Origin: Loxodes magnus
Taxonomy: Eukaryota > Ciliophora > Karyorelictea > Loxodida > Loxodidae
DNA: 64,000 nucleotides
Assembly: GCA_946699065.1 (NCBI GenBank)
Contig: CAMPDV010001447.1
Span: 53,813-117,812 of the forward strand
Reading direction: 5' to 3'
Shown here: positions 1-64,000 of the stretch, piece by piece
Layout of the letters: each line of letters begins with the position of its first letter
Numbering within the stretch: position 1 is the stretch's first letter
Notes under the pieces: generated by a model
Database searches by the model: none
Seen by the model: only the letters and a program-made list of their open reading frames with translations
What the model was told of the DNA's origin: nothing
Made by a program: the position numbers and the translations under genes

Positions 1-3000
1 CTATAAGTAATTGAATGTATCAAATACTAGAAGTTATCTTAGAAAAGTGGATAAGAAAAGTGATTAAGAAAAGAAAGAAAAAGAGTCTCAGTTTCAATAA
101 GTAATTGAAAGTATCAAATACTAGAGGTTATCTAAGAAAAGTGAATAATAAAGTAAGAAAAAAAGTCTCAGTTTCAATAAGTAATTGAAAGTATCAAATA
201 CTAGAAGTTATCTAAGAAAAGTGAATAAGAAAAGTGAATAAAAAAAGTAATAAAAAGAATCTCAGTTTCAATAAGTAATTGAAAGTATCAAATAATAGAA
301 GTTATCTAAGAAAAGTGAATAAGAAAAGTAATAAAAAGAGTCTCAGTTTCAATAAGTAATAGAAAGTATCAAATACTAGAAGTTATCTAAGAAAAGTGAA
401 TAATAAAAGTGAATAAGAAAAGAAAGAAAAAGAGTCTCAGTTTCAATAAGTAATTGAAAGTTTCAAATACTAGAAGTTATCTAAGAAAAGTGAATAAGAA
501 AAGTAATAAAAAGAGTCTCAGTTTCAATAAGTAATTGAAAATATCAAATACTAGAAGTTATCTAAGAAAAGTGAATAAGAAAAGTGAATAAGAAAGGATA
601 GAAAAAGAGTCTCAGTTTCAATAAGTAATTGAAAGTATCAAATACTAGAAGTTATCTAAGAAAAGTGAATAATAAAAGTGAATAAGAAAAGAAAGTAAAA
701 GAGTCTCAGTTTCAATAAGTAATTGAAAGTTTCAAATACTAGAAGTTATCTAAGAAAAGTGAATAAGAAAAGTGATTAAGAAAAGAAAGAAAAAGAGTCT
801 CAGTTTCAATAAGTAATTGAAAGTATCAAATACTAGAAGTTATCTAAGAAATGTGATTAAGAAAAGAAAGTAAAAGAGTCTTAGTTTCAATAAGTAATTG
901 AAAATATCAAATGCTAGAATTTATATAGATTTCTAAGAAAAGTGAATAAGAAAAGTGAATAGGAAAAGATAGAAAAAGAGTCTCAGTTTCAATAAGTAAT
1001 TGAAAGTATCAAATACTAGAAGTTATCTAAGAAAAGTGAATAAGAAAAGTGAATAAGAAAGGATAGAAAAAGAGTCTCAGTTTCAATAAGTAATTGAAAG
1101 TATCAAATATTAGAAGTTATCTTAGAAAAGTGGATAAGAAAAGTGATTAAGAAAAGAAAGAAAAAGAATCTCAGTTTCAATAAGTAATTGAAAGTATCAA
1201 ATAATAGAAGTTATCTAAGAAAAGTGAATAAGAAAAGTAATAAAAAGATTCTCAGTTTCAATAAGTAATTGAAAGTATCAAATACTAGAAGTTATCTAAG
1301 AAATGTGATTAAGAAAAGTAAGAAATCGAGTCTCAGTTTCTATAAGTAATTGAATGTATCAAATACTAGAAGTCATCTAAGAAGAGTGAATAAGAAAAGT
1401 GAATAAGAAAAGTAAGTAAAAGAGTCTGTGTTTCAATAAGTTATTGAAAGTATTAAATACTAGATGTTATCTAAGAAAAGTGAATAATATTGTAAGAAAA
1501 AAAGTCTCAGTTTCAATAAGTAATTGAAAGTATCAAATACTAGAAGTTATCTAAGAAAAGTGAATAAGAAAAGTGAATAAAAAAAGTAATAAGAAGAATC
1601 TCAGTTTCAATAAGTAATTGAAAGTATCAAATAATAGAAGTTATCTAAGAAAAGTGAATAAGAAAAGCAATAAAAAGAGTCTCAGTTTCAATAAGTAATT
1701 GAAAGTATCAAATACTAGAAGTTATCTAAGAAAAGTGAATAATAAAAGTGAATAAGAAAAGAAAGAAAAAGAGTCTCAGTTTCAATAAGTAATTGAAAGT
1801 TTCAAATACTAGAAGTTATCTAAGAAAAGTGAATAAGAAAAGTAATAAAAAGAGTCTCAGTTTCAATAAGTAATTGAAAATATCAAATACTAGAAGTTAT
1901 CTAAGAAAAGTGAATAAGAAAAGTGAATAAGAAAGGATAGAAAAAGAGTCTCAGTTTCAATAAGTAATTGAAAGTATCAAATACTAGAAGTTATCTAAGA
2001 AAAGTGAATAATAAAAGTGAATAAGAAAAGAAAGTAAAAGAGTCTCAGTTTCAATAAGTAATTGAAAGTTTCAAATACTAGAAGTTATCTAAGAAAAGTG
2101 AATAAGAAAAGTGATTAAGAAAAGAAAGAAAAAGAGTCTCAGTTTCAATAAGTAATTGAAAGTATCAAATACTAGAAGTTATCTAAGAAATGTGATTAAG
2201 AAAAGAAAGTAAAAGAGTCTTAGTTTCAATAAGTAATTGAAAATATCAAATGCTAGAATTTATATAGATTTCTAAGAAAAGTGAATAAGAAAAGTGAATA
2301 GGAAAAGATAGAAAAAGAGTCTCAGTTTCAATAAGTAATTGAAAGTATCAAATACTAGAAGTTATCTAAGAAAAGTGAATAAGAAAAGTGAATAAGAAAG
2401 GATAGAAAAAGAGTCTCAGTTTCAATAAGTAATTGAAAGTATCAAATATTAGAAGTTATCTTAGAAAAGTGGATAAGAAAAGTGATTAAGAAAAGAAAGA
2501 AAAAGAATCTCAGTTTCAATAAGTAATTGAAAGTATCAAATAATAGAAGTTATCTAAGAAAAGTGAATAAGAAAAGTAATAAAAAGATTCTCAGTTTCAA
2601 TAAGTAATTGAAAGTATCAAATACTAGAAGTTATCTAAGAAATGTGATTAAGAAAAGTAAGAAATCGAGTCTCAGTTTCTATAAGTAATTGAATGTATCA
2701 AATACTAGAAGTCATCTAAGAAGAGTGAATAAGAAAAGTGAATAAGAAAAGTAAGTAAAAGAGTCTGTGTTTCAATAAGTTATTGAAAGTATTAAATACT
2801 AGATGTTATCTAAGAAAAGTGAATAATATTGTAAGAAAAAAAGTCTCAGTTTCAATAAGTAATTGAAAGTATCAAATACTAGAAGTTATCTAAGAAAAGT
2901 GAATAAGAAAAGTGAATAAAAAAAGTAATAAGAAGAATCTCAGTTTCAATAAGTAATTGAAAGTATCAAATAATAGAAGTTATCTAAGAAAAGTGAATAA

Positions 3001-3230
3001 GAAAAGCAATAAAAAGAGTCTCAGTTTCAATAAGTAATTGAAAGTATCAAATACTAGAAGTTATCTAAGAAAAGTGAATAATAAAAGTGAATAAGAAAAG
3101 AAAGAAAAAGAGTCTCAGTTTCAATAAGTAATTGAAAGTTTCAAATACTAGAAGTTATCTAAGAAAAGTGAATAAGAAAAGTAATAAAAAGAGTCTCAGT
3201 TTCAATAAGTAATTGAAAATATCAAATGCT
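1..3230. repeat. 1,339-bp higher-order tandem repeat within the satellite
   Basis: Rare unit variants recur 1,339 bp apart: the block with gaaatcgagtctcag followed by tctataagtaattgaatg occurs at about 1322 and again at 2661, and the flanking units match at the same offset. About 2.4 copies are visible (roughly 1-1339, 1340-2678, 2679-3230). The first copy differs in its opening units. Seen directly by comparing positions; full identity was not computed. Confidence 0.85.
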
Positions 3231-5300
3231 AGAATTTATATAGATTTCTAAGAAAAGTGAATAGGAAAAGATAGAAAAAGAGTCTCAGTTTCAATAACTA
3301 ATTGAAAGTATCAAATACTAGAAGTTATCTAAGAAAAGTGAATAATAAAAGTGAATAAGAAAAGAAAGTAAAAGAGTCTCATTTTCAATAAGTAATTGAA
3401 AGTTTCAAATACTAGAAGTTATCTAAGAAAAGTGAATAAGAAAAGTGAAATGGAAAAGTAAGAAAAAGAGTCTCAGTTTCAATAAGTAATTGAAAGTATC
3501 AAATATTAGAAGTTATCTAAGAAAAGTGAATAATAAAAGTGAATAAGAAAAGAAAGAAAAAGAGTCTCAGTTTCAATAAGTAATTGAAAGTTTCAAATAC
3601 TAGAAGTTATCTAAGAAAAGTGAATAAGAAAAGTAATAAAAAGAGTCTCAGTTTCAATAAGTAATTGAAAATATCAAATGCTAGAATTTATATAGATTTC
3701 TAAGAAAAGTGAATAGGAAAAGATAGAAAAATAGTCTCAGTTTCAATAAGTAATTGAAAGTATCAAATACTAGAAGTTATCTAAGAAAAGTGAATAATAA
3801 AAGTGAATAAGAAAAGAAAGAAAAAGAGTCTCAGTTTCAATAAGTAATTGAAAGTTTCAAATACTAGAAGTTATCTAAGAAAAGTGAATAAGAAAAGTGA
3901 AATGGAAAAGTAAGAAAAAGAGTCTCAGTTTCAATAAGTAATTGAAAGTATCAAATATTAGAAGTTATCTTAGAAAAGTGGATAAGAAAAGTGATTAAGA
4001 AAAGAAAGAAAAAGAGTCTCAGTTTCAATAAGTAATTGAAAGTATCAAATACTAGAAGTTATCTAAGAAATGTGATTAAGAAAAGAAAGTAAAAGAGTCT
4101 TAGTTTCAATAAGTAATTGAAAATATCAAATGCTAGAATTTATATAGATTTCTAAGAAAAGTGAATAGGAAAAGATAGAAAAAGAGTCTCAGTTTCAATA
4201 ACTAATTGAAAGTATCAAATACTAGAAGTTATCTAAGAAAAGTGAATAATAAAAGTGAATAAGAAAAGAAAGTAAAAGAGTCTCAGTTTCAATAAGTAAT
4301 TGAAAGTTTCAAATACTAGAAGTTATCTAAGAAAAGTGAATAAGAAAAGTGAAATGGAAAAGTAAGAAAAAGAGTCTCAGTTTCAATAAGTAATTGAAAG
4401 TATCAAATATTAGAAGTTATCTAAGAAAAGTGAATAATAAAAGTGAATAAGAAAAGAAAGAAAAAGAGTCTCAGTTTCAATAAGTAATTGAAAGTTTCAA
4501 ATACTAGAAGTTATCTAAGAAAAGTGAATAAGAAAAGTAATAAAAAGAGTCTCAGTTTCAATAAGTAATTGAAAATATCAAATGCTAGAATTTATATAGA
4601 TTTCTAAGAAAAGTGAATAGGAAAAGATAGAAAAATAGTCTCAGTTTCAATAAGTAATTGAAAGTATCAAATACTAGAAGTTATCTAAGAAAAGTGAATA
4701 ATAAAAGTGAATAAGAAAAGAAAGAAAAAGAGTCTCAGTTTCAATAAGTAATTGAAAGTTTCAAATACTAGAAGTTATCTAAGAAAAGTGAATAAGAAAA
4801 GTGAAATGGAAAAGTAAGAAAAAGAGTCTCAGTTTCAATAAGTAATTGAAAGTATCAAATACTAGAAGTTATCTAAGAAAAGTGAATAATAAAAGTGAAT
4901 AAGAAAAGAAAGAAAAAGAGTCTCAGTTTCAATAAGTAATTGAAAGTTTCAAATACTAGAAGTTATCTAAGAAAAGTGAATAAGAAAAGTAATAAAAAGA
5001 GTCTCAGTTTCAATAAGTAATTGAAAATATCAAATGCTAGAATTTATATAGATTTCTAAGAAAAGTGAATAGGAAAAGATAGAAAAATAGTCTCAGTTTC
5101 AATAAGTAATTGAAAGTATCAAATACTAGAAGTTATCTAAGAAAAGTGAATAATAAAAGTGAATAAGAAAAGAAAGAAAAAGAGTCTCAGTTTCAATAAG
5201 TAATTGAAAGTTTCAAATACTAGAAGTTATCTAAGAAAAGTGAATAAGAAAAGTGAAATGGAAAAGTAAGAAAAAGAGTCTCAGTTTCAATAAGTAATTG
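3230..5300. repeat. ~904-bp higher-order repeat within the satellite
   Basis: The unusual core variant caataactaattg occurs at about 3292 and 4196, and the order of unit types around it is the same, giving an offset of about 904 bp. The unit with atagaaaaatagtctcag recurs at about 3722, 4627 and 5083. This is a second, independent scale of duplication next to the 1,339-bp one. Confidence 0.65.
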
Positions 5301-6590
5301 AAAGTATCAAATATTAGAAGTTATCTTAGAAAAGTGGATAAGAAAAGTGATTAAGAAAAGAAAGAAAAAGAGTCTCAGTTTCAATAAGTAATTGAAAGTA
5401 TCAAATACTAGAAGTTATCTAAGAAATGTGATTAAGAAAAGAAAGTAAAAGAGTCTTAGTTTCAATAAGTAATTGAAAATATCAAATGCTAGAATTTATA
5501 TAGATTTCTTATAAAAGTGAATAGGAAAAGATAGAAAAAGAGTCTATGTTTCAATAAGTAATGGAAAGTATCAAATAATAGAAGATATCTAAGAAAAGTG
5601 AATAAGAAAAGTGAATAAGAAAGGATAGAAAAAGAGTCTCAGTTTCAATAAGTAATTGAAAGTATCAAATACTAGAAGTTATCTAAGAAATGTGATTAAG
5701 AAAAGTAAGAAAAAGAGTCTCAGTTTCAATAAGTAATTGAAAGTATCAAATACTAGAAGTTATCTAAGAAAAGTGAATATGAAAAGTGAATAAAAAAAGT
5801 AATAAAAAGAATCTCAGTTTCAATAAGTAATTGAAAGTATCAAATACTAGAAGTTATCTAAGAAATGTGATTAAGAAAAGTGATTAAGAAAGGATAGAAA
5901 AATAGTCTCAGTTTCAATAAGTAATTGAAAGTATCAAATACTAGAAGTTATCTAAGAAAAGTGAATAAGAAAAGTGTATAAGAAAAATAATAAAAAGAGT
6001 CTCAGTTTCAATAAGTAATTGAAAGTATCAAATATTAGAAGTTATCTTAGAAAAGTGGATAAGAAAAGTGATTAAGAAAAGAAAGAAAAAGAGTCTCAGT
6101 TTCAATAAGTAATTGAAAGTATCAAATACTAGAAGTTATCTAAGAAATGTGATTAAGAAAAGAAAGTAAAAGAGTCTTAGTTTCAATAAGTAATTGAAAA
6201 TATCAAATGCTAGAATTTATATAGATTTCTAATAAAAGTGAATAGGAAAAGATAGAAAAAGAGTCTATGTTTCAATAAGTAATTGAAAGTATCAAATAAT
6301 AGAAGATATCTAAGAAGAGTGAATAAGATAAGTGAATAAGAAAAGTAAGTAAAAGAGTCTGTGTTTCAATAAGTTATTGAAAGTATCAAATACTAGAGGT
6401 TATCTAAGAAAAGTGAATAATAAAGTAAGAAAAAGAGTCTCAGTTTCAATAAGTAATTGAAAGTATCAAATACTAGAAGTTATCTAAGAAAAGTGAATAA
6501 GAAAAGTGAATAAAAAAAGTAATAAAAAGAATCTCAGTTTCAATAAGTAATTGAAAGTATCAAATACTAGAAGTTATCTAAGGAATGTGA

Positions 6591-9500
6591 TTAAGAAAAG
6601 TGATTAAGAAAGGATAGAAAAATAGTCTCAGTTTCAATAAGTAATTGAAAGTATCAAATACTAGAAGTTATCTAAGAAAAGTGAATAAGAAAAGTGTATA
6701 AGAAAAGTAATAAAAAGAGTCTCAGTTTCAATAAGTAATTGAAAGTATCAAATACTAGAAGTTATCTTAGAAAAGTGAAGAATAAAAGTAAGAAAAAGAG
6801 TCTCAGTTTCAATAAGTAATTGAAAGTATCAAATACTAGAAGTTATCTAAGAAAAGTGAATAAGAAAAGTGAATAAGAAAGGATAGATAAAGAGTCTCAG
6901 TTTAAATAAGTAATTGAAAGTATCAAATACTAGAAGTTATCTAAGAAAAGTTAATAAGAAAAGTGAATAAGAAAAGTAAGAAAAAGAGTCTCAGTTTCGA
7001 TAAGTATATGAAAGTATCAAATACTAGAAGTTATCTAAGAAAAGTGAATAATAAAAGTAAGAAAGAGAGTCTCAGTTTCAATAAGTAGATCAAAGTATCA
7101 AATAGTAGAAGTTATCTAAGAAAAGTGAATAAGAAAAGTGAATAATAAAAGTAAGAAAGAGATTCTATGTTTCAATAAGAAGATCAAAGTATCAACTACT
7201 AGAAGTTATCATAAGAAAAATGAATAATAAAGTAATAAAAAGAGTCTCAGTTTCAATAAGTAATTGAAAGTATCAAATACTAGAAGTTATCTAAGAAAAG
7301 TGAATAATAAAAGAAAGAAAAAGAGTCTCAGTTTCAATAAGTGATTGAAAGTATCAAATACTAGAATTTATAAGGATTTCTAAGAAAAGTGAATAATAAA
7401 GTAAGAAAAAGAGTCTCAGTTTCAATAAGAAGATCAAAGTATCAAATTCTAGAAGTTATCTAAGAAATGTGATTAAGAAAAGATAGAAAAAGAGTCTCAG
7501 TTTCAATAAGTAATTGAAAGTATCAAATACTAGAAGTTATCTAAGAAAAGTGAATAATAAAGTAAGAAAAAGAGTCTCAGTTTCAATAAGTGATTGAAAG
7601 TATCAAATACTAGAATTTATAAGGATTTCTAAGAAAAGTGAATAATAAAGTAAGAAAAAGAGTCTCAGTTTCAATAAGAAGATCAAAGTATAATTCTAGA
7701 AGTTATCTAAGAAATGTGATTAAGAAAAGATAGAAAAAGATTCTCAGTTTCAATAAGTAATTGAAAGTATCAAATACTAGAAGTTATCTAAGAAAAGTGA
7801 ATAATAAAGTAAGAAAAAGAGTCTCAGTTTCAATAAGTAATTGAAAGTATCAAATACTAGAAGTTATCTAAGAAAAGTGAAGAATAAAAGTAAAAAAAAG
7901 AGTCTCAGTTTCAATAAGTAATTGAAAGTATCAAATAATAGAAGATATCTAAGAAATGTGAGAAAGAAAAGTAAGTAAAAGAGTCTGTGTTTCAATAAGT
8001 TTTTGAAAGTATCAAATACTAGAAGTTATCTAAGAAAAGTGAATAATAAAAGAAAGAAAAAGAGTCTCAGTTTCAATAAGTGATTGAAAGTATCAAATAC
8101 TAGAATTTATAAGGATTTCTAAGAAAAGTGAATAATAAAGTAAGAAAAAGAGTCTCAGTTTCAATAAGAAGATCAAAGTATCAAATTCTAGAAGTTATCT
8201 AAGAAATGTGATTAAGAGAAGATAGAAAAAGAGTCTCAGTTTCAATAAGTAATTGAAAGTATCAAATACTAGAAGTTATCTAAGAAATGTGAGAAAGAAA
8301 AGTAAGTAAAAGAGTCTGTGTTTCAATAAGTCTTTGAAAGTATCAAATACTAGAGGTTATCTAAGAAAAGTGAATAATAAAAGAAAGAAAAAGAGTCTGA
8401 GTTTCAATAAGTATTTGAAAGTATCAAATACTAGAATTTATAAGGATTTCTAAGAAAAGTGAATAATAAAGTAAGAAAAAGAGTCTCAGTTTCAATAAGA
8501 AGATCAAAGTATCAAATTCTAGAAGTTATCTAAGAAATGTGATTAAGAAAAGATAGAAAAAGAGTCTCAGTTTCAATAAGTAATTGAAAGTATCAAATAC
8601 TAGAAGTTATCTAAGAAATGTGATAAAGAAAAGAAAGAATAAGAGTCTCAGTTTCAATAAGTAATTGAAAGTATCAAATACTAGAAGTTATCTAAGAAAA
8701 GTGAATAATAAAAGAAAGAAAAAGAGTCTCAGTTTCAATAAGAAGATCAAAGTGTCAAATTCTAGAAGTTATCTAAGAAATGTGATTAAGAAAAGTAAGA
8801 AAAATAGTCTCAGTTTCAATAAGTTTTTGAAAGTATCAAATACTAGAGGTTATCTAAGAAAAGTGAATAAGAAAAGTAAGAAAAAGAGTCTCAGTTTCAA
8901 TAAGTAATTGAAAGTATCAAATACTAGAATTTATAAGGATTTCTAAGAAAAGTGAAAAATAAAGTAAGAAAAAGAGTCTCAGTTTCAATAAGAAGATCAA
9001 AGTATCAAATTCTAGAAGTTATCTAAGAAATGTGATTAAGAAAAGATAGAAAAAGAGTCTCAGTTTCAATAAGTAATTGAAAGTATCAAATACTAGAGGT
9101 TATCTAAGAAAAGTGAATAAGAAAAGTAAGAAAAAGAGACTCAGTTTCAATAAGTATTTGAAAGTATCAAATACTAGAATTTATAAGGATTTCTAAGAAA
9201 AGTGAATAAGAAGAGTAAGAAAAAGAGTCTCAGTTTCAATAAGTAATTGAAAGTATCAAATACTAGAAGTTATCTAAGAAAAGTGAAAAATAAAAGAAAG
9301 AAAAAGAGTCTCAGTTTCAATAAGAAGATCAACGTGTCAAATTCTAGAAGTTATCTAAGAAATGTGATTAAGAAAAGTAAGAAAAATAGTCTCAGTTTCA
9401 ATAAGTAATTGAAAGTATCAAATACTAGAAGTTATCTAAGAAAAGTGAATAATAAAGTAAGAAAAAGAGTTTCAGTTTCAATAAGTAGATCAAAGTATCA

Positions 9501-9662
9501 AATAATAGAAGTTATCTAAGAAAAGTGAATAAGAAAAGTGAATAAGAAAGGATAGTAAAAGAGTCTCAGTTTCAATAAGTAATTGAAAGTATCAAATACT
9601 AGCAGTTATCTAAGAAAAGTGAATAGGAAAAGATAGAAAAAGAGTCTCAGTTTCAATAAGTA
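6591..9662. repeat. Large satellite duplication, copy 1 (offset 3,962 bp)
   Basis: About 3.07 kb of the array recurs 3,962 bp downstream with no difference at the positions I compared (for example 6661 with 10623, 8161 with 12123, 9601 with 13563). The match begins near 6591 and stops near 9662, where taatt and tattt differ. The block is rich in the tttataaggatttct and aagaagatcaaag variants that are otherwise scarce, so the correspondence is specific. Confidence 0.88.
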
Positions 9663-10552
9663 TTTGAAAGTATCAAATACTAGAAGTTATCTAAGAAAAG
9701 TGAATAAGAAAAATAAGAAAAAGAGTCTCAGTTTCAATAAGTAATTGAAAGTATCAAATACTAGATGATATCTAAGAAAAGTGAATAAGAAAAGTGAATA
9801 AGAAAGGATAGTAAAAGAGTCTCAGTTTCAATAAGTAATTGAAAGTATCAAATACTAGCAGTTATCTAAGAAAAGTGAATAATAAAAGTAAGAAAAAGAG
9901 TCTCAGTTTCAATAAGTATTTGAAAGTATCAAATACTAGAAGTTATCTAAGAAAAGTGAATAAGAAAAATAAGAAAAAGAGTCTCAGTTTCAATAAGTAA
10001 TTGAAAGTATCAAATAATAGAAGTTATCTAAGAAAAGTGAATAAGAAAAGTAATAAAAAGATTCTCAGTTTCTATAAGTAATTGAAAGTATCAAATACTA
10101 GATGATATCTAAGAAAAGTGAATAAGAAAAGTGAATAAGAAAGGATAGTAAAAGAGTCTCAGTTTCAATAAGTAATTGAAAGTATCAAATACTAGCAGTT
10201 ATCTAAGAAAAGTGAATAGGAAAAGATAGAAAAAGAGTCTCAGTTTCAATAAGTAATTGAAAGTATCAAATACTAGAAGTTATCTAAGAAAAGTGAATAA
10301 GAAAAGTGAATAAGAAAAGAAAGAAAAAGAGTCTCAGTTTCAATAAGTAATTGAAAGTTTCAAATACTAGAAGTTATCTAAGAAAAGTGAATAAGAAAAG
10401 TAATAAAAAGAGTCTCAGTTTCAATAAGTAATTGAAAATATCAAATACTAGAAGTTATCTTAGAAAAGTGAAGAATAAAAGTAAGAAAAAGAGTCTCAGT
10501 TTCAATAAGTAATTGAAAGTATCAAATACTAGAAGTTATCTAAGAAAAGTGA

Positions 10553-13500
10553 ATAAGAAAAGTGATTAAGAAAGGATAGAAAAATAGTCTCAGTTTCAAT
10601 AAGTAATTGAAAGTATCAAATACTAGAAGTTATCTAAGAAAAGTGAATAAGAAAAGTGTATAAGAAAAGTAATAAAAAGAGTCTCAGTTTCAATAAGTAA
10701 TTGAAAGTATCAAATACTAGAAGTTATCTTAGAAAAGTGAAGAATAAAAGTAAGAAAAAGAGTCTCAGTTTCAATAAGTAATTGAAAGTATCAAATACTA
10801 GAAGTTATCTAAGAAAAGTGAATAAGAAAAGTGAATAAGAAAGGATAGATAAAGAGTCTCAGTTTAAATAAGTAATTGAAAGTATCAAATACTAGAAGTT
10901 ATCTAAGAAAAGTTAATAAGAAAAGTGAATAAGAAAAGTAAGAAAAAGAGTCTCAGTTTCGATAAGTATATGAAAGTATCAAATACTAGAAGTTATCTAA
11001 GAAAAGTGAATAATAAAAGTAAGAAAGAGAGTCTCAGTTTCAATAAGTAGATCAAAGTATCAAATAGTAGAAGTTATCTAAGAAAAGTGAATAAGAAAAG
11101 TGAATAATAAAAGTAAGAAAGAGATTCTATGTTTCAATAAGAAGATCAAAGTATCAACTACTAGAAGTTATCATAAGAAAAATGAATAATAAAGTAATAA
11201 AAAGAGTCTCAGTTTCAATAAGTAATTGAAAGTATCAAATACTAGAAGTTATCTAAGAAAAGTGAATAATAAAAGAAAGAAAAAGAGTCTCAGTTTCAAT
11301 AAGTGATTGAAAGTATCAAATACTAGAATTTATAAGGATTTCTAAGAAAAGTGAATAATAAAGTAAGAAAAAGAGTCTCAGTTTCAATAAGAAGATCAAA
11401 GTATCAAATTCTAGAAGTTATCTAAGAAATGTGATTAAGAAAAGATAGAAAAAGAGTCTCAGTTTCAATAAGTAATTGAAAGTATCAAATACTAGAAGTT
11501 ATCTAAGAAAAGTGAATAATAAAGTAAGAAAAAGAGTCTCAGTTTCAATAAGTGATTGAAAGTATCAAATACTAGAATTTATAAGGATTTCTAAGAAAAG
11601 TGAATAATAAAGTAAGAAAAAGAGTCTCAGTTTCAATAAGAAGATCAAAGTATAATTCTAGAAGTTATCTAAGAAATGTGATTAAGAAAAGATAGAAAAA
11701 GATTCTCAGTTTCAATAAGTAATTGAAAGTATCAAATACTAGAAGTTATCTAAGAAAAGTGAATAATAAAGTAAGAAAAAGAGTCTCAGTTTCAATAAGT
11801 AATTGAAAGTATCAAATACTAGAAGTTATCTAAGAAAAGTGAAGAATAAAAGTAAAAAAAAGAGTCTCAGTTTCAATAAGTAATTGAAAGTATCAAATAA
11901 TAGAAGATATCTAAGAAATGTGAGAAAGAAAAGTAAGTAAAAGAGTCTGTGTTTCAATAAGTTTTTGAAAGTATCAAATACTAGAAGTTATCTAAGAAAA
12001 GTGAATAATAAAAGAAAGAAAAAGAGTCTCAGTTTCAATAAGTGATTGAAAGTATCAAATACTAGAATTTATAAGGATTTCTAAGAAAAGTGAATAATAA
12101 AGTAAGAAAAAGAGTCTCAGTTTCAATAAGAAGATCAAAGTATCAAATTCTAGAAGTTATCTAAGAAATGTGATTAAGAGAAGATAGAAAAAGAGTCTCA
12201 GTTTCAATAAGTAATTGAAAGTATCAAATACTAGAAGTTATCTAAGAAATGTGAGAAAGAAAAGTAAGTAAAAGAGTCTGTGTTTCAATAAGTCTTTGAA
12301 AGTATCAAATACTAGAGGTTATCTAAGAAAAGTGAATAATAAAAGAAAGAAAAAGAGTCTGAGTTTCAATAAGTATTTGAAAGTATCAAATACTAGAATT
12401 TATAAGGATTTCTAAGAAAAGTGAATAATAAAGTAAGAAAAAGAGTCTCAGTTTCAATAAGAAGATCAAAGTATCAAATTCTAGAAGTTATCTAAGAAAT
12501 GTGATTAAGAAAAGATAGAAAAAGAGTCTCAGTTTCAATAAGTAATTGAAAGTATCAAATACTAGAAGTTATCTAAGAAATGTGATAAAGAAAAGAAAGA
12601 ATAAGAGTCTCAGTTTCAATAAGTAATTGAAAGTATCAAATACTAGAAGTTATCTAAGAAAAGTGAATAATAAAAGAAAGAAAAAGAGTCTCAGTTTCAA
12701 TAAGAAGATCAAAGTGTCAAATTCTAGAAGTTATCTAAGAAATGTGATTAAGAAAAGTAAGAAAAATAGTCTCAGTTTCAATAAGTTTTTGAAAGTATCA
12801 AATACTAGAGGTTATCTAAGAAAAGTGAATAAGAAAAGTAAGAAAAAGAGTCTCAGTTTCAATAAGTAATTGAAAGTATCAAATACTAGAATTTATAAGG
12901 ATTTCTAAGAAAAGTGAAAAATAAAGTAAGAAAAAGAGTCTCAGTTTCAATAAGAAGATCAAAGTATCAAATTCTAGAAGTTATCTAAGAAATGTGATTA
13001 AGAAAAGATAGAAAAAGAGTCTCAGTTTCAATAAGTAATTGAAAGTATCAAATACTAGAGGTTATCTAAGAAAAGTGAATAAGAAAAGTAAGAAAAAGAG
13101 ACTCAGTTTCAATAAGTATTTGAAAGTATCAAATACTAGAATTTATAAGGATTTCTAAGAAAAGTGAATAAGAAGAGTAAGAAAAAGAGTCTCAGTTTCA
13201 ATAAGTAATTGAAAGTATCAAATACTAGAAGTTATCTAAGAAAAGTGAAAAATAAAAGAAAGAAAAAGAGTCTCAGTTTCAATAAGAAGATCAACGTGTC
13301 AAATTCTAGAAGTTATCTAAGAAATGTGATTAAGAAAAGTAAGAAAAATAGTCTCAGTTTCAATAAGTAATTGAAAGTATCAAATACTAGAAGTTATCTA
13401 AGAAAAGTGAATAATAAAGTAAGAAAAAGAGTTTCAGTTTCAATAAGTAGATCAAAGTATCAAATAATAGAAGTTATCTAAGAAAAGTGAATAAGAAAAG

Positions 13501-13624
13501 TGAATAAGAAAGGATAGTAAAAGAGTCTCAGTTTCAATAAGTAATTGAAAGTATCAAATACTAGCAGTTATCTAAGAAAAGTGAATAGGAAAAGATAGAA
13601 AAAGAGTCTCAGTTTCAATAAGTA
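10553..13624. repeat. Large satellite duplication, copy 2 (offset 3,962 bp)
   Basis: Second copy of the block at 6591-9662. About 0.9 kb of ordinary units separates the copies, so the duplicated segment including spacer is 3,962 bp. Near identity over 3 kb, in an array whose neighbouring units differ by many substitutions, points to recent unequal exchange or to an assembly duplication. Confidence 0.88.
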
Positions 13625-16600
13625 ATTGAAAGTATCAAATACTAGAAGTTATCTAAGAAAAGTGAATAAGAAAAGTAAGAAAAAGATTCTCAGTTTCTAT
13701 AAGTAATTGAAAGTATCAAATACTAGATGATATCTAAGAAAAGTGAATAAGAAAAGTGAATAAGAAAGGATAGTAAAAGAGTCTCAGTTTCAATAAGTAA
13801 TTGAAAGTATCAAATACTAGCAGTTATCTAAGAAAAGTGAATAATAAAAGTAAGAAAAAGAGTCTCAGTTTCAATAAGTATTTGAAAGTATCAAATACTA
13901 GAAGTTATCTAAGAAAAGTGAATAAGAAAAATAAGAAAAAGAGTCTCAGTTTCAATAAGTAATTGAAAGTATCAAATAATAGAAGTTATCTAAGAAAAGT
14001 GAATAAGAAAAGTAATAAAAAGATTCTCAGTTTCTATAAGTAATTGAAAGTATCAAATACTAGATGATATCTAAGAAAAGTGAATAAGAAAAGTGAATAA
14101 GAAAGGATAGTAAAAGAGTCTCAGTTTCAATAAGTAATTGAAAGTATCAAATACTAGCAGTTATCTAAGAAAAGTGAATAGGAAAAGATAGAAAAAGAGT
14201 CTCAGTTTCAATAAGTAATTGAAAGTATCAAATACTAGAAGTTATCTAAGAAAAGTGAATAAGAAAAGTGAATAAGAAAAGAAAGAAAAAGAGTCTCAGT
14301 TTCAATAAGTAATTGAAAGTTTCAAATACTAGAAGTTATCTAAGAAAAGTGAATAAGAAAAGTAATAAAAAGAGTCTCAGTTTCAATAAGTAATTGAAAA
14401 TATCAAATGCTAGAATTTATGAAGATTTCTAAGAAAAGTGAATAGGAAAAGATAGAAAAAGAGTCTCAGTTTCAATAAGCAATTGAAAGTATCAAATACT
14501 AGAAGTTATCTAAGAAAAGTGAATAATAAAAGTGAATAAGAAAAGTAAGAAAAAGAGTCTCAGTTTCAATAAGTAATTGAAAGTTTCAAATACTAGAAGT
14601 TATCTAAGAAAAGTGAATAAGAAAAGTGAAATGGAAAAGTAAGAAAAAGAGTCTCAGTTTCAATAAGTAATTGAAAGTATCAAATATTAGAAGTTATCTT
14701 AGAAAAGTGGATAAGAAAAGTGATTAAGAAAAGAAAGAAAAAGAGTCTCAGTTTCAATAAGTAATTGAAAGTATCAAATACTAGAAGTTATCTAAGAAAT
14801 GTGATTAAGAAAAGAAAGTAAAAGAGTCTTAGTTTCAATAAGTAATTGAAAATATCAAATGCTAGAATTTATATAGATTTCTAATAAAAGTGAATAGGAA
14901 AAGATAGAAAAAGAGTCTATGTTTCAATAAGTAATTGAAAGTATCAAATAATAGAAGATATCTAAGAAAAGTGAATAAGAAAAGTGAATAAGAAAGGATA
15001 GAAAAAGAGTCTCAGTTTCAATAAGTAATTGAAAGTATCAAATACTAGAAGTTATCTAAGAAATGTGATTAAGAAAAGTAAGAAAAAGAGTCTCAGTTTC
15101 AATAAGTAATTGAAAGTATCAAATACTAGAAGTTATCTAAGAAAAGTGAATAATAAAAGTGAATAAGAAAAGTAAGTAAAAGAGTCTGTGTTTCAATAAG
15201 TTATTGAAAGTATCAAATACTAGAGGTTATCTAAGAAAAGTGAATAATAAAGAAAGAAAAAGAGTCTCAGTTTCAATAAGTAATTGAAAGTATCAAATAC
15301 TAGAAGTTATCTAAGAAAAGTGAATAAGAAAAGTGAATAAAAAAAGTAATAAAAAGAATCTCAGTTTCAATAAGTAATTGAAAGTATCAAATAATAGAAG
15401 TTATCTAAGAAAAGTGAATAAGAAAAATAAGAAAAAGAGTCTCAGTTTCAATAAGTAATTGAAAGTATCAAATACTAGAAGTTATCTAAGAAAAGTGAAT
15501 AATAAAAGTGAATAAGAAAAGAAAGAAAAAGATTCTCAGTTTCAATAAGTAATTGAAAGTTTCAAATACTAGAAGTTATCTAAGAAAAGTGAATAATAAA
15601 AGTGAATAAGAAAAGAAAGAAAAAGAGTCTCAGTTTCAATAAGTAATTGAAAGTTTCAAATACTAGAAGTTATCTAAGAAAAGTGAATAAGAAAAGTGAA
15701 ATGGAAAAGTAAGAAAAAGAGTCTCAGTTTCAATAAGTAATTGAAAGTATCAAATATTAGAAGTTATCTTAGAAAAGTGGATAAGAAAAGTGATTAAGAA
15801 AAGAAAGAAAAAGAGTCTCAGTTTCAATAAGTAATTGAAAGTATCAAATACTAGAAGTTATCTAAGAAAATTGATTAAGAAAAGAAAGTAAAAGAGTCTT
15901 AGTTTCAATAAGTAATTGAAAATATCAAATGCTAGAATTTATATAGATTTCTAATAAAAGTGAATAGGAAAAGATAGAAAAAGAGTCTATGTTTCAATAA
16001 GTAATTGAAAGTATCAAATAATAGAAGATATCTAAGAAAAGTGAATAAGAAAAGTGAATAAGAAAGGATAGAAAAAGAGTCTCAGTTTCAATAAGTAATT
16101 GAAAGTATCAAATACTAGAAGTTATCTAAGAAATGTGATTAAGAAAAGTAAGAAAAAGAGTCTCAGTTTCTATAAGTAATTGAATGTATCAAATACTAGA
16201 AGTTATCTAAGAAGAGTGAATAAGAAAAGTGAATAAGAAAAGTAAGTAAAAGAGTCTGTGTTTCAATAAGTTATTGAAAGTATCAAATACTAGAGGTTAT
16301 CTAAGAAAAGTGAATAATAAAGTAAGAAAAAAAATCTCAGTTTCAATAAGTAATTGAAAGTATCAAATACTAGAAGTTATCTAAGAAAAGTGAATAAGAA
16401 AAGTGAATAAAAAAAGTAATAAAAAGAATCTCAGTTTCAATAAGTAATTGAAAGTTTCAAATACTAGAAGTTATCTAAGAAAAGTGAATAAGAAAAGTAA
16501 TAAAAAGAGTCTCAGTTTCAATAAGTAATTGAAAGTATCAAATATTAGAAGTTATCTTAGAAAAGTGGATAAGAAAAGTGATTAAGAAAAGAAAGAAAAA

Positions 16601-19600
16601 GAGTCTCAGTTTCAATAAGTAATTGAAAGTTTCAAATACTAGAAGTTATCTAAGAAAAGTGAATAATAAAGTAAGAAAAAAAATCTCAGTTTCAATAAGT
16701 AATTGAAAGTATCAAATACTAGATGATATCTAAGAAAAGTGAATAAGAAAAGTGAATAAAAAAAGTAATAAAAAGAATCTCAGTTTCAATAAGTAATTGA
16801 AAGTATCAAATAATAGAAGTTATCTAAGAAAAGTGAATAAGAAAAGTAATAAAAAGAGTCTCAGTTTCAATAAGTAATTGAAAGTATCAAATACTAGAAG
16901 TTATCTAAGAAAAGTGAATAATAAAAGTGAATAAGAAAAGAAAGAAAAAGAGTCTCAGTTTCAATAAGTAATTGAAAGTTTCAAATACTAGAAGTTATCT
17001 AAGAAAAGTGAATAAGAAAAGTAATAAAAAGAGTCTCAGTTTCAATAAGTAATTGAAAATATCAAATGCTAGAATTTATATAGATTTCTAAGAAAAGTGA
17101 ATAGGAAAAGATAGAAAAAGAGTCTCAGTTTCAATAAGTAATTGAAAGTATCAAATACTAGAAGTTATCTAAGAAATGTGATTAAGAAAAGAAAGTAAAA
17201 GAGTCTTAGTTTCAATAAGTAATTGAAAATATCAAATGCTAGAATTTATATAGATTTCTAATAAAAGTGAATAGGAAAAGATAGAAAAAGAGTCTATGTT
17301 TCAATAAGTAATTGAAAGTATCAAATAATAGAAGATATCTAAGAAAAGTGAATAAGAAAAGTGAATAAGAAAGGATAGAAAAAGAGTCTCAGTTTCAATA
17401 AGTAATTGAAAGTATCAAATAATAGAAGTTATCTAAGAAATGTGATTAAGAAAAGTAAGAAAAAGAGTCTCAGTTTCAATAAGTAATTGAAAGTATCAAA
17501 TACTAGAAGTTATCTAAGAAGAGTGAATAAGAAAAGTGAATAAGAAAAGTAAGTAAAAGAGTCTGTGTTTCAATAAGTTATTGAAAGTATCAAATACTAG
17601 AGGTTATCTAAGAAAAGTGAATAATAAAGTAAGAAAAAAAATCTCAGTTTCAATAAGTAATTGAAAGTATCAAATACTAGAAGTTATCTAAGAAAAGTGA
17701 ATAAGAAAAGTGAATAAAAAAAGTAATAAAAAGAATCTCAGTTTCAATAAGTAATTGAAAGTATCAAATAATAGAAGTTATCTAAGAAAAGTGAATAAGA
17801 AAAGTAATAAAAAGAGTCTCAGTTTCAATAAGTAATTGAAAGTATCAAATACTAGAAGTTATCTAAGAAAAGTGAATAATAAAAGTGAATAAGAAAAGAA
17901 AGAAAAAGAGTCTCAGTTTCAATAAGTAATTGAAAGTTTCAAATACTAGAAGTTATCTAAGAAAAGTGAATAAGAAAAATAAGAAAAAGAGTCTCAGTTT
18001 CAATAAGTAATTGAAAATATCAAATGCTAGAATTTATATAGATTTCTAAGAAAAGTAAATAGGAAAAGATAGAAAAAGAGTCTCAGTTTCAATAAGTAAT
18101 TGAAAGTATCAAATACTAGAAGTTATCTAAGAAAAGTGAATAATAAAAGTGAATAAGAAAAGAAAGAAAAAGAGTCTCAGTTTCAATAAGTAATTGAAAG
18201 TTTCAAATACTAGAAGTTATCTAAGAAAAGTGAATAAGAAAAGTGAAATGGAAAAGTAAGAAAAAGAGTCTCAGTTTCAATAAGTAATTGAAAGTATCAA
18301 ATATTAGAAGTTATCTTAGAAAAGTGGATAAGAAAAGTGATTAAGAAAAGAAAGAAAAAGAGTCTCAGTTTCAATAAGTAATTGAAAGTATCAAATACTA
18401 GAAGTTATCTAAGAAATGTGATTAAGAAAAGAAAGTAAAAGAGTCTTAGTTTCAATAAGTAATTGAAAATATCAAATGCTAGAATTTATATAGATTTCTA
18501 ATAAAAGTGTATAGGAAAAATAAGAAAAAGAGTCTCAGTTTCAATAAGTAATTGAAAGTATCAAATAATAGAAGATATCTAAGAAAAGTGAATAAGAAAA
18601 GTGAATAAGAAAGGATAGAAAAAGAGTCTCAGTTTCAATAAGTAATTGAAAGTATCAAATACTAGAAGTTATCTAAGAAGAGTGAATAAGAAAAGTGAAT
18701 AAGAAAAGTAAGTAAAAGAGTCTGTGTTTCAATAAGTTATTGAAAGTATCAAATACTAGAGGTTATCTAAGAAAAGTGAATAATAAAGTAAGAAAAAAAG
18801 TCTCAGTTTCAATAAGTAATTGAAAGTATCAAATAATAGAAGTTATCTAAGAAAAGTGAATAATAAAAGTGAATAAAAAAAGTAATAAAAAGAATCTCAG
18901 TTTCAATAAGTAATTGAAAGTATCAAATTCTAGAAGTTATCTAAGAAATGTGATTAAGAGAAGATAGAAAAAGAGTCTCAGTTTCAATAAGTAATTGAAA
19001 GTATCAAATACTAGAAGTTATCTAAGAAAAGTGAATAATAAAAGTGAATAAGAAAAGAAAGAAAAAGAGTCTCAGTTTCAATAAGTAATTGAAAGTTTCA
19101 AATACTAGAAGTTATCTAAGAAAAGTGAATAAGAAAAGTAATAAAAAGAGTCTCAGTTTCAATAAGTAATTGAAAGTATCAAATACTAGAAGTTATCTAA
19201 GAAAAGTGAATAATAAAAGTGAATAAGAAAAGTAATAAAAAGAATCTCAGTTTCAATAAGTAATTGAAAGTTTCAAATAATAGAAGTTATCTAAGAAAAG
19301 TGAATAAGAAAAGTAATAAAAAGATTCTCAGTTTCTATAAGTAATTGAAAGTATCAAATACTAGATGATATCTAAGAAAAGTGAATAAGAAAAGTGAATA
19401 AGAAAGGATAGTAAAAGAGTCTCAGTTTCAATAAGTAATTGAAAGTATCAAATACTAGCAGTTATCTAAAAAAAGTGAATAGGAAAAGATAGAAAAAGAG
19501 TCTCAGTTTCAATAAGTAATTGAAAGTATCAAATACTAGAAGTTATCTAAGAAAAGTGAATAAGAAAAGTGAATAAAAAAAGTAATAAAAAGAGTCTCAG

Positions 19601-22600
19601 TTTCAATAAGTAATTGAAAGTATCAAATACTAGCAGTTATCTAAAAAAAGTGAATAGGAAAAGATAGAAAAAGAGTCTCAGTTTCAATAAGTAATTGAAA
19701 GTATCAAATACTAGAAGTTATCTAAGAAAAGTGAATAAGAAAAGTGAATAAGAAAAGAAAGAAAAAGAGTCTCAGTTTCAATAAGTAATTGAAAGTTTCA
19801 AATACTAGAAGTTATCTAAGAAAAGTGAATAAGAAAAGTAATAAAAAGAGTCTCAGTTTCAATAAGTAATTGAAAATATCAAATGCTAGAATTTATATAG
19901 ATTTCTAATAAAAGTGTATAGGAAAAATAAGAAAAAGAGTCTCAGTTTCAATAAGTAATTGAAAGTATCAAATAATAGAAGATATCTAAGAAAAGTGAAT
20001 AAGAAAAGTGAATAAGAAAGGATAGAAAAAGAGTCTCAGTTTCAATAAGTAATTGAAAGTATCAAATAATAGAAGTTATCTAAGAAAAGTGAATAAGAAA
20101 AGTGAAATGGAAAAGTAAGAAAAAGAGTCTCAGTTTCAATAAGTAATTGAAAGTATCAAATACTAGAAGTTATCTAAGAAAAGTGAATAATAAAAGTGAT
20201 TAAGAAAAGAAAGTAAAAGAGTCTTAGTTTCAATAAGTAATTGAAAATATCAAATGCTAGAATTTATATAGATTTCTAATAAAAGTGAATAGGAAAAGAT
20301 AGAAAAAGAGTCTATGTTTCAATAAGTAATTGAAAGTATCAAATAATAGAAGATATCTAAGAAAAGTGAATAAGAAAAGTGAATAAGAAAGGATAGAAAA
20401 AGAGTCTCAGTTTCAATAAGTAATTGAAAGTATCAAATACTAGAAGTTATCTAAGAAATGTGATTAAGAAAAGTAAGAAAAAGAGTCTCAGTTTCAATAA
20501 GTAATTGAATGTATCAAATACTAGAAGTTATCTAAGAAGAGTGAATAAGAAAAGTGAATAAGAAAAGTAAGTAAAAGAGTCTGTGTTTCAATAAGTTATT
20601 GAAAGTATCAAATACTAGAGGTTATCTAAGAAAAGTGAATAATAAAGAAAGAAAAAGAGTCTCAGTTTCAATAAGTAATTGAAAGTATCAAATACTAGAA
20701 GTTATCTAAGAAAAGTGAATAAGAAAAGTGAATAAAAAAAGTAATAAAAAGAATCTCAGTTTCAATAAGTAATTGAAAGTATCAAATAATAGAAGTTATC
20801 TAAGAAAAGTGAATAAGAAAAATAAGAAAAAGAGTCTCAGTTTCAATAAGTAATTGAAAGTATCAAATACTAGAAGTTATCTAAGAAAAGTGAATAATAA
20901 AAGTGAATAAGAAAAGAAAGAAAAAGAGTCTCAGTTTCAATAAGTAATTGAAAGTTTCAAATACTAGAAGTTATCTAAGAAAAGTGAATAAGAAAAGTAA
21001 TAAAAAGAGTCTCAGTTTCAATAAGTAATTGAAAATATCAAATGCTAGAATTTATATAGATTTCTAAGAAAAGTGAATAGGAAAAGATAGAAAAAGAGTC
21101 TCAGTTTCAATAAGTAATTGAAAGTATCAAATACTAGAAGTTATCTAAGAAATGTGATTAAGAAAAGAAAGTAAAAGAGTCTTAGTTTCAATAAGTAATT
21201 GAAAATATCAAATGCTAGAATTTATATAGATTTCTAATAAAAGTGAATAGGAAAAGATAGAAAAAGAGTCTATGTTTCAATAAGTAATTGAAAGTATCAA
21301 ATAATAGAAGATATCTAAGAAAAGTGAATAAGAAAAGTGAATAAGAAAGGATAGAAAAAGAGTCTCAGTTTCAATAAGTAATTGAAAGTATCAAATACTA
21401 GAAGTTATCTAAGAAATGTGATTAAGAAAAGTAAGAAAAAGAGTCTCAGTTTCTATAAGTAATTGAATGTATCAAATACTAGAAGTTATCTAAGAAGAGT
21501 GAATAAGAAAAGTGAATAAGAAAAGTAAGTAAAAGAGTCTGTGTTTCAATAAGTTATTGAAAGTATCAAATACTAGAGGTTATCTAAGAAAAGTGAATAA
21601 TAAAGTAAGAAAAAAAATCTCAGTTTCAATAAGTAATTGAAAGTATCAAATACTAGAAGTTATCTAAGAAAAGTGAATAAGAAAAGTGAATAAAAAAAGT
21701 AATAAAAAGAATCTCAGTTTCAATAAGTAATTGAAAGTATCAAATAATAGAAGTTATCTAAGAAATGTGATTAAGAGAAGATAGAAAAAGAGTCTCAGTT
21801 TCAATAAGTAATTGAAAGTATCAAATACTAGAAGTTATCTAAGAAAAGTGAATAATAAAAGTGAATAAGAAAAGAAAGAAAAAGAGTCTCAGTTTCAATA
21901 AGTAATTGAAAGTTTCAAATACTAGAAGTTATCTAAGAAAAGTGAATAAGAAAAGTAATAAAAAGAGTCTCAGTTTCAATAAGTAATTGAATGTATCAAA
22001 TACTAGAAGTTATCTAAGAAAAGTGAATAATAAAAGTGAATAATAAAGAAAGAAAAAGAGTCTCAGTTTCAATAAGTAATTGAAAGTTTCAAATACTAGA
22101 AGTTATCTAAGAAATGTGATTAAGAAAAGTAAGAAAAAGAGTCTCAGTTTCAATAAGTAATTGAATGTATCAAATACTAGAAGTTATCTAAGAAGAGTGA
22201 ATAAGAAAAGTGAATAAGAAAAGTAAGTAAAAGAGTCTGTGTTTCAATAAGTTATTGAAAGTATCAAATACTAGAGGTTATCTAAGAAAAGTGAATAATA
22301 AAGAAAGAAAAAGAGTCTCAGTTTCAATAAGTAATTGAAAGTATCAAATACTAGAAGTTATCTAAGAAAAGTGAATAAGAAAAGTGAATAAAAAAAGTAA
22401 TAAAAAGAATCTCAGTTTCAATAAGTAATTGAAAGTATCAAATAATAGAAGTTATCTAAGAAAAGTGAATAAGAAAAATAAGAAAAAGAGTCTCAGTTTC
22501 AATAAGTAATTGAAAGTATCAAATACTAGAAGTTATCTAAGAAAAGTGAATAATAAAAGTGAATAAGAAAAGAAAGAAAAAGAGTCTCAGTTTCAATAAG

Positions 22601-25149
22601 TAATTGAAAGTTTCAAATACTAGAAGTTATCTAAGAAAAGTGAATAAGAAAAGTAATAAAAAGAGTCTCAGTTTCAATAAGTAATTGAAAATATCAAATG
22701 CTAGAATTTATATAGATTTCTAAGAAAAGTGAATAGGAAAAGATAGAAAAAGAGTCTCAGTTTCAATAAGTAATTGAAAGTATCAAATACTAGAAGTTAT
22801 CTAAGAAAAGTGAATAAGAAAAGTAATAAAAAGAGTCTCAGTTTCAATAAGTAATTGAAAATATCAAATGCTAGAATTTATATAGATTTCTAAGAAAAGT
22901 GAATAGGAAAAGATAGAAAAAGAGTCTCAGTTTCAATAAGTAATTGAAAGTATCAAATACTAGAAGTTATCTAAGAAAAGTGAATAATAAAAGTGAATAA
23001 GAAAAGAAAGAAAAAGAGTCTCAGTTTCAATAAGTAATTGAAAGTTTCAAATACTAGAAGTTATCTAAGAAAAGTGAATAAGAAAAGTGAAATGGAAAAG
23101 TAAGAAAAAGAGTCTCAGTTTCAATAAGTAATTGAAAGTATCAAATAATAGAAGATATCTAAGAAAAGTGAATAAGAAAAGTGAATAAGAAAGGATAGAA
23201 AAAGAGTCTCAGTTTCAATAAGTAATTGAAAGTATCAAATACTAGAAGTTATCTAAGAAATGTGATTAAGAAAAGTAAGAAAAAGAGTCTCAGTTTCAAT
23301 AAGTAATTGAATGTATCAAATACTAGAAGTTATCTAAGAAGAGTGAATAAGAAAAGTGAATAAGAAAAGTATGTAAAAGAGTCTGTGTTTCAATAAGTTA
23401 TTGAAAGTATCAAATACTAGAGGTTATCTAAGAAATGTGATTAAGAAAAGTAAGAAAAAAAGTCTCAGTTTCAATAAGTAATTGAAAGTATCAAATACTA
23501 GAAGTTATCTAAGAAAAGTGAATAATAAAAGTGAATAAGAAAAGAAAGAAAAAGAGTCTCAGTTTCAATAAGTAATTGAAAGTTTCAAATAATAGAAGTT
23601 ATCTAAGAAAAGTGAATAAGAAAAATAAGAAAAAGAGTCTCAGTTTCAATAAGTAATTGAAAGTATCAAATATTAGAAGTTATCTTAGAAAAGTGGATAA
23701 GAAAAGTGATTAAGAAAAGAAAGAAAAAGAGTCTCAGTTTCAATAAGTAATTGAAAGTATCAAATACTAGAAGTTATCTAAGAAATGTGATTAAGAAAAG
23801 AAAGTAAAAGAGTCTTAGTTTCAATAAGTAATTGAAAATATCAAATGCTAGAATTTATATAGATTTCTAATAAAAGTGAATAGGAAAAGATAGAAAAAGA
23901 GTCTATGTTTCAATAAGTAATTGAAAGTATCAAATAATAGAAGATATCTAAGAAAAGTGAATAAGAAAAGTGAATAAGAAAGGATAGAAAAAGAGTCTCA
24001 GTTTCAATAAGTAATTGAAAGTATCAAATAATAGAAGTTATCTAAGAAATGTGATTAAGAAAAATAAGAAAAAGAGTCTCAGTTTCAATAAGTAATTGAA
24101 AGTATCAAATACTAGAAGTTATCTAAGAAGAGTGAATAAGAAAAGTGAATAAGAAAAGTAAGTAAAAGAGTCTGTGTTTCAATAAGTTATTGAAAGTATC
24201 AAATACTAGAGGTTATCTAAGAAAAGTGAATAATAAAGTAAGAAAAAAAGTCTCAGTTTCAATAAGTAATTGAAAGTATCAAATAATAGAAGTTATCTAA
24301 GAAAAGTGAATAATAAAAGTGAATAAAAAAAGTAATAAAAAGAATCTCAGTTTCAATAAGTAATTGAAAGTATCAAATTCTAGAAGTTATCTAAGAAATG
24401 TGATTAAGAGAAGATAGAAAAAGAGTCTCAGTTTCAATAAGTAATTGAAAGTATCAAATACTAGAAGTTATCTAAGAAAAGTGAATAATAAAAGTGAATA
24501 AGAAAAGAAAGAAAAAGAGTCTCAGTTTCAATAAGTAATTGAAAGTTTCAAATACTAGAAGTTATCTAAGAAAAGTGAATAAGAAAAGTAATAAAAAGAG
24601 TCTCAGTTTCAATAAGTAATTGAAAATATCAAATGCTAGAATTTATATAGATTTCTAAGAAAAGTGAATAGGAAAAGATAGAAAAAGAGTCTCAGTTTCA
24701 ATAAGTAATTGAAAGTATCAAATACTAGAAGTTATCTAAGAAAAGTGAATAATAAAAGTGAATAAGAAAAGAAAGAAAAAGAGTCTCAGTTTCAATAAGT
24801 AATTGAAAGTTTCAAATACTAGAAGTTATCTAAGAAAAGTGAATAAGAAAAGAAAGTAAAAGAGTCTTAGTTTCAATAAGTAATTGAAAATATCAAATGC
24901 TAGAATTTATATAGATTTCTAATAAAAGTGAATAGGAAAAGATAGAAAAAGAGTCTATGTTTCAATAAGTAATTGAAAGTATCAAATAATAGAAGATATC
25001 TAAGAAAAGTGAATAATAAAGTAAGAAAAAGAGTTTCAGTTTCAATAAGTAGATCAAAGTATCAAATACTAGAAGTTATCTAAGAAAAGTGAATAAGAAA
25101 AGAAAGAAAAAGAGTCTCAGTTTCAATAAGTAATTGAAAGTATCAAATA

Positions 25150-27385
25150 CTAGAAGTTATCTAAGAAAAGTGAATAAGAAGATTGAATAAGAAAAGAAAG
25201 AAAAAGAGTCTCAGTTTCAATAAGTAATTGAAAGTATCAAATACTAGAAGTTATCTAAGAAAAGTGAATAATAAAAGTAAGAAAGAGAGTCTCAGTTTCA
25301 ATAAGTAATTGAAAGTATCAAATACTAGAAGTTATCTAAGAAAAGTGAATAATAAAAGTAAGAAAGAGAGTCTGAGTTTCAATAAGTTATTGAAAGTATC
25401 AAATAATAGAAGATATCTAAGAAAAGTGAATAAGAAAAGTAAGAAAAAGATTCTCAGTTTCTATAAGTAATTGAAAGTATCAAATACTAGATGATATCTA
25501 AGAAAAGTGAATAAGAAAAGTGAATAAGAAAGGATAGTAAAAGAGTCTCAGTTTCAATAAGTAATTGAAAGTATCAAATACTAGCAGTTATCTAAGAAAA
25601 GTGAATAATAAAAGTAAGAAAAAGAGTCTCAGTTTCAATAAGTAATTGAAAGTATCAAATACTAGAAGTTATCTAAGAAAAGTGAATAAGAAAAGTAAGA
25701 AAAAGATTCTCAGTTTCTATAAGTAATTGAAAGTATCAAATACTAGATGATATCTAAGAAAAGTGAATAAGAAAAGTGAATAAGAAAGGATAGTAAAAGA
25801 GTCTCAGTTTCAATAAGTAATTGAAAGTATCAAATACTAGCAGTTATCTAAGAAAAGTGAATAATAAAAGTAAGAAAAAGAGTCTCAGTTTCAATAAGTA
25901 ATTGAAAGTATCAAATACTAGAAGTTATCTAAGAAAAGTGAATGATAAAAGAAAGAAAAAGAGTCTCAGTTTCAATAAGTAGATTAAAGTATCAAATACT
26001 AGAAGTTATCTAAGAAAAGTGAATAAGAAAAGTAAGAAAAAGATTCTCAGTTTCTATAAGTAATTGAAAGTATCAAATACTAGATGATATCTAAGAAAAG
26101 TGAATAAGAAAAGTGAATAAGAAAGGATAGTAAAAGAGTCTCAGTTTCAATAAGTTATTGAAAGTATCAAATACTAGCAGTTATCTAAGAAATGTGATTA
26201 AGAAAAGTAAGAAAAAGAGTCTCAGTTTCAATAAGTAATTGAAAGTATCAAATACTAGAAGTTATCTAAGAAAAGTGAATAAGAAGATTGAATAAGAAAA
26301 GAAAGAAAAAGAGTCTCAGTTTCAATAAGTAATTGAAAGTATCAAATACTAGAAGTTATCTAAGAAAAGTGAATAATAAAAGTAAGAAAGAGAGTCTCAG
26401 TTTCAATAAGTAATTGAAAGTATCAAATACTAGAAGTTATCTAAGAAAAGTGAATAATAAAAGTAAGAAAGAGAGTCTGAGTTTCAATAAGTTATTGAAA
26501 GTATCAAATAATAGAAGATATCTAAGAAAAGTGAATAAGAAAAGTAAGAAAAAGATTCTCAGTTTCTATAAGTAATTGAAAGTATCAAATACTAGATGAT
26601 ATCTAAGAAAAGTGAATAAGAAAAGTGAATAAGAAAGGATAGTAAAAGAGTCTCAGTTTCAATAAGTAATTGAAAGTATCAAATACTAGCAGTTATCTAA
26701 GAAAAGTGAATAATAAAAGTAAGAAAAAGAGTCTCAGTTTCAATAAGTAATTGAAAGTATCAAATACTAGAAGTTATCTAAGAAAAGTGAATAAGAAAAG
26801 TAAGAAAAAGATTCTCAGTTTCTATAAGTAATTGAAAGTATCAAATACTAGATGATATCTAAGAAAAGTGAATAAGAAAAGTGAATAAGAAAGGATAGTA
26901 AAAGAGTCTCAGTTTCAATAAGTAATTGAAAGTATCAAATACTAGCAGTTATCTAAGAAAAGTGAATAATAAAAGTAAGAAAAAGAGTCTCAGTTTCAAT
27001 AAGTAATTGAAAGTATCAAATACTAGAAGTTATCTAAGAAAAGTGAATGATAAAAGAAAGAAAAAGAGTCTCAGTTTCAATAAGTAGATTAAAGTATCAA
27101 ATACTAGAAGTTATCTAAGAAAAGTGAATAAGAAAAGTAAGAAAAAGATTCTCAGTTTCTATAAGTAATTGAAAGTATCAAATACTAGATGATATCTAAG
27201 AAAAGTGAATAAGAAAAGTGAATAAGAAAGGATAGTAAAAGAGTCTCAGTTTCAATAAGTAATTGAAAGTATCAAATACTAGCAGTTATCTAAGAAATGT
27301 GATTAAGAAAAGTAAGAAAAAGAGTCTCAGTTTCAATAAGTAATTGAAAGTATCAAATACTAGAAGTTATCTAAGAAAAGTGAAT
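25150..27385. repeat. 1,105-bp tandem duplication at the satellite's right end
   Basis: The variant gaataagaagattgaataag occurs at about 25172 and 26277, and positions such as 25561/26666, 25981/27086 and 26161/27266 correspond at the same 1,105-bp offset. The match breaks near 27385, shortly before the array ends. Confidence 0.82.
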
Positions 27386-27629
27386 AATAAAAGTAAGAAA
27401 GAGAGTCTTAGTTTCAATAAGTAATTGAAAGTATCAAATACTAGAATTTATAAAGATTTCTAAGAAAAGTGAAAAAGAAAAGAAAGAAAAAGAGTCTCAG
27501 TTTCAATTAGTAGTTAAATATATCTTTTAAAGTAGTTATAATAATTGCTCTTTTAGCAGATAAAATACTCTCCATTGAACATTCCCTAAATCCCTAAAAG
27601 TTAAAATTCCGATATTATAAAACTAATTT

Positions 27630-27945
27630 TAGTTAAATTATCCTTCATATTAATCTCCATTTTTTCAAGTAAATTATCCTTATCCGTGTATTTTATTTTT
27701 TTAGAATTCTCCTTCAAAATATTTCCATTTACATATTTGATAATTCCTTTTCCTTCTTTGTAACCATTTGCAAATAGCCTTCATACTAATCTCTATTTTT
27801 TCATTAAAACATTCCTTATCAATGCATTTTATCTTTTTATCATTCTCTTTCATAAATGTTTCCATTTGCATAAATCATAATTCCTTTTCCATCTCTTTGC
27901 CCATTTATAAATTATCCTTCATATTATCTCCATTCTATCATTTGA
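27630..27945 (-). pseudogene. MORN-repeat gene fragment
   Basis: On the minus strand this stretch reads, with UAR as Gln, as MORN motifs: 'NGQRDGKGI', 'ANGNIYE', 'NGYKEGKGI', 'VNGNIFEGEF', 'KNGDQYEGQF'. At least one frameshift separates the halves. In-frame TGA codons fall where MORN repeats normally have Trp, as in 'GQFT-W-KNGDQYEG' (27665-27667) and 'MFQ-W-KNRD'; one more sits where Gly is usual. It is close in style to the intact MORN gene at 32338-35697 but inverted and only about two to three motifs long. It begins about 120 bp from the satellite edge. I read it as a relic; an exon of a larger gene is possible but nothing flanking supports that. Confidence 0.6.
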
Positions 27946-29375
27946 TCGCTCCTATTTCATATTGTTTTCTTTTTCTTATTCTTCTTAATCAATTTTTCAA
28001 GTTTAATTCAGCATGGAATTATTTTATTCTTTTAGTTCTTTTTTATATTTATCTTCATTATTATATTCATTTTTTACATTTATGTTTTGCTATTTTTCTT
28101 TACTTTTTAATATTAGGGAATTTCTTTCATAAATTTTCACTTTGTTTCCCATTTTTTATAATTTTTATACATTTGTTTCTAAAAATTTAATTTTATAAGA
28201 TTTGGTCGTATTTTTCTCTTTTTTATTAGATTTTTATATTTATTTTAATTTTATTTGCTACAAATAAACTGTTTTTACTTAATTTTTTAATATTTTTGTG
28301 AGAAAAATTAAAAATTATTATCTTAATTTTTCTTTATTCCGAACATTTGTTATGAAAAATTAAATAAATTTATTTTTTCGGCTGTTAATCCATTTATACA
28401 AAAGTGTTTTATATGAGATTCTGATATAATATAGGTACTTCACTTTTTTAAGTTTATTAATGTTAAAAATATTTTCTTCGTTTTATTTCCTTCTTCTATT
28501 TTTCGCCATTGCTTTCAGGCATTTTTTTTCTTTTTTAAATTTATATAATTTTTCCAAAATCATCAGCTCTCTTCCTTGTAAATTAAGCAAAAGTTTTATT
28601 TTAAAGGTTTTTACTTAATTTTAATTCTAAGTGAAATGTTAGTTTAAGAAGTTTTATTTATAAGTTATTAATTTTTCAGATAACAGTTAAATAATTTTAA
28701 GTAAGTCCTAATACTACACATATTCAAAGATATATCTAAATGTGTTTTTTCTTCATATATATAGAGTTTAATTTTCTATAAGATAATGCTATAAATGTAA
28801 ATCATATTGAAAATTATTTAAATAAGGGCATGACGCAAAAGATTAAGATTATTTCTTCCTATATTCCCTGTTAAGTTTAATAGCCTATGTCATATTTTAG
28901 ACTTATATTTTGTAAGAAAAATTGTAAAGATATGTTTCAATAAATCTGATTTTTGCAACTGATTAATTGTGTATGGAAAAACTTAATTAATTAGTTGTGA
29001 ATTTATAGGATGAAATAAAAGACTGTAAAAGTACAACGAATATGATAAGCTTCTCAGTTAAGTCTCTTTAATACCTTTATGAAAGTAAAACTTACATCAC
29101 TCTTAATAAGATTAAAAGAAAAGATGAAATATGCCCAAGTATGAACATTTCAATCAATTGATGATTCATATTAAAGATGAGGAAGGCAAAAGGACTTATT
29201 AACAACTCTTATTAATGTCGAAGAAATGTTTAGCGCTATTGATAGAATTTATTGCTTGATTACTTATATAGAATTAAAATTACTCTTACTTTAATAAAAA
29301 ATTTTGAGTTATTTTATAGTCAACTAGATTTTCTTATCTTTTGGAATGCTAACTCTCAAGAAATATATAAATAAA
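27946..29375. other. AT-rich stretch with no recognised gene
   Basis: Mostly low-complexity AT sequence. Around 29120-29300 the plus strand has an open frame with two TGA codons and a plausible amino-acid mix, but no motif that I recognise, so it is not called. Confidence 0.5.
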
Positions 29376-29842
29376 TTAATTAATTAAATAAATTAGCGTG
29401 GTATCACCATTGTTTGGTTCACCACGAAAAAATAAAGAACCAAATTTAATTATTAATAATAGGCTCGAAATGCTTCTAGCTTCATCTGGTCTCTTTGATT
29501 CTAATCTTTTTCTCTCCGTTTTATAATCAAAATTGATTGCCTTCACTTTATAAATTCTTGTATTTCTTCCAAAGACTGGAGTTAGAGAACATTTCAATAT
29601 TTGTGTCAAATGACTCAATTAGGTTAAATTCTTCTAAATAATAGTAATTTGTGATCTCAGTCATGTCTTTGTTATTTTCTAAATTCCTAATCAGAATAGC
29701 GAATTGTAAAACCAGGATAACTCTGAGATATGAATTCTGGTTCCCCCCAATTGACTTCTCATACCGATAGAGAAAACCCTCAAACAAGTAAGGCTTATCA
29801 CACAATGGGCCCGTCCTTACTTATTTGTGGTGGCCTCTATTG
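29376..29842 (-). pseudogene. Unknown gene fragment, paralogue 1
   Basis: Two overlapping minus-strand frames cover this region: one from about 29805 (begins MCDKPYLFEGFLYRYEKS) and one from about 29618 (contains TPVFGRNTRIYKVKAINFDY). They are better read as one protein with a frame change near 29580. The same protein, diverged, recurs 2.1 kb away at 31490-31936: shared landmarks are the CDK/CVK-x-L-F opening, 'YYLEEFN' versus 'FYLEEFN', 'LTPVFG' versus 'LTPTFG', and the nucleotide block around 29785-29842. I do not recognise the family. Conservation across both copies argues it was once coding; frame breaks argue it is now a relic. Confidence 0.4.
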
Positions 29843-30779
29843 CAAGATATAATAAAGAAGTATACAAGAAAGTTTCGCACAAACCAGTATTAGCTATTGT
29901 ATTCTAAACTATTGCTATAAAGTATCTGAAACTGTAAAAAAAGTTTTGGGTTTAAAATTTTTGGAAGAAATCTTACAGCAAAAGCATGGATAGATGATTT
30001 ACTATTAACTTTGATGAAGAAAATATTAATTAATTTAAGTAACTTTAAGTATTTAAGTGCGTTAAATTAGCAACTAATAATAGTAAGCATTAATATATCT
30101 ACTTTAATAATAAGAATTAAACATTAACAACTAAACTTAACATAAATCCTAATTATTAGAAAGTATAAAAATCACAGAAATTCCTTTATTTGGGATATGC
30201 TTTTCATGAGAGAGAATAATATAAAGTGCATTGTAAGGAAGTTTCTAAAAAATATAGCAAATATGTGATTTTAGTATTAACTCATTTATCAAAATTAAAA
30301 ATTTTAAGCCATAAAATTTAATAATTTTTCATGTCTTCTTACTTCCAAAAGAAGTAAATGGATTAAAAGTTACTCCGTGAATAGTTCTTCGAGGCATTGA
30401 AAAATAAAAAATAACTTTAACGCTTAATAGAGAAAAATAACAAGACAAGCATTCTAAAGCTCAATCTCAACATTTAAGGAATCTTGCTTCCTTGATTTAA
30501 ATTGATTATCTTGGGAATATTATGGAAAGTGAAATAAATAAAATTTTGCATTCAATTAGCTTAGAAAATTAAAAGATTTTAATTCTAATATACAACTAAT
30601 TTTTGAAAAGTCAAGAAATATTAACCTTAACTATTAAAAACTATTAAAAATTTCCTAACATTTTTAAATAGATCTTTTTAATATTAGTGTTAGCAAAAGT
30701 TTTCTTAACGGAATAAAAAATTGTACTAAATAAAAATTATATTAAGATGCTCATCGAAGGATTTAACTTAGGTTTTCCT
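29843..30779. other. AT-rich stretch, nothing recognised
   Basis: No motif, repeat or convincing coding bias seen on either strand. Confidence 0.5.
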
Positions 30780-31395
30780 TATTATCCATCATTCTTTAGG
30801 TCAGCTTGATGGACAACAATAGCTTGCTTTATTGCTACGCCTTCATCGGCGGAAACCGTTTTATTATAAGACAGAATCAATCTCTAAACAGCAGTCAAAA
30901 TCTTTTATGGTTTTAACATAACCTTCTTTCAGCATAAATGATGGTTCCAGTCAGTGTTGAGTCTTGCCTTAAACTATTATTTAGATGTCAACAGGAATAT
31001 CCTTTATTCCTCTGTATCTCCAGATGAATCCAATAGTTCAACAGGTATTTTGGTGAGTCGTGTGTATCGAACGCATTCTGGATACTCTTTTGCCCACTAT
31101 CTTGCGTTTTCTAGACTCGGTGAGAATTTTCCATCTAAAATGCTGATCCAGAGCTTTCCCAATAAGATATCCTCATAAAGACTCTGGTTGAGGATTGCAA
31201 ATGTTCTAATTTTACTTACGTGAAAATCAACTACGCAGACATTCTCTCTCTCCGTTTGGCATGTTCTATTTTGATAACATCAACAGTAGTGTCGCAATAT
31301 ATGGGAAGTCGGCAGTCTAGAGTGGAGTGGATAACTAAACTCATATTTGCCTCAACTATATCTATGGACATGCCCATATATGGAGGAATTCCTTA
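30780..31395 (-). pseudogene. Hsp70-clan-like remnant
   Basis: GC content rises here and the minus strand gives two long frames. The first (from about 31377) has 'GMSIDIVEANMSLVIHSTLD', resembling the opening ATPase strand of Hsp70/Hsp110 (G-I/F-D-x-G). After a frame change near 31280 the second has 'ENVCVVDFHVSKIRTFAILN', then 'TRLTKIPVELLDSSGDTEE', 'LLTSKQQFKARLNTDW', and after one in-frame TGA 'KTVSADEGVAIKQAIV'. The order and spacing resemble the Hsp70 phosphate-2 region, the K-x-x-L-S-S segment, the TR-x-x-F-E-x-L segment and the 'N/ADEAVA-x-G-A' signature. Catalytic glycines of phosphate 2 are not conserved and much of the ATPase core is missing, so this is a degraded or very divergent member. 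Family assignment is my inference. Confidence 0.35.
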
Positions 31396-31489
31396 CTAAA
31401 GCGAAGGGTGGAGAGTTCAAACCTTAAAAGTCCTCATTGGTCCCCAGTCTCTACAAGTAAGTCTAAAAATAAAAAATAAGGAAATTATC

Positions 31490-31936
31490 TTTCTTGCATC
31501 TAGTTTTACTATCATTGTTAGGTTCATCACTGTTTCTGATGTTGAAACTCTTAATCCACTTTTTCTTTATATATTTTTAAGTCTCTCGCTCATATTTTCA
31601 TCTTTTTTCCCTTTCTAAGATCAAAATTGATTATCTTCTTTCTCTAATTTTTTGTGAATTAGTCCGAAGGTAGGAGTTAGAAGGGGTGGAAGGATAATCG
31701 ACTACTTGTGTTAAGAGTCACATTCGAGTTAAATTCTTCCAAATAAAAAATTATTTCTGATATCAATCATATCTTTAGATTTGTCCAATTCCCAACCAGA
31801 TTAACGACATATAGAGGCAGGATAGCTCTGAGACCTGGACTATTAGTCAGTTTCTCGTCTTATAGAGGAACCATCAAATAAATAAGGCTTTTCACACAAA
31901 GGGTACTTTCTTATTTATCCTTTGTGGTAACTATTA
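31490..31936 (-). pseudogene. Unknown gene fragment, paralogue 2
   Basis: Diverged copy of the fragment at 29376-29842, in the same orientation. It shares the 'C-V-K-x-L-I-Y' opening near 31900, 'YLEEFNSNV', 'LTPTFGLIHKK' and the block around 31880-31936 (aataaggcttttcacacaaa). Several TGA codons and frame changes interrupt it. On the minus strand it lies just upstream of the Hsp70-like remnant, whereas paralogue 1 has no such neighbour, so the two may be separate relics placed side by side. Confidence 0.4.
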
Positions 31937-32337
31937 GAAGAATATTTGTAATGCAATCTATACTGCACCGGTTTACCTACTCGGCTGAATAGAGCTTAAT
32001 ATCCATTGTAAAAATGAATTATAATATAATAGTGCTAAGTATTTTAGTTATAAGTAGAGCGTAATTAGAAAACTCTAGACTATGCCAATATCATTCATAA
32101 TGCTAATATATTAAATAAACAACTCTTAAATCATAAAGAAATGGTAACTAAGTAATAAAAATATAATAGTTTATGTTTAAGAACTGTATAACTATAAGCA
32201 AGCTATAAATAGCAGCTAATGTAGTTTAAAAGTACAAATATATCATAGTAGGTTTAAATTAGAAATTAAATAAAAATCAAATTATTAGTTTTAGCTTATA
32301 AGTTAGACATTAATATCCTTATTCAGTTTAATCTAAA
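31937..32337. other. AT-rich upstream region of the MORN gene
   Basis: No open frame with motif support. It presumably holds the promoter of the gene starting at 32338, but no element is recognisable. Confidence 0.4.
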
Positions 32338-35300
32338 ATGGAACAAAATTAACATTTTTATCTACAACAAGAAGATAAATCTTCCTTGATAAGTTTAGAA
32401 ATTTAGTAACAAAATATGGAGTAAGCAAATAGAGAAAATTACTAAGAAGAACTTAAAGCAAAAGATAAAATTAAAGACAAAGAAATCATAAAATACTAAA
32501 ATGGAGATATTTATTAAGGATAACTAAAAAAAGCATTACCAAATGGATATGGAGTAATTAAGTATTTAAATGGAAATTTATTTAAAGGTTAGTTTTAAGA
32601 TGGAAAGAGATAAGGGAAAGGAATACTCTAATACAGAAATGGATAAATATTCGAAGGTGAATGATTATAAGATAAACCATATAATGGGGTAGGAGTTTTT
32701 AAATATTCAAGTGGAGATTTATTTAAAGGCCAGCTTCAAAATGGTTAGAAACAAGGGAAAGGAATACTTAAATACGAAAATGGATAGAAATTTAAGGGCT
32801 AATGATACTAGAATGAGCCGTAGAGTGGAATTGGAGTCTTCAAGTATTAAAATGGAGATATTTATGAAGGAGAATTTTAAAATGGCTTTAAATAAGGTAA
32901 AGGATTAATGAAATATAAAAATGGATAAACATTTAAAGGTAAATGAGATTAAGATTAGCCCTAAAAAGGATTTTTATGATATTAAAACGGAGATAAATAT
33001 GAAGGCTAACTTCAAAATGGACATAGATAAGGGAAAGGAATACTTTAATACAAAGGTGGCTAAACTTTTAAAGGGGAATGAAACTTAGGTAAACCTTGAA
33101 ATGGAACTGGAATTTTTAAATATTCAAGTGGAGATTTATTTGAAGGCCAGTTTCAAAATGGTTAAAAAGAAGGGAAAGGAATACTCAAATACAGAAATGA
33201 ATAAAAATTCGAAGGTGAATGAAACTAGGATTATCCATAAAATGGAACAGGAGAATTTAGATATTCAAACGGAGATATATATGAAGGAGAATTTTAAAAC
33301 GGTTATAAATAAGGAAAAGGTTTAATGAAATATAAAGATTGCTAAGCATTTGAAGGTGAATGAAACTAGGATAAACCCTCAAGAGGAGTTTTCAGTTACT
33401 AGAATGGAGATATATATGAAGGAGAATTTTAAAATGGTTATAAATAAGGTGAAGGAATAATGAAATATAAAAATGGACAAATATTTAAAGGTGAATGAAA
33501 TTAGGATTAATATTCAAGAGGAACTTTATAATACTGAAATGGAGATACATATGAAGGTTAGTTTCAAAATGGATTTAGATAGGGTAAAGGAATATTAAAG
33601 TACAAAAATGGCTAAATATTTGAAGGAGAATGAAATTTGAATTAAACCTAAATAGGAATCTTCAAATATTCAAACGGAGATATATATGAAGGTCAATTTC
33701 TAAATGGATATAAGTAAGGTTAAGGAATAATGAAATATAAAAAAGGATAAATATTTGAAGGCGAATGAAACTAAGATTATCCCTTAAAAGGAGATTTCAG
33801 TTACTAGAATGGAGATAAATATGAAGGAGAATTTCTAAATGGTAAATTTTAAGGATAAGGAGCATATAATTTTATTGCTAAATACATTTTTGACAAACAT
33901 TTAAGTGACATACATTAATATTAGTATAAAACAATAAAAATTGAAGGTAAGTGAAATAATGGATAACTTAAGTAAGAAGTAAAAGTACATTTAACTAATG
34001 AGATAATATATGATTAGAATATGCTTTTAACTGATAAAATCAATCATATCATATAATAACGAAATAGCCAAACTGTGATAAGAGATAAATTTAGTATTTA
34101 TTAAATGGAAAATAATTTAACTAATAATGTCTTCATTCAAATTTAGAGAAATCAAAATTTAATGAATCTAATATTTTCCTTTTTAAGTTTACGAAGCATA
34201 GTTAATTTATAGAAAGTAAATAAATATCTTAGAACTCTAACATATGAAATAAAGAAGTTATCAATCAAAAGAAACAATGATAATGTTTCACAGGTAAGAA
34301 GCAAAATGTAAAGCTGTTTTAAGTAATTAGCATACTAAAAAGTAAAAAGCTTATAAATAGATTTATCAGACTTGTCTAAGAGTTTATGTAATGATATTCA
34401 TAGAATGTTTTACAAGTCCCTTATACTTAATTAGCTACTAAACATATAATATAATCACCTAAATTATCTATAAGAACTCTAAATATAGTGTAATAGTTAA
34501 AGTTTCTATCTGCTTAGTCTGATACCTTCTTCACTTCAAAAGCTAGTCTATTGAGGATATTTAAATGACTAGGATTTACACTTTTTATCTAAGCTAGTAA
34601 AATTGGAGTATCTTGAGTTAGGCAATTGTTCTACATCATCTAATAGAAAAGGAATAACAGGAAGTTTTCTAATAGATTTGTGTTTGAGTTTGAATTTGAA
34701 AGTTATCAAACTAACAAGTGAGTAAATTAAAATATCTTATATATAAGAATACCTATAACTAAAAGGACATTCAGTATAAGAAATAAATATTAACTAAAAC
34801 TAGCAAATAGACTTATTACTTTAGCTATGTCCTAATATAATTTCCCTTGATTCATAGTAAAATAGCTCTATTAATGAACTATTAGGATATACTAGAAATA
34901 TCAATTTGCTTTAGTTAAAGTTGAATAATAATTTCCATTCTCATACCTTTTCTTTATTTATTGCTTAAGGATTTAATAGCCTCTAATAGGTAAGTATAGC
35001 TAACTGCTAAACCTTTAGCGATTCTAATTTAATTCTCCTTTTATAAAATACTCCCTGTCTTAAATCTCTGTTTTTGAAAGGAATGAAATTACTTCAAAGT
35101 ACAGCTATCAAGTAAATAGGTGACTATGGATAAAAATATGAATAAATAGGGTTAGTTGATATAGCATAGCTAGACTAGCAAGCATTGGAGTATATTTTCT
35201 CTTAGTGTCGCTAATTGTAATAAATAGAACTAAACTAGTAAATCAAAATAAGTGACTAGCTGTTTAAAATAATTTAGCTAAACTGTAAGTAGCTATAAAG

Positions 35301-35697
35301 TTTAAGTTTAAGTAATCTAAAGTTTAGTAATAGTTTAAGTTGAATCTAGGATTTTGCAATTTACATTAGACTTTTCCATTTTAAACTAGAAGGTTTTAGA
35401 GTAATTGATTAAAGCATTCATTTAATAATGAAATAGTTTAAACATTTAGTTACCTTAGAATTAATCAATGTATGTAGGTTATCCCTTAATACGTTTCCTA
35501 TATAAGATTAAAAGAAAGTTTAATATCCTATTTGGAAGAATCTGCGAATCCTTAAATTTCAAGATAATTTATAATCTGAAACATATATTTTTAAGTAAGT
35601 TAAAAAAAGATTAAAGAAACTAAAGATTTTTAATAATAACAAGGAAATTAGACTGTTAAATGAAGATCTTAACTTTGAGTTAGACAATATCCAATGA
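32338..35697 (+). CDS. MORN-repeat / F-box-like / leucine-rich-repeat protein, 1119 aa
   Basis: One frame runs unbroken from ATG 32338 if TAA/TAG are Gln and TGA is Trp. Residues 1-54 are a polar leader. Residues ~55-525 hold about 20 MORN motifs (NGD-x-YEGEF-x-NG), alternating a Phe form and a Trp form. Residues ~606-645 look like an F-box (NLMNLIFSFLSL, then VNKYLRTLTYE). Residues ~650-1115 are leucine-rich repeats of the FBXL/AMN1 type, such as 'LQQVSIANCQTFSDSNL'. Fifteen internal TGA codons occur, at 32662, 32803, 32944, 32977, 33079, 33097, 33220, 33361, 33496, 33535, 33631, 33763, 33952, 34552 and 35341; ten sit at the Trp of the MORN EGE-W position. TGG is used once (35533). LRR sequence continues past 35341, so the stop is placed at TGA 35695, after which coding character is lost. 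By family, MORN domains bind membranes or scaffolds and F-box/LRR proteins select ubiquitination substrates; the role here is unknown. No frameshift was found over 3.3 kb, so the gene appears intact. Confidence 0.88.
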
Positions 35698-35994
35698 TAG
35701 AGAGAAGAGAAGAAAAACTAACAATTATTAAAATATATTAAACATAATAGAAGATGTAAATGGATATAGATATCTAATTTTATTTTATCATTCAAAGCTT
35801 ATTTATATATAGCTATTATATCACCCAGTTTATGTATATGTTATCAATTATTTCTACTATTTTATTACATTACTGAGCTGTTTAAAAGAATCATTGCTAT
35901 ACAAATTATAAGAACACTTAGATTTAACTTTTAATAGGCAAATAGGGGTGATTTTACAGGCTTCGTTTAATTTAAAGTAATTTTTATTTAAAAA

Positions 35995-36975
35995 ATGGAA
36001 GGCTTCAATTCAGGTTTCTACACCATCTCCAAGAAGGAGAGGAAACTAGAAACCACTCTCAGTCAGTCTTCTTATACTTAACCTTTAACTTTTTCTTAAT
36101 AATCCGGAACATAGACCCAAGAAAAACAGAAGTAATCAAAGAAAATCATCCATGCAATAACTCCAACTTCATATGAAAAGCCAAGGAAGTAGATGAAATC
36201 TGCTCTTCACTAGGAGATCTCGGAGTTCAATCCTTCTAGCTAAATGAGTATATAATTGTTCATCAAAGTGGTGCTAAACCTCCTGGAAGAGGTCAGAAAG
36301 CTGAAAAAGGACAATGACAATCTAATGGAGAATCTGAACAAGTGAGGAAATCGAATCAAGACTCATGTCCCAGGAAAGAGATTTAAATGCTTTCTGAAGC
36401 ATTTCATAAGATCAAAGCAACCAATCTTAAAGATAACAATAGAATCAGACAGAAATTGGAAATAGAATAGAGAAAATAGAAGAAAGCTAGCAAAATTACA
36501 ACTTAAAATGGAGATAAGAGAGTTAAAAGTAATCCAATATCGATTGAAGAAGAAATTATATTAAAGTCTAAAAGAAAATAGAGGTAAATAAAGATTAGAA
36601 AAACATGCTTTTGTTGTGGAAGCTTGTGACATTTATATTGAAAATGTAAGAAACTCTAGTAGAAATGACTGAACTATCGGATTAAAAAAATAAGAAGAAA
36701 TAATCAAGAAGAAACAAGATTAAACCGAATATATTGCAATCCAAGTGGAGAAATTTATAAAATCAAGAAAGATGCGATAAGATAAGAACAGGAAAGGAGA
36801 GGAAGGATAACCTGAAAAATTCATAGTTCCCAATATTGCTAAAATTGGTGATGCCAAATATTTTTTATTTAACAGCAGGAAGCTTGAACTGCTGTCTTCC
36901 GGATGGGGTTGAAATATCTCAAAATGGAAAAATTAAATTTATAAATTTTTATTATTATTATTATTTTTATTTATG
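35995..36975 (+). mobile_element. Zinc-knuckle / coiled-coil element, copy A
   Basis: ATG 35995 opens a 116-codon frame (starts MEGFNSGFYTIS) with several TAR codons as Gln. It contains a Gln/Ser-rich segment and a coiled coil (VVLNLLEEVRKLKKDNDNL). Relative to copy Y, bases are missing at 36343, which changes the frame. Downstream, 36606-36647 encodes a perfect CX2CX4HX4C zinc knuckle (C-FC-C-GSL-W-H-LY-W-K-C) with TGA at both Trp. A C-terminal part with 'KKDAIRQEQERRGRIT-W-K' and a 3' end near gatggggttgaaatatct follow. Coiled coil plus CCHC is typical of retroelement Gag or ORF1 proteins; no reverse transcriptase, integrase or transposase is seen nearby. Homologous copies at 42240-44161 show it is dispersed. 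The frame break suggests a dead copy. It starts 300 bp after the MORN gene's stop. Confidence 0.7.
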
Positions 36976-38363
36976 AAAGTGAGAAGTTTTGGTAAAGTGA
37001 TTTTTATTTAAAGTAGATGGGTAAATAATTATATAATAGAGGCTTTATAAAATATATAATGCATTTTCATCAAAAAGCATCAATTAAGTTTAAATTTTTA
37101 TATTATCATATATATTTTTAAGAGATCTTTAGACTTCTAAATTTTTTCCTTCAAGCAAAGACTTAATATTTGTTTTAAAAATCGGTTCTATCTCAACATC
37201 TTTCTGTCATTCTTACTTTCTTCTTATAATCTACAAATTTCTTTTTAGCTTTCTCCATTATCAGTAAATCCATACTTCATGATATTTATATCAATTAAAT
37301 ACAGTTTTTTCATTGTAGCTATTTAAAATTAGTTATACTAAATTTAGCAAGGAATGTAAAAAAGAAAATATCTCAATCTTTAATTCGCACACTTATTCTT
37401 AATTTTAATAAAACTTACATTTTTCTCATTATTCTTTAAAGGTTAGTTCTGCATATAATTCTGAAAAAATAAGTAAAGATATATCTTCGAATGTGTCTAC
37501 TATTAGGAACTTGGTAATTTATCTGTTAAAATTGCTGGAAAAAACTTGGAAATATTATTAATTTATAAAAAATATACTTGAGTTAACAATTTAATTATAA
37601 CTAATTATCATAATAATCCTTCAGATAAATAATTTTCACAGGTACTTACTGAGTAAAAGATAGTAATGCTATAAAATGATATAAAGGTGATTAGAAATAT
37701 AGAAAGAACAAAAAACATTTTATGAAGTGAAAATGAAGAGTAATAAGAAGGATGATGAAAGGTTAAAATATTGATTAAAGGAGAGCAAATCTTAGTTTAT
37801 TAGATAGTACTATTATATGAGATTAAAATGAAAAGTAATTTTAAATTAAAAAAAAATTCAAAATTTCATAAAGAATTGCTAAAACTTTAAAGGAACATTG
37901 ATGAATTAATGGAATTTAAAATAAATTTGGATCAAAGGATTGCATTATTTAAGATTTATCTAACTTTTGTAATTTTATTTTTAATTTAAGTAAGCATATT
38001 TAGTTTATAAGATTAAATTTTTAAGGAAACAATTGAAAATATTATTTAGCAAATTAAATACTTTCAAGTATTTTAGTATGAAAAGTAGGAAAACTAAAAA
38101 AATATAAATAAAACAATAAAATTTGCTTAATTTAATTTTAAAATTTTATAAACTTTTAAATCCAAATCTCCTAAACTGAAATATTAACTAAATTTAAAAT
38201 AACTAAAATATAAATAATTATGATTTAAAAGTGTTAATATATGTAGAAATATTGTTAATGTAATAAAATAAGTTTAATTATTTTAAACAAAAAATCTAAT
38301 TTATATAAACATTTCTAATATTTAGAATACTTTATTTAAGTTATTTCATTTTTATAAAATAAA
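36976..38363. other. AT-rich stretch with only chance-length open frames
   Basis: Very AT-rich. A minus-strand frame at about 37291-37610 reads about 107 codons with one TGA but has no motif; frames of this length are expected when only TGA can stop. Confidence 0.45.
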
Positions 38364-38435
38364 GCCCGGCTAACTCAGTCGTAGAGCGTCAGACTCTTGA
38401 TTTGAGGGTCGTGGGTTCGAGCCCCTCGTTGGCCG
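38364..38435 (+). tRNA. tRNA-Lys (CUU)-like, slightly degenerate
   Basis: The 72-nt sequence matches eukaryotic tRNA-Lys closely (starts GCCCGGCTAACTCAGTC, has TTCGAGC in the T loop). The anticodon stem TCAGA/TTTGA encloses loop CTCTTGA with anticodon CTT. It departs from a canonical tRNA at four points: an acceptor C-C mismatch, an A-C pair at the base of the D stem, a D loop one G short, and a T-T mismatch in the T stem. A T5 run follows at 38436, fitting a Pol III terminator. It may be functional, draft-error affected, or a decaying gene. Confidence 0.75.
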
Positions 38436-38473
38436 TTTTTAATATTATATAATTATTAAAAATAAAAAAATAA

Positions 38474-38545
38474 TTCCGCATCCGGGGCTTGAACCCGGGT
38501 CTTTCGGGTGAGAGCCGAATATCCTGACCACTAGACTAATGCGGA
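38474..38545 (-). tRNA. tRNA-Glu (CUC)
   Basis: On the minus strand this is a well-formed tRNA: acceptor TCCGCAT/ATGCGGA with seven perfect pairs and discriminator A, a D arm starting TAGTCTAGTGG as in eukaryotic tRNA-Glu, anticodon stem TTCGG/CCGAA around CTCTCAC (anticodon CTC), and T arm CCGGG-TTCAAGC-CCCGG. A T-run follows its 3' end. It lies 38 bp from the Lys-like tRNA in convergent orientation. No intron. Confidence 0.95.
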
Positions 38546-40730
38546 TTTAATTAAATAGTAATAAAAAGTATTTAAATAAACTTGATATAAAGCAAGTCTA
38601 TTATTCTACCCCCTAGTAATCTTTTAAATCTTGAAAATATTTATTAAAAAATAATTTAATAAGTTTCATTGTATGAACTTTAAAATAATTAAAAAGGCTT
38701 TTTATAGAATTTTTTAATTTTTAAAGAAATAAAAAATATTTAACTACATAATAATTAAAAAAATATAATATAAAATTTTTTAATTCATTTTTTTCATATC
38801 ATTTACGAAATAAAAAATGCTGAAATAAGAATTTTAATAATGTTAATTTCTTAATAAAATTTGGTATCTTGACAAAATATTCACAATTTATAATTAAAGA
38901 ACTAAATGATTTTATATTAATTATATTAGCTATTTATTCTCTATAAGTTATAAAAGCATTTTTGATTTAAGAAATATAACTTAAACATATTTGTTATTTC
39001 TTCAAATAAATAAGAAATTTTTTTTATATCTCTATTAAGATATAAAGTTACAAATCATTTAAGTATATATTTTATAATAATAATTTTTATTTAAAATTAA
39101 ATATTTCAAATACAATGGAAAAATTAATACTTAATAAATAAGTCACTCTTTAATTTATTTTAGCTTGCCTCATTATAATAATATTGTTAATATATAGTTC
39201 CCAAACATATCTATATACTATATTTATATTCTATTTATTTTTAGTTTCTTAAATATTTAAAAAAAATTATATCTAAATAGGAATGTTGAAAATCTTTATG
39301 CTATGTATATATACATATAAAAAAAAGAAGAAATTTGTAATACTTTTTCTATCAAAGATTTATTAATAATTAAATCTTATTGCAAAAAACTCTATTTAAT
39401 TTAAAAAATGTAAATATTATTCTTTTATCAAATAAATTTAAGTAAGAAGATTAATATTTATATAACTTAATTTAGAAGGTATATTAAAATATTGTGAATA
39501 AATAGAATGAAATAATTAAAAACAATTAAGTAAAGTTTAAATAGAATTTAAATTAAATAATTAAAAAATGTAAAAGTATTAAGTTTGAATAGTTATTATA
39601 ATAATAACAGATTTAGTTCTTTATTTTGTATTCCTTTCTAAATCAATTAATATACTTTTCTTTTTTATATAAATCAAAAATTATAAAAGTTAAAGAAATT
39701 CTTATATGAATATTAAAATATATAAATAAAAGCTTTGAAGGGCTATAAGAAAAGATTCTTCATGATATAAAATGTATATTTTAACAAATATAATCTTTCA
39801 ATTTCTTGAGCTCAAACCCTGTTTATTACTCATATTTAAAGGTATAAGGTTTATCTGCTATATTTAAAAAATAACTAAAGTTTAAGATTAACTAATATTT
39901 TTGTGATATAACCTATAGTCTCGAATAATATACTAATATATATTAATTAAATGTTTGAAGATTATATTATTTTAATACTCCAGCATTTAAAAGGTCAGAA
40001 TTTACATGATATCTTTATTATCTTTGAAAGACTTATACAAAGAATATTTTAATTTACGACTTAATTTTATTTATGAAATATGAATGGTAATACCAAACTA
40101 AATATTTATTTCATAGTAATAAATTAAATTTGCATCATAATATAAACTTTTTTAACTTAAGAAAGCAAAAGCTTTTAAATTTGATAATGAAATGGTATTA
40201 AATTAAATTTTATTTGTACTATTTAGCATTTTAAGATTATAATCACTACATTTATTTAATTTCTTCTTTAAATCACACAAATTCCTTTTCTAAAATTTAT
40301 ATAAAATCTGTTTCATAAAATTTATTATAATGCATGGAATAAAATTTCCAGTATACTTATATCATAAAATATTAGTTTAAAGATCAAAATGAAATAATTT
40401 ATTTTTTAGATAATTGAGATTTATATTAATAACTTTATAATTTATTTTACTAATTACTAAATCTCTTTAAAATGTTTTCAAATTTGTTAGATTGAATATG
40501 TTCATTTGCCTTTTTTATAATTATAATTAAAATTTTTGAATGAAGATTTACTAGAATATTTAAAAAAATAATTAGATTTTAGTATTAAAATAATAGTAAT
40601 TCCTATTTCAATTAGATGTTATTTAATTAGTTACTGAATTTCAGTTTTTATTTAATTAATATTTTCCAAAATGTATATTTTGCAGCTAAATTACTGAATA
40701 CTTTAAATTCAATTGAAACAAAAAAATTTT
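38546..40730. other. AT-rich stretch, nothing recognised
   Basis: Low-complexity AT sequence on both strands. No motif-supported frame seen. Confidence 0.5.
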
Positions 40731-41204
40731 TCATACTAAATTTTCTAGTTGTTTGCACAACATACTCACACAATCGACACAGTCTGAAACTACTTCTTTC
40801 TTTATTTCAACAGTCTTATGACTAATTATGAATTTAGCTTCTCCCATTGTCTGATATTATTTATATTTATACTTTAACATTTTGTAAGAATAAGGCTTTA
40901 ACTCTTTCTTTAGTTTGATCCAATATCTACGACTTGAATGATAATACTTCTATGATATTTTAACAAAAAGCATTGCTTAATTTCTATTCCATTCATCGGC
41001 TAATAATGGTTTAAGTACATATAATAATCTTCGCTTTATTTGTTTTTCTGTCTTTATAATTTCTCCTTAGTGTATATTCTTATTGAGATGTCTAGCTATT
41101 TTAGTCCATCTATAATAGAAGTTGCGAAGTTTCATTTTGTCAATGACAAACTAATCTTCTTCATACGACCATTAATCTACAAGCTGTTTTAAGTTTTTAA
41201 TATT
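40731..41204 (-). CDS. Myb/SANT-like DNA-binding protein, 5' end unresolved
   Basis: A minus-strand frame without TGA runs from about 41204 to a TGA at 40731-40733 (157 residues). Near the start it reads 'WSYEEDQFVIDKMKL' followed by 'RWTKIARHLNK' and 'KQIKRRLLYVL', the pattern of a Myb repeat (W-x-x-E-E-D, W-x-x-I-A, recognition helix with R/K). A second weaker repeat follows ('LADEWNRNQAMLFVKISQKY', 'RRYWIKLKKEL'). A basic stretch 'KMLKYKYKQYQ' and a Cys-containing tail close it. All four Trp are TGG and TGA is the stop, unlike the MORN gene. No convincing ATG lies upstream; 'ctaaaattag' at about 41205-41214 could be a 3' splice site, so an upstream exon is likely. By family it would act as a nuclear transcription or chromatin factor. 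Confidence 0.68.
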
Positions 41205-42239
41205 CTAATTTTAGATTATTTAAATAAAATTAAATAATTAATTTAAACTAAAGTTTTAAATTAAATAAAACTAAATTAAATAGTTATACTTTAAATGTAT
41301 AAGCATTTCAACTATTCTTATAAAGATAAAAACTAACTACCAAAATTTATCTATTTATAGTTTAAGTTAAAGTAATTAGATATTCCTCATAAACTTAGTT
41401 ATCTTTATTAGTTATTTTATCTTAACTTTATATTAATTTAAGATACCAATCATTTAATACTCTTATAATATCACTAATTGAATTATCTTAATCAACTTAT
41501 TTTTTAATTTTCTAATTAATATTCCTTCTATCATCCTAAAATAATAATTAATATTCTTTAATCTAATAAATTTTAAAGTTTTTATTTATGCATAAATAAT
41601 AAAAAGTAAATGTTTAAATAGAATATTAGCTTATATATTCACTAGTTTATTCTAAATATTTTATTAACTAAATTCTAAGATTTAATTATTATACTTATAC
41701 CTTTATTAAATTAATTATATTATATTGCTAATATAGTTATTTAAATAGACTTTTTAAATTATTTATCTATTTTATTACATTTTATTTAAAGTTAAGAAAT
41801 TTAATTAAATCTATTTTCATTTAAATAGTAAAATAAATTAGTTTATAGAATAAAGTTAAAAATAATGAGAGTTGCATTATAGAAATATTTTATTTTACTT
41901 TTCTCAAGTAAAATAAAAGTTTCTTTATTTTAAATTTTGTAAATAAATAAAATTATAAAATAAATTTATTTAAGCATCTATAATCTTAATAATTGCTATT
42001 AATTTTACATTTTATGGTTTTATTTTAATTTTTAAATTAGCAAGTGTTAAGTTATGAGATAAGGATTATTTTATTAAATTAATATAATAAAAATTTTTAA
42101 TGAATAACTAGAAATGCTTAAAAATAATTAAATAAATAAAATAATTTTAAATTTAAGAGTTAACTTAGTCTTTGTATATTAGTTTATGTTTAAAATTAAT
42201 TTTTATTTTTTAAACCTTTAAATAAAATATTGACTTGAA
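41205..42239. other. AT-rich stretch, nothing recognised
   Basis: Very AT-rich with short direct word repeats of attaaat type. It may contain the missing 5' exon of the Myb-like gene, but none could be identified. Confidence 0.4.
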
Positions 42240-42730
42240 TAATAATAATATATAAATTTAAGTTTTCCTTTTTTAGATATTTCAACCCCATCCGGAAGAC
42301 AGCAGTTCATACTCCCTGCTGTTAAATAGAACTGTTTGGCAGCGAAAATTTTAGCGAGATTAGAACTCGGAATTTTCCATGTTAATCTTCCTCTCCTTTC
42401 CTGCTCTTGTCTTATCGCATCTTTCTTGAATTTATAAATTTATCCACTTGGACTGCAATACATTCGATTTAATCTTGCTTCTTCTTGATTCTTTCTTCGT
42501 TTTTCTTGGATCCAATAGTTCAATTTTTTCTGCTAGAATTTTTTACATTTCCGATATAAATGTCACAAGCTTCCACAAAAAAAAATATTTTTTTGTTAAT
42601 CTTTATTTACCTCTATTTTCTTTAAGGTTTTCTGATAATTTCTTCCTCAATCAGCATTGGATCACTTTTATGCTCTCTTATCTCCATTTGAAGTTGTAAT
42701 TTTGCAAGCTTTATTCTATTTTCTCTATTA
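42240..42730 (-). mobile_element. Zinc-knuckle element copy X, 3' half
   Basis: Inverted relative of the second half of copy A. The minus strand gives the C-terminal side of the knuckle (C-GSL-W-H-LYRK-C, TGA at the Trp), then 'RLNRMYCSPSGQIYKFKKDA', 'RRGRLTWKIPSSNLAKIF' and 'CCLPDGVEI'. The first knuckle Cys is lost next to A/T homopolymer runs. At 42377-42379 the Trp of 'LTWKI' is TGG where copy A has TGA (36813). It is separated from its 5' half by copy Y. Confidence 0.68.
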
Positions 42731-42734
42731 TTAT

Positions 42735-43680
42735 TGTCATTAAAATAGTAAAGTTTGGCAAATTTCGAGGATTTTCACCTTTTCATACCGTTCCCAGATT
42801 ATTCCGGGATTAAAAAAAGGTTTATAAATCTCTACTCCTCTCCCACACTCTTGTTCTTGTTGTCTCTAACTATGTCTTCCGTTAAGCAAAGGTTTCTTCC
42901 TATAAATATTTCCAAGCTAGTTCATGAATAGTCTCTCTCTAATTTTCCTTTGTTATAGTTGTCTCTTTTTCTTTTGCTAGGCTTGCTATTTCCTTTATTT
43001 TCTCCAATGCTGGTTCTTAAAGTTTAGAAATTACTCACATCTTCTTCATAGGTGTTTCTCCGAATTACAATAGTAGCACCTTTTAACTACTTTGATTGGC
43101 TTAGTCTTCTTCTTCTTGTCAATTATCTCTATCAGCATTGTATCACCTTTTACCTCATTAAGTTTCATTTACTGTTGCAGCTTCTCTTCTATTTCTCCAA
43201 GCTTGCTGCCAAACTCCATCTGTTTCTATTGCTAATTTTAGGATTAGTAGTTCTGACTCTGTGAATGTTCCAAAATGCACTTAATTCCTTTTCTTAAGAC
43301 CTAATTCTTGACACGATTTCCTCTTGCTTGTTCAGATTCTCCATTAGCCTGTCGTTGTCCTTCTTTAGTCTCTTGACATCTTCCTGGAGGTTTAGTACAA
43401 CTTGGATGAGCTGTTCCATGTTCATCTGGCAAGAAGGATTAAATTCCGACACCTCCTGGTGTAAAGTAGACTTTATCTGCTTTCTAGGCTTCTCTAGTGA
43501 AGTTGGTGTTTCAGTATGCTTGCTTTTCTGGGCCTTCTTCTATTCTTCTTGTTAAATTCCAGGTTGTTAATATTAAGAAAAAGGTTAAAGTTGTGAGGAA
43601 GACGACTACCAAGAAGTGGTTTCCTGCTTCCTCCCTTCCTTTTTAGCTTAGGAAGAGGTGGTATAGAAACCTTCCACCGT
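42735..43680 (-). mobile_element. Zinc-knuckle element copy Y, nested in copy X
   Basis: The minus strand opens at GTG 43675-43677 where copies A and X have ATG (V/M-E-G-F-Y-T). The frame runs through a Gln/Ser-rich region, 'EKPRKQIKSTLHQEVSEFNP', a coiled coil (VVLNLQEDVKRLKKDNDRL) and 'KELSAFWNIH'. After a frame change near 43235 it continues with 'KLGEIEEKLQQQMKL', a perfect CX2CX4HX4C knuckle at 43037-43078 (C-YY-C-NSEK-H-L-W-RR-C, TGA at Trp 43046-43048), a basic Gln/Lys-rich tail and 'KVKILEICQTLLF'. It is clearly diverged from A and X, which resemble each other. The lost ATG and frame change indicate an inactive copy. Confidence 0.7.
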
Positions 43681-43689
43681 TTTTTTATA

Positions 43690-44161
43690 ATTATATTCTA
43701 TTTACAATTTCTGTCTGCTTCTATTGCTAGCTTTAAGATTGGTTATTTTGATCTTATGAAATGTTTCAGAAAGCATTTAAATATTTTCCTGGGACATGAG
43801 TCTTGATTCGATTTCCTCTTCCTTGTTCAGATTCTCCATTAGTTTGTCATTGTCTTTTTTTAGCTACCTGACCTCTTCTAGAGGTTCAGTACTACTTTGA
43901 TGAACTATTCAATACTCATCTGGCTAGAAGGATTAAACTCTTAGACTCCTAGTGAAGAGCAAACTTCATCTGCTTCTTTGGTTTCTCTTATGAGGTCGAA
44001 GTTGTTGCATGTGCTGTCTTCTAAGCTTGTTTCTGTTCTCCAAGTTATTAAGTTTAAGAAAAAGGTTAGGGCTAAGGGAAAGAAGACTATGTAATATTGG
44101 AATCAGGTTTCCTCTTCAATTTTTTGGAGGTGGTATAGAAACCTCTTTTGAATTCTTCCAT
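43690..44161 (-). mobile_element. Zinc-knuckle element copy X, 5' half
   Basis: The minus strand starts ATG 44159-44161 (MEEFKRGFYTTSKKLKRKP), homologous to copy A from its first residue. Frameshifts follow, but the nucleotide match to copy A is clear through the coiled-coil region and 'EEIESRLMSQE', including TGA at 43766-43768 where copy Y has TGG. Homology stops at about 43690 in a word equivalent to aaatagaatagagaaaatag of copy A, and resumes at 42730 after copy Y. This places Y as an insertion into X. Confidence 0.68.
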
Positions 44162-47100
44162 TTTTTATTTTATTACATTGACGTGAATATATAATACCAA
44201 AATATTTTTTTAATGAAAATGCTAAGCTAATATAATTTTAATTTTTCAAAAAATGCTTATTATTCAAGTAGATTTTAAGTTTTAATAATAAATTATAAGA
44301 TGATGCATATATAGCACTTAAGGTACAATTTGCAATAAAATTGTTTCTCTTTTTTAATTAATAAAATGTTTATTTTTTATTCTTAAAAAAATTATAAAAA
44401 CTTACAATATGAAATAACTTAAATTTAGCATTTTATTACTAAGAACAATATTTAATAGTATAAAGTAATTTTAACTATTTATTTGTTTACTTTATATTAT
44501 TATTTCATTATAGCATAAATTTTGAGCACATATTTTAAAATTAATTGTTTTTACCAGCAATATAAAATTTTAATAATGTTAAAGTGAAAAATTTTTAATA
44601 TAAATAAAAAATCATAAAGCTTCATAAATATTTAAAATTTTTTATTTATAATTAAATCCAAATTTAGTCCTTTTATAAACTCTTAAGAAATTATTGATTT
44701 ATAAAATTATTTATAATTATATTAATTTATTTTCTAAATACATTAATTTTTTAAATAAATCAAAATCTTAAATTTAAACTAAAATTAGTCGACCCAATTA
44801 GATAAATTAAGAAAAGCTTAGAATCACAGATTATATTGTCTTTATAATAAAATAAATTACTCAAACTCTCTTTTTTTATTTATTTCTAATTAAAGGCTTT
44901 TAAGAGCAAATTATACCTTATTTTTTATATTTTTTTTAGATAAAGAAATTATTAAAATTTAGAATATCTAAGTTTTTAATTAATATAAATAAAATAATAA
45001 ATTATAATAATATTCTTAAATTTTCATTTATAATTTCCTGCTTATATTAAAACTAATAAAAATAAGCAAAACGTCCGTTTATTCATATATGTAAAATAAA
45101 AAATTTACAGATAAAAGGAAATTAACATATAAAATGATAAATGAAATAAGCTACACCAAAATTCCTGTTACAGATTAAATTTTATAGTACCTCAAAGCCT
45201 TTTATTATAATTGGAGGAATAATTAGGATAAAACATAACAGGAATTAAAATAATAGATAGATTTGCTTATTCTCTTATTTAGATGGCAGATAGCTTTCAT
45301 TGTTGAGAATCGATGTAGAAAATTTATAAAGTGAGATAGAAGTCTACTATGTTTTAATAGTGTCTAATAAATGTTTAATAAAACATAAAATTTATTTTAA
45401 ATATACACTTATTTCTTTAAATTATCTAAAATTAGAGTAAAACATAATTAAAACGTAAATTTCATAATAAAATTCTATCTATAGTTACTATAAAATTTTA
45501 TAAAATAGACGAGAAAGTTAGAGACTATAATGACTATAAATTAAAAATATTAAAAATAAGAGATAAAATAATAACTAACAAAAACTAAAGAAAATAATAA
45601 ATATTATAAAAGAAAAATAATATAAAGTAACGCATATCTATTCATTGTTAATTATATACATTTTAAGAGTTTTTATTTATTTAGTTAAAAATTATAAAAA
45701 ATAAAGTAAAATTAAATAAAAATTATGAAAAATGTATTTTTTAGTTTGGTAGCATGTAATAAATTAAGGATTATAGCTAAGAATAAAAATCTAAAATTTT
45801 AGGTTATATCATATCAATTTTTAATGTACCTCTGAGATTTATTTTAATAATTATCTTTTAAATAAATCAACTCAAATAGTAAAAGTTAAATTATATTAAT
45901 AAAGCATTTGCATATAAAGAAAATATGTTGTATGGCTTTATCTTTAATAGATTAAGTAAAGCTTTTACATAATTTAAAATTTAGAGTTAGTTAATTAAGA
46001 AATGTGTGTAGTTATAATTAATATAAACTCCTTATCCAATAAATTAGTATTACTATTATTTAAGTCATATTAGATTAATTGAAAAAATTAAAGTTCAAAT
46101 TATAAAGCTAAATTTTATGAAAAAATTTGTATTTTTCTCAAATTAATAGAAAAAATAATTTCTAAATAAATTTACAATCCAATCCTTAATACAAAGGTTA
46201 ATGAAGGAGATATGCAGTTTATAATATTTTTTAAACAATTTAAAGCATAAATTATTTTTAATCAGCATAATTTAAATAGCTCTTGTATTTAAGCAAGAAA
46301 CAAATCCTCAAGTTTAGAGAATTTAGATTGAAAGAAATATAGTTAAGCATTAAAAATAAAAAATGATAAAACTTAATAAAGTTGAAACATTTCGTTTTTA
46401 TGCTAAACAAAAAAATTATGCGAATTAAAATTAAAAAATAATAATTTTAGAAGGTATACAATCTCCATAAGATTTAAAATGATCTTCATAAATAAAAAAT
46501 TAAGTTATATGATAAAAAATTTCAAAATATATTTATACAAAAAGGATTATTTAAAGAAGAAAAATTTAGAAGAGATAGTCGACCAAGATATAAATTCTTA
46601 GCAATGAGGAGAACTACTTAAATACAAAATTTAATTGATCTCTGCATTAATTTAAAATGATTATCACATTTAAAAAGTTTTGGAGCTTTATTAATTTTAT
46701 AATAATTTCTAGATAAATGAGACAATTAAAATATTTTAAAGTTATTACCTTTAAGACAATTAAATAAAAATAGATAGCTGAATTTAAATTTTAGTAAAAA
46801 TAGGTACTACCAAATCCTTTAATTAAATTCATCAATTGATATAATAAAATTTATCAAATAAAAACATCTAAAAACTATAAAAGAGCATTTTTATCTAAAA
46901 CTTAGTTACATATTTAAAAGAAATTTCTCAATTTAAGTTTATAAAAGAATATAGGAATTAATGCTTATATAATTCAGGCAAATAATTAAAAGCAGAAAAG
47001 ATAATGCTCTTCCGATTTCTTACAATTTTCATAGAAAAAATAGAAAAAATAAAAGATAGTTCAAAATAAAATAATTCAAAATTTTTTTTTCTATTTAAAC

Positions 47101-47529
47101 TTTAAATATTTTAAGGTTCTTTTATTTAAGAATCATTATATTTTGGTTTTAAAGTCGAAAACAATTGGAACAATATGTGAAAAAAATTTCTAAATACAGA
47201 AACATTATTAAACTTATATAAAGTAAATTTTTATTTTGATTTGATTATTTTTCTTTTTTATATTTTAGAAGGTAAAAGGTCTCTAAAAGATGATATTTTT
47301 CAACTTTATGTAATAAAGATAAATGGTTATCTCAATTTAAAATTATTATTATGTTTTTATTTTTATGCCTCCTCAAAAATACGTTATAGGACTCAGATAT
47401 ATAAACAACTTAGAATTATATGGTGACAAAATTAAGCTAGTAAGTCAAAAGATAGAGTCAATTATTATTTAAGAATTATGAAATTTTAAGTCTAATAGAG
47501 AGTAAAAAGGTCTAAATATAATATAAATA
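44162..47529. other. AT-rich stretch, no supported gene
   Basis: Extremely AT-rich. Around 45110-45360 the plus strand has a somewhat richer open frame containing 'KPFIIIGGIIRI', faintly kelch-like, but a single motif in a permissive code is not enough to call it. Confidence 0.45.
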
Positions 47530-48132
47530 ATGAAATACTTCCAACTAACTAAAACTCAAAGAGAATTACAAAATAACGCAGGATTTGACATTGTCGAATA
47601 ATTAAAGGAAGAAGAGATATAAATTTATAAATGGATAATTAATAAAGGTAAACAAATCTTATAAAATTAGGTTATAATTATTGCCAACATCTTATATAGT
47701 TTTGTCTTTAAATAATTTTATATCCAAAAAGATAAAAATATTAAATAAAATAATGATTCTAGTCCCTAAACTAACTAATCTCATCTAAATATGCTTCATA
47801 AAATAAAAAAAAAGATATTTCTTAATAAATTTAATTATTTTAGTTTTAAAAAAATTTAAAGCAAATATGAGCTATAAAGTTAAGGATTTTAAAAATAAAT
47901 TTTGATGCAATCAATAAATATAGCAGGTTTAAGAAAAGATGCATAATAATTTATTTATTATTAAAGTTAAGACAAAAATTATTAGAAAAGCTTGTTTATT
48001 CTAAACTTAAGCATTATAATTTAATATAAAGAAATTAAAAGCAAATTAATAAATAAAAATACTAAAATCTCTTTATTTAACTTAGGCTTATTTTAGTTCT
48101 GTTAAGAGTTGTAAATAAGGATTTTTTATTGA
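47530..48132 (+). CDS. Possible 200-aa ORF, unrecognised
   Basis: ATG 47530 opens a frame of 200 codons ended by TGA 48130, with UAR as Gln. The first 45 residues (MKYFQLTKTQRELQNN, then 'FDIVEQLKEEEIQIYKW') have a protein-like mix and use codons with C and G. The rest is dominated by Ile/Asn/Lys/Gln as expected of AT-rich non-coding DNA. A GT at 47648 (aataaaggtaaac) could be a splice donor ending a first exon. No family recognised. A chance frame is quite possible. Confidence 0.22.
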
Positions 48133-51100
48133 TATAATCATAATCATAATATAGCATCATTATATATAATAAGTTTAAATAATTGTATACTGAATAATAA
48201 TTATAAGTTCCTTGCCATAATTTTTAAAGAGAACATTGCTTCTTTATGTTAAATAAATAAAATTGTTTATACATCTCATACACTTATATAATGTATTAAG
48301 TTTAAATATATATAGCACCTAAAAATAAATAAATTTGCTTCTTTATAGATTATAAGCAAGAATTATCTAAGCTTAAAATCCATTTCGTAAATCAGAATTT
48401 TCTTTGAGTATTTGAAGTTAAAAACTCATTTATATTAACATCATAAAATTTATATTTATGAAATCAAAATATTAAATATTAAACAGATCAAAGATAAAAT
48501 AGACATAATTAATGAGTTTTAATTTAAAGGAAATAGAAAAGTAAACTAGAAAAAAGCAGAATTTTTGCAGTTCTTTCATAAAGCATAAGTAATATATTTA
48601 TCTTTATTTATTATGAATATCTTAGTTCTTTTAGACATTTAAAATAAAAATATATGGATCTCTAGACTGCTAATTCATTTGGTTAATAGTTTTTAAATTA
48701 TATAATTAATTTAAATTTTATTAAATTTGCTGAATGAGCTAGAGTTCTTTAAAACTAGCTTGAATGGTTGGAAATATTAATGCTTTTAAATAAAAAATAA
48801 AAAATAAATATTAAAAAGATTTATTAGGGTTTTTAAGTCCTTAATTATTAATCTATAATTATAGCGAAATAATTATTTATTTTTGTCTATTAGTGCATTA
48901 AGAAAGAGCTATATGAAAAAAAGCTTTAAAAATATTCAGTTAATTTTATTTTTAATAAAATTTTCATTTAAAGCTTCTCTAGCTCACAATATTATTAATA
49001 GTAAGCATCAAAATCTTTTTTTCTTTCCCTATAGTTATTCTTTTCTTGATAAAATTCTGAAAAATATTGCTCGAACAGAAATTAGAAATATGAGAAAATA
49101 AAAAAGCAATAAATATATATAATGATAGTTCTTTATTAAATCTATTAAGCTTTCAGAATTAAAAGGACATTGAAGTTTAGTTGAATCTTAATAATTAATT
49201 AATAACTTAAAAATTATTAATTATATGATTGTATAATTTTATAATAAAACACTCTAAAATAAAATTCTTAAACTAATATACTTTGTTCTTTTATACGCCT
49301 TTATAATTTAAGCTTTTAGATTAGAATCAACCATTAATATATGGATGAATATAATTATTTTCTTTTTTAATTGAATTAAAGAATATTATGTAATCAGTGT
49401 ATAAAAGAAATTATATTTATAATATATAATGTTAATTAAATTTAAAGGACTTAAATTTAAAACTAAGAGTGTGGAAATAATAAACAAAGCTTATAAAATA
49501 AATAAACCATGTTGCTAGTATTTCCTTTTATTAATATAGCATAATATATTTCTCTTATTATTATTAAGTTACTTATTACACTTCCTTTAATTATAATTTT
49601 GTATGCCTTTTACCTTTTTTCCATAAGTCAATTATATCTACTTTAATTGTTTATCTTTATTTTAGTCTTTTAAATTATTAAAAATTACATTAACTTTAGT
49701 AGAAAAGCTTCAGAAAAAATTAATAATTTCTTTATATATTGACCTTACAATGAAATTTCATTAATTTATTATTATTTGTTTATTACTAAAATAAATTTTT
49801 TAAGCGAAAATACTAAAAAAAGATTTAATTTAAACCAAAAATTCCAAATTTTTATAAAAGGGGTTATGATTTAATTTATAATCTTAAAGATATGAGATTG
49901 TAATTAATTAATTTAAGAAAAGTTGTTTATAGATATTTTATTGCCAATTTTAGTTAAAAACTTTATGTTGGTTGTTTATCTAAATTAATAATGCTTATTT
50001 TCTAATAAATCTTTATTTAGGATATATAAGTTTTATATAAGCTCTAAGTTGATTTTAATTTTAGAGTTTGTTTGTTTCCTAAATAAACAAAAATTGTTAT
50101 GATATTTATAATATTTTATATCTTATGAGAAGATTTACTTTGACTTAAGATAAATTTAATAATAATTTTTCTAATTTTTATGCTTTTTAATTAATAAATA
50201 ACTTTTATAAAAATGAATCCTTTGAGTGTATTTAAATGGATTTAATAATGATATCATTAATATACTCTTTATCTACAATTTTATTTCCTTAATAAATTTT
50301 ACTAAATGCTTATAAAATAAATAAAACCTTAAAAAAGCATAAAGCTTGCTTATTCAATTTTCTTATATTTCATTTGTTAAAGTTAATTTTAGATTCTCAT
50401 TTATTAAGTTATCATAATAATTTTCTATTAATAACTTTCATATAATAATCTATAGCAATAGTTAAGTATAGAAGCTAGTAAATAGAAATTTTAAAGAACT
50501 GTAATAAGTTATTTAGAATTTAATCCTTTAAACTTTTAATATTAACTCGTCTTATAAAAGGGATTAAATTCTTGGGAAATGTATTTATTTTGACTTAACT
50601 TTTATGTATTTTTTAATTAATGTTCAAATTATTATTTAAATTCTAAAAATAAAGTTTTCTATCTTTATCTTAAATATTATATACAACAGGCTATTATAAG
50701 ATAAAAATGGTATAATGAAATAGTATTGGCAGATGATTGAAAGTGGGTGTTAGTTATTTGTATAAATTTTTTAATTAAATTTATTTATATTTTAGAGTTT
50801 TAATATTTAGAGTATTAAATAGAAAAAATTAATTTGTATTTTTAGTTTTAATGCTAAATATATTTAATTTAAGAGATTATAGAGTTGTATATTTAAGAAG
50901 ATAAAAGTATTTAGATATTTGTTTAAAATATTTTAGACATAGGTAGAAAAAAGCTTTTTAGAATCTAAAAATTAAAGATATATAATTAATTACAGAGGTT
51001 AAAATTTAGAGCTTTTGCATTCGCTTTTCAAAATTAACTAATTCCAATGCTTAAAAATTCTTATTCTTCACTTTATTTATTAACAATGTTTATAGGCTTT

Positions 51101-54100
51101 TAATATGAGAATAATAATATACAACTATTTTGTAAACTTAATAAATGAGAGAATAAAAAGAAATTTATTTTATGCTTATACGATAATTAACTTACTTTAA
51201 GTTTATATTTTAGAAGATAAACTATTTCATATCCTTTGATTTAATAGATCAACTCTATGCTTTTATATTTTTAATTAAAATGGTTTTTTATCTTTTTCAA
51301 TAGCAACAGTAATGATATATATTTATAATTTTTAGGTTTAAGTTAAAAAATTCTTTTTATGATATGATTTAATAGCTAAGTATAATTCTAGATTTAATCC
51401 CAAATATTTAAAATGCTTAATTATTGTGAATATCTTAAATATATTTAAGATAGATTTATTAATAAAAAGGCTATTATTATTATTTATATGTGGCTTTCTT
51501 TAGTTTACTAACTTTATTAGTATTAAATCTTCTTAAAAGTAAATATTCTATCCTATTACTTAAATGTATTTAAAAGACAAGAGATACTTAAATCTCAAAA
51601 CTAAAGAGATTATTATTAGCATATTTATATATTTTATTTATTTCATCAAAGTCTATTAAGCTTTATATTTACTATTATTCCTACTTTAAAAAATCCTTAT
51701 ATTTAATTAATAATTTTATATAGCTAAACTAATAAAAACTTATTATGACAAAAAATAAATTATTCTTATAGTTTTTAACTTAAATCAATTTAATTTTTTT
51801 TGTATATAAGTGTATATTTGAATAAATGGACTGCTAGAGCTTCTTCATTTAAAGATTAAAATAAATAAATTAAAAAAATAAGCATTCCATTCTTAAATCT
51901 AAATTAATCATTTATTTATTCAAAATAATTTATAATTGAAGAAAATCGCTAGTTTTTTATTTTTATTTTAGTCAATTAATTTGCTTGCAAAACAGCTTTA
52001 TTTTAAGTAATCATAAAAAGTTTTAATGATTTAGTTTATTAATAACAAAAATATAATCTAATTAAATAAACTCATATCTCTTAAGGATTTTAGATAAAAA
52101 GTAAAGGATATAATCAAATTATTTAGTAATTTTTATGTGGTTATATCATGTTTAGGTTGGCTTGGAATATTGCTTCATTAAATAGTTTTGGTCTTCTTTT
52201 TTTATTAAATTTAATAGAATTTTTTAGTTTCATTAATATTCTTTTCTCCTTATCTAATTATTAGATTCTGATAATATTTTTACAATATTTTCTTCTTAGT
52301 TTAATTAATTGTATCTAATAATTAATAAATAAAAGAAATATATTAGCTTATTTTTATTAATTTTATCATATTACTTAATTTGCGAATTTAAGTTCTTTGT
52401 AGTTTTTTTTCTTTTTATTCTTCTTTAATTTTTTTCACTATTTAATTTATTAGCAAAAGTATTGAAATTTTATTTATTTCCTTTATTTCTTTTAGCATAG
52501 ATATTAAGAAAAAAATATCATACTAAATTTGTTGTCTATTAGATATGACTTTGTATGTGTACTTTCTTTATTTAAAAAAAAATTAATTTTCTGAAATATA
52601 AAAAGTCATTTAATTTCTTTAAAAACCTAAAATTAAATCGTAGTATAACGCTTAATACTCAATAGAATATTATGTTCTTATTGATTTTTTAAAAAAATTA
52701 TTATATTTAGTGAATTTCATAATTAACGAACATTTTAAATAAATAATATTAAGATAAAATAAAATAATTAATGAGTACCTATTGACTTAATAAAAAAAAT
52801 TTTAAAGCTTTTATTTTATAGAGCTATTTATAAACTATGAAAAGTAGGAAAATTGAGAAATAATTATTAAACTATTTAAGAAAATGTATTACCCATGAAA
52901 TATCAAGAAATATGAATATCTTTAATCAAATTTTTAATTTATTTATGAAAATAATAGATTTCTATTAATCTAAAATATAATGAAAATAAATAAGCTTTAT
53001 ACACTCTAACTTTAAAATTGCTTAAGAAAAATATATTGATATTTTTATTAGTTAAACATTATAAAATATTTAACTAAATTTAACAATATTATGATCCTTA
53101 AATAGTTATAAAATCTTAATTTTAAGACTAGGAATTTAATATAAATTTATTATAAATAATTAATTTTTTGTTATATATCAATTATTAATAATCATGCTTT
53201 ATATCATTATTTTTTCTTCTTTGAAATTATTGGAAAAGAAAGGATAAAATTAAAATCTTCCATGGCTTATTAGAAAAATTCTCAGATCAGTTCCATATTG
53301 CTTCAAGTCTTATCCTGTAAATTTATTTCTCTTAACCTTCTTTTAATTCCTTTTCCAGTCTTTCCATCATCTTTCATTGGCTAAATTAAAATATATTTTT
53401 ATAATTGGGTTTTCTTGTAATAGTTGTTAATATTAGGACTAATTTAAAAGTTAAATAATTAAATGGTTTCAATTAAATAGTATGTTCTTATGGAATTCCA
53501 ATGATATAAATGATTGCATAAATCTATAAAAATGTAGTGTATATTTCTATTTGATAAATAAATGAATAAGATTAGAGTTTTTAGTTTTTTATTGGTATGA
53601 CTAAATAAAGTATTCTTAATAAGTAAAGATAAATTTATTATGTACTTAGAATGAACAATTTGCTTATATTATAATTTTTCTAAAGTTTAACTTTCTGTGT
53701 CCCTTTATTATAAATAAAAGCTCATTATAATTTATTCTAGCTATCAGTTGGATAATTATATTTTTTTATAAAAGCTAATTTTATAAGACTGACGCTTATG
53801 CCTTTTCTATAATTGTGTATAAAGGAAATTCTGAATAACTAAGTTTATTTACAGCTAAATTAGATTCTTTTATGACCTATAAAACAACAATTTGATTTAG
53901 TTTTTTGTATGTAGGAATTAAAGTTGATTTTATTAAAACAAGCGTATGATTACTCGTAATAGTATTATGCTAATTAAAGTTAAATTAGAATTAAATCTAA
54001 AATTCTTATTTTATTTATTAAGCATAACCATAAACATTGTACTCTTTATATAAAAAATAAATGATAATCATGTATTTAGGTATTAAAAACTTAAGTTTAT

Positions 54101-55084
54101 CACTTATAACTATTATTATATTGTGATTATGATGATTTAATAATAACTAAAATTTATTTTAAAACTTTAAAAATAAACACAACATAAGAAAAGATAAATA
54201 AAAACAGTTAAATACATTTATTTCCTTTTTAGCTTTTAGATTTTCTTTATTTAAGTTATTTCTAAAAATTAAGCCAATAAAATAAATTAATAATTATTTA
54301 TCTTATTTTATATATCTATATTTTAATTAAAGTCTAGTTATTTGTAATTTGGAAAACCTTGCTAATCATATCATATTTTTCTTTTGCTTTTTAAAATTAA
54401 AGTTGTAATATACCAAAAAGAAATATTATTTCTATATCTTAACCATTTTTTATAATAGATCAGTAGATTTAAAATCTAATATCAATTTAACTTTTAAATG
54501 TATTAAGATTTTATTATTGAAATTAATAAAATTAAAGATAGCTATCTAAAGAAATATTATAAACAAGCTTTGAAATATTTATAATTTCATTAAATTATCG
54601 GTTTAGATAAATACCCTTCTTTATCTTTAATTAATATTTTATATTTTAATTATATTATCTTTTTTAATTTTATCCTTATGCTTTAATTAGTTTAAACCTT
54701 TCTTAACTTTTAATCATCTTCAACATTTTTTCTTCTTCTTCTACTTACAATTTTCTAGGATTTCATTTTAAGGAAGTAAATGCTAATAATTTTAGATTTA
54801 TTTTACTATTTTAACATGACAACCAATTTTAATACCATAAAAATCTAAGTTTTCTTGCTATATCTAATATCCAAAAGATTTTATTTGATGAAAAATAAAT
54901 TACCACATTCAATTAAAATTGCTTAAACTTATATTTCTTAATTTCTAAAGAGTTCGTTACTTTGATTAGCAGCATCTTACTTCTAATAACAATTTAGCTT
55001 ATATCAGTTTAAAAATAATTATTAATTAGATGCTAGAATCTGTTAATATTCTAACTATTTCATTTATATCTAAATAATCATACT
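48133..55084. other. 7 kb AT-rich stretch, nothing recognised
   Basis: Long run of AT-rich sequence with only scattered richer patches (for example 52140-52310 and 53220-53400). No domain, repeat array or RNA gene was identified on either strand. Confidence 0.5.
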
Positions 55085-55580
55085 TTAAGAACATCAAAGT
55101 TAGAATATCTCTATGTTACTCTACCATCTCGCTCTAGAACTTCTACACCCAGTCAAGTTATACTACTCTAGCTGAAGTAGTTAGTATTAAAATAGAATCT
55201 GTTGGAAATTCATGCAAAACTAGAGAGACCACTGGAAAATTTTTGAGCTAAAGCGGAGTAAAGCAAAAAAGGTCAGGAAAATAAAGCAAAGACAAAAATT
55301 GTATTATCAGAATAAGTTATTCTACGTACTTGGTCATAGGATTCATAGAAAATACTCAAACTTTGAGATGTATGAAAACGAACGAGAGCGCACGTTTATC
55401 TTCAGAATTAACTAAAAATTAGTCTTAAAGCGATATATATTCTTGAAATCTATCGCATTTGAAGGTAAACAGGAGCAAAATCCGTTGAAAGAAGTATAGA
55501 CTTTAAGGTATATATCAAAAACTTTTGCTTCGAATAAAAATTTAATTTAACTTAGAGAAGATTATATTTAGATAGAAATT
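55085..55580 (+). other. Coding-like relic upstream of the third zinc-knuckle copy
   Basis: Base composition rises sharply. With UAR as Gln the plus strand reads 'SRTSTPSQVILLQLKQLV' followed by 'EIHAKLERPLENF', similar in placement and character to the 'NPSSQMSIQLFIKVVLN' coiled-coil part of copy A. Another frame then holds 'GHRIHRKYSNFEMYENERER'. It may be the degraded 5' half of the element whose knuckle lies at 56111-56143, but homology is weak. Confidence 0.3.
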
Positions 55581-55949
55581 GAATTTGATAATAGTTAAGC
55601 TTTTCCATTTAATCAAATAAGAATAATAAATATAGTAAAGTTGTAATTCATTAAATCATTTGTTTGACTAACTAAATTTTTATTGACTCTCACTTCTTTG
55701 TTTCTATATTATATATTTAAACTGTTTGAATCTATTATGTAAATTTTCTTTTTTGCAGTTTAAGCACAAACATCAACTTAATTTATTTTATCTAGTTTTC
55801 TAGTTGATATAATTCATTCAGATTAAAAATTTAAATATTTCCAGTTCCTTCATTAAAAATATAAACTTACTTTAAACTAAAAATGTATAGGATTATTCGT
55901 TTACGTAAATCTTATTTATAGTGTTTTTCAAGTGTCTTTTTCGATATTG

Positions 55950-56345
55950 TATGCAATGATTGCTGCAAGAGCAAGACGAGAAAAACTGAGTGAAATTAGA
56001 TTCAAGACTCAAATTAATAGAAGAAAACCTATAGAAGCTTTCATAAGAAACTCCAATGGAGATAGGGAAACAAGAAAAGACATTTCCTAGAGCAAGAAAA
56101 AGAGACTACATTTGCAACAGCACTTGACATTTATGACGGAAATGTCTCCAATAGAAAAAAATAAGAATGAATATCTGTTGAAATTTTAACTAATAAAAAC
56201 TAAAGTAAAGAGCGACAGAATTCTTCCCATCGGGAAATGGGAAAATCTGGAAAAAAATTCTCAATTCAAATTATATGAATGAGAGAAGTCAGGAATAAAA
56301 TACAATGCAAGGATAGAACATGCAGAAACGGAGATTTATTACATT
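55950..56345 (+). mobile_element. Zinc-knuckle element, diverged copy D
   Basis: At 56111-56143 the plus strand encodes C-NST-W-H-L-W-RK-C, the C-X4-H-X4-C part of the knuckle, with TGA at both Trp as in the other copies; the first Cys is replaced. Upstream are the remnants 'KLSEIRFKTQINRR' and 'NGDRETRKDIS'. Downstream, 'EKSGIKYNARIE' and an 'IKPEGEQLF' tail resemble the C-terminal 'LPDGVEI' region of copies A and X. Frame breaks are frequent, so this is an old relic. Confidence 0.5.
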
Positions 56346-56431
56346 TAAAACTTCAATTAAACCGGAAGGCGAACAGTTATTTTAATGATTAATTATTATA
56401 TGCATGGTTGGATTTTAAAAATCTTTAAATA

Positions 56432-56810
56432 ATCTTCCAAATACATATATTTCACTTTATATTACCTAACCACTTGCTCCTTCTGTTTCATTTGGTAAGT
56501 CACAAAATCTCTTTAATTTATGTATTTTTACATTAAAAGCTTCACGCTCAGATAAATAATCTAATCATTTACCTCCTATTATAAAAATAAATTACAGTTA
56601 TCTATGAAAATAAAATACAGGATCCATACCTTATTACTTTAGATTCAAGTTCTGTAACGTTATTTTCGCTTATATATTCAATCTATAATCTCTTTAATTC
56701 CTATTATATCCACCAACTTCAATGAACTCCTTATTATAATACTGGATAGATTTATAATATTTATCTAAATTTTTTGTTTAAATTTTAAAAGATGTGAACT
56801 TCTGGGTTAC
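56432..56810 (-). pseudogene. Kelch-like repeat fragment
   Basis: The minus-strand frame, open except for TGA, contains 'KEFIEVGGYNRN', 'FIFIIGGK-W-LDYLSERE' (TGA at 56565-56567 after GGK), 'KLKRFCDLPNETEGASG' and 'SEIYVFGR'. The hydrophobic-GG motif, the 'L-x-x-L-x-D-L-P' strand and the closing I-Y-V-F-G are the usual order of a kelch blade. Only one to two blades are visible and the frame runs on into sequence antisense to copy D, so it is either one exon or a truncated gene. Confidence 0.35.
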
Positions 56811-58479
56811 TTTCATAAATAATAAATACAATTAATAAAAGCCACTTAGATCTTAAATCCATTATATTAATTATAAGCTAAATTGTAAGAAAAATTTAAT
56901 TAATGAAGGGTTTTTTAGTTTAAAATAAGAATTTTTTATATTTAAAATCAGTCTTCTTTGCTGGCTTTTAAAAATACATAGTTACTAAAATAGAATCCCT
57001 AATAGGATTGTATTAAACTAATTTAAAAACTATGTAATATAAAAATAATACATTAGAATCTTTAAATAAGCTCCTATCTACAGATTTTATAATCAAACCA
57101 ATAAAAAATATGAAGAATAATAATTTGCTATAAACTTAAGAGATTGAAAATACAAAGATCAGTTTAGATGGAACACATCTAAATGTATAGAAGATTAATT
57201 AAAATTGTTACTAATGACAAAAAATGTATCTAATGGAATAGTCATATTTAATGTGACTTTTAAATAATAAAATAGATTAAATTTAATGAAGTTTCAACGG
57301 TCATTATTTTCATACTTTAAGTCAAAGTCTCTAGGCTTATAAAGATAATGTAACTTTTCTAAATTAAGTAATAGCTTCTGATTAAACATTTTATTCATTT
57401 AAATTTGGATTTTATTTCTAGTATTTTTTAAATAGTTCAGTTTAACTTTATACTTATGTTGCTTTTTAGCTGTTTTAACATTAGAAGAAATGAAAGTGTG
57501 TAGTGATATGGTACTAGCTAAAAAGTAGAAATTATAATATTAATATTTAAAGAAGTGATTCAATAATAAATAAACCGGTTTAGATCAGTCGGTAGAGCGA
57601 CAGCCTTTTAAGCTAGTGGTCAAGAGTTCAAGCAGTTAATTAAAGTAGTAATTAATTAGCAAGAAGAAGCTAAGTATTTAAAGAAAATTTATTGAATATG
57701 TTAACAAATAGGAAGTACTTAGCTCAATAATTTATATAAATGATGCTGAAAGCTGAAATATATATCATCCAAAAATTATTATGGAAAAAACACTGAAAAA
57801 TTAAAAAGATAGCTCTATAATTAGTATATTAAGTTTATTATTTCTAAATTAAGCAGATATGCCTTATAAAATTTAACATTTTTTATAGCAGTTGTTCTTT
57901 GCTTTATTATTGACTAAGAAAAAAGCAGAATACTTCAAATGAAAAACTTTAATTTCTAGATTCACTATTCTTTAGATCTTTTATTTAGGTTAATCCTTCT
58001 TTTACATAAAAAGTAAAAAAATTTACAAGCTGTAGAGCAGGAATCCTTTATTCTTATAATTTTTGAAAGCAGAAAAACTTTTCCATCTCTATTTAAAATT
58101 TCTAAACTATTACTAAACCTTTATCTATATTTCTATATCAGAAATTTAATTTAGTTTAGTTTTGATTTTTCCCATTTTATTAATCATAATTTTATAAAAA
58201 GATTAGTAGAGAAATACTTTATCAAATAAATATAGAACTTATTTAAATTCTAAAGAATAAGGATAAAAGATGAAGTTAAGAGATTATTCTAAAATAGTAT
58301 AGAGTAATTATATAATTTTAATATAAAATATATATTAAAAGTTAACTATAACTTAATACAAACTATTAATACGCTTCCTATTTCTATCTTTTATCTCCTA
58401 CATTTTAACTATTAGGCTCGCTTACAAATTATAATGTCTTTAGATTATTCACTAGCAAAAAACCTATTTTTATCATGAG
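56811..58479. other. AT-rich stretch with one tRNA-like relic
   Basis: Apart from the tRNA-like sequence at 57573-57632, nothing was recognised on either strand. Confidence 0.45.
57573..57632 (+). pseudogene. tRNA-Lys (UUU)-like pseudogene, 3' truncated
   Basis: The segment begins accggtttagatcagtcggt and has an intact D-arm core (AGTCGGTAGAGCG) and an anticodon-like loop CTTTTAA, as in tRNA-Lys(UUU). The anticodon stem has only three good pairs, the T arm is reduced to a trace (gagttcaagc), and no 3' acceptor strand follows. This is a decayed tRNA or tRNA-derived fragment, not a working gene. Confidence 0.5.
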
Positions 58480-59600
58480 TCACTATATTTTTTTCTTCTT
58501 ATGATAATTCTAAATCAATGATATTTTAGACTTCACAGTAATCTCTTATCGAAGTGTGGGTAAATTAAATTATAATTTTGTAGCTTTACTCTTCTATCTA
58601 TATCAAACATCCTATATCATTTTATTTTTTATTGAATTACTCTCTTCACTTTTAATTTCATTCTTCAAAATTTCTAGCAGGCTCTGATATTTTCTATAGT
58701 ATATGGATGCTTTTACCTTATTTGAAAGCGCTGTTTATTGCCTTATATTATCCCAATTCATCATGCGCATCAGATAATAATAATAATAAATAGTAAACAA
58801 AAGTAATAAAAGTTTAATCTCCTCTAGATTTTCAACCAGGTTTTTTGCTACCATTTTTTTAGCGTGGGTAGAAAGACTGAGAATCTTCTGTTTTTTATGC
58901 AAATAATTTTTTCTTGTATACCCCTGTTTGAGTAATTCAGAGTCTGCTGATCATGCTTAACGTTCTTCTTTGTTCTTTTATCTATATTTACCTTTAATTT
59001 TATCGCAATTTTGTAATAAGTGCCATTTTGATTTGGAATAATAGCATTATTTAATTTGTCTTTTCTTTAATCTATTCAGAAATACTTTTTTTCAAATTAG
59101 CTAATTCTTTTGAGTAATTCTATATTAATCTTTTCGTCATTCTATTTATGGACTTTGCTTATGTAAAAACTTTTTCAATTATCATATTTTGTTCTTGCTT
59201 AAAATTCGATTGAGATTATTCATATAGTTACTATTTCGTGACTAAATTATTCTAAATCAATTGTCGTCTAATTATAAGTAACTCATTATTTTGATCTTTG
59301 CTAGTATTCATTAGTTCTCTTAGTTTTTCCCCTTGATTGTAAATTGTTTCCTAATAATTATGTATTATTGTTTTTCATTTTATTCAAGTTATATTTTATA
59401 ATTATGATTAATTTTAACACCTTTATTAGATTTGTCTCTATTGTTCTGACTATGACTTTTCCTTCAGATGAGGAACTTGATTTATCTTCTTTCTTTTGTT
59501 GTCTCGCGTTTGTTTCGCTGCTTTCCTTTTGCGTTTTTAATAGGTTTTTGGAAGGCGAATAGAATATACAATTTTTTTTATACACATCAAATAAAAACAA
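58480..59600 (-). CDS. Coiled-coil protein with one 70-nt intron, one apparent frameshift
   Basis: Exon 1 (59600-59421) starts MFLFDVYKKN and includes a Ser-rich acidic/basic segment. An intron at 59420-59351 (GTGTTA...TTATTAG) joins in phase: '...TIETNLIK' then 'ETIYNQGEKLREL'. Exon 2 is a heptad-like coiled coil, e.g. 'RRQLIQNNLVTKQQLYEQ'. At 59086-59092 a run of seven A (minus strand) breaks the frame; with six A the frame continues through 'KNKEERQA-W-SADSELL' (TGA 58951-58953), 'KNLVENLEEIKLL' and 'QDV-W-YRQK' (TGA 58603-58605) to TGA 58480-58482. The whole then sums to about 349 residues. Two other Trp are TGG. No family recognised; cytoskeletal or scaffold roles are usual for such coils. 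The true start may lie upstream. The frameshift may be a homopolymer error or real decay. Confidence 0.5.
59351..59420 (-). other. Predicted spliceosomal intron, 70 nt
   Basis: The boundaries are AAG|GTGTTA and TTATTAG|GAA on the minus strand. Reading through would hit a TGA just before the acceptor; removal joins two coding-like frames exactly at a codon boundary. Length and AT content differ from the 15-nt introns of heterotrich ciliates. Confidence 0.5.
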
Positions 59601-60373
59601 TATTTTATAAACTTAAAATTTTATTTCTCTTAAATTGTACTATTTTAAAAAGCAAATTCTTTTAATTTATTTTCAAATGCTTTAATGGTATGGAAGATAT
59701 ATTAATTAATATAAATATTCATTATTATACTCCTAGATTCTTTAAAGTTAGAACTTCTAAAAATAAATTTTTCCAGAACCAGAATCTCAAAAATTAATAA
59801 TCCTGTTTACCTATCATTATCTAAAAATTTGAAAAATTCAACTGAGATCGTCCTTAGCCATAAACTTGGATTTAGAGAACATTATAAACTTAAGAAATAT
59901 TCTTATTTCTTTATATATCATCTTTTTTATTTTTTATCATATTCTATAGATACTTTTTTTACATTTTAAAGCAAGTCAGTTCTATTCTATTGTTTAAGTA
60001 AATTAAAAAGCAAGCTCTAGATGAGTTAAAATTCAAGTTTATATCAAGTCTTAATTTCCAAATGACACAATATTTTAGAATATAGGAATCATCTTCGATA
60101 TATTACCTTACTAGATCATAATCAAGAATATCTAAGATATTTAACATTAAAATTTATGGATTTTTTCATTTATCTATCCATGACTCCTTATAAAGAAATT
60201 CTTTAAGATGGAGATAACATTAGTATCCATAATTCCAACTAAAAATACAAAGAAAACTACTTTCTGACAATCTAAATAAAATTACAAGAACCATCAAAAT
60301 AGTGATTTAATATATTATTTGGACAATATTAAATTTAAAAATTAGATTTTTTATCTTAAAGTGTTAAACAAAA
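59601..60373. other. AT-rich stretch, nothing recognised
   Basis: Likely contains the upstream region of the coiled-coil gene. No element or motif seen. Confidence 0.4.
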
Positions 60374-60598
60374 CTTTTAAAATTTTATTCCGTCACAAAA
60401 AATTTTGTTCCGTCCCAAAAAATTTTGTTCCGCTCCAAAATAAATTGTTCCGTCCCAAAAAATTTTGTTCCGTCCCAAAAAATTTTGTTCCGTTCAAAAA
60501 AAATTGTTCCGTCCCAAAAAAAATTTGTTCCGTTCCAAAAAAATTTATTCCAAAAATTTATTCCGTCACAAATTATTTTAGTCCGTCACAAAAAATCT
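60374..60598. repeat. ~20-bp tandem repeat (aattttgttccgtcccaaaa)
   Basis: About ten to eleven imperfect copies of aattttgttccgtcccaaaa, period about 20 bp with 17-21 bp variants. The ttccgtccc core is GC-rich within AT-rich flanks. Open frames across it are repeat artefacts. Confidence 0.9.
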
Positions 60599-60615
60599 CC
60601 TATCGTGCTAAACGC

Positions 60616-61320
60616 TGAGCAAAAAAACAAATTCTTTATTTTCACTTCTTTTACACACTATTACACACCAAATTCAACAAAAAAACTTACACACTCATAA
60701 CCTAACATACCCTAACATACCCTACATACCCTACATACCCTACATACCCTACATACCCTAACATACCCTCACATACCCATAACATACCCTAACATACCCT
60801 AACATACCCTACATACCCTAACATACCCTACATACCCACACTTAAATATCTTCTCCAAATTCCTCTTAAACCTCCACTTTCTCTCCACCTAAACACTTAA
60901 CTCTTCAATTAAAAAAAATACTCACCACACTCACACACTTTTTATTCCAATCCATTTAAATTCTATAATTTATTTTATATTTATATTTATATTTATTCAC
61001 TAATGATTGCTTAATACTTTCTTACTCACACTTTCTCTAATCTTATTTTTTCTCTTTTTGAATTCAAATACTACACTAATTCATTCCTTTTAATAACCTC
61101 AACACTAAATTTTTTCACTTTTAATTTTGTTATTTTTCACACACCCTTTCTAAAATACTTTTAACTACTCTCTTTATTTCAACTCTCTTATAGACACTCA
61201 CTTAACTTTTTAAAAACACTTATTATCTAACACTATACATACCACTTGTCTTATTAAATACTTCAATTCAAAAAAAAATTATAACTTATAATTTACTTAT
61301 CTTAATTCAATTATTATATT
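60616..61320. other. 700-bp segment almost devoid of G on the plus strand
   Basis: From the end of the 20-bp repeats to the WD40 gene the plus strand has only about ten G but well over a hundred C. It includes the CATACCCTA repeats and then pyrimidine-rich sequence (ctctccacc, cactcacacac). No gene is evident. It lies directly 3' of the minus-strand WD40 gene. Confidence 0.8.
60701..60838. repeat. Telomere-like CATACCCTA(A) tandem repeat
   Basis: Fifteen or so copies of a 9- or 10-base unit, catacccta or cataccctaa. It contains the word ccctaa but is irregular, internal, and different from the known ciliate telomeres (C4A2, C3A/C4A2 types). It lies about 100 bp from the 20-bp repeat array. 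Confidence 0.9.
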
Positions 61321-61344
61321 TGTTTAAAAATTTATTCAGTCTCA

Positions 61345-64000
61345 TCACAATGAAAAGAACCTGTCTTGCACTAGTCTCACATTCATCTACTCCATTGCCA
61401 CTCCCTCAAAGTTCACATTGATGCACCACCAATCCCATTTCTTCCCATCATCCTCTTTAACAGATAATCCCGATGATCCTTTGCTGTCTCCCATATCTTG
61501 ATTGTTTTATCATAACTTCCAGATATTTAAATACTTAGAGTCACTTGATAATACCAGAGAAAGAACACCAGAAGTATGACCCTCTAATGTTCTTATAAGC
61601 TCATATGTTTACATGTCCCATATCCTTATTGTTGTATCATAACTTCCAGATATTAAATACTTAGAGTCACTTGATAATACCAGAGAAGTAACACGATCAG
61701 TATGACCCTCTAATGTTCTTATGATCTCATATGTTTACATGTCCCATATCACTATTGTTGTATCAACACTTCCCGATATTATAAATACTTAGAGTCACTT
61801 GATAATACCAGAGATTCAACATAATTAGTATGACTTTATAGAGGCTTAGTAAGATTATCTACCTACATGTCCCATATCCTTATTGTTGTATCATAACTTC
61901 CAGATATTAAATACTTAGAGTCACTTGATAATACCAGAGAAGTAACACGATCAGTATGACCCACTAATGTTCTTATGATCTCATATGTTTACATGTCCCA
62001 TATCACTATTGTTGTATCAACACTTCCCGATATTAAATACTTAGAGTCACTTGATAATACCAGAGAACTAACCCAAGAAGTATGACCCTCTAATGTTCTT
62101 ATAAGCACATATGTTTACATGTCCCATATCCTTATTGTTGTATCCCAACTTCCAGATATTAAATACTTAGAGTCACTTGATAATACCAGAGAATTAACAG
62201 AATTAGTATGACCCTCTAATGTTCTTATGAGCTCATATGTTTACATGTCCCATATCCTTATTGTTTCATCACAACTCCTGATATTAAATACTTAGAGTCA
62301 CTTGATAATACCAGAGAAGTAACATCATAAGTATGACCCTCTAATGTTCTTATAAGCTCATATGTTTACATGTCCCATATCCTTATTGTTCTATCCTCAC
62401 TCCCAGATATTAAATACTTAGAGTCCACTTGATAATACCAGAGAAGTAACACGATCAGTATGACCCTCTAATGTTCTTATAAGCACATATGTTTACATGT
62501 CCCATATCACTATTGTTTTATCACCACTTCCAGATATTAAATACTTAGAGTCACTTGATAATACCAGAGATTCAACATAATTAGTATGACTTTATAGAGG
62601 CTTAGTAAGATTATCTACCTACATGTCCCATATCCTTATTGTTTCAATCACAAACTTCCTGATATTAAATACTTAGAGTCACTTGATAATACCAGAGAAG
62701 TAACACGATCAGTATGACCCTCTAATGTTCTTATGATCTCATATGTTTACATGTCCCATATCACTATTGTTGTATCAACCACTTCCCGATATAAGATACT
62801 TAGAGTCACTTGATAATACCAGAGAACTAACCCAAGAAGTATGACCCTCTAATGTTCTTATAAGCACATATGTTTACATGTCCCATATCCTTATTGTTGT
62901 ATCCCAACTTCCAGATATTAAATACTTAGAGTCACTTGATAATACCAGAGAATTAACAGAATTAGTATGACCCTCTAATGTTTCTTATGAGCCTCATATG
63001 TTTACATGTCCCATATCCTTATTGTTCTCATCACAACTTCCTGATATTAAATACTTAGAGTCACTTGATAATACCAGAGAAGTAACATCATAAGTATGAC
63101 CCTCTAATGTTTCTTATAAGCTCATATGTTTACATGTCCCATATCCTTATTGTTCTATCCTCACTCCCAGATATTAAATACTTAGAGTCACTTGATAATA
63201 CCAGAGAAGTAACACGATCAGTATGACCCTCTAATGTTCTTATAAGCACATATGTTTACATGTCCCATATCACTATTGTTTTTATCACCACTTCCAGATA
63301 TTAAATACTTAGAGTCACTTGATAATACCAGAGATTCAACATAATTAGTATGACTTTATAGAGGCTTAGTAAGATTATCTACCTACATGTCCAATATCCT
63401 TATTGTTTTTATCACGACTTCCAGATATTAAATACTTAGAATCACTTGATAATACCAGAGAAGTAACAGACTTAGTATGACCCTCTAATGTTCTTATAAG
63501 CTCATATGTTTACATGTCCCATATCCTTATTGTTTCATCACTTCCCGATATTAAATACTTAGAGTCACTTGATAATACCAGAGAAAGAACATCAGAAGTA
63601 TGACCCTCTAATGTTCTTATGATCTCATATGTTTACATGTCCCAATCACTATTGTTGTATCAACACTTCCCGATATTAAATACTTTGAGTCACTTGATAA
63701 TACCAGAGAACTAACCCAAGAAGTATGACCCTCTAATGTTCTTATAAGCACATATGTTTACATGTCCCATATCCTTATTGTTGTATCCCAACTTCCAGAT
63801 ATTAAATACTTAGAGTCACTTGATAATACCAGAGAATTAACAGAATTAGTATGACCCTCTAATGTTCTTATGAGCTCATATGTTTACATGTCCCCATATC
63901 CTTATTGTTTCATCACATACTTCCTGATATTAAAATACTTAGAGTCACTTGATAATACCAGAGAAGTAACATCATAAGTATGACCCTCTAATGTTCTTAT
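61345..64000 (-). CDS. WD40-repeat protein, 3' part, frameshifted, runs off right edge
   Basis: The minus strand encodes about 20 tandem 42-residue WD40 repeats. Each reads close to 'GHT-x-x-V-x-SLVLSSDSKYLISGS', then 'DTTIRIWDMQTYE' with TAA as Gln and TGG as Trp. The GH and WD dipeptides and the S/T-G-S strand are conserved, so two or three beta-propellers or one long repeat domain are expected, usually a protein-interaction scaffold. Many repeats carry 1-2 base insertions (e.g. at about 61530, 61785, 62405, 62645, 62780, 62992, 63273, 63893), so no frame is continuous. The C-terminus is either at TGA 61413-61415 or, after a frame change at the last IWE/IWD, at TGA 61345-61347; the latter tail ('KEDDGKKWDWWCINVNFE') looks more protein-like. 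The start lies beyond the window. Consensus errors in a repetitive gene or real pseudogenisation both fit. Confidence 0.85.
62041..63960 (-). repeat. Six-WD40 (~756-bp) higher-order repeat
   Basis: Classifying repeats by their variable parts gives a recurring order. The units at about 61922-62552 (agtaacacgatcag, actaacccaagaag, attaacagaattag, agtaacatcataag, agtaacacgatcag, ttcaacataattag) recur in order at 62681-63316, and part of the series recurs again from 63691. The ttcaacataattag unit carries a distinctive variant segment (ttatagaggcttagtaagat) at each occurrence (about 61810, 62585, 63350). Confidence 0.8.

Follow-up and report, generated by a model that had tools for sequence, protein, structure and literature searches.

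The 64,000-nucleotide stretch of Loxodes magnus DNA analysed here (the window) contains a single-exon gene at 32338..35697 (+) that encodes a protein of 1119 aa when read by code 27, with MORN repeats, an F-box-like region and leucine-rich repeats (LRR). The frame, Pfam, the PDB sequence search and the family alignment were used for this assignment. The frame consists of 1119 sense codons followed by the final TGA at 35695, and no frameshift was detected. Codon counting confirmed what the earlier note had reported, a 1119-codon frame free of frameshifts with 15 internal TGA and one TGG (35533); the frame also contains 81 TAA and 35 TAG (116 TAR) and 23 CAR. UGA accounts for 1.3% of the codons of this MORN gene, and its GC content is 25.4%, compared with a published L. 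magnus coding mean of 33.5% (PMC11441545).

Pfam detected 11 MORN stretches in the protein (E 5.4e-37), and the N-terminal half matched MORN1 structures in the PDB sequence search (4e-32). According to the repeat analysis and the beta-hairpin model, 20 tandem MORN hairpins are located at 32491..33888 (+, ends approximate), with about 135-141 bp per pair. The whole-protein structure model showed regular beta hairpins with block pLDDT mostly 80-94 across the MORN part. The hairpins mostly alternate: nine read F-x-G-x-TGA, in the other eleven Phe or Leu fills the slot, and TGG was found in 0 of the 20. Ten TGA occupy the MORN '[F/I]xGxW' position, nine in hairpins (codons 109, 156, 203, 248, 295, 342, 387, 432 and 477) and one at codon 539, bearing out the number claimed previously. 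The 20 hairpin slots take up 9 of the 12 TGA of codons 51-517 (hypergeometric P 1.3e-11).

The residue at the TGA sites was evaluated with TGA, TAA and TAG masked as X and the query aligned to 120 listed homologs (337 aligned stretches). At the nine TGA slots the homologs have Trp in 25-59% and Phe in 23-35% of residues; Trp is the top residue in eight slots, and in the ninth it is second to Phe. Among homologs, Trp makes up 34% of residues at the 12 TGA sites that were sufficiently covered, against 13% at TTT sites, 4.5% at TAT sites and at most 1.0% at TAA, TAG, CAA, GGA, AAA, GAA and TTA sites. The eleven Phe/Leu slots have 22-48% Trp among homologs, so the slot accepts Trp or Phe, with TTT standing for Phe and TGA for Trp in this gene. 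We rejected UGA as a residue other than Trp, given the Trp preference at eight of the nine slots and Phe, the first residue at the ninth, being written TTT in the alternate hairpins. The earlier note had placed other TGA at usual MORN Trp sites as well, which fails for codons 214, 254 and 400, where the commonest homolog residues are T/V/I, R/K/I and A/P/T, respectively. Its claim of frequent UAR at Gln-compatible sites agrees with the 116 TAR of the frame and with the Gln columns of the MORN repeats, at which TAA/TAG and CAA/CAG interchange. Nine MORN repeat units (36 pairs) gave a pooled pS of 0.50 and pN of 0.216; the ratio of 0.43 is below all 300 neutral simulations (minimum 0.55), which were run at lower synonymous divergence.

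In the C-terminal half, the F-box-like region spans about codons 607-637 and the FBXL-type leucine-rich repeats span codons 875-1049; together they lie at 34156..35484 (+). The Pfam F-box-like match has 18.2 bits, below the cut-off of 24.3. The PDB sequence search detected F-box/LRR proteins (E 2.1e-10), with the LRRs of FBXL2 and FBXL17 matched at codons 875-1049, and the LRR signal starts past 14 of the 15 TGA codons, indicating that the frame is kept across those TGA. The protein search with the C-terminal half gave 0 matches at E <= 0.001 among 7985 scored candidates, the structure models of this half had no confidence (in the whole-protein model, after residue 555), and base-composition periodicity was absent (chi 6.7 vs an intergenic mean of 5.7). 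Codon log-odds, for which the repeat half served as the training set, did not mark the C-terminal half as coding. In-frame TGA is depleted in this half (2 vs 9.1 expected, P 0.006), and TAR is not. In comparison with known FBXL and MORN proteins, the Loxodes protein joins a MORN N-terminus to an F-box-like/LRR part. Based on these domains, with the F-box below the cut-off, the protein is perhaps a membrane-linked substrate adaptor of an SCF ubiquitin ligase.

Several other elements were detected in the window. In a broken MORN remnant at 27.6-28.06 kb, TGA occupies a MORN-type Trp site along with other positions. Sequence comparison showed broken copies of a gag-like element at 35989-36956 (+), 42238-44167 (-) and 55942-56376 (+). 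They carry an apparent CCHC knuckle (no Pfam match), and in several copies TGA occurs in that region. The retroelement-like copies are too fragmentary to count as evidence; at one aligned codon, one of them has TGA and another TGG. Pfam gave no match above the curated cut-off in the six frames of 28.0-32.3 kb and 54.6-61.4 kb, the three + frames of 35.7-38.3 kb and the three - frames of 41.0-44.6 kb. A satellite array occupies 27 kb (1-27500), with periods of about 94 and 175 bp, neither divisible by three, and 158 copies of the longer unit (TRF). Tandem repeats were reported to account for 231 Mbp of the 706-Mbp L. magnus macronuclear assembly, which also has many retroelements (PMC11441545); the satellite of the window fits this repeat content. 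At 60696-60837 and 60379-60596 we found a telomere-like degenerate array, CATACCCTAA x 14.7, adjoining a 20-bp-unit array with TTCCGTCCCAA; as a guess, it is possibly a relic chromosome end.

The genome search (705,730,643 bases, 7843 contigs) demonstrated that the MORN protein matches 68 places in its own genome. We selected 20 relatives among these matches, beside eight loci that include the window copy (L001). The 21-sequence alignment is composed of the window copy and the 20 relatives; the seven other near-identical copies, left out of it, are 99.3-99.6% identical to the window copy and differ from it by 6-8 synonymous and 3-6 nonsynonymous changes (pS 0.009-0.012, pN 0.001-0.002). The relatives are 48-61% identical, each aligns in a single frame that includes 12-23 TGA, and five pairs of them are close (pS 0.02-0.11), so the counts are not all independent. 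Ten of the 20 relatives cluster on one 694-kb contig (C136). In the literature searched, titles and abstract openings gave no report of this MORN/F-box-like/LRR family.

Trp is present in at least 12 sequences at 13 alignment columns, and 12 of these columns hold 225 TGA and 11 TGG among the 21 sequences. TGA and TGG thus substitute for each other at the same conserved columns. Codon 539 (TGA in 19/20 relatives, TGG in one) and codon 1002 (TGA in 17/20, TGG in two) are conserved. TGA was found in 1/20 relatives at codon 214, 4/18 at codon 254, 2/20 (plus one TGG) at codon 400 and 0/20 at codon 739, and these four sites are young. In 210/210 pairs of the 21 members pN is lower than pS, whether the whole protein or only its C-terminal half is compared, which is the pattern of translated genes and a strong argument against decay.

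The earlier note had proposed to check genome-wide whether TGA occurs at conserved Trp columns; run for two families, MORN and actin, this check was favourable. Three canonical actin copies have TGG at all four canonical Trp sites, one canonical actin terminates in TGA, and TGA is absent from the best 44 of 96 actin matches; 8-10 in-frame TAR were found in each of the best 43. The four canonical Trp sites in 20 further actin-like loci (80 cells) gave 11 TGA, 44 TGG and 25 other codons; several of these loci are broken or distant (23-40% identical), and TGA is also present where actin carries residues other than Trp. The Myb-domain matches, counted by eye, have TGA at any column in 58/148 and in none of the best 27. 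By codon count, the window's own Myb-like gene (minus strand, 40731 to about 41190) has four TGG and no TGA, and the protein search for its region gave no match at E <= 0.001. Repeat analysis detected a WD40 array (61489-64000, -) in which a 126-bp unit recurs about 20 times; one of its columns is TGG in 16/19 copies and TGA in none, the other three having an indel or another codon. The frames of the array are broken by small indels, possibly long-read errors.

The UGA share of Trp codons is about 95% at the 12 conserved family columns vs 20% at the canonical sites of the 20 actin-like loci, and the multi-copy actins use only UGG. The heavy reliance of the MORN/F-box-like/LRR family on UGA is the striking part, less expected than the code itself. 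The family share also exceeds the A-ending share at the family's own conserved Glu (286/340, 84%) and Lys (258/438, 59%) columns. Both comparisons are in line with UGA in this family being not simply synonymous with UGG and slowing or conditioning translation by regulated decoding through a weak tRNA. Column memory and common descent give the same picture, however, since 4/25 Lys columns are at least 90% AAG, and some TGA are one step from the Gln codon TAA (codon 400 is TGA in six and TAA in two of the eight near-identical copies); we consider regulated decoding quite improbable. A regulatory role of the bias is possible. Most likely, the bias reflects the recent expansion of a UGA-rich ancestor, AT-rich mutation and weak selection for UGG. 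A related idea is family-specific Trp codon choice, with the fast-expanding MORN/F-box/LRR family almost entirely in UGA and the multi-copy actins in UGG, so that the level or state of the 4-bp-stem tRNA-Trp(CCA) or of the release factor could tune how much is made of entire UGA-rich families; it is speculative and only slightly less doubtful.

The terminal TGA (35695..35697, +) lies in a column conserved in the family: TGA is present in 16/21 members (the window copy and 15/20 relatives) and TAA or TAG in none. An end TGA was found in 19/21 members, 0-6 codons past the last aligned column in 17 of them, 14 codons past it in L034 and 35 in L047; the search, which covered TGA only past the last aligned column, did not find it for L037 and L041. 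In the window copy the next in-frame TGA is 215 codons beyond 35695. UGA is the usual stop at this family column and the stop of one canonical actin. A Condylostoma-type (table 28) or Plagiopyla code, in which UAR is also Gln and UGA also Trp and UAA/UAG may terminate too, would be served by gene ends in UAA or UAG, which escape a search for TGA only. The presence of TGA in 16/21 members and the absence of TAA/TAG at the column of 35695, and the TGA end of the actin, speak against it, and we regard such a code as very improbable for this gene.

The 32 codons upstream of 35695 contain no TGA, TAA or TAG, the absence of TAR having a P of 0.03 by chance. Among the 19 members with an end TGA, the last internal TGA is 35-544 codons upstream of it, and TAR comes as near as 12 codons; all 19 are therefore free of Trp-TGA over the 34 codons that lead up to the end TGA. 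In L. magnus, in-frame UGA was reported to be depleted over about 20 codons before the stop (PMC11441545). The only TGG of the gene, codon 1066 (35533..35535, +), is 54 codons before the stop, and in the family alignment its column, the 13th Trp column and the nearest to the end, has 15 TGG and two TGA among the 17 members with Trp. UGA avoidance as the reason for this lone TGG was rejected, because column memory, seen in the AAG-rich Lys columns, explains it equally well.

A tRNA pattern scan of the genome gave 436 matches vs 503 for the reversed control, so the scan pattern alone means little. Thirty-six of the 100 listed matches form one tandem array (contig C67:482323-488932) with a spacing of about 187 bp, and, with regard to a cognate tRNA-Trp(UCA), which code 27 is expected to lack, five selected loci from the scan (100 of 436 matches listed) were no tRNA. 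Two copies from the array are tRNA-Trp with the anticodon CCA. A tRNA-Trp(CCA) with a shortened anticodon stem, which the earlier note had proposed to look for, was found in these two copies: the stem is AUCGA/UCGAC, with A27 x C43 unpaired and four base pairs left. The 36 listed motif copies, two of them verified, are an unusual dosage for one tRNA, perhaps tied to UGA decoding. The release factor search with PF03463 gave three matches in the genome, the best of which presumably resembles Pelota rather than eRF1, and the release factor motif pattern gave no match in the genome. Published work ties the 4-bp-stem tRNA-Trp(CCA) to the reading of UGA in Blastocrithidia and Condylostoma and has described such a stem in Loxodes as well (PMC13092985); the two copies detected here have this feature. 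The Loxodes tRNA-Trp(CCA) with the A27xC43 mismatch is a candidate UGA reader.

We suggest, with a probability of about 0.96, that the MORN gene is an ordinary, selected protein gene that is read by NCBI code 27 (UAA/UAG as Gln, UGA as Trp inside and as stop at the end). The earlier note had proposed UGA as Trp internally and as stop near the 3' end, and this reading is supported by the gene, its relatives, the actins and tRNA-Trp. UAA and UAG would be read as Gln, and UGA as Trp within the gene and as stop at its end. By analogy with published work on related species, internal UGA would be decoded by the 4-bp-stem tRNA-Trp(CCA) and termination would occur at the UGA near the mRNA 3' end. A pseudogene of a code 6 ciliate (UGA stop only), with the TGA as nonsense mutations, would agree with the retroelement-like fragments and the broken MORN remnant nearby and with the TGG-only Myb-like and WD40 genes, but has next to no chance in view of the TGA shared at the same columns by 20 relatives, pN below pS in all pairs, TGA at canonical actin Trp sites and a C-terminal depletion that spares TAR. 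TGA also lies on Trp slots rather than on other one-step codons (Fisher P 1e-14 to 4e-12), contrary to the decay model. Decay, judged unlikely in the earlier note, was rejected on the family alignment, and G-to-A hypermutation on the glycine two before the slot, intact in 20/20 hairpins.

The code reading itself is not new: it is the already published karyorelict code (NCBI table 27, including Loxodes). No difference in code was found from code 27 of Parduczia and Loxodes, in which UAR is Gln and UGA is Trp inside and stop at the end, and the depletion of UGA before the stop (PMC11441545) is likewise seen in the MORN family. UGA use differs, 1.3% of codons in the MORN gene vs a published 0.120% in Parduczia, with 0.042% in Condylostoma (PMC4967479). 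All three stops are also sense in the Condylostoma magnum code (table 28), where UAA and UAG terminate too; here neither did so at the single column examined (35695). UAR as Gln with UGA as Trp was proposed in other lineages, for Plagiopyla frontata and Amoebophrya ex Karlodinium veneficum (PMC10553269, PMC12005148). Blastocrithidia has UGA as Trp with a 4-bp-stem tRNA-Trp(CCA), as in Loxodes (PMC13092985), but UAR is Glu and UAA also a stop there (PMC12153298), in contrast to UAR as Gln in Loxodes. In ciliate code 6 UGA is never sense, unlike in the MORN family and the actin-like loci.

Taken together, the Loxodes MORN gene is an independent confirmation, from sequence only, of a genetic code in which no codon serves solely as a stop. 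The family provides a good natural test set: its UGA-Trp sites number in the hundreds, its UGA stop is conserved, and the zone free of UGA upstream of the stop can be measured. If the UGA bias of the family is functional, the cost of UGA decoding under an ambiguous code would be directly testable.
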